DNA from: Thermoanaerobaculia bacterium | GTDB lineage: Bacteria; Acidobacteriota; Thermoanaerobaculia; Thermoanaerobaculales; Sulfomarinibacteraceae | NCBI GenBank assembly: GCA_027061805.1 | Contig: JAMOWA010000027.1 | Coordinates: 1 to 50,298, forward strand | Direction: 5' to 3' | DNA: 50,298 nt | Shown: positions 1 through 50,298 of the stretch, in pieces | How the letters are laid out: the number at the start of each line of letters is the position of its first letter | Position numbering within the stretch: the first letter of the stretch is position 1 | Made by a program: the position numbers and the translations under genes | Notes under the pieces: model-generated | What the model was told of the DNA's origin: nothing | What the model saw: only the letters and a program-made list of their open reading frames with translations | The model's database searches: none

Positions 1-847
1 CCTCACTCTTGCCGCAACCGGCCGGACCGTGCACGAGGATCCGGGTGGGCTCGCCGGTCACGATCCGTTCGACGACGTTCTCGGTCTCCTGCCGTTCCAG
101 CAGGGGGAAGGGGCCGCGTGTATTCTCGACCCGTAGGAGGAAACCTTCTCTCAGGGACTTCAATCGATCATGTACCGCAGGATCCGCCGGGCGCGGGTGC
201 AGCCGCACACCCTCTCGCTCCAGCCGACGACGGACATCAGGTTCGCGGAGACGTCGCGTGAGGGAACCCCGGGCGAGCTGACGCAACACCTCGACGAGAC
301 GGTCGGGTTCCGGAGTGAGAGCCTTCGAGAGGCTGGCCCCCTGCCTGTCGAGCCCGCTCGCATCAAGGAGTTCCACATCCAGACGCCGGGCAAAACCGTG
401 GGCCCTCGACGCACCTTCCGCGCCATCGGGCGACGCCCAGAACTCCTGCAACGTCGTCCTGGTCTTGTCGTCGAGACCGTTCCACCACTCTTCCGCACCG
501 GCGGTGGACCGGGCCTCCTCGCAGACGTTCTTCAGCTCCGGGCACGGAGAATCGCTGACGAAACGGAAGTGGAGCTCATCTCTCCCCTCGAGACGATCGG
601 CAGCGTGGCGCAGCACACCCTCCGCTTCGAGCCGTCGAAGCGTCCATGACCCGGTGCTGCGCGTCTTGCACTGGACGGCGACGGCCCCCGCACCCTCCTT
701 GAGGAGGCAGTCGATCCCTTCACCGTCCTCGTGTGCGACCTCCCAGGTCACGGATTCCAGCTCGCCGTTGAGCAGGCGGAGCAGCTGGAGAACGATGTAG
801 TCCTCCTCGTACCATGTCCCGCGCTTGCCGGTATCGTGGCCGATCAT
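1..847 (-). CDS. Putative nuclease-STAND ATPase (Avs/Cap4-like), 3' part beyond the left edge
   Basis: About 282 codons are visible, running off the window. Residues 10-63 look like a restriction-type nuclease domain of the DUF4297/Cap4 sort: GTWYEEDY, then an acidic D46 and the motif QCK at residues 59-61, matching the D...QxK variant of PD-(D/E)xK nucleases. A linker follows, then a P-loop GPAGCGKS near residue 275, right at the edge. Nuclease-plus-STAND proteins of this design are antiphage sensors (Avs-type) that cut DNA on activation; that role is inferred here. The start ATG overlaps the stop of the upstream ATPase gene (ATGA), so the two are probably co-translated. The ATPase core and any TPR sensor lie outside the window, so the STAND assignment rests on domain order and the Walker A motif alone. 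Confidence 0.6.
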   Translation of the reverse strand, partial: MIGHDTGKRGTWYEEDYIVLQLLRLLNGELESVTWEVAHEDGEGIDCLLKEGAGAVAVQCKTRSTGSWTLRRLEAEGVLRHAADRLEGRDELHFRFVSDSPCPELKNVCEEARSTAGAEEWWNGLDDKTRTTLQEFWASPDGAEGASRAHGFARRLDVELLDASGLDRQGASLSKALTPEPDRLVEVLRQLARGSLTRRLREPDVRRRLEREGVRLHPRPADPAVHDRLKSLREGFLLRVENTRGPFPLLERQETENVVERIVTGEPTRILVHGPAGCGKSE

Positions 848-2046
848 GGGACGTTCTCCAGCGCGGCGGCGATCCCGTTCCAGGGGACGAACTGATCCTC
901 CCCACAGGGCCGGGGCTCGTCACCACCGTAGACGATGAAACCGGGGGCAATCTCCACCCTCCCATCCCCTCGCTCCTGAGCTAACGAGCGAAAAGCGCGA
1001 ACACCTTGCGCGGAACGGGGATCGGGAGTGGCGGAGCTCTTGATCTCAATGGGGAAGAGCTCGCGGCCAACCTCGATGAGGAGGTCCACCTCCTTGCCGT
1101 CACTGGACCTCCAGAACCAGCAGTCGGGACGAAGCCCGCGGTTGACTCGGGATTTGAGGACCTCTGTGAAACACCACGTCTCCACCAGCGCTCCCCAAAG
1201 GGGATGGACGCGAAGCTGGTTGACGTCGCGGATCTGCAGCAACCGGCAGGCAAGCCCCGAATCGAGGAAGAAGAGCTTGGGCCGCTTGGTCAACCGTTTG
1301 CCGAAGTTCTGGTGATGGGGCCTGAGCAGCCGGACGATGAAACACTGCTCCAGGACCGAGGTCCACAGACTGACCGTCTTGTTGTCCACGCCCAACTCTC
1401 GCGCAAGAGACGCCGCGTTGAAGATCTGGCCTGTCCTCGCGGCGCACAACCGAACGAAACGGTCGAAGGCGCTTCGATTCCGCACTGGAAGGATACTGTA
1501 GATGTCTCGATTGATCAGTGCCGTGAGGTAGTCCTCCAGCCAGCGGCCGGGATCGAGGGAGCGATCCTCGTCGAACAGGGGGGGGTAACCACCGGTGAGC
1601 ACGGCGTCCTCGAGGGTCAAGGGCCGTGCCGCAGTCTTTCCCAGCTCGTCATGGGAGAAGGGGAAGAGCTCCACCATCGCCACCCGCCCGGCCAGGCTCT
1701 GACCGACCGAAGATTGAAGATCCAGTTGCTGCGATCCCGTCAAGACCCAGAAAGTCTCCCCCGGGCGCTCGTCGATGAGCACCTGGAGATAGGACAGCGC
1801 CTCCGGTACGTTCTGGATTTCATCGAGGATGGCACCCGAAGAAAACCGGGAGAGAAAGCCAACCGGATCATCCGCCAGAGCGACACGTTCCAGAGGACTC
1901 TCCAGGTTGACGAAGGGAAGTTCGGGGAAGGTTGCTTTGGCAAGCGTTGTTTTCCCCGATTGTCGTGGTCCCGCGATAAAGACAGCGTGATACCCCTGTA
2001 TCAGTGAGGGTAGGAGGCCTGACAGACGGCGTGAGATATACCGCAT
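844..2046 (-). CDS. AAA_14/DUF4143 family ATP-binding protein
   Basis: A 400-residue protein of the usual family length. The N-terminal AAA_14 ATPase has Walker A GPRQSGKTT near residue 27 and Walker B ILDEIQ near residue 94, then a sensor region LTGSQQ. The C-terminal half is a DUF4143 domain with a typical restriction-fold-like end (KEVDLLIEVG, then FPIEIKSS). The family is abundant in bacteria and archaea and has no settled biochemical role; it is often found in mobile or defence-rich DNA. The ATG is preceded by a strong promoter placed so that the transcript would be leaderless. The 3' end overlaps the nuclease-STAND gene by four bases. A shortened relative lies at 10810-11196. Confidence 0.88.
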   Translation of the reverse strand: MRYISRRLSGLLPSLIQGYHAVFIAGPRQSGKTTLAKATFPELPFVNLESPLERVALADDPVGFLSRFSSGAILDEIQNVPEALSYLQVLIDERPGETFWVLTGSQQLDLQSSVGQSLAGRVAMVELFPFSHDELGKTAARPLTLEDAVLTGGYPPLFDEDRSLDPGRWLEDYLTALINRDIYSILPVRNRSAFDRFVRLCAARTGQIFNAASLARELGVDNKTVSLWTSVLEQCFIVRLLRPHHQNFGKRLTKRPKLFFLDSGLACRLLQIRDVNQLRVHPLWGALVETWCFTEVLKSRVNRGLRPDCWFWRSSDGKEVDLLIEVGRELFPIEIKSSATPDPRSAQGVRAFRSLAQERGDGRVEIAPGFIVYGGDEPRPCGEDQFVPWNGIAAALENVP

Positions 2047-2052
2047 GATTGC

Positions 2053-2081
2053 AATATACGAATGTTATTCCTGAATTGCAA
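2053..2081 (-). promoter_or_regulatory. Promoter of the DUF4143 ATPase gene, giving a leaderless mRNA
   Basis: On the minus strand TTGCAA (2081-2076), a 17-bp spacer and TATATT (2058-2053) form a near-consensus sigma-70 promoter. The expected start site, six to seven bases beyond the -10, falls on the A of the ATG at 2046, so no Shine-Dalgarno would be transcribed. Read from sequence only. Confidence 0.65.
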
Positions 2082-2108
2082 ATACCCCCACCTGAATCGT
2101 CGTTGTTG

Positions 2109-2276
2109 CGATCCAGCCGGAACGATCTGGAGAACCTTCTCGACCGCCTCCTCACCACCGTACTCCGCCTCAAACTCCTCATCCTCGACGAGATCGGATA
2201 CATCCCACTCGAAAGGGCTGAGGCCACCTTCCTCTTCGAAATCGTCGCCAGACGCTACGACCGGCGTAACTCCATT
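2109..2276 (+). pseudogene. Fragment of an IS21-family IstB ATPase
   Basis: This 168-base stretch encodes the Walker B neighbourhood of IstB, the ATPase partner of IS21-type transposases. The recognisable parts are LLILDEIGYIPLERAEA followed by a segment FEIVARRYDRRNSI. The P-loop upstream and the C-terminal third are absent, and no istA is present. It is a dead remnant, and it places a past insertion between the DUF4143 gene and the glycosylase gene. The remaining bases up to 2440 hold no gene I recognise. Confidence 0.72.
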
Positions 2277-2440
2277 CCATTCCGACCGTCTGGGGTCGGT
2301 CACCAGGGCGGGGAGCTTCCCGGTACGCTCGTCCTCCCAGCGCTTGATTTCCTGGAGCGTGGACGGACGGTCTCTCAGAAGGGCAAAACCAGCGAGGGCC
2401 GGGATGGGGACAGGCGACAAGAACGGTTCAAGGGAGTACA

Positions 2441-3361
2441 GTGGCGATGCGTGCCGTCGGACGCAGCGATGCTGGAGGCGAACAGGTGGGACGAAAGCAG
2501 TCGACAGCGTACCCTCGGGAGTTGATCAGCATCGTGCGGACCATTGCCGCGCTCGCCGACATCTACTGGCATCCAGACTGCTTCCCGAAGGAATTCAAGC
2601 AAGCCCAGAACAACTGGCTCACGGCGCTGGTCCAGTTCACTGCGGGATACGCGTACGAACGACAGGGTGCGCCACCTGCCTATCGTACCCTTGCCCGCGA
2701 AGCTCTCCTGTCGGCTGGAAGCGACCTCGAACGGCCTGATCCGAGGTTCGCCCGGCGGGTCTGGAAGGAGTTTCAACGTCGGGCTGCAGAGCAGGGCTTT
2801 GCGGTCAATAGGAAGCTGAACCCCCTGAACGACGAGCGGTCTTCCCGCAACGTTTCGTCCCCAGGCTTCGTGGCGTCGCTCGCGGACTTCGATCACAATA
2901 TCCTGCTCCTGGCGAAGGGGATGATCGAGCGGGGCGAGGCGGAGATGATCCTCTTGCAACTGCAGGCGATCCGAGGCGTGGGCCCCAAGATCGCTGCGCT
3001 CTACCTGCGTGATGTCGCCCGATTCTTCGAGCTCGAGGAACAACCCGGATGGTGCTTCCAGCCCGTCGACGTCTGGATCCGGCGGACCGCTTCGTATTGG
3101 GGCGAGCTGCTTCACAGGCAGGGAAACGGCGACCGTGCTGCTGCCAGGCTGCTGGCTGAGTTGGCCGCAGTAGCGGGGGTGCGAGGCAGCGATCTGAACG
3201 CAGGCACCTGGGTTCTCGGCTCCCAGCTCTTGGACGGTGAGCTGCGTGGTGTCGTGATCTCGGAAGATGGCCTCACGGTATGCTTGGCGAACAACCTCCG
3301 CTGGAGCGCCGCGATCATTCAGGCCTTGGAGCCGTTGGTGAGGAAGTCCAATCCTTCATGA
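2441..3361 (+). CDS. OGG1-like HhH-GPD DNA glycosylase/AP lyase
   Basis: A 306-residue protein with a helix-hairpin-helix at about residues 177-190 (IRGVGPKIAALYLRD), followed by PVDVWIRR at 208-215. In human OGG1 the equivalent segments carry the catalytic Lys249 (GTKVAD) and Asp268 (VPVDVH). Here K183 and D210 occupy those places, so a bifunctional 8-oxoguanine-type glycosylase/lyase is plausible. The N-terminal 150 residues are helical and do not match a family I can name. GTG at 2441 is preferred because AGGGAG sits five bases upstream; ATG at 2447 is possible. It stands alone between IS remnants, so a role in defence or modified-base repair is speculation. Confidence 0.62.
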   Translation: MAMRAVGRSDAGGEQVGRKQSTAYPRELISIVRTIAALADIYWHPDCFPKEFKQAQNNWLTALVQFTAGYAYERQGAPPAYRTLAREALLSAGSDLERPDPRFARRVWKEFQRRAAEQGFAVNRKLNPLNDERSSRNVSSPGFVASLADFDHNILLLAKGMIERGEAEMILLQLQAIRGVGPKIAALYLRDVARFFELEEQPGWCFQPVDVWIRRTASYWGELLHRQGNGDRAAARLLAELAAVAGVRGSDLNAGTWVLGSQLLDGELRGVVISEDGLTVCLANNLRWSAAIIQALEPLVRKSNPS

Positions 3362-3889
3362 GTGTCCATCGGTGGGGGGATAGGTTCCTTGGGGAGAGGC
3401 AAGAAAAATCGTCAATTCGAGGCTGGCCTTTTCGCTTCGGTTGACGCAGGTAGAATGAAGTCGCGCAACACACGAGACCAACGTCATTTACCGGGAGCGA
3501 GGTCAACCAGGAATGCGCGAAACTCACAAGATCCAACCGACTCTTGCGGAACCACGGCTCGATCAGCCGCATGCCAGAGAGCTCGAGGTCGTTGCTGATC
3601 TTCTCGACGATCATCGTATGCTCGGGGTCATCGTGGCGCAAGATCTTTCAAGGGGAAACTCGAGGAGCCGTCGCAGGTCGACCACCACCGCCAAGCTGCC
3701 GCCATGGTCCGATCCGTTGCATGATGCACCCGGCCAACGAATATCCTACGGTCCAATCACTCCCGCCACTGAGCCCGTTTCTCTCCGCGGCCTGGCGCAC
3801 CCCATTACCCCACCTCTCTCCATCAGCTGCTCCAGAAACGAGCCAATCCGGATGGGAACGAGTGACGTCCCGGGTGGTATGCTCAGGCA
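3362..3889 (+). other. Intergenic region, mostly non-coding, with a possible transposase stub
   Basis: No intact gene is visible in these 528 bases. Codon use is poor in all frames apart from a short stub near 3513. The base composition is lower in G+C than the flanking genes, consistent with decayed mobile DNA. Confidence 0.5.
3513..3650 (+). pseudogene. Possible N-terminal stub of a transposase
   Basis: ATG at 3513 opens a reading frame beginning MRETHKIQPTLAEPRL, followed by a stretch ELEVVADLLDDHRML and VAQDL. The pattern resembles the N-termini of some DDE transposases (an MR..Q.SL start, then a helical segment on inter-domain spacing before a DL motif). After about 46 residues the frame turns to low-complexity serine/arginine/proline and loses similarity. 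This is recollection of a family pattern rather than an alignment, so it is offered weakly. Confidence 0.3.
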
Positions 3890-4135
3890 ATGAAAGTAGT
3901 TTCGAGACGATCTGGAACACGTGGCACCCTGCACGACGTCGAGATTCTGCAGCGCACCATGAACCGCCTTCGCTCCTCAGGGCTCGTGCCGCGCGGGGTG
4001 TACCGGTTCATGTCCTTCGAGGAGGCGGATCAATGGATGATGGAGCAGATCGCGGCGACTCACGCGCGCCACACCTCGAAGACATCGTCAAGCTCTGCAA
4101 GGCGCTCAATGCCCAGGGGGCGCGCTACCTCCTGA
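3890..4135 (+). CDS. Small partner protein of a nucleotidyltransferase (antitoxin-like)
   Basis: An 81-residue protein whose recognisable part is the middle: a segment LQRTMNRLRSSGLVPRGVYR and then FMSFEEADQWMMEQI. Small proteins of this look are commonly encoded directly before stand-alone MNT/AbiEii-type nucleotidyltransferases, as is the case here. The last 34 codons overlap the start of the next gene in another frame, and the C-terminal serine/arginine-rich tail is probably just the overlap. Function is unproven; antitoxin or accessory subunit are the obvious options. Confidence 0.55.
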   Translation: MKVVSRRSGTRGTLHDVEILQRTMNRLRSSGLVPRGVYRFMSFEEADQWMMEQIAATHARHTSKTSSSSARRSMPRGRATS

Positions 4136-4533
4136 TCGGCGGTTTCGCCGTGATCCTCCACGGTTTCGTGCGAACCACCAAGGATGTGGGCCTGCTGGTG
4201 GACCCCAGCGTGGGGAACATGACCAGGGTGAAGCGGGCGCTCGCGATACTGCCCGACAACGCCGCGGCCATGGTGGAAGACGATGACGTCCAGCGGTGCA
4301 CGGTGGTACGGGTCGCCGACGAGATCGTCGTCGATCTTCTCGCCAGCGCCGGTGGCATCACCTACGATGCAGCCGTACAGGACGGAGTCGAGACCTTTGA
4401 GATCGAGGGAGTGCCGGTCCCGGTGGCCACGAAGGAAACCTTGATCAAGATGAAGCAGACGGTTCGCGAGAGCGATGCCGTGGACGTGCGGTACCTCCGC
4501 CTCCGCATCGAGGAGGAACGGGCCGAACGGTGA
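4033..4533 (+). CDS. Nucleotidyltransferase of the MNT/AbiEii-like fold, with an altered catalytic motif
   Basis: A 166-residue protein. It has the fold's signature ARYLLIGGFAVILHG, then RTTKD-VGLLVD, and a C-terminal segment VPVATKETLIKMKQT typical of the family. Active members carry D-x-D in the second motif (for example TKDVDLLVD). Here the second Asp is Gly, so catalysis may be lost or may rely on the nearby Asp. ATG at 4033 lies inside the upstream small gene and is the only in-frame ATG close to the domain start. Such pairs act as toxin-antitoxin or abortive-infection modules in several bacteria; whether this one does is an inference. Confidence 0.7.
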   Translation: MDDGADRGDSRAPHLEDIVKLCKALNAQGARYLLIGGFAVILHGFVRTTKDVGLLVDPSVGNMTRVKRALAILPDNAAAMVEDDDVQRCTVVRVADEIVVDLLASAGGITYDAAVQDGVETFEIEGVPVPVATKETLIKMKQTVRESDAVDVRYLRLRIEEERAER

Positions 4534-4584
4534 AACCTCCATCCACTGCCCGGTCGCCCAGGTGATAACCTGTCCACTCAACCG

Positions 4585-4790
4585 GGGTAACTCCACCGGA
4601 ACTGGGTCCGCCAGGCGGACCTGGACGAGGGCGTTCGGAAGAACGGCCTGACCAATGGAGAACGCACTAAGCTGCGGAAACTTCGGCGAGAGATCCGCCG
4701 CCTGTGAGAGGAGCGGGAGATTCTGGTAAGAGCCACGGCCTGGCTCGCCCGGGAGACCGATTCGGTACCACCGAGGGGTTCCAGCGTCTG
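4585..4790 (+). pseudogene. Remnant of an IS3-family transposase OrfA
   Basis: From 4594 the plus strand reads as the second half of OrfA: NWVRQADLDEGVRKNGLT, a basic heptad-like segment KLRKLRREIRRL, an in-frame TGA at about 4708, then EEREILVRATAWLARETD. This is the leucine-zipper and end region of IS3-family OrfA. The helix-turn-helix start is missing, a stop codon breaks the frame, and no OrfB follows. The remnant abuts the promoter of the SNF2 gene. Confidence 0.75.
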
Positions 4791-4843
4791 TTGCTGGACG
4801 GGAGGCTCACGGCGGCAGCTCCGGAACATGGCCCACGGCTTCC

Positions 4844-4872
4844 TTGGCAGGGCACCGTGGTACCCGTATCAT
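4844..4872 (+). promoter_or_regulatory. Promoter of the SNF2-SWIM operon
   Basis: TTGGCA (4844-4849), a 17-bp spacer and TATCAT (4867-4872). The predicted start site is at or one base before GTG 4880, so the mRNA would be leaderless. This also argues against a TTG start at 4844, which would lie within the -35 box. Confidence 0.55.
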
Positions 4873-4879
4873 CACCGCC

Positions 4880-7869
<2,990 letters not shown>

Positions 7870-7873
<4 letters not shown>

Positions 7874-9264
7874 GGTGGAGCGGCCACCGGGGATGGTTCG
7901 AGCCGGCGCCCAAACAGCCGGTGCCGGAAGACGGCCTGCGGGTGGACCGTTTCGGGACCACCTGGTGGGGCTCGCAGTGGATCGGAGCCCTCCACCAGCT
8001 CGGCGCCGCCTACCGCAACCGGCTGCCACGCGGGAGGAGCTACGCTCGCGCCGGCCGCGTGGTCGGCCTCGCCATGGGCGCCGGCGAGATCACGGCTGAG
8101 GTCGTGGGAACGCGGCGCCGGCCCTATGAGGTGACCATCGGTCTCAAGACCTTTGGCAAGGAGAGATGGGAGACCATCGTCGAGGTGCTGGCGGACCGGG
8201 CGCGGTTCACCGTCGCGCTGCTCAGGGGCGAGCTGCCGGCCGTGGCCGGCGAGGCCCTCGAAGCCCGGGGGATCGGGCTCTTCCCAACCCGGGGGGAACT
8301 CTCAACCTCCTGCTCCTGTCCGGACTGGGCCAACCCCTGCAAGCACGTGGCCGCCGTGCACTACGTGGTGGCGGCGGCCCTGGACATGGACCCGTTCCTG
8401 ATTTTCGTCCTGCGCGGGCTGGGTCGGGACCGGCTCCTGGCCGCCCTGGCCGAGGCCCGCGGCCTGTCCGTCCCGCCCGGCCGGAAGACGGAAGCGCCTC
8501 CCCGGGAAGCCCCATGGGAGGAGCCCGGCCCCATGACCCCCGAGGAGTTCCTGGGGCAGGGTCTCCCGCGGCCCGGCCTCGCCTTCCGGATCGAGCCCGC
8601 CACAGTGGATCTGGCCGGTCTCGCCCGGCTTGGGCCGCCTCCGCCGGCCCTCGACGACATTCCCCGGCGGCTCGGCGCCGGCATCCGGCGCGCCGCCCGC
8701 GCGGCTGTTGCCCTGGCTGGGGCCGCGGAGCCACCGCGGCCGGAGCTGGATGCTGGCGATGCCACGGGGGTCCGCGACGCCGTGCTGACATTGATCGGCC
8801 GGCACCCCGAGGGCGTTTCCATGCGCCTCCTGGCCTCCCGGCTTCCCTTCGCCAGGGCCGAGATCCAGAGCGCTGTCATGGAGATGCGCCGCGAGGGCCT
8901 CCTGGAGAGCCGGGGTCGAGGAGCGGGAACGCGGTACGTTCTCCTGCACGAGGCCGCTGGCACCCCGGGCACCGCCCAGCAGAAGAGAACGTCCGCCCGG
9001 GCCACGGCGCAGAGGGCGCACGGGCCGGGCTCGGAGCGCCAGACGAAGCCCCGGAAGAGCCGGGCAGCACGGACCCGGGATGACCTTCCGGCCCTCATCC
9101 TGAAGGTCATGCCGCGGGGCACCTCCATGACACTGCGCGAGATCGCCGGCCTCCTGGATCGTCCCGTGGACTCCGCCCTCCGCACCGCCATGCGCACCCT
9201 GCGCATCGAGGGAAAGGTCACCATGACCGGCATCCGCCGTTCCGCACGCTACATTCGCAACTGA
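7870..9264 (+). CDS. SWIM zinc-finger protein with C-terminal winged-helix-like repeats
   Basis: A 464-residue protein. The SWIM zinc finger is plain at residues 148-159: C148, C150, C157 and H159 in CSCPDWANPCKH. SWIM fingers bind nucleic acid or protein. Residues about 295-355 and 405-464 each resemble a small winged-helix domain (for example MRLLASRLPFARAEIQSA and MTLREIAGLLDRPVDSALRT), joined by a basic, low-complexity linker. SWIM proteins next to SNF2 helicases are a recurrent bacterial pair, and the four-base overlap here supports a shared function, most likely in DNA transactions. The two extra helix-turn-helix-like units suggest added DNA contacts. Confidence 0.85.
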
Positions 9265-9287
9265 AGCCCATGCTCCGGGCGGTCGGG

Positions 9288-10109
9288 TCAGCGTACCGGG
9301 TCGGCCTTGTCCTCCGGCCACGGGTCACCCGCACGGGCGGCAGGCAGAAGGTACCTGGACCCTTGGTTGTCGGTGGGGTTGAGCCAGAGCATGCGCTCGA
9401 AGACCGGGGCGGCCTCGTGGGGACGTCCGAGACGCCACAGGCTCAGGCCGAGGCCGTGCAGGCAGCGGAGGAAGGGGCGGTTGTCGACGTGGACCCAGAG
9501 CAGACAGCCGCCGAACCCCTCGCCCAGGGTAATCTCGCCGATGCCGACACCGACCTCGTAGTGCCGGAGGGCCCGTTCGGTGTCATGATCGAACGTGAAG
9601 TTGCCAAGGTGTGCGTGGGCATCGAGACAACGGAGGTCGGCCGCAAGCAGGCCGTTGAGGATCTCCCTGGCGCCAACCCGGTCACCTGCGGCGTTGAGCT
9701 CACAGGCGTCGAGGATCGGGTCGGCCTCCCAGTCCTCGGGATCGGCTCCCGGCAGGACCTGCTCCATCTCGAAGGATGGCCGGGGACCGAAGGCGATGAT
9801 GGCCCTCGCCCACGCATCGAGCGGCTCGCCTTCCTCCCCCCAGTACTCCTCGGCCGGGTCCCAGGTGCCGCGGTCCATGAGCCTGAGCGGCGTCAGCTCC
9901 AGGGCCTTCACGTCCAGCCGGCGGCCCGTGACCTCACCGGAGACGTGGTCGTGGCCTCCACGGTGCCAGCGTCTCTCCGGCGCGACGGTGACGATTTCGC
10001 CAGCGACGAGGTCCTGGGCGTCTCGAGAATGCAGGATGATCTCGCTCCGGCTCGTCATGTCACGGCAATGCGCCGTCCTCCGTCCCGATGCCAGTACGAT
10101 CAGCTCCAT
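9288..10109 (-). CDS. TPR-like cytoplasmic protein of unknown function
   Basis: About 273 residues with no signal peptide or membrane segment. The C-terminal half has paired helices of tetratricopeptide type, such as GLGLSLWRLGRPHEAAPVF followed by ERMLWLNPTDNQG, an ending shared by a conserved family of uncharacterised proteins. The N-terminal half is acidic and rich in Trp/Asp (for example WDPAEEYWGEEGEP). ATG at 10109 is chosen because GAGGG lies seven bases upstream; an earlier ATG at 10157 has no such site. Convergent with the SWIM gene and apparently a single-gene unit. Confidence 0.65.
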   Translation of the reverse strand: MELIVLASGRRTAHCRDMTSRSEIILHSRDAQDLVAGEIVTVAPERRWHRGGHDHVSGEVTGRRLDVKALELTPLRLMDRGTWDPAEEYWGEEGEPLDAWARAIIAFGPRPSFEMEQVLPGADPEDWEADPILDACELNAAGDRVGAREILNGLLAADLRCLDAHAHLGNFTFDHDTERALRHYEVGVGIGEITLGEGFGGCLLWVHVDNRPFLRCLHGLGLSLWRLGRPHEAAPVFERMLWLNPTDNQGSRYLLPAARAGDPWPEDKADPVR

Positions 10110-10254
10110 TGAAGACCCTCGCTCGAAGTCAGGATCAGCCGTCAGTCCATGTCGCATCGATCCTCACTTGTACCACAGGAGAGACCGGTTCCGGAACCGT
10201 CGATGACGAAGACCGTTCGACTGCCTCTCCGACCTCGGATGATCCACGATGCTG

Positions 10255-10307
10255 CGACTGCGTGGTGCAATCCACCATTCGCTCCGAACCCTCGTGAAGG
10301 ATCCGGT
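10255..10307 (-). repeat. Post-stop repeat element, copy 1 (internally short)
   Basis: Read on the minus strand it begins right after the stop of the membrane-protein gene: a GATCC...GAGGGTTCGGAGCGA block, then ATGGTGGATTGCACCA and a CAGTCGCAGCATC tail. It matches the full copy at 45075-45230 but lacks that copy's central stem-loop segment. See also 11488-11521. Confidence 0.6.
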
Positions 10308-10754
10308 CTAGAGCGGCAGCGACATGATGAGGAGAAAGGTCCCGACGATGTAGAGACCCCGGAAGAGCCACTGGTTGACCCGTTCGCTGAGCGTCGTGCC
10401 TCCGAATGTCTGGATGTCCCACCCGCGAACGAAGAGTGTCGCCCAGAGAAGCAAGACTGCCCCAACGAGTTGAAGGACTCTTGCGATAGCAGATGCCATG
10501 CACCAGGGGCAATGGAGGACCAGGAGGCCAGCTCCATAACCCAGGAGGGCGGTGACCATGACCAGTCCCGCCGAGGCCCAGAAAGCCCTGTGGATCCTGA
10601 ACGCGGCGTGCTCCCGATCCCCGGCAGGCAAAACAGCCCGTCCGGTGTTGTCAGCCTCTTGAGCCTCCACGAGCTTCTTGGGTGAGAACATGGCGTACCA
10701 ACACAGTTTGCACGTGTGCATCAGTCCGATCCTTGCCGTTTGTCGAGAATCCAT
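10308..10754 (-). CDS. Integral membrane protein of unknown function
   Basis: 148 residues. Three hydrophobic segments are clear: about 59-80 (a stretch FWASAGLVMVTALLGYGAGL), 84-107 (IARVLQLVGAVLLLWATLF) and 131-146 (FRGLYIVGTFLLIMSL). Two Cys motifs stand out, HTCKLCWY near residue 13 in the N-terminal part and HCPWC at about 81-85 at the edge of the second helix, suggesting metal or redox chemistry at the membrane. I do not recognise a named family. The stop codon coincides with the start of a dispersed repeat. Confidence 0.6.
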   Translation of the reverse strand: MDSRQTARIGLMHTCKLCWYAMFSPKKLVEAQEADNTGRAVLPAGDREHAAFRIHRAFWASAGLVMVTALLGYGAGLLVLHCPWCMASAIARVLQLVGAVLLLWATLFVRGWDIQTFGGTTLSERVNQWLFRGLYIVGTFLLIMSLPL

Positions 10755-10809
10755 GTGCGTATCCTTCCTGCGCACGGTGCGCTGGGTGTCGGGGAACTCG
10801 CATGCCGGG

Positions 10810-11196
10810 TCACATCCGTTCCCCGAACAACAGGACGTCGGGGACGGCCCACAGCCGTTCGCCGAGGGGGAGGAGGTGGCTCGAGCCGAGGAGCAGGTAC
10901 CGGCCCTGCCCCCCGGCATCGAGGACGGCCTTGACGACCTCCAGGAGCGCCGGCGCCTTCCGGACCTCGTCCAGCACGGCAGCTGGAAAATGCCGTGCGA
11001 GGCTCTCGGCCGGAAGCCGGAGGATCTCCGTCCGGAGAACCGGATCGTCCAGGCTGAGATACCGGAGCCGGTCCCCGGCCACGCCCCGGGCCAGCGTGGT
11101 CTTTCCGGTCTGCCGTGCCCCCGCCAGCACCGTGGCGCGCTTCCGGCCCCCATCCATCCACGACTTCAGATCCCCCGTCAACCACCGGCGTTTCAT
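10810..11196 (-). pseudogene. Truncated AAA_14 ATPase (DUF4143-type protein lacking its C-terminal two thirds)
   Basis: 128 residues, against about 400 for the family. Walker A GARQTGKTT and Walker B AVLDEVRK are intact, and the frame continues to LLLGSSHLL, the sensor strand, then ends at GERM. The C-terminal helical part and DUF4143 domain are missing. It resembles the first third of the protein at 844-2046. With no downstream continuation in any frame this is best read as a gene remnant, though a short ATPase could still be expressed. Confidence 0.7.
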
Positions 11197-11244
11197 GCGC
11201 CAACTCTTGTAGACTCGGCATAAAGTTGCAAACCTGACATGCTG

Positions 11245-11452
11245 GATTGGGGGTGGGGTTGCAGGCCCCGAGGATCACGTAGCGCCTGAAGTCCACGAAG
11301 TCCACGTCGAGCTTGGTCTTCAGGGTGGCCTACACGTCGATCTCGGTCAGGACACCGAAGCCCTCCTCCTGGAGCAGGGGGACGACCTGCTCGATGGCCT
11401 GGTCGTAGTCGAGGCCGGGGAGCTCCCGGACGATGGCGTAGGGATGATTCAT
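11245..11452 (-). pseudogene. Broken DUF302 gene (nonsense codon and lost C-terminus)
   Basis: From ATG 11452, behind a good AGGAGGTGA, the frame reads as DUF302: EEGFGVLTEIDV, then TAG at 11332-11330 where the family usually has Lys, then ATLKTKLDVDF and YVILGACNP. After CNP the family similarity stops abruptly, so the final third is gone. DUF302 proteins are small and often sit in metal-efflux or redox clusters; here the gene follows the P-type ATPase region. One point mutation plus a 3' truncation makes it non-functional unless TAG is read through. Confidence 0.75.
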
Positions 11453-11487
11453 GGTGTCACCTCCTGGGTGGTGTTGGGGCCGGGCCT

Positions 11488-11521
11488 GGATCCGGGCAGT
11501 GCAGAATGGTGCAATCCACCA
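11488..11521 (-). repeat. Post-stop repeat element, copy 3 (partial)
   Basis: Immediately after the copA stop the minus strand carries ATGGTGGATTGCACCA, then CTGC and CCGGATCC. This is the distal half of the element also found at 10255-10307 and 45075-45230. The block TGGTG-GATTG-CACCA is itself an inverted repeat. Confidence 0.5.
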
Positions 11522-14065
<2,544 letters not shown>

Positions 14066-14096
14066 GCTCGCCTCCCAGGGTCCTGCGGGGCCCGTG

Positions 14097-14297
14097 TCAC
14101 TTCCCGAGCAGCTCGCGCCGCTTCAGGTATTCCGCGTCGTCGATCTCGCCCCGGGCCAGGGTGAAGGTGAGCGGCTCGTAGCCGTACCCCACGCCCACCA
14201 CGCGGCTGATGGTGATGCCGGGCGCGCCGGCCCGCCGGAGGGCCCCGACCACGTCCTCGGCCTTGGTGGTGCGGATGAATGCCTTGAGAAGTTTCAT
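14097..14297 (-). CDS. Chimera of a PII-like protein N-terminus and a SHOCT-domain C-terminus
   Basis: Only 66 residues. Residues 1-50 are the start of the PII-like proteins found in metal-efflux operons ([17 protein letters not shown], then [16 protein letters not shown] and TFTLARGE). These proteins are normally about 100 residues. From residue 49 the sequence turns into the end of a SHOCT domain ([17 protein letters not shown]). Both families have a similar ARGEI-like stretch at this place, so the fusion could have arisen by deletion through short homology. The start is well placed behind GGGAGGC. A folded PII trimer is unlikely because the C-terminal half is missing. Confidence 0.6.
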
Positions 14298-14307
14298 GCT
14301 GCCTCCC

Positions 14308-15909
14308 TCACGCGCTTTCCGGCTCGGCTTCGAGGCCCTCGCCCTCGTCGGGGAAGAGCGGTGTGTGCTCGAGCTTGAGCGAGCGCCAGATGAAGTAGAT
14401 GGACGGGTAGACGATGAGCTCGCCGAAGAACGAGGTCACCACACCGCCCACCATGGGGGCGGCGATGCGCCGCATCACGTCGGCGCCAGATCCCGTGGCC
14501 CACAGGATGGGAATCAGGGACAGCAGGATGGCCGCCACGGTCATCATCTTGGGTCGGATCCGCTGGACCGCGCCGTGGTCCACGGCCTCGGCCAGGTCGT
14601 GCCAGGTGAGCATCCGGCCCTCGCGCTTCCAGGTCTCGTAGGCGATGTCCAGGTAGAGCAGCATCACCACGCCGGTCTCGGCGTCGAGCCCCGCGAGCGC
14701 GATGAGCCCCACCCACACGGCGATGGACCAGTTGTAGCCCAGGAAGTAGAGCAGCCAGACGGCGCCCACCGCCGAGAACGGCACGGCCAGCAGGACGATG
14801 CCCGTCTTGACGAGCGACTTCGTGTTGACGTAGAGGATCAGGAACACCAGGAACAGGGTGATGGGCACGATGAGCAGGAGGCGCTTCTTGGCCCGCTGCA
14901 TGGACTCGTACTGGCCCGACCAGAAGATGGTGTAGCCGGCCGGCAGGTCCACCCGTTCGGCCACCTCCTTCCTGGCCCGTTCCACCCAGCTGCCCACGTC
15001 GATGCCGCGGAGGTCCACGTAGACCCACGCGTTGGGACGGGCGTTCTCCGACCTGATGGCCGGTGGCCCCTGGTGGATGCGGATGACGGCCAGCTGGCTG
15101 AGCGGCACCTGGGCGCCCATGGGCGTGGTCACCAGGGTCTGGGCCAGGGCTTCCACGTTGTCACGGAGCTCCCTGGGGTAGCGGACGTTGATGGGGTAGC
15201 GCTCCAGACCCTCCACGGTCCAGGAGACGTTCATGCCGCCGATGGCGGACATGATCACGTCCTGCACGTCGCCCACGGTGAGGCCGAACCTCGCCGCGGC
15301 CTCGCGGTCGATCTCGAAGTCCAGGTAGTTGCCGCCCATGACCCGCTCGGCGTAGGCCGAGAGTGTCCCCGGCAGGGGCTTGACGGCCGCCTCGACCTCC
15401 TTGCCGATCCTCTCGAGCTCGGCCAGGTCGGGCCCTGCGATCTTGATGCCCACCGGGGTCTTGATCCCCGTGGAGAGCATGTCGATGCGCGTCTTGATGG
15501 GCATGGTCCAGGCGTTGGTGACGCCCGGGAACTGGATGGCCCGGTCGAGCTCCTCGATGAGCCTGTCCCTGGTCATGCCCGGCCGCCACTCGCTGGGGTC
15601 CTTGAGCACGATGGTGGTCTCGATCATGGAGAGCGGTGCCGGGTCGGTGGCGGTCTCCGCCCGTCCGATCTTGCCCAGCACGGACTCCACCTCCGGAAAC
15701 TGCTTGATGATCTTGTCGGTCTGCTGCAGCAGCTCCCTGGCCTTGGTGATGGAGATCCCCGGGAAGGTGGTGGGCATGTACAGCAGGTCGCCCTCCCAGA
15801 GCGGCGGCATGAACTCCGCATCGATGTGCTGGATGGGGATCCAGGTGGAGGCCACCACCAGGATGGCCAGCACCACCACCAGCCAGCGCCACTTCAGAGC
15901 GAAGTTGAG
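14308..15909 (-). pseudogene. cusA: C-terminal half of a CusA/CzcA heavy-metal RND pump
   Basis: About 530 residues of a protein normally near 1040. The remnant starts at the internal membrane helix (NFALKWRWLVVVLAIL), keeps the second periplasmic loop with MPPLWEGDLLYMP and the helices TM8-TM12 (WVGLIALAGLDAETGVVMLLY and later), and ends properly at 14308. The entire N-terminal half, including the charged helix of the proton relay, is missing; its place is taken by HicBA genes. A pump cannot be built from this alone. Confidence 0.85.
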
Positions 15910-15935
15910 GTATGATGATTCCGAGGTGTGACCGG

Positions 15936-16184
15936 ATGTCGAAGAATCGGAAGGAACGCGAGTTCACGGCCATCGTCTGGGAAGAACAGGAAGGGTTCGT
16001 CTCCCTCTGCCCCGAGCTCGGGGTCAGTTCCTGCGGCGGCTCCGTGGAGGAGGCCGTGACCATGCTCGAGGAGGCCGTCTCCCTGTACCTGGAGAACGCT
16101 CGGGAACTCGGTATTCTCGACGATTCCTTCACACCATCGGCTCGTGGCCACCGGTGGACAACGTCCATCAAGGTGGCGGTGTGA
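15936..16184 (+). CDS. hicB: HicB-family antitoxin
   Basis: 82 residues of the short HicB type: FTAIVWEEQEGFVSLCPE, GVSSCGGSVEEAVTML and EEAVSLYLENA, the partial RNase H-like fold that neutralises HicA. ATG 15936 follows GAGGTG at the right distance; an earlier in-frame ATG at 15912 lies on the likely -10 element TATGAT (15911-15916). The stop overlaps hicA by four bases (GTGA), giving the order hicB-hicA, which is the reverse of the best-known operon. The gene starts exactly where the truncated cusA ends, on the opposite strand. Confidence 0.82.
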   Translation: MSKNRKEREFTAIVWEEQEGFVSLCPELGVSSCGGSVEEAVTMLEEAVSLYLENARELGILDDSFTPSARGHRWTTSIKVAV

Positions 16185-16420
16185 CGCCGAAGTTTCCGAG
16201 CCTCTCCTCGGACCGACTGATCTCCGTTCTCAGGAAGGCCGGTTTCGAGGAGGCTCCCCGGAGGGGAAAGGGCAGCCACATGGCGCTCTATCGGCCCGGG
16301 GATCCCCCACGTCTCGTCGTCGTTCCCGTGCGAAAGACGCTTCCAACCGGAACCGTCAGGGCCATCATCCGTCAGGCTGGGCTGACTCGAGGCGAGTTCC
16401 TTGACCTCCTCGACTCGTGA
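16181..16420 (+). CDS. hicA: HicA-family mRNA interferase toxin
   Basis: 79 residues with the HicA double-stranded-RNA-binding fold. The catalytic histidine motif is GKGSHMALYR, followed by the second half LVVVPVRKTLPTGTVRAII. HicA cleaves mRNA and is held inactive by HicB. GTG 16181 is taken as the start because it overlaps the hicB stop and gives MTPKFPSLSSDRLISVL, the normal N-terminus. Nothing looks damaged, so this toxin-antitoxin pair is probably active. Confidence 0.82.
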   Translation: MTPKFPSLSSDRLISVLRKAGFEEAPRRGKGSHMALYRPGDPPRLVVVPVRKTLPTGTVRAIIRQAGLTRGEFLDLLDS

Positions 16421-16510
16421 TCCCCGGAAAACACCACCCGGGGAACGGTTCCATGGCATGACATCCTCCAGAATATCCACTCTTCGTGTTTCAGCGCGAG
16501 ACCTCGATCC

Positions 16511-16723
16511 ATGAACGACGAGCTCGTCTTCGAGGTCATCCAGGAGGTCGGTGGCGGTTCCGTGGCGGAGTGCCTCACCGAGCCCATCGTCACCCAGGGG
16601 GACACCTGGGAGGAGCTCAGGGAGAACGTCCGCGAGGCCGTGGAGGGGCACTTCTTCGATCGCCCGGGACCGGCCTCCGTGCGGCTGCGCCTGGTGCGCG
16701 ACGAACGCGTCGCCGTGGGATGA
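16511..16723 (+). CDS. Second HicB-like antitoxin, without a complete toxin
   Basis: 70 residues of HicB type (FEVIQEVGGGSVAECLTE, GDTWEELRENVREAVEGHF). It differs clearly from the HicB at 15936 and is not a recent duplicate. Its TGA overlaps an ATG that would begin a HicA-type MTPR start, but that reading frame closes after seven codons. The solitary antitoxin may persist as an anti-addiction gene or be on its way out. Confidence 0.7.
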   Translation: MNDELVFEVIQEVGGGSVAECLTEPIVTQGDTWEELRENVREAVEGHFFDRPGPASVRLRLVRDERVAVG

Positions 16724-16800
16724 CACCCCGGCAGGGTCCGTGAACCGTCTGGACGTCATCTTCCACCCCCGTTCGGCAGGCTGGGCAGCAGGTGCAACGG
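16720..16800 (+). pseudogene. Probable truncated start of a second hicA
   Basis: ATGACACCCCGG at 16720 overlaps the stop of the second hicB as in an intact hicBA pair, and encodes MTPR, a common HicA start. A TGA follows after MTPRQGP; in the next frame GSVNRLDVIF could be the degraded first helix. Nothing else of HicA is present. Inferred from gene order more than from sequence. Confidence 0.4.
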
Positions 16801-16819
16801 TTTCCCTGGGAGACCCCTC

Positions 16820-17080
16820 TTCACGGGGCTCTGGTGGATGATCGCCGCCCGCGGTGCGAGCGGCGATCATCTTCTGTATTGCCTCTCGGAGGTTCGACTC
16901 GGAGTCGATGAGGAACTGGGCCGAGGTGACCACCTCGTCACCGTCGGAGAGCCCTTCGAGGACCTGGACGAAACCGTTTCCCTGGGGACCGAGAACGACC
17001 TCGCGCGGGGCAAACCGCCCGTTCCCGAGCGCCACCGTTCCGTACTGGGGCCCACGCGGGTCTCGGGCGACATGAGGAAT
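16820..17080 (-). pseudogene. cusB: C-terminal remnant of a CusB-type periplasmic adaptor
   Basis: On the minus strand, ALGNGRFAPREVVLG, then GFVQVLEGLSDGDEVVTSA and QFLIDSESNLREAIQKM, the diagnostic end of CusB-family membrane fusion proteins. Upstream of about 17080 the frame is lost, and downstream the natural stop cannot be identified because the frame runs into the HicB region. The original order cusB-cusA on this strand is preserved on either side of the HicBA segment, so the island was interrupted and partly deleted. Confidence 0.78.
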
Positions 17081-17153
17081 GCGGTGATGGAGAGCACCGG
17101 AATGGCACGGGCCAGAGCACGGTTCGGCAGGTGCATCCGGATCACAAAACCCC

Positions 17154-17188
17154 TTGTGAAGCGGGAATGGATGAGATATTGTCTCATC
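17154..17188 (+). promoter_or_regulatory. Promoter with an operator palindrome over the -10 box
   Basis: TTGTGA (17154-17159), a 17-bp spacer and TATTGT (17177-17182). A perfect inverted repeat GATGAGA-tattg-TCTCATC spans 17170-17188 and covers the -10, so a dimeric repressor bound there would block transcription of the gene starting at 17225. No regulator gene lies nearby. Confidence 0.6.
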
Positions 17189-17224
17189 GTTGTCTGGTGT
17201 GACGGTGGCTCGAGGGAGGGTCCG

Positions 17225-17920
17225 ATGCGCCGATCCGCAAGACTGTTCCTGTTCATGTTCGTGGTGTTCCTGGCGGGCCCCCGGAGGGTCCCAGGAGCGG
17301 ACCTCACGGAACCCCCGGACAGGGGTTTTTCCGAGGTGGGCCTGGTCTGGTTCGGAGGTGACGGGCGCTTCGATGCCGGGAGCCAGCTGACGGCCGGCTT
17401 CGGACTGCCGTTCGGTTTCTCCCTCTGGGTCGGTGGCGATTACGTCAATGGTGGCCCGCTCCAGGGCGGTCTGAACCTCATGTGGACCGCGGAGCTGGCG
17501 CCGGCCATGGACCTGGACCTCTGGATGGAGGCCGGGATCCGGTCCGCGCGACCGGAAGCCGAGCTGGGTCGGGCCAACTGGACCCTTGCATGCGAGTGGA
17601 GCCTGGAGGCCGGGGAAGTGACCCCCTACCTTCGCCTGGGGCGCTCCGACGACGGGAGCAGGGACTGGATCCACATGCTCGGGGGGGTCGAGATCCCGTT
17701 GGGTAGCGTGGACCTCCATGTGGAGCTCTCCAGCGAGGAGCCCCCATGTGGTCCGTGGCCGTGGCACGTGGCGGTGGGCCCCAACGTGTTCCTCGCCAGC
17801 TGGGTGGAGGTGCAACCGGAGATCTCCGTTGTTCGGGACCGGAGCACCGGGGAGAGCCACTGGGCTGCGAGCCTCGGGTTCGTGGTGGATCCCCGCCCGA
17901 TCCTGCAGGGCGGCGGGTGA
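17225..17920 (+). CDS. Secreted, probably outer-membrane beta-barrel-like protein
   Basis: 231 residues. A signal peptide (LFLFMFVVFLAGPRRVPGA) is followed by alternating short strands with aromatic and glycine residues, such as FGLPFGFSLWVGGDYV, EWSLEAGEVTPYLRLG and HWAASLGFVVDP, a layout common in outer-membrane barrels or in sensor-like periplasmic beta proteins. No family is recognised. ATG 17225 has CGAGGGAGGG just upstream and a clear promoter with an operator. It lies beside the decayed copper genes, so metal-responsive expression is possible but unproven. Confidence 0.65.
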   Translation: MRRSARLFLFMFVVFLAGPRRVPGADLTEPPDRGFSEVGLVWFGGDGRFDAGSQLTAGFGLPFGFSLWVGGDYVNGGPLQGGLNLMWTAELAPAMDLDLWMEAGIRSARPEAELGRANWTLACEWSLEAGEVTPYLRLGRSDDGSRDWIHMLGGVEIPLGSVDLHVELSSEEPPCGPWPWHVAVGPNVFLASWVEVQPEISVVRDRSTGESHWAASLGFVVDPRPILQGGG

Positions 17921-17936
17921 GGGGAGGAACACGGGA

Positions 17937-18143
17937 ATGTGCACGCTCCTGGTCTGCCGTAGATCCTTTCCCGATGTCGAGCTGGCCGTGGCCTCCACCA
18001 TGATGCTGCTCCGGGAGCCGTCCGGGGACAACCTGATCCTCCACCCCGACGATACTCCGTGCGGAGCGCCATGGATCCGAGTGGGCCTGGAGAACCGGCG
18101 AGGAGCTCAATGCCCTCCGCACCCCCCTCCGTGGTCGTCGTGA
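17937..18143 (+). pseudogene. Possible truncated NRDE/TANGO2-family gene
   Basis: Starting MCTLLVCRRSFPDVELAVAS, the reading frame matches the beginning of NRDE/TANGO2 proteins, whose N-terminal Cys follows Met. The following ANRDE motif is replaced by TMM. After a loop LLREPSGDNLILHP the frame enters the tail of the opposite-strand NifX gene and ends at 68 residues, against roughly 250 for the family. Probably a remnant that lost most of its length when the NifX cluster was joined here. Confidence 0.4.
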
Positions 18144-18475
18144 TCGCAGGGGTTGCCCCGGGCGCGGAGCTCGCCGCGGGCCAGGGCGCAGGCCAGCTCC
18201 TCGGGCGGGGCCTCGGGGGCGCCCAGGACCACGTCGACCCCGTGATGGCCGAAGAGCTGGATGGCCCGGGGGCCCATGCCCCCGGCGATGACCACGTTGG
18301 CACCGTTCTGCGCGACCCAGACGGGGAGCACACCGGGCTGGTGGGGGGGTGCTTCCAGGATCGTCGTCTTCTGGATCGCGCCCGATGCCTCGTCCACGTC
18401 CACGAAGGCGTAGGCGTCGCACCGGCCGAAGTGGGAGGCCAGGGTGCCGTTCTCGAGGGGAATGGCGACTCTCAT
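18107..18475 (-). CDS. NifX/NafY-like dinitrogenase cofactor-family protein
   Basis: 122 residues. The domain runs from MRVAIPLENG through LASHFGRCDAYAFVDVD to ANVVIAGGMGPRAIQLF, as in the small MTH1175-like proteins related to NifX and the NifB C-terminus, thought to bind Fe-S or Fe-Mo clusters. The C-terminal tail is rich in His, Asp and Gly (CDHDDHGGGCGGH), a likely metal-binding end. The start ATG overlaps the stop of the upstream chimera (ATGA) and follows GGAGGAG. Such genes are common in anaerobes without nitrogenase, next to MinD-like ATPases. Confidence 0.82.
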   Translation of the reverse strand: MRVAIPLENGTLASHFGRCDAYAFVDVDEASGAIQKTTILEAPPHQPGVLPVWVAQNGANVVIAGGMGPRAIQLFGHHGVDVVLGAPEAPPEELACALARGELRARGNPCDHDDHGGGCGGH

Positions 18476-19026
18476 GGGATGATCTCCTCCTGTGCATGGT
18501 CGAGGGTTCTCGGATGCAATGGGAGCGCGGGGCCACCTGCAGGCCCGAGGAGCTCCAGCAGGCGCCGGTTGATGGTCCCGAGGGCCTCGGAGGTCCGGGG
18601 GCTGCACTCCACGGCGACGCGACCCGAGGAGAGCCCGCGGGGGATGGACTCGTCGTAGGGGATCCGCCCGAGGAGGGCGACGTGCCGGTCCCGTGCGGCC
18701 TCCTCGATGCCCCGCGCCTCGTCCTCGCACAGGTCGGCCCTGTTGAGGACCAGGCCCGTCTCGATGCCGAAATGGTCGGCGAGGTCCAGCAGGCGGAGGA
18801 GGTCCGAACGGGCGGATCTCGTGGGCTCCGTGACGGCCACCACCAGGTCCGCTCCGCTCATGGCCGCCCGGACACCCGCCCCGTGGTTCTCCTGGCTCGA
18901 GGGGTTCTCGAGCGTTTCCGCCTCCATGGTGTCGGTCTCCACGAGGACGAACCCTTCGGCCCGTCCGAAGCGCTGATCCACCGGGGCGTCCAGGCCGGAG
19001 CCCGCCGCCGAGACACAGATTTTCAT
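18472..19026 (-). CDS. Chimera of a NifX-like N-terminus and the C-terminus of a MinD-type P-loop ATPase
   Basis: 184 residues. Residues 1-55 are a NifX-like start (DAPVDQRFGRAEGFVLVE, then SSQENHGAGVRAA). From about residue 56 the protein is the distal part of a MinD-superfamily ATPase: GADLVVAVTEPTRSA, DHFGIETGLVLNRADL and LLGRIPYDESIPRGL. The P-loop and ferredoxin insert that precede this part in intact MinD proteins are missing, so ATP binding is impossible. Homologous clusters normally have NifX, two MinD ATPases and another NifX side by side, so an in-frame deletion explains the fusion. The start has a good AGGAGG. Expression is likely but function is doubtful. Confidence 0.7.
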   Translation of the reverse strand: MKICVSAAGSGLDAPVDQRFGRAEGFVLVETDTMEAETLENPSSQENHGAGVRAAMSGADLVVAVTEPTRSARSDLLRLLDLADHFGIETGLVLNRADLCEDEARGIEEAARDRHVALLGRIPYDESIPRGLSSGRVAVECSPRTSEALGTINRRLLELLGPAGGPALPLHPRTLDHAQEEIIP

Positions 19027-19082
19027 GGATTCCTCCTGGTCGGTACCTTCTTCCGGGCGGGCCGGGAGGGGCCCGCCCGCGT

Positions 19083-19385
19083 TCAGCTGCCGCTCTTCTC
19101 CAGCCCCTCCAGGCGCCGGGCGATGGCGTCGAGCCGTGCCCTGAGCGTGGCGGCCTCGGCCACGAGGACCTCCCGCTCGTCGGGTGCCGTTCCGGACCAC
19201 GGCACGGCCCGGCCACGCCAGCCGCCTCCGGCCCGCCAGCCGCGGCCACGTCCCCAGCCGAAACCACCGCCCCAACCACGGCCTCCCTGCATGAAGCCGG
19301 GCGCATCGAAGCCGGCGCAGAAACCGGCCCGCCGACCGCTCATGGGGCCGGCTCCGTACGGTCCCGTACGATCTCCACCAGGCAT
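19083..19385 (-). CDS. DUF5320-type Gly/Arg/Trp-rich small protein
   Basis: 100 residues: a start MPGGDRTGPYGAGPMSGR, a middle of Gly/Trp/Arg repeats (RGWGGGFGWGRGRGWR) and a coiled-coil end with LRARLDAIARRLEGLEK. This is the standard composition of DUF5320 proteins, which accompany NifX/MinD clusters. Its role is unknown. It is the first gene of the operon and has its own promoter upstream. Confidence 0.85.
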   Translation of the reverse strand: MPGGDRTGPYGAGPMSGRRAGFCAGFDAPGFMQGGRGWGGGFGWGRGRGWRAGGGWRGRAVPWSGTAPDEREVLVAEAATLRARLDAIARRLEGLEKSGS

Positions 19386-19450
19386 GATGACCTCCCTGGA
19401 GATGGGAAACTTGAGTGGAGCCGTGAGGTCTCGAACCCATCTCCATCCCC

Positions 19451-19479
19451 AATATGGGGCATAACATCATGAAATGCAA
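19451..19479 (-). promoter_or_regulatory. Promoter and operator of the DUF5320-NifX operon
   Basis: Minus-strand TTGCAT (19479-19474), 17-bp spacer, CATATT (19456-19451). The -10 lies inside the palindrome CCCCA-tat-TGGGG, a likely repressor site. Confidence 0.55.
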
Positions 19480-19545
19480 GCAGTTATGGAGTACATGGTC
19501 AAGTGAGCCTGCCTGCAACGGTTGAGAGGTCCGGTCACTCCTGGG

Positions 19546-20481
19546 TCACCGTGAATCCCCGATCCGGGGAGTGGAGTCCCTGCACAGCCTGCGGAGGAGG
19601 TCGAGCGCCTCCCGGTCCCAGTCCTCGCCAGGCGGTCCCTTGGGAGTCTCCAGCACCATGGGGACTCCAGCCAGGCGCGGGTCGGTGACCACACGCCGGA
19701 AAGTCTCCGCGCCGAGGGCTCCGTGACCGATCCGCTCGTGCCTGTCCTTCCGGCTCCCACGCTCCACCACGGTGTCATTGAGGTGGACCAGGAGAGGTGC
19801 CGTCTCTCCCGTCCGGGCCGTGAACTCGCCCCACAGGTCCTCCCAGCCCTCGTCCGTGGTGAGGTCGTACCCCGCTCCCCACAGGTGGGCCGTGTCCCAG
19901 CAGATCCCCACGCGGTCCCGGGGGAGCTCCTCCAGAAGCCGACCCAGCTCCCGGAAGCTGCTTCCGAGCACGGTGCCCTGGCCCGCCGTCACCTCCAGAA
20001 GGAGGCGGGGGCCCTCGGGAGCGCGCTCCAGGACGGCCGCCAGCGCGACGGCGGCCCGCCGGAGGCCTTTCTCCGGGCCGTCCCCGCCGTGGGCACCCGG
20101 GTGGACCACCACGCCTGCCAGGCCCAGGAGACGGGCACGCTCCAGCTGGTCCACCAGGAGCTCCGAGCTCCTGTCCCGGAGGTCCGGATCTCCCGAGGCG
20201 GGGTTCACCAGGTAGGGCGCGTGGGCGAAGCACCTTTTCTCCATCCCGGCCTCCCGTGCCGCGGTGCGGAAACGGTGGGCCGCGTCCGGGGGAACGGAAG
20301 GAGCCGCCCACCGGCCAGGGGGCTGGGTGAACACCTGGAGCGCCTCGCATCCCAGCTCCACGGCCCGCTCCACGGCTCGCCACACCCCTCCCGCGATGGA
20401 GAGGTGGGCCCCGAGAGGGGGGCAGCCCCCGGATCGCTCATCCAGGGGAGTGCCAGCACGAGATCCATCAACCAACGGCAT
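19546..20481 (-). CDS. nfo: Deoxyribonuclease IV (AP endonuclease)
   Basis: About 311 residues of the TIM-barrel AP endonuclease 2 family, which cuts DNA 5' to abasic sites in base-excision repair. Metal-ligand motifs are visible in order: GAHLSIAGG (His), VVHPGAH (His), LLLEVTAG (Glu), GICWDTAHLWGAGYD (Asp/His), VHLNDT and KDRHERIGHGALG, and finally a Glu in VLETPKG. ATG 20481 is preferred to 20502 because AGGAG lies a plausible distance upstream of it; the extra N-terminal residues before PPLGAHLSI are unusual but low in structure. Confidence 0.88.
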   Translation of the reverse strand: MPLVDGSRAGTPLDERSGGCPPLGAHLSIAGGVWRAVERAVELGCEALQVFTQPPGRWAAPSVPPDAAHRFRTAAREAGMEKRCFAHAPYLVNPASGDPDLRDRSSELLVDQLERARLLGLAGVVVHPGAHGGDGPEKGLRRAAVALAAVLERAPEGPRLLLEVTAGQGTVLGSSFRELGRLLEELPRDRVGICWDTAHLWGAGYDLTTDEGWEDLWGEFTARTGETAPLLVHLNDTVVERGSRKDRHERIGHGALGAETFRRVVTDPRLAGVPMVLETPKGPPGEDWDREALDLLRRLCRDSTPRIGDSR

Positions 20482-20611
20482 GTCAGCAGTTGCTCCTTTC
20501 ATGTCGTGCCAGCGGATCCGCGGGTCCGGAGTGCATCCCCGACCCGGGGCTACCCGACCGTGACGGGGTCATTGCCACGCCACCAGCTTACCCTCGAACG
20601 GTGGTGGGGGG

Positions 20612-20657
20612 TTGCAATTCTCGCAGAATCGTGGAAAATGAATGAGTGTTCATTCAT
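20612..20657 (+). promoter_or_regulatory. Promoter and FadR-like TetR-family operator of the acyl-CoA dehydrogenase gene
   Basis: A palindrome with 8-bp arms ATGAATGA and TCATTCAT and a 4-bp centre GTGT occupies 20638-20657. It fits the Bacillus FadR operator consensus (TGAATGA-NTAN-TCATTCA) at all fixed positions but one. A -35 TTGCAA at 20612 with a weak -10 near 20634-20639 would place the operator over the start of transcription. The gene begins 63 bases downstream. Confidence 0.6.
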
Positions 20658-20719
20658 GACGCGTCCCGTCAAGATTCCGTGCCCCACCGCGGGCACGCCC
20701 AGACACAAGGAGGTCCGCT

Positions 20720-22561
20720 GTGGATTACAAGGTCGATCTGCGTGATGTGAAGTTCCAGCTCTTCGAGTGGCTTCCCACGGAGAAGCTGCTGGAGAAGGAC
20801 CGGTTCTCGGAGTGGACCCGGGACGACGTGGAGATGGTCCTCGAGGAGGGCCTCAAGGTGGCCCAGGAGGTCCTGGCCCCCACCAACGAGGACGGCGACC
20901 GGATCGGCGCCCGGTGGGCTGATGGCAAGGTCACCCTTCCCGAGTCCTTTCACGCCGCATACCAGACCATGAAGGAGGGCGGCTGGGTCGGCATGATCAA
21001 CAACCCCGAGTTCGGCGGCATGGGCCTGCCGGAGGTGGTGGGGACGGCCGTCAACGAGTTCTTCTTCGGGGCCAACATGTCGTTGTCCCTGACGGTGCTG
21101 CTCACCCGCGGAGCCGGTGCGATGATCGAGAACTTCGGCACCGACGACATGAAGCAGATCTTCGTGGAGAAGCTCTACAGCGGGGAGTGGTCGGGCACCA
21201 TGTGCCTCACCGAGCCCCAGGCGGGATCCGACGTGGGCGCCTCCAAGGCCAGGGCGATCAGGCAGGATGACGGGACCTACCTCGTCAGCGGCGAGAAGAT
21301 CTTCATCACCGGTGGGGACCACGACCTGGTGGACAACGTCATCCACCTTGTGCTGGCCCGGATTCCCGGTGCTCCCGCCGGGACCAGGGGGCTCTCACTC
21401 TTCGTGGTGCCCAAGATCTGGGTGAACCCCGATGGCTCCATGGGCGAGCCCAACGACGTGTACTGTGCCGGCATCGAGGAGAAGCTGGGCATCCACGGTT
21501 CCCCCACGACCTCCCTGGTCTTTGGCCAGAACGATGGGTGCCGTGGCTGGCTCCTGGGTGAGGAGAACCATGGCATGAAGCTCATGTTCTTCATGATGAA
21601 CGCCGCACGGATCGAGGTGGGGCTGCAGGGCCTGTCCCTGGGCGCCGCCTCCCAGCAGGCAGCCACGGCCTACGCCAGGGAGCGTCTCCAGAGCCGGCAC
21701 TGGACCAAGTTCAAGGAGAAGGACGCGCCACAGGTTCCCATCATCGAGCACCCGGACGTGCGCCGCATGCTGCTCACCTCCAAGGCCTACGTGGAGGCCA
21801 TGCGGGCCCTGCTCATGCAGACCTCCTACTTCATCGACATGGTCCACAACACCGAGGGCGAGGAGCAGGAGATGTACCAGGCCTACGTGGATGTGCTGAC
21901 CCCCATCTGCAAGGCCTGGGCCTCCCACTGGGGCGTGATGGTCTGCGACACCTGCCTCGAGGTCTACGGCGGGTACGGATACACCACCGAGTACCCCGCC
22001 GAGCAGTACCTCCGCGACGCCAAGATCGCCTGCATCTACGAGGGCACCAACGGCATCCAGGCCCTGGACTTCGTGGCCCGCAAGCTTCCCCTCAAGGGCG
22101 GCAAGCCCATCGCCACCCTGCTGGGCCGGGCCGAGAAGACCTTCAACAGCCTCAAGAGCGACCCCCAGCTCATGGAGCCCGCATGGATGCTGGGTGCGGC
22201 GCTCAAGACCATGGACACCATCTCCAGGGAGCTCAGGAAGCGCCCCGACGGCATGATCATCACGCTGGTGGACGCCGTGCCCATGCTGGACATGGTGGGG
22301 ACCATCCTGGGTGCCCATTTCCTGCTGGACCAGGCCGTCATCGCCCGCGAGAAGCTCCAGGGCATCCTGGCCGAGAAGGGCATCGACCCCGAGGACGAGG
22401 ACGCCTGCATGGCCTTCCTCAACGACAACGCCGACGCCGCCTTCTACCACAACAAGATCCAGACGGCCATCCACTTCGCCTACCGGGCGCTCCCCACCGT
22501 GACCGCCCACGCCGCGGCCATCCGCGCCGGCGAGATCGCCCCCATGAAGGTGATCATGTAG
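20720..22561 (+). CDS. Acyl-CoA dehydrogenase of the long (about 600-residue) type
   Basis: 613 residues, matching the subgroup that includes DmdC-like dehydrogenases rather than the 380-residue form. The FAD/substrate core is clear: MCLTEPQAGSDVG, YLVSGEKIFITGGDHD, then the catalytic region with YEGTNGIQALDFVARKLP, and an extra C-terminal helical domain from about residue 465. It oxidises acyl-CoA to enoyl-CoA and passes electrons to ETF. GTG at 20720 follows AAGGAGG. A FadR-type operator upstream suggests control by fatty acyl-CoA. The exact chain length or branched substrate cannot be read from sequence. Confidence 0.9.
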   Translation: MDYKVDLRDVKFQLFEWLPTEKLLEKDRFSEWTRDDVEMVLEEGLKVAQEVLAPTNEDGDRIGARWADGKVTLPESFHAAYQTMKEGGWVGMINNPEFGGMGLPEVVGTAVNEFFFGANMSLSLTVLLTRGAGAMIENFGTDDMKQIFVEKLYSGEWSGTMCLTEPQAGSDVGASKARAIRQDDGTYLVSGEKIFITGGDHDLVDNVIHLVLARIPGAPAGTRGLSLFVVPKIWVNPDGSMGEPNDVYCAGIEEKLGIHGSPTTSLVFGQNDGCRGWLLGEENHGMKLMFFMMNAARIEVGLQGLSLGAASQQAATAYARERLQSRHWTKFKEKDAPQVPIIEHPDVRRMLLTSKAYVEAMRALLMQTSYFIDMVHNTEGEEQEMYQAYVDVLTPICKAWASHWGVMVCDTCLEVYGGYGYTTEYPAEQYLRDAKIACIYEGTNGIQALDFVARKLPLKGGKPIATLLGRAEKTFNSLKSDPQLMEPAWMLGAALKTMDTISRELRKRPDGMIITLVDAVPMLDMVGTILGAHFLLDQAVIAREKLQGILAEKGIDPEDEDACMAFLNDNADAAFYHNKIQTAIHFAYRALPTVTAHAAAIRAGEIAPMKVIM

Positions 22562-22583
22562 GTGGAGCCTGTTCAGCGACACC

Positions 22584-22613
22584 ACGCCCCCGCCGCCAGG
22601 CGGGGGCGTTCTT
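22584..22613 (+). terminator. Rho-independent terminator after the acyl-CoA dehydrogenase gene
   Basis: Perfect 11-bp stem (22584-22594 with 22599-22609), loop GCCA, then TTCTTC. The T-run is interrupted but the stem is very strong. Confidence 0.75.
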
Positions 22614-22716
22614 CGTCTCGTCGCAACAGCCCCGCGGGCATGGGGGGGTGGAGCGCCCGTGACGCCCGGGCCCCTCGCCCGCACATCCAGACGTCCCGAT
22701 GTCGTGACGCTCCGAC

Positions 22717-23220
22717 CTATTTCAGGTCCAGGAAGAGCCGGACGGTGGCCACACGCTGGCCGGACGAGAACACCGGGGCGTCGATCTCCAGCTGACCCGG
22801 CGCCGGGGGTGACTCCGCCACCACCACGTTCTCGACGGCGATCGCCTTCCGCGTGGCCTCGTCATCCAGCGCGCGGCCCCGGTACCGGAGGTCGGTGGCG
22901 GCCAGGACCTGACCGGCCTGGTCCACCACGAGAATGCCCGCCACACGCTGGCCCTGGACGATGGGGGTCAGGCGCGCCTCCACCAGGGCCAGGTTCCCGC
23001 GGGCGATGTCGTCCGCCAGGAGCACCGCCAGCGTGGTGGCCAGGTCCTGCCCCAGCCCCCGGATCACCTGCTCCTGCTCCTGCCGCACCCGGGCCAGCCG
23101 GGCGTGGGTCTCGGCGGTGATCCGCTCGATCTCGGCCGCGTGCTGGCGCTCGAGCACGAGGTAGCCGGCGGCACCGGCGAGGATCAGGACGGCAACCAGG
23201 ATCGCGAGGAAACGTTGCAT
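22717..23220 (-). CDS. Single-pass membrane protein with an extracytoplasmic sensor-like domain
   Basis: 167 residues. One N-terminal membrane helix (FLAILVAVLILAGAAGYLVL) is followed by a charged helix and a compact alpha/beta domain: VAGILVVDQAGQVLAATD, AIAVENVVVAESPP and PVFSSGQRVATVRLFLDL. The pattern resembles the extracellular Cache/PAS-type domains of chemoreceptors and histidine kinases, but no signalling output domain is present. It may sense a ligand for a partner encoded elsewhere. Start supported by GGGGGAGG. Confidence 0.6.
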   Translation of the reverse strand: MQRFLAILVAVLILAGAAGYLVLERQHAAEIERITAETHARLARVRQEQEQVIRGLGQDLATTLAVLLADDIARGNLALVEARLTPIVQGQRVAGILVVDQAGQVLAATDLRYRGRALDDEATRKAIAVENVVVAESPPAPGQLEIDAPVFSSGQRVATVRLFLDLK

Positions 23221-23448
23221 GGGAACCTCCCCCGCAAGTCTACCCCCGCAGCGGCCGCCAGAGGAATCGTTCCCGGCTCAGGGCCGGGCCCCCGTCTCGA
23301 TCCGCGTCCGTGAAGACCACGAGCTCCTCGTCGGGGAGCTCGCGGGTGAACAAACCCGAACGGAGGGGTTGCCATTCCTGAGACTGGTTCCTGACATGAT
23401 CTGCTCCCCCTCCGGGTTTGTGTACACTGCGGGCAGGGAGGTTCCGTC

Positions 23449-23736
23449 ATGCCCCAGCCACGTCCCCGGGATCCGTCGGATGACATGGACCCCGAGGTCT
23501 TCCGCGCCAAGGCCAGTCGGGTGGTGGACTGGATCGCCGACTGCCTGGGGTACGGCGGCCGCCGGTATCCCGTCCTGTCGCGGGTGGGGCCCGGCGAGGT
23601 CTTCCTCTCCCACACCCGCCTCGACGACGGTGTCGCGCTCAGGGTGGCCATCGGCAATCTGAGGACGACCCGGGACGAGGTGACGCGGCTCCAGGCCATC
23701 ATCGAACAGGAGCTGGGATGCCCCTCGGGCCTCTGA
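23449..23736 (+). pseudogene. Internally deleted aromatic-amino-acid (PLP-dependent) decarboxylase
   Basis: 95 residues that join the two ends of a group II decarboxylase normally near 480 residues. Residues 13-50 match the N-terminus (FRAKASRVVDWIADCL, YPVLSRVGPGEV), and residues 51-90 match the C-terminus (FLSHTRLDDGVALRVA, IGNLRTTRDEV). The whole PLP-binding core with the catalytic Lys is gone, while the reading frame is kept. A -10-like TACACT lies at 23423-23428. The product cannot be a decarboxylase. Its last codons overlap the start of plsC. Confidence 0.72.
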
Positions 23737-24617
23737 AGACGCCCTGGACCCCTCGCCGGGCCTGGCAGGTCACCCGCGGTGTGGTGGTCTGGACGGTCCT
23801 GGTGGCCATCCTGCTCCTGTTCAATCTGATCCAGATCGCGAGCTTCCTGATCCGCCCTTTCTCGCGAAAGGCCTTCCGCACCATCAACACCACGGTGGCC
23901 GGAGTGTGGTGGACCGCCTGCGTGGTGGTGGCAAGGAGCCTCAACGGGACCCGGATCCTCATCACGGGTGACGACGTTCCCGACAGGGAGAACGCCATCC
24001 TGACCCCCAACCACCAGGAGATGCCCGACATCACCGTCATCATGGACCTGGCGGTCCGGAAGCACCGGATCGGGCACCTGAAGTTCTTCGTCAAGGACGT
24101 CCTCAAGTGGACGCCGGGTGTGGGCTGGGGCATGTACTTCCTCGGCTTCCCCTTCCTCAAGCGGGACTGGACCCGGGACCGGGACTCCATCGTCCGCACC
24201 TTCCGATCCATCGTGGACGAACGCCTCCCGGTCTGGATGGTGATCTTTCCGGAGGGCACCCGGTTCAGGCCCCACAAGCTGGAGCGCAGCCGGCGCCTCG
24301 CGGAGGGGCATGGATTCACCCCGCCCCGCCACGTGCTGCTCCCCAGGCCCAGGGGCTTCGTGGCCGCCGTGCAGGCCCTCCGCGGCCACGTCACCGCCGT
24401 GTACGACCTCACCATCGGTTACGAGGAGGGGGTTCCGAAGCTGGCCCAGTACATCACGGGAGTGGTGCCCCGTGTCCATCTCCACGTCCGCCGCTACCCG
24501 ATCGAGTCGCTCCCGGAATCCGGCAGGGACCTGGCCCTCTGGCTCCGGACCCGTTTCGAGGAGAAGGACCTGCTGCTGGACCGCTTCTACGAGACCGGGG
24601 AGTTTCCCGGGACATGA
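23718..24617 (+). CDS. plsC: PlsC-type lysophospholipid acyltransferase
   Basis: 299 residues with an N-terminal membrane helix (VWTVLVAILLLFNLIQIAS). The acyltransferase motifs are NHQEMPD near residue 97 (NHxxxxD, catalytic His-Asp), then FFVKDVLKWTPGVGWGM, and FPEGTRFRPHK near residue 177 for phosphate binding. The spacing and long C-terminus fit the LPLAT group related to eukaryotic LCLAT/AGPAT proteins rather than compact bacterial PlsC. It would acylate a lysophospholipid at the inner membrane. ATG 23718 has AGGAG six bases upstream and overlaps the decarboxylase remnant. Confidence 0.85.
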   Translation: MPLGPLKTPWTPRRAWQVTRGVVVWTVLVAILLLFNLIQIASFLIRPFSRKAFRTINTTVAGVWWTACVVVARSLNGTRILITGDDVPDRENAILTPNHQEMPDITVIMDLAVRKHRIGHLKFFVKDVLKWTPGVGWGMYFLGFPFLKRDWTRDRDSIVRTFRSIVDERLPVWMVIFPEGTRFRPHKLERSRRLAEGHGFTPPRHVLLPRPRGFVAAVQALRGHVTAVYDLTIGYEEGVPKLAQYITGVVPRVHLHVRRYPIESLPESGRDLALWLRTRFEEKDLLLDRFYETGEFPGT

Positions 24618-25006
24618 GATGTGATCCCGCAGCAACAGTGGTGGATGGACGTCGATTCCCGCGGCGTCGGCTCCCAGCCACCCGGAAGAATGAACCACGG
24701 GCTCCACGGATCTTTGGATCAACAAGAAGAAGATGGAAAGAACCCGAATACACGTTCGATTTCACGCCAGACCGATGGGTCCGTTCCACTGGAGAGTCGT
24801 GCACGAAGCTCGCGTTTCACCATCGGGTGGGTGGACTTCGTCCGGGGGTGGCGCCGTACGGGTGGCCGGGTGGGTGTCGCACCCCCTGTCCGTGACACGC
24901 CTGTGGCCCCGACACCGTTCCCGTCGGTGGTCGTGACCGCGCCCGGGTCCGTGACCATGCCCGGCGGCCCCGGTCTCGCCGCGAGGCCCCGAGGAACACG
25001 CGGGGT
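24618..25006 (+). other. Intergenic region with two kinds of dispersed repeat
   Basis: No gene is seen. The first part (24679-24775) is an inverted, shorter copy of the repeat at 31308-31525. The second part (about 24865-24965) is a degenerate patch of GTGTCGCACCCCC and repeated CCGTGAC-like units, similar to patches at 35175-35290, 35640-35690 and 41129-41215. Confidence 0.55.
24679..24775 (-). repeat. Dispersed intergenic repeat, copy C (empty-site form)
   Basis: Read on the minus strand it carries GTCTGGCGTGAAATCGA, then ATCTTCTTC..., then CCGTGGTTCATTCTTCCG, aligning with both flanks of the copy at 31308-31525 but without the roughly 117-bp core that separates those flanks there. Confidence 0.6.
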
Positions 25007-25036
25007 TTGCACCCCTCGCCCCCACGGCGCTATAGT
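25007..25036 (+). promoter_or_regulatory. Promoter of the CHAT lipoprotein gene
   Basis: TTGCAC (25007-25012), 18-bp spacer and TATAGT (25031-25036). The start site would be about 19 bases before ATG 25062. Confidence 0.6.
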
Positions 25037-25061
25037 CGGACCGGATCGATCGGACGACAGG

Positions 25062-28000
25062 ATGGACAGGTGCAGGCAGTGGAGCCGCGGCGTGCTCCGC
25101 ATCACGCTGGCGGCCGTCCTCGCCGGGACCCTGCCGGCGTGCCGGGGAAACCCCGCACCGTCGGCCGGAGCGGTGGTGCTCTCGTGCGAGCCGGGATTGG
25201 CCGGTGCCCGGGCGGGGCTCGTGCCGGGGGACACGATCACGGGGTGGCGCAGGGGCGAGTCCGGGGGCGACATCCACACACCTTTCGACCTCGCCCGTGT
25301 GGAGCAGGCTGAGGCACCCCTGGGACCGGTGACGCTCCACGTCCGGCGGGGATGGAGAACCCGCAGGGTGACCCTGCCCCCGGATCCCTGGAAGGTCACC
25401 GCCCGCCCGGTGCTTCCCCCTCCCCTCCTGGAACGCTGCACCGTGGTCCTCGAACTCGAGGAATCCGGGAAACCCGAAGAGGCCACGGAGGCCTGGGAGG
25501 CCCTGGCGGAGCTCGCGGCTCCCGTGGATCCCGGCGCCGCCGCATGGTTCCGTCTCGAGGAGGGCATCGCCCTGGCCGCCGTGGAAGGCGACCGGGAGGA
25601 GGCCCTCACCGCTTTCGAGACGGGTGCCGGCTTGCTGGAACCGGCGCTGCGACCCTTCTTCTGGGAGCGTGCGGGTGACGCCCTCCTGGCATCCGGGCAG
25701 CGGAAGGTCGCGGGTGTTGCCTTCGAGAGGGCCCTGGAGCTCACCGGAGGACCGACCGGCGAATCCCCCGTCACCGCGCACCTCCTGCTCCAGCTCTGCC
25801 GCTCCGGCCGCCACCGGAACGAGGAGGAAGCTCGTGCGGCGCTCCGGATCTACCGTGGGATCGAGGGCGAGGGCCTCCAGACCGCCATGGCACTGCTCGA
25901 CCTTGCCCGGTGCCTGTACGTCCGGTCCCGTTACGACGATACCGAGAAGGCCGCTCGAGGAGCCCTGGTGATCGTGGAAGAGCGCTCCCCCGACTCGGCC
26001 CTGCTGCCCGTCATCGTGGACCTGCTGGGACTGGCCGCGTTGATGCAGGGGGAGGTCACCGAGGCCAGGGCGCTCTTCGCGAGGGAGCTTGCCGCCGCGG
26101 AACGGATCGAGCCGGCCGGTCCCCGGGCGGGTTTCGCCTGCAACCACCTGGGCCTGGCGGCCAAGGCCCTGGGTGACTACCAGGCAGCCAGGGGATGGTA
26201 CCTCCGCGCCCTGGAGATCTTCCGCCGCTGCCGGCCGGGGGGCGTGGAGGTGGCTGGCATGCTGAACAACCTCGGCAACCTCGCCATGAAACAGGACGAC
26301 TTCCAGGGCGCCCTCCGCTATCACGAGCAGGCCCTCGCGATCCGGGAGCGCCTCCACCCCGGCGGGATGGACGTGGCGGCCAGTCTGAACAACCTGGGCC
26401 TGGTCGAGCGCCAGCTGGATCACCTGGATTCCGCCCGGCGGCACCTGGAGCGGTCCCTCCAGCTGAAACGCCGCCGGGCCCCGGGCAGCATCACCCTCTC
26501 CAACACGCTCCTGGAGCTCGGCATGGTGGCCGGGCGGCAGGGCCGTTTCGAGGAGGCCTCGCGGCTCTACAGCGAGAGTCGCGCCATCCGCGAGAAGATC
26601 GCGCCGTCGAGCGCCATCGTCGCCGACGTCCTGATCATGGAGGGAGTGCTCGCCAGGGAGCGGGGGGATCCCCGGGAGGCCGAGCGCCTGTGGCGCGAGG
26701 CCGTGTCGAAGGTGGAGAAGGCCCGTGAGCGCTTCGGGCTGTCGGAGGACGCGAGGTCCCGCTTCGACTCCCGGTATTACCTGCTCTACGGAATGCTCGC
26801 CCGGTTGCTGGCACGGGAGGGCCGCGGCGAGGAGGGTTTCGCGCTGATGGAACGGGCCCGCTGCCGTGCACTGCGTGCTGCGCTCCAGGGAGCGCACACC
26901 ATTCCAGCCGGCGTCCCGGGACGTCTCTGGACCTCCTATCGCAGGGTCCTCCGGAGGATCGACCGGCTGGGCGGGGACCTCGCCCGGAGCTTCGGGTTCC
27001 CCGGCAGGACGGACGGCGAACCCGGAAGGATCGAGGAGCTCCGGCAGCTCGAGGAGACCAGGCAGCGGCTGGAAGCGGAGATCCTCGCCACGGCTCCCCG
27101 CCTCGGGGGGCTGCTCTCGATGACGGGACCCACGCTGGACGAGGTCCGGAAGACGCTCGAACCCGGAACGGTGCTCCTGTCCTGGGTGGTGGGTGAGACC
27201 GACACCACCCTCTTCGTGGTGGGGTCCGCCGGGGGCGGTGACGGGGGCCTCAGGACATACCAGATCCCCGCCGGGCTCGAGGAGCTGGAGCGCCGCGTGG
27301 AGATCCTCAACGCCTTCATCGCCCGCGGTGCCCGGACCGACCGGCTGGACCGGGCCCTGGTGGTCCAGGGGCGGGCGCTCTTCGAGCTCCTGCTGGGGCC
27401 CGCCATGAAGGACATCACGGCGGCCCGGAGGCTCGTCCTCGTGCCGGACGGGCCCCTCCGGCGAGCCCCCTTCAGCGCCCTGGCCCTCCCCGGTGAGGAG
27501 CTGCGCTTCCTCGGAACCTGGAAGCCCCTCTGCTTCAACCCCTCGGCCGGCGCGTTCCTGGCACTGAGGGCCCGCCGCCGGGAGGCGCCCCGGAGGGACG
27601 GTTCCACCCTGGTCGCCTTCGGGGACCCCGTGTACCCGGCGAGCTCCGCCGTGGTGCGTGAGCTCGGCCTGGAGCCTCTCGCCGCCTCGCGGGACGAGGT
27701 GGAGCGCATCGCCGCCGGTTTCGGAAACCGGGCGCGGGTCTGGTTCGGCCGGGAGGCCTCGGAGCACCGGATCCGGGAGCTCCACGGCCGGTTCAGCTAC
27801 CTCCACCTGGCTGTCCACGCCCACGCCGACACCAGGTTCCCGCTGCAGTCGGCGCTCTACCTCTCCATCCCCGGAGGAACGGACGCTGTCCGCGAGGACG
27901 ACGGCGTCCTCCACGCCTGGGAGATCATGGACGAGCTCCGTTTCCCCGTACGGGTCGTCACCCTCTCCGGGTGCTCCACGGGGCAGGGAGAGCGTGTCGC

Positions 28001-28274
28001 CGGCGAGGGGATTCTCGGCCTGGCCCGGGCGTTCCAGTACGCCGGGGCCTCCACGGTGGTCGCATCACAGTGGCCGGTGGGCGACCGGGCCACGGCGGAG
28101 CTGATGACCCGTTTCTACGCGGGGCTGAGGGAGGGGCTGGGTACGGCCGAGGCCCTCCGCGTGGCGCAGGAGGAGCTGGCCGCGGCGCCCCTCCACCTGG
28201 AGGGCGGCAAGGTCCTGGACGCCCGCCACCCCTTCCACTGGGCAGGGTTCCGGGTCAACGGGGACTGGCGGTGA
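25062..28274 (+). CDS. CHAT-domain protease lipoprotein with PDZ-like and TPR regions
   Basis: 1070 residues. An N-terminal signal ends in a lipobox-like LPAC (C27), so the protein is probably anchored outside the inner membrane. Residues about 34-105 look like a PDZ domain (EPGLAGARAGLVPGDTI, then GPVTLHVRRGWRTR). A long array of tetratricopeptide repeats follows, about 115-600 (GFACNHLGLAAKALGDYQAA, AGMLNNLGNLAMKQDDFQGA and more). The C-terminal 300 residues are a CHAT caspase-like domain with catalytic H919 in LAVHAHAD and C971 in LSGCSTGQG. Both catalytic residues are intact. It ends 20 bases inside the convergent anti-sigma gene, an arrangement that suggests the three genes belong together. 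Confidence 0.86.
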   Translation: MDRCRQWSRGVLRITLAAVLAGTLPACRGNPAPSAGAVVLSCEPGLAGARAGLVPGDTITGWRRGESGGDIHTPFDLARVEQAEAPLGPVTLHVRRGWRTRRVTLPPDPWKVTARPVLPPPLLERCTVVLELEESGKPEEATEAWEALAELAAPVDPGAAAWFRLEEGIALAAVEGDREEALTAFETGAGLLEPALRPFFWERAGDALLASGQRKVAGVAFERALELTGGPTGESPVTAHLLLQLCRSGRHRNEEEARAALRIYRGIEGEGLQTAMALLDLARCLYVRSRYDDTEKAARGALVIVEERSPDSALLPVIVDLLGLAALMQGEVTEARALFARELAAAERIEPAGPRAGFACNHLGLAAKALGDYQAARGWYLRALEIFRRCRPGGVEVAGMLNNLGNLAMKQDDFQGALRYHEQALAIRERLHPGGMDVAASLNNLGLVERQLDHLDSARRHLERSLQLKRRRAPGSITLSNTLLELGMVAGRQGRFEEASRLYSESRAIREKIAPSSAIVADVLIMEGVLARERGDPREAERLWREAVSKVEKARERFGLSEDARSRFDSRYYLLYGMLARLLAREGRGEEGFALMERARCRALRAALQGAHTIPAGVPGRLWTSYRRVLRRIDRLGGDLARSFGFPGRTDGEPGRIEELRQLEETRQRLEAEILATAPRLGGLLSMTGPTLDEVRKTLEPGTVLLSWVVGETDTTLFVVGSAGGGDGGLRTYQIPAGLEELERRVEILNAFIARGARTDRLDRALVVQGRALFELLLGPAMKDITAARRLVLVPDGPLRRAPFSALALPGEELRFLGTWKPLCFNPSAGAFLALRARRREAPRRDGSTLVAFGDPVYPASSAVVRELGLEPLAASRDEVERIAAGFGNRARVWFGREASEHRIRELHGRFSYLHLAVHAHADTRFPLQSALYLSIPGGTDAVREDDGVLHAWEIMDELRFPVRVVTLSGCSTGQGERVAGEGILGLARAFQYAGASTVVASQWPVGDRATAELMTRFYAGLREGLGTAEALRVAQEELAAAPLHLEGGKVLDARHPFHWAGFRVNGDWR

Positions 28275-28947
28275 TGTCGAAGGCCACGAGCTCCGATGGG
28301 ACGGGGGGGCCGCCACTCCCGGGAACGGCCAGCACCCTCCAGTAGTAGCGGCCGGGCGACCTCTCCACCTCCTGCGGCCACGGAATCCTGACCCCGGTGA
28401 CCTCCGTGCTCCTCCACACGGGGTTCCCGTCACCGTCCAGGAGCTCCACGATGTAGCCCCTCGCTCCCTCCACGGGCTTCCAGGCGAACCCGTCCGGCAG
28501 GCCGTCCAGACGGCCCACGGGCCCGGAGAGCTCCGGTCCCGCCACCGAGCCGGCCGTTCGAAGCGTGATCCGGTTCCCGTCCGGAGCGGTCACCCCGCCG
28601 GGCCCGGACTGTGGCCGCACCACCAGGAATGCGACGATGACGGCCGCCGCTGCCGCCAGGCCGGGGAGGATCATCCGCCACCGCCGCGGGGGAGCCGGCC
28701 TGCCCAGCTCCTCGACCGGCCGCGGCGCACCCGGGTCGAAGCTGTGGGCCTCCCGCCTCAGGGTCAGCACGCCGCGATAGATCTGGCTGCACTCCGGGCA
28801 GCCCAGGATGTGGTCCAGAACCGTCTGTTTCTCGGGGGGGTCCATCCCGTCGCTCGCGAGCCTCTCCCACTGCTCGTCGGAGAGATGCGCCGGATCCTCC
28901 GGCTCGATCCGGGCGTAGGCGGAACGAAGACGGTCCAGCTCAGGCAT
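28255..28947 (-). CDS. Transmembrane anti-sigma factor with a zinc-finger and a periplasmic Fn3-like domain
   Basis: 230 residues. The cytoplasmic end carries the ZAS/zf-HC2 motif H46, C50, C53 (HILGCPEC), which binds ECF sigma factors. One membrane helix lies at about 92-110 (a segment ILPGLAAAAAVIVAFLVV). The periplasmic part ends in a beta-sandwich-like domain with AWKPVEGARGYIVELLDG and RYYWRVLAV, typical of fibronectin-III-like folds. Its ATG lies inside the sigma gene (8-bp overlap), so both are co-translated. Its stop overlaps the CHAT gene from the other strand. Confidence 0.85.
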   Translation of the reverse strand: MPELDRLRSAYARIEPEDPAHLSDEQWERLASDGMDPPEKQTVLDHILGCPECSQIYRGVLTLRREAHSFDPGAPRPVEELGRPAPPRRWRMILPGLAAAAAVIVAFLVVRPQSGPGGVTAPDGNRITLRTAGSVAGPELSGPVGRLDGLPDGFAWKPVEGARGYIVELLDGDGNPVWRSTEVTGVRIPWPQEVERSPGRYYWRVLAVPGSGGPPVPSELVAFDITASPR

Positions 28948-29467
28948 CGATGCCCCCCGCCCGCAGCTCCCGTCGCAGGTCGGCCATTCCCCGTGCGATC
29001 AGGTTGCGGGCCCTGTTGTAGGTCCAGTCGAACATGTCCATGATCTCCCTCACCGAGAAACCCGCCAGGTGCGCCCGGACGGCCCGGCTGCGGTCTCCGC
29101 TCAGAGCCTTCAACGCCACGTCCACCTGGACCCCCAGCTCCCTGCTCTCCGCGATCTCCTCCGGATCCGGAACTCTCCTGACGCTTCCCGCAGCCACGAT
29201 CCCCTCACGCTCCCTCCTGGTGCGTTCCCTGCGGAGCATCCTGACGGTCTCGCGGACGGCCGTCCTGTAGATATAGGAGGAGGGATGGTGGATGACCTGC
29301 TCATCCCGGGTGGCCTTCCAGAGAGACAGCAGGACCTGCTGCTCCACGTCATCCAGCACGGCGGGGTCCTGCTCACCGGCCACACGCCTCACGACGGAGC
29401 GAATCAGGCGTGCGTACCTCGACACGAGCTCCTCGAAGGTGGAGGAATCGGCTGGCCTCTGGCTCAT
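28940..29467 (-). CDS. ECF-type RNA polymerase sigma factor
   Basis: 175 residues. Region 2 is DDVEQQVLLSLWKATRD with the helix before it (FEELVSRYARLIRSVVRRV), and region 4 is a helix-turn-helix HLAGFSVREIMDMFDWTYNRA then RNLIARGMADL. The linker is short, as in many ECF factors. It is transcribed with its anti-sigma factor and presumably drives its own operon and perhaps others. No -35/-10 site specific to it can be read with confidence upstream. Confidence 0.85.
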   Translation of the reverse strand: MSQRPADSSTFEELVSRYARLIRSVVRRVAGEQDPAVLDDVEQQVLLSLWKATRDEQVIHHPSSYIYRTAVRETVRMLRRERTRREREGIVAAGSVRRVPDPEEIAESRELGVQVDVALKALSGDRSRAVRAHLAGFSVREIMDMFDWTYNRARNLIARGMADLRRELRAGGIDA

Positions 29468-29558
29468 GGATCGATTCTACTACCAGATCCTCCACCCGGA
29501 CGAGGCCGGCCGCCCCACCCGAGGGTGAGGCGGCGGCCGGACCTCCCGCGCCCCAGCC

Positions 29559-30917
29559 TCAACCGGCCGTCCCGCCCCCCTCCGCCCGGGCGTCCATCCT
29601 GGCGGTGACCCGGTCGAAGATCACCAGGGCCACGAAGGCCGTCAGGCCGACCCCCGCGAAGACGTACCAGAGGTAGTGGGCATGGGCGTAGGCCGCCGGC
29701 ATGGGCCCCTGGCCCGCCAGCGCCGCGTGGTACTGGGCCCGGACAGCCGCGGGAAGGGTCCGCGGGTCGGGACAGAAGGCCTCCAGGAGGTAGCCCGAGA
29801 GGATGAAGCCGAACATCCAGGCGAAGAAGGTGTTGGTCTGGGCGTAGCCCAGGTAGAGCCCCTCCTGTCCCTTCGGCGCCTGCTTGGAGGCGTATTCCAG
29901 GTAGCGGGGCGAGAGGAAGCACTCGGCGATCCCCTGGAGCGCGATCCCCAGGACCATCATGACCGTGATGGGGTGGAGGGAGTGGCCGAACACGGTCACC
30001 CTGCCACTGATGAGGTGGGCCATGGACATGGTCAGTGGGGAAAAGGCGATGAGCAGCAGCGCGATCCCGATGGACTTCACCGCCGGGATCTTCCGGACCA
30101 GCTGGGTGATGGGCACCACGAAGAGCACCACGATGAACGGATTGACGTTGGCGTACCACTCCGGGCTGGCATGCTCCCCCACCAGCCGGAGCACGTACTT
30201 GGGCATGGAGGCGTAGAGCTGGCCCTGGATGGCCCAGAACCCTGCCGTGATCAGGATCAGCGTGAGGAACCGGAGGTTCGTCAGCGCGGTCCACATGCCG
30301 TGGAGGGTCTCTCCCATGTCCCGGGGCCTGGCGTCGGGATCCTCCTTCGGCCAGTAGAAGAACAGGACGAAGAGCAGTGCGATGAACGCCGCACCTGCGG
30401 AGTACAGCGGGACATGGTCCAGACCGAGCTCCACGCGGACCGGCCTGGCGATGGTCTTGCCCGAGAACGACCCGATGTTGACCATCATGTAGAACAGCGA
30501 GTAGGCGCGGGCCCGGTTGGTGTCGTCCGAGGATCTGGCCACCGTTCCCGTGATGATGGGCTTGACGAAGGATCCGCCCACCACGATCAGCGCGAGCGAG
30601 AGCAGCACCGGGAGCTTCACCGGGTAGAGCCCCAGCGTGGCGTACCCGATGGAGAGCAGGGCGAAGGCCAGGGCCAGGGCCCACCGGAAGCCCATACGGT
30701 CGGCGATGGCCCCCGAGAAGAACGGCAGGAAATAGATCATGGACGAGAAGAAGGCCCCGATCCAGCCCGCCTCGATGTCGGTGAAACCCACCACGCGGGT
30801 GAGGAAGACGGCCAGCGTGATGAAGGTGCCGTAGTAGGCGGCCCGCTCGAACAGCTCGATGGTGTTGGCGATCCAGAAGGCGGCGGGAAACCGCCAGGTG
30901 GTCGTGCCTTCGCTCAT
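29559..30917 (-). CDS. Proton-dependent oligopeptide transporter (POT/PTR, MFS fold)
   Basis: 452 residues with about twelve membrane helices. The start FWIANTIELFERAAYYG carries the E..ERxxYYG motif typical of proton-coupled peptide transporters, followed by FSGAIADRMGFRW, the MFS loop 2-3 motif, and FYMMVNIGSFSG. Substrate is probably di- or tripeptides, although the subgroup can also carry other compounds. ATG 30917 is chosen because GGAGGG lies seven bases upstream. It is a single-gene unit with no clear partner. Confidence 0.85.
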   Translation of the reverse strand: MSEGTTTWRFPAAFWIANTIELFERAAYYGTFITLAVFLTRVVGFTDIEAGWIGAFFSSMIYFLPFFSGAIADRMGFRWALALAFALLSIGYATLGLYPVKLPVLLSLALIVVGGSFVKPIITGTVARSSDDTNRARAYSLFYMMVNIGSFSGKTIARPVRVELGLDHVPLYSAGAAFIALLFVLFFYWPKEDPDARPRDMGETLHGMWTALTNLRFLTLILITAGFWAIQGQLYASMPKYVLRLVGEHASPEWYANVNPFIVVLFVVPITQLVRKIPAVKSIGIALLLIAFSPLTMSMAHLISGRVTVFGHSLHPITVMMVLGIALQGIAECFLSPRYLEYASKQAPKGQEGLYLGYAQTNTFFAWMFGFILSGYLLEAFCPDPRTLPAAVRAQYHAALAGQGPMPAAYAHAHYLWYVFAGVGLTAFVALVIFDRVTARMDARAEGGGTAG

Positions 30918-31196
30918 GTGATCCCTCCACGCCGACAGGCGGTGGCACACTCTACCATGTCGTGTGCCAGGAGCCGCTTGCGAGGCACCGGCAGCGCCGT
31001 GGGGCCACCGGTTCTCGTGGACGGTACAACGGAACATCCTCAGGACGCTCGATAGCCAACGGCAACCCAGGATCCAGACAATCACCACAACCCCAGAGAA
31101 CCCGTGGACACCACACCAGTCTGGTGCCCTCCCCGACTCCTTGAATGTTGTTCCTGATGTCAGGAAGGTGGGATCGTCGTCGTGGCTGTGGAGGCC

Positions 31197-31228
31197 GTGG
31201 GGAACGGGGAAGGGGCCCCGTTCCCCAC
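31197..31228. other. Long perfect hairpin
   Basis: GTGGGGAACGGGG (31197-31209) pairs perfectly with 31216-31228 across a six-base loop. No T-run follows on either strand, so it is not a standard terminator; a structured RNA or a cruciform-forming repeat is possible. Confidence 0.6.
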
Positions 31229-31307
31229 AGCTCCACGGCCGGGGATGGGGGGGCTCCCTCGTCTCACGTGTGCCACTTGCAGAACTCTCTGAAGGTCATA
31301 CCTGTCG

Positions 31308-31525
31308 GTCTGGCGTGAAATCGAGCGTATACCCGGATGTTCTTCTCCGAAGGGGAACGAAACGCACCAGACCGAGCCGCCAGGGCTCCGATGGCCAGTC
31401 ATCGGTGCAAGAACGCCCCGGCAATCTTGAGATTGCCAGTCGTCCGTGTCGGGGTGCTTTCCTTCGCCTTCGTATCTTCTTCCTGATCCGATAAATCCCC
31501 GGAATCCGTGGTTCATTCTCCCGGG
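31308..31525 (+). repeat. Dispersed intergenic repeat, copy A, with a nested 117-bp core
   Basis: The core (31352-31468) matches 46760-46875 at close to nine in ten bases. It contains two hairpins, CCGATG...CATCGG and GGCAATCT-TG-AGATTGCC. The flanks match copy C at 24679-24775 (inverted), where the core is absent. Confidence 0.65.
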
Positions 31526-31650
31526 TGGGTGGGGGGGCGTCCTCACCCCCTCTCCCCGGGAGACTTGCGCCATCCTCGTGGCCATGGCCGTCGAAGGCCG
31601 GTTTCACGGTCGAATCCGGCCGAGAGGGTGCCGACTCCCTGGTGTGGCGC

Positions 31651-32420
31651 TCAGGCCTCGAGGATGCCCGAGGCGAGAGTCCTTTCTGCGCCGGCCACGT
31701 CCAGCCGGAGGTGTCCCTCCTGCGTGACACCCAGGTAGGTCCCGCTGACCAGCTCGGAGGGACCGGTCCGGACCGAGATGGCCTCGCCCGGGCGATGGAC
31801 CAGGCGCTCCTCCCAGATGGCGTGGGCAGATGCCGGATCCGCCAGGGCCCGGCGCAGGTGGGTGATGAAGGCCCCGGCCAGCCGCGGGATGTCCTCCTCC
31901 GTCGGCACGGGGCCGGTGCAGTGGTCGGCCAGACACGTCACGGGGACCACCTCGGCGGGCGGCAGCTCGGGCAGGACGGAGACGTTGACGCCGAGCCCCA
32001 CGGCGCACCAGTGGAGCCGGCCCCGCCGGGCGTGGACCAGGAGGCCGCCCACCTTCGCACCATCCAGGATCAGGTCGTTGGGCCACTTCACCCCGGCGTG
32101 GACCCCGACCTCCTCCATCATCCGGAGGGCTGCGGCAGCCGCCAGGACGGGGAGCCGGGCGAGCAGGGAGTCCTCGATGTGGCAGGCCATCCAGGTGAGG
32201 TAGAGACCGCCGGGGGGCGAGGTCCAGGTCCGGTTTCCACGCCCCACACCGCGGGTCTGGGCCCGTGCAAGGATCACGGCGGATCCCATGCACCGCTCCT
32301 CGCCGCTGCGCTGGTCGAGGAGCCGGAGGGCCATGGCCTGGGTCGAATCCACCGTCGAGAGCACGACGATGGTGTCAGGAAGGTCCTCCACTGATTCCAG
32401 CAGCGCCTCCAGGTGATCTT

Positions 32421-32424
<4 letters not shown>
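31651..32424 (-). CDS. birA: Biotin--[acetyl-CoA carboxylase] ligase
   Basis: 257 residues, catalytic and C-terminal domains only, without the N-terminal repressor helix-turn-helix (group I BirA). Motifs are STVDSTQ near the start, TRGVGRGNRTWTSPPGGL for biotinyl-AMP binding and KWPNDLILDGAKVGGLL. It attaches biotin to carrier lysines such as that of BCCP. The ATG overlaps the valS stop (ATGA), so it is the second gene of a valS-birA operon, a coupling that looks incidental. Nothing is missing. Confidence 0.92.
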
Positions 32425-35033
<2,609 letters not shown>

Positions 35034-35760
35034 GTGCAGATTCTCCTGCCCCGTGTGGGGGGTGCCAAGGATAGCGTCCTGCAGGGAACTTCACAATGGC
35101 GGGCAGGGTGGAATACGACGCCCGCCCGCCCTTTCGTGAAACGTGAAAGGTGAAACGTGAAACGAAAGAGGGTGAGGGGAGGTGCGACACCCCCCGCCTG
35201 CCCGTGGCGCTGACCGTGCCGGTGACCGTGATCGTGTCCCTGACCCTGTCCGTGACCGTGTCCGTGACGGTGTGGTGCGCGGGGCGCGGCGGTGCCGCCC
35301 GTCGATTCCGTCTGTGGGTGCGCCGCCCGCCCACCAGCCCGTGCCACGAGTGCCACATTCGCGTTCGCCGAGGGGAGGTCGAGGGGGGAGCGCCGCTCGA
35401 AAGTCGCGGCCTTGTGATTGCGGCGAGTGGAGGCGAGGTGACTCGCCGGGAGGACGTGGCCCGGGTTCTGCGGGGGCACGATGCCGGCCTGGAGGCCGGC
35501 GCTCCCTGTTGCCGCGTACTCTCTTCGGGTGTCCGGTTGTGTTCCCGGTTGGGAGGTTTCGTGTGCACCGGGGCGCCCGGAAGCCAGGCCTCCCATGACA
35601 GAACGACCCGGAGGTGGCCGCCGACCACCGCCGCCGACCACCGCCGCCGCCACCCGACCCCGACACTGTCCCCGTCCGTGACCATACCCGCCGGGATACA
35701 CTCGTTGTCTTCGCTCGCCCCCTCGCTTCCACGCTCCCGGTACACTGGTGTTGAGGCCGT
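35034..35760 (+). other. Repeat-rich intergenic region without a gene
   Basis: Contains a short tandem array of GTGAAACGTGAAA-type units (about 35135-35165), a degenerate array of GTGACC/GTGTCC hexamers (about 35205-35280), a REP-like palindrome (35486-35512) and a GACCCCGACACTGTCCCCG patch (about 35650-35690). Open frames across it follow the repeats, giving runs such as TVTDTVTDRVRDT, and are not credible proteins. Confidence 0.6.
35486..35512 (-). repeat. REP-like palindrome, variant arm sequence
   Basis: On the minus strand GGAGCGCC, then CGGCCTCCAGGCCGGC, then AT. The palindromic arms differ from the copies near and inside cas10 but the flanking GGAGCGC and GCAT are the same. Confidence 0.5.
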
Positions 35761-35865
35761 ATGAAGACCCTCCATCCCCCGCGATTCCCCACGGTGTGGC
35801 GGCTTGCGCTGCTGCTGGCGGCCCTGGTGCTCGTGGACCCGGGCCTGGTGGGGCTCCGCCGATGA
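35761..35865 (+). CDS. Possible 34-residue membrane peptide
   Basis: MKTLHPPRFPTVWR is followed by LALLLAALVLVDPGLVG, then LRR and stop, a basic start and one hydrophobic helix. A -10-like TACACT at 35741-35746 lies a suitable distance upstream and a hairpin follows the stop. No Shine-Dalgarno is visible. It could equally be a chance ORF or the remains of a signal peptide. Confidence 0.3.
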   Translation: MKTLHPPRFPTVWRLALLLAALVLVDPGLVGLRR

Positions 35866-35881
35866 TGCGCGGGCAAGAGGA

Positions 35882-35910
35882 AAGGCCCGCGCCTCGCGGC
35901 GGGGCCTTCG
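35882..35910 (-). terminator. Hairpin terminator between convergent units
   Basis: Stem AAGGCCC (35882-35888) with GGGCCTT (35902-35908), extended by inner G/C pairs; short T/A tracts occur on both sides, so it may serve the response-regulator operon on the minus strand and the small plus-strand ORF. Confidence 0.5.
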
Positions 35911-35935
35911 GATTCCTGGTGGCGTTGAGGTCGGG

Positions 35936-37153
35936 CTACTGGACGCTCTCGCCCTCCGCCTCGGCTTCCAGCTCCCGGATGCGCTCCCGGACCACGATCT
36001 CGGCCATGTCCGGGATGACCTCCCAGGCGATCCGCTCCAGGCGCTCCGAGGCGAGCTCGAGAACCTTCCGTGCGATGCGCTCCACGTCCTCGTCCGAAAG
36101 GGCTCCCGCGGCGGCGGCCGGTGCGGCAGTGACCACGGTGGGAGCCTCGTCCATGGACGGGGCGGGAGCCTCCTCCTCCGGTGTCTCCACGGGCTCGGGC
36201 TCCTCGATGGGCTCCTCCGCGAACGCAGGGGCGGGAGCCTCGGACACGATGGGACCGGTGTCCGCGTCGGTGAGCTCCGGCGCCTCCTCCGTGGTGTCCT
36301 CCTCCACGGCGGGTTCCGCGGCGGCTTCCTCCGGCTCATCGAAGGGGGACGGTTCTTCGGTGGCCTCGAAGCCTCCATCCACCGGTGTTCCGAAGGGGCT
36401 CCCAGGCGTGGACGGCCCGGGGGTGGAGGCGGGAATCTCCTCGCCGGGGGACCTGTCGGACGCCTCCTCGAGCTCCACGGGTTCCAGGTCGAACTCCATT
36501 CCCTCCTCGGGAGGTTCCGGCTCCAGTGTCTCCTGCGCTTCCCCCGCTGCCCGCATCCGGTCGAACCCGGAGGTCGTGAAGTCGAGCTCTTCCGGTGGTT
36601 CCTCAGCGGTGGCCTCTCCGGGGTCCTGTTCGGGCGTCCCGGACACGGGTGGCGGCGCCAGCTGGGTCCCGAATTCCGGTGCATGCGCCGGCCCGGCAGC
36701 CGGAGGCGCCGTCACGGGTGGCGGGGCCACCGCGCCCTCGTAGGTCTCGGGGGCCGCTTCCCCGTCCTCCGCACCGGTGCCGGCGGTCCCCTGGAGGAGT
36801 GCCTCCACGGTCTCCACGAGCTTTCTGGCCTCGAAGGGCTTGGTGATGATCTCGTCGCACCCGGCCGCGAGGGCCCGGTCCCGGTCGAAGGGTTCGAAGG
36901 TGCCCGTGAGCAGGATCACCGGGATGTGCAGCGTCTCGGGATCGGACTTGATGGCCTGGCAGACGTTGTACCCGTCGGTTCCCGGCATGATCACATCGCT
37001 GATGACAATGTCCGGCCTGACGGACGGGAGCTTCTCCAGGAGCTCGTCACCGCTGGACACGGTCACCACCGTGTGATCGGTGTCCGCAAAGGTGAGTTCG
37101 ACCACCTTCTGGATGGTCAGGCTGTCATCGGCCAGGAGAATCGTGCCGCTCAT
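35936..37153 (-). CDS. Response regulator receiver protein with a long acidic linker and helical end
   Basis: 405 residues. Residues 1-120 are a complete receiver domain: acidic pair in LLADDSLTIQKVVE, phosphoacceptor D53 in ISDVIMPGTDG, and conserved Lys in ITKPFE. Then comes about 210 residues of Pro/Glu/Ala-rich, low-complexity linker with many EEP and PEE repeats, and a short C-terminal helical region (VERIARKVLELASERLERI, AEIVVRERIREL). No DNA-binding or enzymatic output is seen, so it probably acts through protein contacts. Its ATG overlaps the stop of the enoyl-CoA hydratase gene; it is last in the argS operon. Confidence 0.82.
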   Translation of the reverse strand: MSGTILLADDSLTIQKVVELTFADTDHTVVTVSSGDELLEKLPSVRPDIVISDVIMPGTDGYNVCQAIKSDPETLHIPVILLTGTFEPFDRDRALAAGCDEIITKPFEARKLVETVEALLQGTAGTGAEDGEAAPETYEGAVAPPPVTAPPAAGPAHAPEFGTQLAPPPVSGTPEQDPGEATAEEPPEELDFTTSGFDRMRAAGEAQETLEPEPPEEGMEFDLEPVELEEASDRSPGEEIPASTPGPSTPGSPFGTPVDGGFEATEEPSPFDEPEEAAAEPAVEEDTTEEAPELTDADTGPIVSEAPAPAFAEEPIEEPEPVETPEEEAPAPSMDEAPTVVTAAPAAAAGALSDEDVERIARKVLELASERLERIAWEVIPDMAEIVVRERIRELEAEAEGESVQ

Positions 37154-37857
37154 GGTCCCTCTCCGTTTCGCGATGGATGCTGCCTCCACCAGTTGTGTAC
37201 CACGCAGCCTCGGAACCTGTCAATGAAACGGGAGCTCCTCAGCGTCCTCCACAGGAGGAGGCGACGGGGGTCCAGGCGGGCCAGGCGGGCCGCCTCCCGG
37301 AGCCCGGCCACCACGGGATCCAGGTCCACCAGGGCCACCAGGCCCTCCCGTTGCGCCTCGTGGGGGCCGAGGAACGCCCCCTCCAGGAGGATGCGGGTGG
37401 CCCCGTGCCGACCGGCAAGCCGGGGGAGGCGGGCCGTTCCGGACCACCCCGTGACCAGGCCCCGGCGGACTCCGGGGTGGGCGAAGGCGGCCCGGGGCCC
37501 GGCGACGACGGCGTCGCAGGCCAGGGCGAGGTCGAGACCGCCTCCGGTGCAGGCGCCGCCCACGGCGGCCACCACCGGTGCGGGGTGCCGCTCCAGCGCC
37601 CGGAGGGTCCGCCGGCCCTCCTCGGCGTAGGGGCCCGCCGTGTCCCGGGTCAGCGCGGCGATCTCGCGCAGGTCCGCACCGGCCAGGAAGATCCGGGGAT
37701 GGCGGGACTCCAGGACCAGCGGCACGGGTTCCTCTTCAAGCGCTCCCAGGGCCTGCCTCAGGCCCGCCATCACGCCCGTGGAGAGCAGGGTGGAGGGGAG
37801 GATCAGCCGGACCACGCCGTCCGGGCCGGGGATCCTCTCCGGAGGGGCGGGCCTCAC
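37150..37857 (-). CDS. Enoyl-CoA hydratase/isomerase family protein
   Basis: 235 residues of crotonase fold. The oxyanion-hole segments are [13 protein letters not shown] and [21 protein letters not shown], followed by [16 protein letters not shown]. The catalytic Glu pair of true hydratases is not evident (the second position in HPGVRRG is not acidic), so an isomerase, hydrolase or non-canonical member is possible. The C-terminal helix is shortened and ends [16 protein letters not shown] 37857 overlaps the stop of the B12-binding gene. Confidence 0.78.
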
Positions 37858-38294
37858 GGGTCTCCGGCCGCCCGGCGCCTCTCGAGCTCCTCACGCAGGA
37901 AGGCCACCACGTCACGGGTGTCCGTGCCGGGCAGGAAGACGCGGGCGACCCCGGCCTCCCGGAGAAAGGGAATGTCCTCCTCGGGAATGATGCCGCCCCC
38001 GAAGACCAGGATGTCGCCGGCACCGGCCTCACGAAGCCTCTCGATCACCGCCGGGAAGAGCCGCCGGTGGGCCCCCGACAGGATCGAGAGCCCCACGGCG
38101 TCCACGTCCTCCTGGACCGCGGCGGTGGCGATCTGCTCCGGCGTCTGGCGGAGGCCCGTGTAGATGACCTCGAAGCCGGCGTCCCTGAGGGCGCGGGCGA
38201 TCACCTTGGCCCCCCGGTCATGGCCGTCCAGGCCGGGCTTGGCGATGAGCACGCGGAAGGGTCGTCCGGACATGGGCGCCTCCCGGGCGGTCAC
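37854..38294 (-). CDS. Cobalamin-binding small subunit of an acyl-CoA mutase
   Basis: 146 residues. The B12-binding Rossmann-like domain has the base-off signature DGHDRG (D-x-H-x2-G), then [19 protein letters not shown] and [14 protein letters not shown] and [11 protein letters not shown]. This is the free-standing C-terminal domain of methylmalonyl-CoA mutase-type enzymes (McmA2, IcmB-like and relatives); a catalytic large subunit is not in the window. GTG 38294 overlaps the msrC stop, with a second possible start MSGRPFRVL seven codons in. Confidence 0.87.
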
Positions 38295-38815
38295 GGGGCC
38301 CCTCCTGAGGTTCCCAGCGCACCGCGCTCCTCCAGGTACCGTGCGACGAGCTCGTATCCCGCCCGCTCGGCCTCTCCGAAGCGGGCCCTCCGGGTGGAGT
38401 CGATGTCCAGAACCCCGACGGGTTCCCCATCCGTGCCGAAGAGCGGAACCACGAGCTCCGACCGGGTCCTCGAATCGCAGGGGATGTGCCCGGGGAACTC
38501 GTTCACGTCGGGCACCACGAGGCTCTGTCCCCGGTCCATTGCGGCCCAGCAGACCCCCTTGTGGGCCGGGAGGACCAGGCAGGCCACGGGGCCCTGGTAG
38601 GCGTCCACGATGAGCTCGTCGCCTCGCCTCATGTAGAAGCCGGTCCAGGAGACCGACGGCACCTTGTGGTGGAGCAGGGCGACGGCGGTGGCCCGGATGG
38701 CGAGAGGGTCCCGGACCTCCCGGGTGAGCTGGTCGAGCTGATCGCGGAGCCGCGCAAGACGTGCGAGCACCACCTCCATGGCGGGATGGGGATCGTCTGC
38801 GGCGACCTGGGTCAC
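38291..38815 (-). CDS. msrC: Free methionine-(R)-sulfoxide reductase (GAF fold)
   Basis: About 174 residues. The GAF domain carries the three Cys of fRMsr: C in VACLVLPA, C in KGVCWAAM and C in GHIPCDSRT, together with WTGFYMRR and [10 protein letters not shown]. It reduces free Met-R-O with thioredoxin. GTG 38815 overlaps the argS stop (GTGA) and is chosen because every other junction of the operon has the same layout; ATG 38779 is the conservative alternative. Confidence 0.82.
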
Positions 38816-40983
38816 ATCTCCTCCGGAACCGGTATCCCGAGCAGCTCCTCCAGGACCACGTGCATCTCCCTCACGAAGAGGGTGAACACCGCCCGCCGGA
38901 GCCGCCGGAGCGTTGCGTCCTCCTCGCGGAGGACCGGATGGACATGATAGAGCTTGTGGAAGAGCTGGGCCAGGCCGTGGGCGTGCTGGGCCAGCAGGGA
39001 GAACTCCAGGGAGGCCACCGCCTGGGCCGTCACCTCCCGCCTGCGGGCGCAGGCCAGGACGAGCTCCCACAGGTCGTCCGGCACCTCCGTCTCCCGCAGG
39101 TGGGCCGCCTCGTCGCCCTCCACCATGCCCTCGCCCAGGCGCTCCGCCAGCCGTGCAAAGATCTTCGCGGCCCTCACGGCCGAGTACTGGAGGTACGGTC
39201 CCGTGTCGCCCTCGAAGGCCAGGGCCTCGTCGAAGTCGAAGGCCAGCACGCGGTTCCTCGACTGCTTCGCCATGAGGTACCGCAGGGCGCCCACGGCGAT
39301 GGCCCGGGCCCGGGACGCCGTCTCGGCGCCGTCCATGCCCTCGCCGCTGCGCTCCCTGACGGCGGCCTCGGCCTGGGCCGTGAGCACGTCCAGGAACTCG
39401 TCGGCCTTCACGCCGATGCCGCGGCGGCCCGACATCTCCACGTAGCTCTTCGACATGGCCTCCTCGTCCAGGCCGAAGCTCTCTCCCGTCCGTTCCTCGA
39501 TGAGGCGGACGGCCGCCGGGGTGAGGGCCACCATCTCGTAGGCGAAGTGGACGGAGGCATCCGCGGCCTCCGGGTGCCCCAGGACGCGGACCGCCTCGCG
39601 GACCACCTTCTGCGGATAGGACTGGCGGACGTCGATGACGTTGTAGACGCGGCCGGCACCCCCGAAGCTGTGGCCGGGGATGTGGCGGCTGGGGTCCGAG
39701 CTGGTCCGGGCCAAGAGCTGCCCGGACGCTCCGTAGGTCACGGGCGCCGCAGGGCCCTCCCGGTCCCAGTGGGCGTAGGGAGTGTAGCCGAAGTCGTGGA
39801 GCGTGCCGTCCTCGTCGGTGAGGAGCCCCAGCTTCCAGAGCTGGTAGGCGATGTCCTTGCCCGTGTAGGTGACGGTCCCGTTGGAACGCACCAGGATCTT
39901 GTCCGGGTCGTCCATCTCGGCGAACTCGGGGCTGTCCGCCAGGGACATCACCCAACACCCGGCGTTCTTCCCGGACTCCTCGAGCCGGATGGCCCCGGCC
40001 TCCCTGAGGAGCTCGAAGGCCCGCTGCCAGAACCCCAGCTGGAGGATGTCGGACTCGTGGGGGAGCACGTCGTAGGCCACGCTCAGGCGGGCCATGGTGG
40101 CCAGGTGGCACCGCAGGTTGGCGTCGGCCACGGCGGCGGCCAGGCGGGCCACGGCCCGGCGGGCGAAGGGCTCGCCCGAGACGATGGCCCGCTCCAGGGT
40201 GAAGACGGCCTCCTCCAGGTCCAGCTCCCCGTGACCCGCCTCCACGGCGTGGAGGACCTCCGCGCGGTGGGCGGCGAAGCCGGGATCCTCCTCGTAGCGC
40301 GCGGTCACCCTCGGGTAGAGGTCCCAGCACAGGTCGTCGAAGTCGGTCGTGGATGCAGTGGGAACGCCCTCCCGTGGCAGGCGGGAGACGAAGGTTCCGA
40401 TGAGCTCGTCGCGTCGTCCCGGCTCCACGCCGAGGGCGGCCGCCAGCTCGGTCTCCGGCAGGTGGAGCACACCCACCACCACGTCGGCGACCTGGACGCC
40501 AGTGTCGTCGATGTAGTTCTGCACCTCCACGTGGTGCCCCAGGTGCGTGAGACACCGCACGAGGGTGTCGCCCAGCACGGCGTTCCTCAGATGGCCGATG
40601 TGCGCGGCCTTGTTGGGATTGATGTTGGTGTGCTCCACGACGACCCTGGAGCCCGAGGCCTCCAGCGGTCCGGACGGTCCCGAAAGCAGGCGGACGAGGA
40701 ACGGCCCCCGGTGCAGGTACAGGTTCAGGAACCCGGGCCCGGCGATCTCCACCCGCTCCACCTCCTCCGGCCACCGGGCCGCCTCCACCACGGCCTCCGC
40801 GATCTGGCGGGGCGCCTTCCGGAGGGTCCGGGCCAGCGGCAGGGCGCCGGGCCAGGCCAGGTCCCCGAGGTCGCGCCGGGGCGGGACCTCCAGCGAGACC
40901 TCCTCTCCGGTGTGGCCGAAGGCCTCCTCCAGGGCTGCGGTGATGGCCGCGACCGCGGCCTCCCGGACGGCTGACAGGGGCAT
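38812..40983 (-). CDS. argS: Arginine--tRNA ligase, long form
   Basis: 723 residues, well over the usual 550-600. The Add1 N-terminal domain is followed by the HIGH motif at 128-131 ([16 protein letters not shown]), and the Rossmann part with [18 protein letters not shown] and [11 protein letters not shown]-like [11 protein letters not shown]. The C-terminal anticodon domain has [16 protein letters not shown] and the closing [12 protein letters not shown]. The extra length lies in insertions between about 185 and 330. KMSKS is replaced by a degenerate [11 protein letters not shown]. First gene of a five-gene operon. Confidence 0.93.
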
Positions 40984-41059
40984 GTGTCCTCCAACGGGCC
41001 GGTGCCGGGCTGGCCCGGTGCCGGCGCCGCATGATACAGGAGTGGGGAGTGAGGAGTGA

Positions 41060-41215
41060 AGGGGAGCAGGGGTGAAGGGGAGCAGGGGAGCGGGGGAGCG
41101 GGGGAGCAGGGGAGCGAGGGGGAGGTGGGGTGTCCGCTCGCCCGTGCGCGTGACGGTGACGCTGGCCCCGGCCCCGGTCCTGCCGCCACCCCCACCCCTG
41201 ATCTGGGCGGTGTTC
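41060..41215 (+). repeat. G-rich tandem repeat followed by a GTGAC-type patch
   Basis: Units close to AGCAGGGGAGCGGGGG repeat six or more times (41060-41125), then a patch with GTGCGCGTGACGGTGACG and CCCCGGCCCCGG-like runs. No gene is seen between argS and the glycosyltransferase gene. Confidence 0.55.
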
Positions 41216-41221
41216 CTGCGT

Positions 41222-42292
41222 TCAGCCGGCCACCGTCTCGAGGAACTCCGCCAGCGCGGCGCCCACGGCCGGGAAACGCCGCGCCTCGGCGGCGGCCGCC
41301 GCCGCGGTGCCCATGTTCACGGCCGTGGCCGGATCGGCGAGGATCTCCCGGCACGCTGCGGCCATGGCGTCGGCATCGGGGTCGGTGATCCGGCCCGTGA
41401 CCCCGTCCTCCACGAGGTCGCCGACGCCGGGAGCCCGCACCGCCACCACCGGGCGCCCGCATCCCTGGGCCTCCGAGATGGCCCGGTGCCCGTGGTCGGA
41501 CCCCACGGCGGGATAGAGCACCACGTCCATGGCCTCGTAGAGGCCGGGGAGCTCCCGCTCGAGGTAGCCCAGCCAGTGGACCCTCTCCGTCAGGCGAAGA
41601 CGGTTGGCGAGGGCCTCCAGGGCCGGGCGCGACTCGCCGTGGCCGATGAGGATGACCCGGGTCTCGCCGCCCAGGGCGGCGGCGGTCTGGAGGGCCAGCT
41701 CGAAGCCGCGGCCCCGGGCCATCTTGCCCACCATGCCCACCACGGGGATGTCGGCCGGGATCCCCAGCTCGTGCCTCCACGCCCCACCCTCACCGGCGGG
41801 ACGGAAGCGCTCCTCCAGGGGGACGGGGAGGGAGGCCACCGGGCGCTCCGCCGGGAGAAGCCTCCGGGCCTGTGGGACCATCCCCGAGTTGGCGGTCAGC
41901 GCGGCCGCCAGGCGTGCGTCCAGCAGCCGGTGGAGGGGATCGCGGCGGAGATGGCCCGGGTTCCTGAAGTTCCGGACCAGCGGCGTGACGCGGTGGATCC
42001 TGGCGGTGATGGCGAGGAAGTGGTCGTGGGGCAGGTGCGAGACCACCACGGTGGACGCGGCCGCGGCCTCGCGCAGGGCGTCCATGTTGGCCCGGAGGTC
42101 CGCCACGCTGCGCTCCTTCCGGAGCACCGGCGCGGCCCAGTGGAACCCGGAGAGGCGGCGCTCCAGGTTGTTGCCACCCACGAACAGGAAGCTGGCCTCG
42201 ATCCCCGCGGCGTGGAGCGCCCGGCAGTGGTGCTCGGCCACGGCGGCGGCGCCGGTGTACCTGTTGGCGGCTGCGACGAGGGTCACGTGCAT
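41222..42292 (-). CDS. GT4-family glycosyltransferase
   Basis: 356 residues of GT-B fold. N-terminal: MHVTLVAAANRYTGAAAVAE and FVGGNNLERR. C-terminal nucleotide-sugar site: VVGMVGKMARGRGFELAL, RVHWLGYLERELPGLYEAMDVVL-type segment, then SEAQGCGRPVVAVRAPGVGDLVEDG (the E-x7-E-like motif in the form SEAQGCGRPVVA). The substrate is unknown. Its minus-strand -10 TATACT (42305-42300) is only seven bases from the ATG, so this mRNA too may be nearly leaderless. No other polysaccharide gene is nearby. Confidence 0.82.
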   Translation of the reverse strand: MHVTLVAAANRYTGAAAVAEHHCRALHAAGIEASFLFVGGNNLERRLSGFHWAAPVLRKERSVADLRANMDALREAAAASTVVVSHLPHDHFLAITARIHRVTPLVRNFRNPGHLRRDPLHRLLDARLAAALTANSGMVPQARRLLPAERPVASLPVPLEERFRPAGEGGAWRHELGIPADIPVVGMVGKMARGRGFELALQTAAALGGETRVILIGHGESRPALEALANRLRLTERVHWLGYLERELPGLYEAMDVVLYPAVGSDHGHRAISEAQGCGRPVVAVRAPGVGDLVEDGVTGRITDPDADAMAAACREILADPATAVNMGTAAAAAAEARRFPAVGAALAEFLETVAG

Positions 42293-42430
42293 CGTGCCGA
42301 GTATACCCGCCGGGCCGGTGCGCCCGGTCACACGGACCGCTGGCCAACGGCGTCCGGAAAATCTATCCTGTTGCACAAGGGGATACATGAACGCTCCCGA
42401 CTGGTGGGAGCCTGCAACTGGAGGTTCGCG

Positions 42431-43297
42431 ATGCGGTTGTCGAGGAGTGGTGTCGTGATGGTGATCCTGGCGCTGGCGGGGAACGCCGTGGCTGCGGACA
42501 TCGTGGTCCCCGTCTTCGCCTACGACGTGCCGGGTCATTCAAAGAACCTGTGGACCACCGAGCTGTACCTCTCCAACCCCACGGGGGAGGAGATCCTCGT
42601 GAGCCCGCCGGTGGTCCTGGAGGGGATCCTGGAGATCCCCGAGCCCTGCTACCCGCCCGTGCGCCCCAAGGTGGTTCCACCCCACGCCAGCGTCGTCTGG
42701 ACGGCGGACGAGATCGCCATCGAGCTCGGCTGTGCCACGAAGATCCTCGGCGCGCTGCTGCTTGCAGCCGACGGTCCCGTGGTGGTGGACAGCCGGATGG
42801 TCAACGTCTCCGGGACGTACGAGGTGGGCGAGCTGCCCGACCTGGAGATCCCGGAGGTGGTCCTCTCGGGCTTCAGCCAGCAGATGCCGGGCACCCCGGT
42901 GCCCGATCTGCCGGAGGCGGGAACGGAGCTGATGCTGCCCAGCCTCTACTGGCATCCCAACCCGTGCGGATCCGTGGCCTTCGACACCAACGTGGGCCTG
43001 GTGAACCCCTCGGAGGTTCCCATGCGGGTCACCTTCGATCTCCCGGAGGGGCTCCGCGAGGCCGGCATGCGGATCGGCGGCACGCTCGTGCCGTTGCCGT
43101 ACACCATGACCCTGCCGCCGCGGAGCTGGCAGCAGCTCCACGTGGCGCCGCCCCCCGGCGACCTGACCGTCTGCCTCGAGCCACAGCGTTTCGATCTCCA
43201 CCTGGTGGCCGATGGACCGCTGGCGGCGTACGCCTCGGTGGTGGACCGGTCCACCCAGGATCCCCGGACAGTGTTCCCGGTACCGTTGCAGCCATAG
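42431..43297 (+). CDS. Secreted protein of unknown function
   Basis: 288 residues with a clear signal peptide (VVMVILALAGNAVA, cleavage after AADI is likely). The mature part is beta-rich with an Ig-like pattern: a start VVPVFAYDVPGHSKNLWTTE, ELYLSNPTGEEI, and similar repeats such as VGLVNPSEVPMRVTFDLP. Two or three domains may be present. No enzymatic motif or family name is recognised. ATG 42431 follows GGAGG. Probably a surface or periplasmic structural protein. Confidence 0.65.
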   Translation: MRLSRSGVVMVILALAGNAVAADIVVPVFAYDVPGHSKNLWTTELYLSNPTGEEILVSPPVVLEGILEIPEPCYPPVRPKVVPPHASVVWTADEIAIELGCATKILGALLLAADGPVVVDSRMVNVSGTYEVGELPDLEIPEVVLSGFSQQMPGTPVPDLPEAGTELMLPSLYWHPNPCGSVAFDTNVGLVNPSEVPMRVTFDLPEGLREAGMRIGGTLVPLPYTMTLPPRSWQQLHVAPPPGDLTVCLEPQRFDLHLVADGPLAAYASVVDRSTQDPRTVFPVPLQP

Positions 43298-43503
43298 GAA
43301 TCGCGGCGTTCCGGACACCGGCATCGCATCGGGAGTGGGGGAACTCATGGGCCTCTTCCCGTGTGGCGTTCCCTCCGGCGGCCCGTGCCGCCGCGGGAAG
43401 GACGAGAAGACATGCCACCAGGCCGTCGAGGGCCGCGACAGGCCTGTTCACCACCACACACCTCCCGGGGGGATCACGCGCAACGGTGGTCTCCATTCCC
43501 GGA

Positions 43504-43872
43504 TCAGTGGACCTTGCCGCCCTCCGGCGTGCCCTCCTCCTCGTAGCCATGGGTCATCACGAAGAACCACGCGGCGAACGGCTCGGTGTCCCCGGCGGAG
43601 ACCAGCTCGAACACGTGCTCGTCCTCGCGCTGGGAGGGAACAGCCTGCACGTAGGCCACCTGCTTGTGCTCGATGAACAGCTCGCCGATGGGGCGCTTGC
43701 CGTGGATGAGCTGGACCACCAGCGTGTCCTCGGATTCGGGGCCCAGGTACCAGTGGAGGGCGTCGGTGTCGTAGAGGACCGCCTCCGGGGTCCCCGCCCT
43801 GAGGATGCAGTTGGGGTGGAGCACCACCCAGCTCCAGAAGGTCTCGAACGGAAGTGTGAAGGGCGGTTCCAT
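43504..43872 (-). CDS. Small conserved-looking protein of unknown function
   Basis: 122 residues, soluble, acidic at the end. Segments such as TFWSWVVLHPNCILRAGTP, VLYDTDALHWYLG and TLVVQLIHGKRPIGELF indicate a compact alpha/beta fold, but I do not recognise it. Coding is supported by codon use and GGAGG before the ATG. No partner genes are close. Confidence 0.6.
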   Translation of the reverse strand: MEPPFTLPFETFWSWVVLHPNCILRAGTPEAVLYDTDALHWYLGPESEDTLVVQLIHGKRPIGELFIEHKQVAYVQAVPSQREDEHVFELVSAGDTEPFAAWFFVMTHGYEEEGTPEGGKVH

Positions 43873-44069
43873 GGTCGTGGGTCCTCCGCGGATGCAGCGT
43901 GCCTCTGGAGGCCTCAGCATACCGCAGCCCGGGGGCAGGGGGGAGGCCCGGCCGTTCCCGGGTCGTTGCATCGTTTCCAACGTACGTGGGCAGGAGATGA
44001 TGTGATGGCATCGACGCCTGCCCTGCCCCGGATTCGGAGGTCCGTCCATGCCGTGGAGGCCGATATCCC

Positions 44070-44160
44070 GGAGCGCGGGCTTCAGTCCGCAGGGGCCATC
44101 ATCCGTCCCCATCCCATCCTCCTGCGGCTCGGGGGAATGCGGGCTTGCTCCCGCGCTCCG
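44070..44160. repeat. REP-like doublet (two inverted palindromes)
   Basis: The left unit has GGAGCGCGGGCTTCAGTCC and the right unit, inverted, ends GCTTGCTCCCGCGCTCC; each is palindromic and both begin with GGAGCGCGGG when read inward. It is the same family as the three copies in cas10. Confidence 0.6.
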
Positions 44161-44228
44161 GGGGTTCCGATCCGTAGGTGGCGGACACCGCGACAACCTG
44201 GTTCTTCCGGTGACGGGAGGGGCGGTCC

Positions 44229-45023
44229 CTACGTGACCAGGAAGGTGGTGGTGCCGACCCCGGTGTTGCCCGTGGCGGGGTCGAAGACGGAGACCGTCAC
44301 CACGTAGGTGCCGCGCTCGTGGACCTCCAGGTCCGCCGCGAAGTGGCTCGCCGTGCCGGTCCAGGTCATGGGGAGCTCCGTGAAGGGCTCGCCGTTCCGG
44401 GTCACCGAGGCCCGGATCTCGTAGGTGGAGGCATCCCAGAGGTCGCCGGGGACCAGGGGGCACCCGCACATCATGGTGACGTTGGCCTCGATGTGGATGG
44501 GCACCGTGTTGCCCGTGGAACGGCGGAGTGGAAGCTTCACGTGGGTCGGGGGGGACAGGACCTGCACGGCGAACCCGGGCATCTCCAGGAGCCAGGCATC
44601 TCCCGCGGTGATGTCCCTGCCGGGGAGGACCCACTGGGTGGACGAGACCGTGTTGGCCGAGGCCCGGTTGGCCAGGGGGCCGGTGGCCGTCACCTGCAGC
44701 CGCCGGGGGCGGTCCAGGTCCAGCACCGCCGTGAACGCCGCGGTGCCCTCCGTGGAGAGCACCCGGTTCCGGGGGTGCTGCTGCTTCATGATGCGCTCCG
44801 TGTCGCCGGTCTTGCCGGCGGTGACGCCGAAGGCGAGGAGCTCGCCCGTGTCGGCGTCACGGATGGTCACCAGGGCGCCGCCCATGGAGGTTCCGATGAA
44901 CTTGGCGCCCCGGGCCAGCACCTTCACGGTGATGGTCGTGGGCGTGGCGGCGGCCACCGTGGCGAGGCCCGCCACGAGGATCGCGAGAATGGCGAAACGT
45001 GCTCCGGTCGGTATCCCTTTCAT
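44229..45023 (-). CDS. Secreted protein of unknown function with Ig-like domains
   Basis: 264 residues with a signal peptide (AILAILVAGLATVAAA). The mature part is beta-sandwich-like: TTITVKVLARGAKFIG, GALVTIRDADTGELLA, AFTAVLDLDRPRRLQVTATG, and near the end THFAADLEVHERGTY-type strands. The paired Cys in MMCGCPLVPGDLWDAS is notable and may bind metal or form a disulfide. It resembles secreted adhesion or carbohydrate-binding modules but no family can be named. The start follows GGAAGGGAG. Confidence 0.6.
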   Translation of the reverse strand: MKGIPTGARFAILAILVAGLATVAAATPTTITVKVLARGAKFIGTSMGGALVTIRDADTGELLAFGVTAGKTGDTERIMKQQHPRNRVLSTEGTAAFTAVLDLDRPRRLQVTATGPLANRASANTVSSTQWVLPGRDITAGDAWLLEMPGFAVQVLSPPTHVKLPLRRSTGNTVPIHIEANVTMMCGCPLVPGDLWDASTYEIRASVTRNGEPFTELPMTWTGTASHFAADLEVHERGTYVVTVSVFDPATGNTGVGTTTFLVT

Positions 45024-45074
45024 GCGCTCGGCTCCCTTCCAGGCCGGGACAACAGCGTGCCGGGGGGAATTCAT

Positions 45075-45230
45075 TCCTGCCCCGGATCATGCATGATGCT
45101 CCGGCTGTGCGGCGCGATCCACCATTTCCGGCGGCGCTGTCCCGGCCCGATCGCCCGCCGTGCGAGAGCGCCACCGGCAACGGCGCCCCGCAGCGCTCGC
45201 TCCGAACCCTCGGGAATGATCCGGGCTAGC
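45075..45230 (-). repeat. Post-stop repeat element, full copy
   Basis: Begins at the stop of the M20 peptidase gene (minus strand): GGATCATTCCCGAGGG, TTCGGAGCGA, a central stem-loop bounded by GCGCTG...CAGCGC, then ATGGTGGATCGCGCC and a tail with CATGCATGATCCGG. Copies 1 and 3 are deletion forms. Confidence 0.6.
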
Positions 45231-46308
45231 GGCCCTCCCCGGTCATCCTCAGGATCTCCCGGAGCATCACCACGGCGCGCTCCATGTCGGCCACGGCGAT
45301 GTGCTCGTCGGTGGAGTGCTCGTTCCGGGCCCCGATCCCCACCACGGCCATCTCGATGCCGCGGTTGTTGTAGATGGAGGCGTCGGTGAAACCGGTGATG
45401 AAGGTGGTGGTGGCCTGGATCCCGGCGGCGGCCAGCGCCTCCAGGGCGATCCGGACGGTCTTCGAGTCCTCCGGGATGTCCACGGCCCGGCAGAGGTTGT
45501 TCACCGTGATCTCCACCCGGGCCCCGAACCCCTCCACCTCGTGGCGGATGGTGTCCACCATGGTGTCGGCGAGCTCCTGGGCCTTCTCGTGGTCCAGGGA
45601 GCGGCACTCGGCCAGGAAGGTGCAGCGGTCGGGAACCCCGTTGCGGATGATCCCGCCCTCGATGACGCCCACGTTGGCCGTGGTCTGGTGGTCGATGCGG
45701 CCGAGCGGGAGGGTGGCGATGGCCCGGGCCGCCGCCTGGATGGCATTGATGCCCTTCTCGGGCTCCATGCCCGCATGGGCCGAGCGCCCCGTCACCGTCA
45801 CGTCGATGGCGAAGTAGCTGGGGCCGCCGATCACCACCGTGTCCAGGGTGTCGTTGTCCAGCAGGAAGCCCCGTTTCGCGGAGACGAGGGAGAGGTCCAT
45901 GTTCTTGACGCCGTGCAGCCCGGTCTCCTCCTCCCGGCTGATGGCGATCTCCACAGGGGGGCGGAGCTCGGCGGTCCGCAGGGCCTCCAGCATCTCGGCG
46001 ATGCCCGCCTTGTCGTCGGCCCCGAGGATGGTGTCACCCGCGGACCGGATGATGCCGTCCTCGAGGACCGGCTCGATGCCCACGCCCGGCTGGACCGTGT
46101 CGGCGTGGCAGGAGAGCAGGATGGGCTCCTCCACCGTGCTGTTCAGGGCGGGAAGCTTCGCGATCAGGTTGCCGTAGTCGTCGAGCACCGTGGTGGCGCC
46201 GATCTTCTCCAGCTCCCCCTTCAGGTACCCGATGAAGCGCTCCTCGTTCCCCGACTCGCTGTCGATCCGGACCATCTCCATGAACTGCTGGACCATGCGT
46301 TCCGACAT
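45226..46308 (-). CDS. M20-family peptidase (tripeptidase T-like)
   Basis: 360 residues. Zinc and catalytic motifs are ordered as in M20: H-x-D in LSCHADTVQPG, the bridging Asp in GADDKAG, catalytic and zinc Glu in SREEETGLHG, and a His near the C-terminus in EHSTDEHIAV. The dimerisation (lid) domain lies between, with GRSAHAGMEPEKG. PepT-like enzymes release the N-terminal residue from short peptides; a related amidohydrolase activity cannot be excluded. ATG 46308 is set by GGAGGT six bases upstream. Confidence 0.87.
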   Translation of the reverse strand: MSERMVQQFMEMVRIDSESGNEERFIGYLKGELEKIGATTVLDDYGNLIAKLPALNSTVEEPILLSCHADTVQPGVGIEPVLEDGIIRSAGDTILGADDKAGIAEMLEALRTAELRPPVEIAISREEETGLHGVKNMDLSLVSAKRGFLLDNDTLDTVVIGGPSYFAIDVTVTGRSAHAGMEPEKGINAIQAAARAIATLPLGRIDHQTTANVGVIEGGIIRNGVPDRCTFLAECRSLDHEKAQELADTMVDTIRHEVEGFGARVEITVNNLCRAVDIPEDSKTVRIALEALAAAGIQATTTFITGFTDASIYNNRGIEMAVVGIGARNEHSTDEHIAVADMERAVVMLREILRMTGEGR

Positions 46309-46534
46309 CTGGACCTCCACGCACGACGGGTGCCGTGCAGGAGCACACTACCACCGACCGGGGTCGCCGGGGGAGGGCCAGGAGACCGGCTCCGGTACCA
46401 CTGGTTCCACGGGGGGCCGTCGAAACGCAAGGATCCGGGAACCGATGGATGGACGAACGACCTGCTGGAGCAGGAGAGGGATGGTGTGCCCCACCTTCGC
46501 CTCACCTCGACGCCAGGTCCGGAGCTTCCTCACC

Positions 46535-46586
46535 AGTGAGCCTGTTGCAAGAGTCCCCGCAGTGAGCCTGTTGCAAGAGTCCCCGC
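46535..46586. repeat. Perfect 26-nt tandem duplication
   Basis: Two identical adjacent copies starting AGTGAGCCTGTTGCAA. Only two units and no spacer, so it is not a CRISPR array. Confidence 0.8.
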
Positions 46587-46759
46587 CCGCCAGAGGGCCC
46601 TTGGCCGTGACGGCCTCTCCCCCTCGCCCCCGCGCCCGTTCTCCTCTGCTCCTGTCATCCCGAGCGAAGCGGCACAGTGGGCCGTGGCCGGCAGAAGACT
46701 GGCACGGTGGAGGAGGCTGGGATGAGAAGCCTGGTGAGAGGATCTGGAGGAGATACTCA

Positions 46760-46875
46760 GGGGAACAAAACGCACCAGACTGAGCCGCCAGGGCTCCGAT
46801 GGCTGGTCATCGGCGCACGACCGCCTCGGCAATCTGAGGTTGCCAGTCGTCCGTGTCGGGATGCTTTCCTTCGCC
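46760..46875 (+). repeat. Dispersed intergenic repeat core, copy B
   Basis: Matches the core of copy A at 31352-31468. Both hairpins are kept: CCGATG...CATCGG with a changed loop, and GGCAATCT-G-AGGTTGCC, where one pair has become G.U. The flanks of copy A are absent. Confidence 0.6.
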
Positions 46876-47046
46876 CTGGGAAGCACCGATGCTTGGAGCC
46901 GGTGGTCTTGTCGTGTACGCTACACCGACAATGTGCACCCCTGGATTGTCGTGCTGTCCAGACCGGGATCACCCGAGGGGATTCCGGGAGGAGGCACCGT
47001 GAGCACCGGGCGCCGGGCCCGAGACCCCGGAGCATGAGGAGGTTCC

Positions 47047-50000
47047 ATGTCACGAGATGATCCACGCACCTGGCAGGCGAAACTGGCAGCCTGGCTCCAC
47101 GATCCGGTGGAGAAGGCGCTGATCCTGATGCGCGCCGACCACGAGGAGGACAGCTCCATCTCGAGGCTGAAGGAGCTGCTCTCCGTGGACAGAATATCCG
47201 AAGAGCTGGAGGCCATTGCCCGCCTGGCCGACCACTGGGCCTCGGCGGCGGACCGGCCCACCCTGCCGAAGCCGGGCGAGATGACGCCGGAGCAGCGCCA
47301 GGACGGCAGGGTTCTTTTCTGGGGCCGCCAGGGCGCGGTGCTCAAGCATCCGCTGGACGGTGAGGAGTATCTCCTTCCCGATCTCTACGTGGACACGGCG
47401 TCGACCATCGAGAAGGCGAGTTTTGCCGCTCTCCTGAAGCTGGTCGACGAAACATCCGATGCACGGACTCTGTTTCTCCGCTTCTGGCGGCGTGGCCCGG
47501 AGTCCGAGCCGCCCGGTCTCGGCCTCGGGCACCTGTGGCGGCTCCTTCCCGCGGACACGCGGATCCCGGACCATTCCATCTGGGAGCACCTCTCCCTGGC
47601 CTCGGCGTTCGCGGGGGCGATGGCGGGCGACCCCGATGGCAACCCCGCGCTGCTGGCCGTCTCGCTGGGACCGGTGCAGTCGTTCATCGCCCAGGCGCGT
47701 TCCACCTCGGACCTGTGGGCGGGTTCCCACCTCCTGGCCACACTGTCCTGGCAGGCCATGAAGGTCGTCTGCGAGCGGTTCGGCCCGGACGCCGTGCTGT
47801 TCCCGAGCCTCTGGGGCGTTCCCGTGGTGGACACCTGGCTGGAAGAGAATGGAGTCGGGTTCCCGGACGCAGGCGGCGCCGGGGAGCGCGGACTTCAGTC
47901 CGCATCGAGACGCCTGACGGCTCCGGAATGGAAGCGGCGGGCCTCCGACGCCAACCCGCTGTTCGTGGCGGCGCTCCCCAACCGCTTCGTGGCGCTGGTT
48001 CCCGCGTCGGAAGCAGAGGACGTGGCCTGCGAGGTGGAGGAGACGGTGCGCTCGTGGGTCCAGGAACAGGCGGGGGAGATGCTCGCCCGTCTCCTGGATG
48101 CGGCGGACGAGAACCCCGAGGCAGCCTGCGACGCCCGGGAGCAGATCGTACGGCAGCTCGAGGGCTTCCCCGAGGTCCACTGGGCCGTGGTGCCGTTCGC
48201 CCCGCTGGTCACGTGGGACGAGTCGGCGGCACGCAAGGGGAAGAAGACCAACATCACCTCGGTGGACGGCCTCGAGGCGGCGCTGCGGACCTTCTACCCG
48301 GAGAACGGCAGGCCCGGCTTCCTGAGCTCGGATCAGTGGAAACTGCTCGAGGAGTCCATCGAGAGCCGTGGCCTCGTCTACGTTCCGAACCCCGGCGTGC
48401 TCTACCCGGCGCTCTACGACCTGCTCGACCGGGTGGCGGCCGCGGCGAAGACGGCGCGGCCGTTCGGCCAGGTCCGGGAGGAGGGGTACCGGTGCTCCCT
48501 CTGCGGGGAGCGGGAGTGGCTGCGGGGGCCCGGGGACGAGGCCCACGGGGGAGAACCCGCCGGTCAGCGCGGCGAGACGCTCTGGACGAAGCTCGCCGCG
48601 AAGCGGCCGGCGTGGTCCCGGAAGGGTGAGCACCTGTGCGCGCTCTGCTCCCTCAAGCGGGTCTGGCCCGACCTCTTCGCGAAGTGGGCGGGACGGCACG
48701 TTCCGGAACTGGAGAAGGAGAAACTGTCGCGCTACGTGGTGTCCACCCACACCATGGCGCTGGCGCGGGATCTCCTTGAGTTCACCCGAGGAGGCGGGGA
48801 TGCCGGCGCTCTCGGAGCGATGCGAGAGGAAATCAGCCGGCTGGCCGGGCGGGATCGGGCGGCCCTTCCGCGGAGGGTCCATGATGCGTTGCGAGGAGTG
48901 CCGGATGGGGATCTGGTGGCGAAGATCCCCGTGGCGCTCGACGCCGTCCGGGAAGTGGACGACGAGGAGGAGCGCTCCGGACTGGAGAGGAAGATCGAGA
49001 CCCTCCTCGGCCACCGTCCCGAGGCCTACTACGCCATGATCCTGTTCGACGGCGACCGGATGGGGGCGTGGGTGTCCGGCACCGATCCGAAGCTCCAGCT
49101 TCCCATGGAGGAGGCGTTCCATCCCAACGTGGCGAAAGCACTCGGGGAGATGGCGAAGGGTGAGGGAAGAATCGAGAAGTACCTCGGGATGCTCCGCCCA
49201 CCGTCACCCGGTCGCCACCAGGCGATCTCCCAGGCGCTCAACGGGTTCGCCCTCCATGCGGCGCCGTGGGTGGTGGAGGAGCTGTTCGCCGGCAAGATCC
49301 TCTACGCGGGCGGCGACGACGTGCTGGCCATGGTGCCGGTGGACGACGTGCTCCCGTGTCTCCTGACATTGCGGTGCGCGTACAGTGGCACCCTCCCGCA
49401 GGGCGAGCACGCGGTGTGGGAGCTCTTCGGCAACCTCAAGAAACAGATGGAGCGGATCCGGAAAGGCCACGTCCTGCTCGGCGGGAAGAACGGCCGGCTG
49501 CTCCGGATGATGGGGCGTCTCGCCACGGCCTCGGCCGGGGTGGTCATCGCGCACCACCAGACGCCGCTCCAGGCGGTGCTGCGCGAGCTCCGGTCCGCCG
49601 AGAAGCGGGCCAAGACCGAGGGCGGCCGGAACGCCTTCTCCATCGCCCTGATGAAGCGGGCCGGGGGCACCACCCGCTTCACCGCGGGGTTCGGGTTCGG
49701 CGGTCCCGGTTGGGAACCGTCGGAAACGGCTCCAACGTCCCTCGACGCCCTGTTCGCGCTCCGGGACACCCTGGCCACCGAGGGTGTCTCCCGCCGCGCC
49801 GCGTACAACATCCTCGCCTGGCTGCCCGATCTCCCCGAGCGCCCCACCAGAGCCTCCGAGGGAGCGCGGACTTCAGTCCGGCCGGAGGCCGGTGGGGATG
49901 GTGTCCACGGAGCGCGGACTTCAGTCCGCATGGAGTCCCTGGAATACCAGCAGCTCCTCGAGAAGAGCATCGCTCATCAGCTCAGACGGCAGGGTGTCGG

Positions 50001-50226
50001 CTGGAAGCTCGGGGGCGATCCCTGGGCCCGGACGCTCGCCGCCATGCTGGTGGAGACGGCGGCGGCGGAGAGCGACCGGAGAGGGGAGGATTGCTCCTGG
50101 ACCGGCCACCTGGCGGGCCTGTTCACCGTGGCGGAGTTCCTGGCCCGGGAGGGCCGGGCGGTGCCGCCCGATCGGTGGCAGCAGCCCGAGAAGGAAACCG
50201 AGGACGGGGAAGGAGGTGCCGCATGA
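47047..50226 (+). CDS. cas10: Type III-B CRISPR-Cas protein Cas10/Cmr2
   Basis: 1059 residues. The N-terminal HD-like segment is KLAAWLHDPVEKAL (H18, D19). The zinc finger has C483/C486 and C531/C534 (RCSLCGE and LCALCS). The Palm 1 domain has LFDGDRMGAW (D668, D670) and Palm 2 the cyclase motif YAGGDD at G755-D758, so synthesis of cyclic oligoadenylate is likely. Cmr2 is the large subunit of the Cmr effector, which uses crRNA to cut RNA and signal invasion. ATG 47047 follows AGGAGG. Three palindromic REP-like elements lie inside the coding sequence (about residues 279-287 and 939-962) without breaking the frame. Its stop overlaps cmr3. Confidence 0.93.
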   Translation: MSRDDPRTWQAKLAAWLHDPVEKALILMRADHEEDSSISRLKELLSVDRISEELEAIARLADHWASAADRPTLPKPGEMTPEQRQDGRVLFWGRQGAVLKHPLDGEEYLLPDLYVDTASTIEKASFAALLKLVDETSDARTLFLRFWRRGPESEPPGLGLGHLWRLLPADTRIPDHSIWEHLSLASAFAGAMAGDPDGNPALLAVSLGPVQSFIAQARSTSDLWAGSHLLATLSWQAMKVVCERFGPDAVLFPSLWGVPVVDTWLEENGVGFPDAGGAGERGLQSASRRLTAPEWKRRASDANPLFVAALPNRFVALVPASEAEDVACEVEETVRSWVQEQAGEMLARLLDAADENPEAACDAREQIVRQLEGFPEVHWAVVPFAPLVTWDESAARKGKKTNITSVDGLEAALRTFYPENGRPGFLSSDQWKLLEESIESRGLVYVPNPGVLYPALYDLLDRVAAAAKTARPFGQVREEGYRCSLCGEREWLRGPGDEAHGGEPAGQRGETLWTKLAAKRPAWSRKGEHLCALCSLKRVWPDLFAKWAGRHVPELEKEKLSRYVVSTHTMALARDLLEFTRGGGDAGALGAMREEISRLAGRDRAALPRRVHDALRGVPDGDLVAKIPVALDAVREVDDEEERSGLERKIETLLGHRPEAYYAMILFDGDRMGAWVSGTDPKLQLPMEEAFHPNVAKALGEMAKGEGRIEKYLGMLRPPSPGRHQAISQALNGFALHAAPWVVEELFAGKILYAGGDDVLAMVPVDDVLPCLLTLRCAYSGTLPQGEHAVWELFGNLKKQMERIRKGHVLLGGKNGRLLRMMGRLATASAGVVIAHHQTPLQAVLRELRSAEKRAKTEGGRNAFSIALMKRAGGTTRFTAGFGFGGPGWEPSETAPTSLDALFALRDTLATEGVSRRAAYNILAWLPDLPERPTRASEGARTSVRPEAGGDGVHGARTSVRMESLEYQQLLEKSIAHQLRRQGVGWKLGGDPWARTLAAMLVETAAAESDRRGEDCSWTGHLAGLFTVAEFLAREGRAVPPDRWQQPEKETEDGEGGAA
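47883..47905. repeat. REP-like palindrome inside cas10, copy 1
   Basis: GGAGC followed by the palindrome GCGGACTTCAGTCCGC and AT. Translated here as GERGLQSAS, a different frame from the copies near the 3' end, which shows the element is a DNA rather than a protein unit. Confidence 0.7.
49861..49931. repeat. REP-like palindromes inside cas10, copies 2 and 3 (tandem pair)
   Basis: Two direct copies (49861-49881 and 49909-49931) 48 bases apart, each coding for ARTSVR. They lie in a Gly/Arg-rich stretch between the Palm 2 region and the C-terminal helical domain, probably a surface loop. Confidence 0.7.
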
Positions 50227-50298
50227 CCGTCTGGAGAGCGATCCGCCCGCTGGACGTGCTCTACCTTCGGGGCAACCGGCTGTTCGGCGCGGCGGCGG
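50223..50298 (+). CDS. cmr3: Type III-B CRISPR-Cas protein Cmr3, 5' part
   Basis: 25 codons are visible: MTVWRAIRPLDVLYLRGN, then RLFGA. The PLDVLYLRG-like start is characteristic of Cmr3, the RAMP subunit that binds the 5' tag of the crRNA. The ATG overlaps the cas10 stop (ATGA), as in other Cmr operons. The rest lies beyond the right edge. Confidence 0.8.
   Translation, partial: MTVWRAIRPLDVLYLRGNRLFGAAA

Follow-up and report, generated by a model that had tools for sequence, protein, structure and literature searches.

The window, a stretch of 50,298 nucleotides, carries a large lipoprotein gene convergent to a two-gene sigma factor operon. The lipoprotein gene (25062..28274, + strand; ATG at 25062, stop at 28274) encodes 1070 aa, a predicted periplasmic clan CD cysteine protease of PDZ-TPR-CHAT architecture, 39–54% identical to its orthologs. 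The open frame reaches upstream as far as 24621; the start was set at 25062 because this start yields a signal peptide and a lipobox (LPAC) with Cys27. The codon of Cys27, the predicted lipidation site, lies at 25140..25142 (+), and the residue was invariant in 7/7 orthologs. A PDZ-like domain (residues about 33–116; 25158..25409, +) was recognized by profile A5 and by the order of strands and helices in the AF2 model. Its Pfam match was weak (E 0.08; 0.0013 in one ortholog), and A5, a five-sequence profile of this N-terminal domain, matched the PDZ domains of DegP/DegQ at 2e-5. The TPR superhelix (residues about 120–610; 25419..26891, +) was identified with Pfam TPR_12 (3.9e-36), the AF2 model, and VIA-align. 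The CHAT domain (27369..28262, +) scored 207 bits against PF12770 (cut-off 24; E-value 8.5e-60). The predicted catalytic residues His919 (codon 27816..27818, +) and Cys971 (27972..27974, +) were, like the lipobox cysteine, invariant across the seven orthologs, and both were present in 36/36 diverse CHAT domains. With a score over the curated cut-off and the H919/C971 dyad intact, the protein is assigned by sequence to the CHAT peptidase family PF12770, and protease activity is predicted. Asp1008 (codon 28083..28085, +), found in 35/36 CHAT domains, is a speculative candidate for the acid of an Arg-binding S1 pocket. The AF2 model of the CHAT domain was too weak (pLDDT about 60, lower near Cys971), and therefore no pocket geometry was taken from it.

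The convergent neighbor (28255..28947, − strand) encodes a transmembrane anti-sigma factor of 230 aa and overlaps the CHAT gene by 20 bp (28255..28274), a length kept in 6/7 orthologs. It overlaps in turn by 8 bp (28940–28947) with a gene for an ECF sigma factor of 175 aa (28940..29467, −). The sigma factor has the sigma2 and sigma4 regions only and passed the curated cut-offs of the NCBIfam model sigma70-ECF (TIGR02937, 59.1 bits, cut-off 42.9) and of Sigma70_r2 (40.6, cut-off 24), with r4_2 under its cut-off. The N-terminal domain of the anti-sigma factor contains an HxxxCxxC zinc finger (H46-x3-C50-x2-C53; 28789..28812, −), followed by one transmembrane helix predicted by hydropathy (residues about 93–109; 28621..28671, −). 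We classify the protein with the class I zf-HC2 anti-sigma factors by this finger, the single helix, and the position of its gene after and overlapping the ECF gene, with the Pfam zf-HC2 match (E 0.011, 16.2 bits) under the cut-off of 22.2. The C-terminal part forms a predicted periplasmic Fn3-like beta-sandwich (28258..28533, −; AF2 pLDDT about 90), the Foldseek matches of which were Fn3 and CopC. The original prediction had described both gene overlaps, a lipoprotein with PDZ-like, TPR, and intact CHAT domains, and the Fn3-like domain; the coordinates, the signal peptide and lipobox, the Pfam matches, the invariant dyad, and the AF2 model with its Fn3 matches bear these descriptions out. It had also placed the CHAT protein on the side of the ectodomain rather than in the cytoplasm, in agreement with the export signal and the invariant lipobox Cys predicted in all seven orthologs.

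Six relatives of the same family were compared (G004, G009, G012, G014, G016, and G018). G004, G009, G012, G016, and G018 retain the order of the CHAT, anti-sigma, and ECF genes; the contig of G014 stops within the anti-sigma gene. Conservation of the neighborhood had been set in advance as a test that could overturn the prediction, and the trio was retained. Outside the trio, no genes were conserved among the relatives, and therefore the region as a whole has no special order. In G009, an anti-sigma factor of the PVYR clade (contig C13) has no adjoining CHAT gene but lies about 1.4 kb from the contig end, and another short contig holds a CHAT gene without ECF; this anti-sigma factor was removed from the controls. 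A search of the region for RNA families returned none, and a consensus scan of it gave no sigma-70 promoter and no terminators above shuffles.

Linkage of CHAT and ECF genes extends far beyond these relatives. Among the closest ECF relatives, 20/25 adjoin a CHAT gene, vs. 0/38 among more distant ECFs. In a set of 80 loci collected by CHAT alone, an ECF gene was found near CHAT in 35, in many phyla and with different gene orders. The link is thus common, contrary to the rarity that the original prediction had implied, and type III-E CRISPR, DdvA, and the ECF54 group are already described cases of CHAT-linked control of ECF factors.

We consider it probable, with some reserve, that the trio works as a proteolytic switch, in which the CHAT protein acts as the site-1 protease and cuts the anti-sigma factor, most likely after R130, freeing the sigma factor; the cleavage, the signal, and the regulon are inferred. 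By analogy with its family, the anti-sigma factor would use its cytoplasmic zinc-finger domain to keep the ECF sigma factor bound at the inner membrane. The lipid-anchored protein in the periplasm would take the signal with its PDZ or TPR part and would recognize the Fn3-like ectodomain. Its active Cys would then cut the disordered linker between the transmembrane helix and the Fn3 domain, conservation pointing to Arg130 as the site. The remaining stump could be processed by an RseP-like site-2 protease, releasing the sigma factor; the genome has one such M50 gene (match 5.6e-62). At related loci, the scheme appears to operate in the cytosol: the anti-sigma factor there is soluble, and the CHAT protein lacks a signal peptide. 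The cleavage interpretation of the original prediction is partly supported by the sequence comparisons that follow.

The location of the CHAT protein tracks that of the inhibitor: exported CHAT proteins accompany transmembrane anti-sigma factors, and cytosolic ones accompany soluble anti-sigma factors. By automatic calls, an export signal was present in 37/44 CHAT proteins beside a transmembrane anti-sigma factor vs. 2/10 beside one without a called helix (Fisher 2e-4), a rule partly confounded with phylogeny, as the cytosolic type comes mainly from Burkholderiales and Phycisphaerales, joined by the second module of this genome. Five of the seven exceptions with a transmembrane anti-sigma factor and no called export signal do have a signal sequence on reading, and both counter-cases (exported CHAT, no called helix) represent one locus with a sub-threshold helix. 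The genome of the window itself holds both module types. This match of compartments across many loci adds support for cleavage of the anti-sigma factor.

Further support comes from an arginine, mostly in the context Leu/Val-Arg-Gly/Ser, that CHAT-linked anti-sigma factors have in common where the C-terminal domain begins, although these domains are unrelated. In the window, this is Arg130 (codon 28558..28560, −; sequence LRT), the proposed cleavage site in the juxtamembrane linker, the only invariant linker residue among the seven anti-sigma orthologs; the model has pLDDT <50 around it. In four subfamilies with different C-terminal folds, the boundary Arg was the sole linker residue conserved at ≥90%, and Lys did not replace it in these alignments; in the TPR/HEAT group, the next Gly was conserved along with it. 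The motif was first spotted by eye, and the pattern [VILMFY]R[GS] was fixed in writing before the hold-out sequences were fetched. It occurred in 12/17 held-out CHAT-linked anti-sigma factors compared to 6.4 in shuffles (P 0.005) and to 6/29 unlinked anti-sigma factors (Fisher 0.001), both P values being optimistic in view of this visual discovery and of the partial homology between hold-out and training loci. The site of the window, LRT, falls outside the registered pattern, and ortholog L085 has VRE at this position. A looser fixed pattern that leaves out the residue preceding Arg (any R[GSAN]) was not discriminating (17/17 vs. 15.8 in shuffles). An unguided EM motif search locked onto the beta-sandwich signature YxWRV and did not recover the linker motif; the case for the arginine therefore rests on the subfamily alignments and the fixed-pattern hold-out.

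Effector roles are frequent among CHAT and caspase-like proteins, and the CHAT protein could accordingly be the output of the system: an ordinary site-1 protease would release the sigma factor, which would turn on the CHAT gene, and the CHAT product would attack other envelope or phage proteins in defense or stress. The CHAT gene indeed forms a transcription unit separate from the sigma operon and converging on it, and an antiphage island is driven by DdvS (PMC12288465), whose anti-sigma factor DdvA itself contains CHAT. We regard this explanation as unlikely, as the orthologous loci showed no ECF-type promoter common to the two units, their upstream regions carrying sigma70-like −10 boxes as judged by eye, and as it leaves unexplained both the compartment match and the common Arg. 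It is also rather improbable that the CHAT protein acts by binding only, in which case its PDZ or TPR part would hold the C-terminal domain or the motif around the boundary Arg and would either alter the grip on the sigma factor without a cut or shield the inhibitor from another protease. PDZ and TPR are binding modules, a conserved short motif may serve as a docking site, and TonB-dependent transducers can reportedly shield an anti-sigma factor from proteolysis (PMC11637429); binding alone would not need the catalytic His and Cys that are invariant in 36/36 CHAT domains. That the three neighbors are functionally separate and linked by an accident of inheritance is very improbable, since the lack of conservation past the trio, which would fit it, is set against a linkage that recurs in varied orders and phyla, far above the rate for other ECFs.

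The proposed mechanism may reach beyond this family. We tentatively suggest, at somewhat less than even confidence, that CHAT proteases are a general bacterial device that switches ECF sigma factors by Arg-directed cleavage of the anti-sigma factor. The device would exist in two forms, one periplasmic, with lipid- or TM-anchored CHAT and a transmembrane anti-sigma factor, the other cytosolic, with a soluble anti-sigma factor, and it would have a common, recognizable cut motif across unrelated C-terminal domains; Craspase (Csx29/Csx30/CASP-sigma) would be a branch recruited from the cytosolic form. To our knowledge, only a few model systems have a known site-1 protease for regulated cleavage of the anti-sigma factor. 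If the suggestion is true, one motif would predict the protease and the cut site for many unstudied ECF systems of Acidobacteriota, Krumholzibacteriota, Gemmatimonadota, Bacteroidota, Planctomycetota, and Burkholderiales. A large fraction of the CHAT-TPR genes, of which this class has up to about 50 candidates per genome, would likewise gain a first function, and there would be a hint at the origin of the sigma-factor arm of Craspase.

As proposed, the switch would correspond to DegS-RseA-sigmaE, with a caspase fold in the protease, and to Csx29-Csx30-CASP-sigma, in the periplasm and without CRISPR. In the former, too, an envelope-tethered periplasmic PDZ protease cuts a transmembrane anti-sigma factor ahead of RseP; DegS is, however, a trypsin-fold serine protease with one transmembrane helix, of unrelated fold and without TPRs. 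The CHAT protein is not a member of DegS/HtrA: the Pfam scan gave no trypsin-fold domain, and only the PDZ-like domain is common to both. The CHAT profile also reached separase (3e-5). Separase cuts after Arg; it is a eukaryotic enzyme that cuts cohesin, whereas the Arg specificity of the CHAT protein is inferred only. Csx29, matched by CHAT profile A4 at about 4e-16, is likewise a TPR-CHAT protease, and its substrate, like the putative one here, inhibits an ECF-like sigma factor. It cuts Csx30 in a flexible loop ahead of the C-terminal residues needed for binding (PMC10028731), a position comparable to that of the proposed Arg130 site in the linker. No specific residue is required at the Csx30 cut site, 427–429 (PMC10028731), and therefore Arg specificity is not shared by CHAT proteases in general. 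Csx29 acts together with Cas7-11 and is activated by RNA, whereas the CHAT protein here is predicted to be exported and lipid-anchored and has a PDZ domain, and its inhibitor is a zinc-finger transmembrane protein with a conserved Arg. Cas7-11 (gRAMP) and other Cas genes were absent among the flanking genes checked (acyltransferase, Cache-like protein, MFS transporter); the locus is accordingly not assigned to type III-E CRISPR, in line with the predicted linkage without CRISPR proteins. DdvA (PDB 8rot, 8rw5), the partner of the Myxococcus ECF factor DdvS, ranked first in the PDB for the CHAT profile (5.5e-17) and was the top Foldseek match of the full model, for which the Foldseek and VIA-align rows were mostly TPR matches. 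It also ties CHAT to a transmembrane anti-sigma factor of an ECF, in one polypeptide; separate genes on opposite strands rule out this fused type here, and one product could therefore cut the other in trans. In the ECF54 group, CHAT, subtilase, and carboxypeptidase-domain proteins are conserved beside the ECF gene and proteolytic control was proposed, the group being described as acting without an anti-sigma factor (PMC8999054, a review that cites the ECF classification). The missing ECF54 inhibitor may be represented by the soluble middle proteins at related loci, which are carboxypeptidase-regulatory-like and in one case have a zinc finger. Csx29/Csx30, the CHAT-containing anti-sigma factor DdvA, and the ECF54 group are thus precedents, and the periplasmic two-gene arrangement of CHAT and transmembrane anti-sigma factor is a variant of those.

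The window corresponds to contig 27 of a 3.1 Mb genome, whose nearest named relatives are MAGs of Acidobacteriota that bear the label Thermoanaerobaculales or Holophagae. The elements named in the original prediction were all found: the genes of the CHAT protein (25062–28274, forward strand), the anti-sigma factor (28255–28947, reverse strand) and the ECF sigma factor (28940–29467, reverse strand). The N-terminal PDZ domain of the CHAT protein was weak in Pfam; a profile search of solved structures detected it clearly, with DegP and DegQ as top matches. The C-terminal domain of the anti-sigma factor is predicted, with good local confidence of the model, to be an Fn3-like beta-sandwich. A dispersed intergenic repeat of ~180 bp is present at 24640–24820 (forward strand) and about 31300–31533 (reverse strand), as well as in at least 39 further places in the genome (72–82% identity); one copy lies just upstream of the CHAT gene. 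Near an acyltransferase gene, 22717–23220 on the reverse strand encodes a small membrane protein that weakly matches the single-Cache domain (Pfam E 0.00076, short of the cut-off).

Searches of 80 related genomes with each of the three proteins converged on the same places. The neighbourhood on which the original prediction depended is kept in five relatives (G004, G009, G012, G016, and G018) with identical gene order and orientation; in G014, a pair was found that is cut by the contig end. Six of the seven loci have a convergent overlap of precisely 20 bp, and 3 bp separate the genes in the seventh. Flanking genes beyond the trio vary. The seven CHAT orthologs share 39–54% identity with the window protein, and Cys27, His919, and Cys971 are invariant in all of them. 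In one further relative (locus L108), sigma factor, anti-sigma factor, and CHAT genes follow in that order on a single strand.

A CHAT gene was located beside 20 of the 25 ECF genes closest to that of the window and beside none of 38 more distant ones (~3.5 kb inspected on each side). A scan with the CHAT alignment alone as the query yielded 80 loci from many phyla; 35 of them had an ECF gene within the flanks, even though many of the contigs in the set were short. Among a further 40 CHAT regions (42 CHAT genes), 20 had an ECF gene within 2.5 kb. Three genomes of the same class (G119, G139, and G142) each contained ~50 CHAT candidates.

The location of the CHAT protein followed that of the product encoded after the ECF gene. 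When this product had a transmembrane helix, the CHAT protein usually began with a signal peptide or a lipobox, and many such proteins had a further transmembrane helix at the C-terminus; when the product was soluble, the CHAT protein had no signal. By automatic calls, export signals were present in 37/44 CHAT proteins with a transmembrane partner vs. 2/10 with a partner lacking a called helix (Fisher 2e-4). Five of the seven exceptions with a transmembrane partner proved on reading to have a signal sequence that the rule missed, and the two counter-cases were CHAT genes beside one and the same anti-sigma gene, the helix of which was just below the threshold. In the hold-out loci, all 17 anti-sigma factors had a transmembrane helix; a CHAT signal was called in 10/17 and recognized on reading in the remaining ones. 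Both types occur in this genome: the exported form in the window and the cytosolic form on contig 64 (L220:4444–8329), as ECF, soluble zinc-finger protein, and CHAT. The soluble protein combines an HxxxCxxC finger with a carboxypeptidase-regulatory-like domain that stays under the Pfam cut-off (E 0.0012), and its stop codon overlaps the start of the CHAT gene, which encodes no signal. Second-type CHAT/ECF modules (L089, L091, L097, also L092 and L099) adjoin large secreted proteins starting near GTDLFLPSVGRG, which are possible targets or substrates.

Arg130 is the sole invariant residue of the linker between the transmembrane helix and the Fn3-like domain in window-type anti-sigma factors, in a stretch modelled with pLDDT under 50. 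When other CHAT-linked anti-sigma factors were read by eye, nearly all proved to have an arginine where the C-terminal domain begins, whatever the type of that domain: PVYRQQ in a clade of the Fn3-like type, LGLRS in the soluble Burkholderiales clade including its further copies, RG ahead of the first helix of TPR-type ectodomains, and LLRGS ahead of HEAT-like repeats. In four subfamilies, no linker column other than this Arg, or this Arg and the following Gly, reached ≥90% conservation. Across 78 contexts gathered by eye, the arginine was mostly preceded by L, V or Y and followed by G or S. The pattern [VILMFY]R[GS] was enriched in linked anti-sigma factors (31/47 vs. 18.7 in shuffles) and showed no enrichment in unlinked ones. 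Since these data had themselves supplied the pattern, a hold-out test was registered before new loci were fetched. There, 12/17 linked anti-sigma factors matched the pattern (shuffles gave 6.4; P 0.005), compared with 6/29 unlinked ones (Fisher 0.001). For a second registered pattern, the P values were 0.018 and 0.015. All of these values are optimistic because families recur between the training and hold-out sets. LRT, the site in the window, does not match the strict pattern. Asp1008, kept in 35/36 CHAT proteins and absent from aligned Csx29, is a speculative candidate for binding this arginine.

Gene arrangement, conservation, compartments, the intact dyad, and the motif are established directly, and the trio is rather likely to be a proteolytic switch, in line with the original prediction that CHAT cleavage of the anti-sigma factor or another partner frees the sigma factor. 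A signal would reach the CHAT protein via its PDZ or TPR part, upon which the anti-sigma factor would be cut after Arg130; RseP-like and cytoplasmic proteases may then complete sigma release. The genome contains a gene for an RseP-like M50 protease.

In the open-licence literature, we found no description of a separate exported CHAT protease, the CHAT/anti-sigma compartment rule, soluble zinc-finger or carboxypeptidase-like inhibitors, or an arginine common to CHAT-linked anti-sigma factors. The top PDB match of the CHAT profile was DdvA (5.5e-17), a transmembrane anti-sigma factor that itself carries a CHAT domain, followed by Csx29 entries, with separase further off. DdvA is paired with the ECF factor DdvS (PMC4374960), which governs an antiphage island (PMC12288465). 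Csx30, which inhibits an ECF-like sigma factor, is cleaved within a flexible loop by the TPR-CHAT protease Csx29, and binding requires C-terminal residues of Csx30; the authors liken this system to DegS-RseA (PMC10028731). According to a review, ECF54 genes are adjoined by those of CHAT-domain proteins; it proposes that ECF54 is under proteolytic control that involves no anti-sigma factor (PMC8999054). Given the Csx29, DdvA, and ECF54 precedents, the idea that CHAT proteins control ECF sigma factors is already known.
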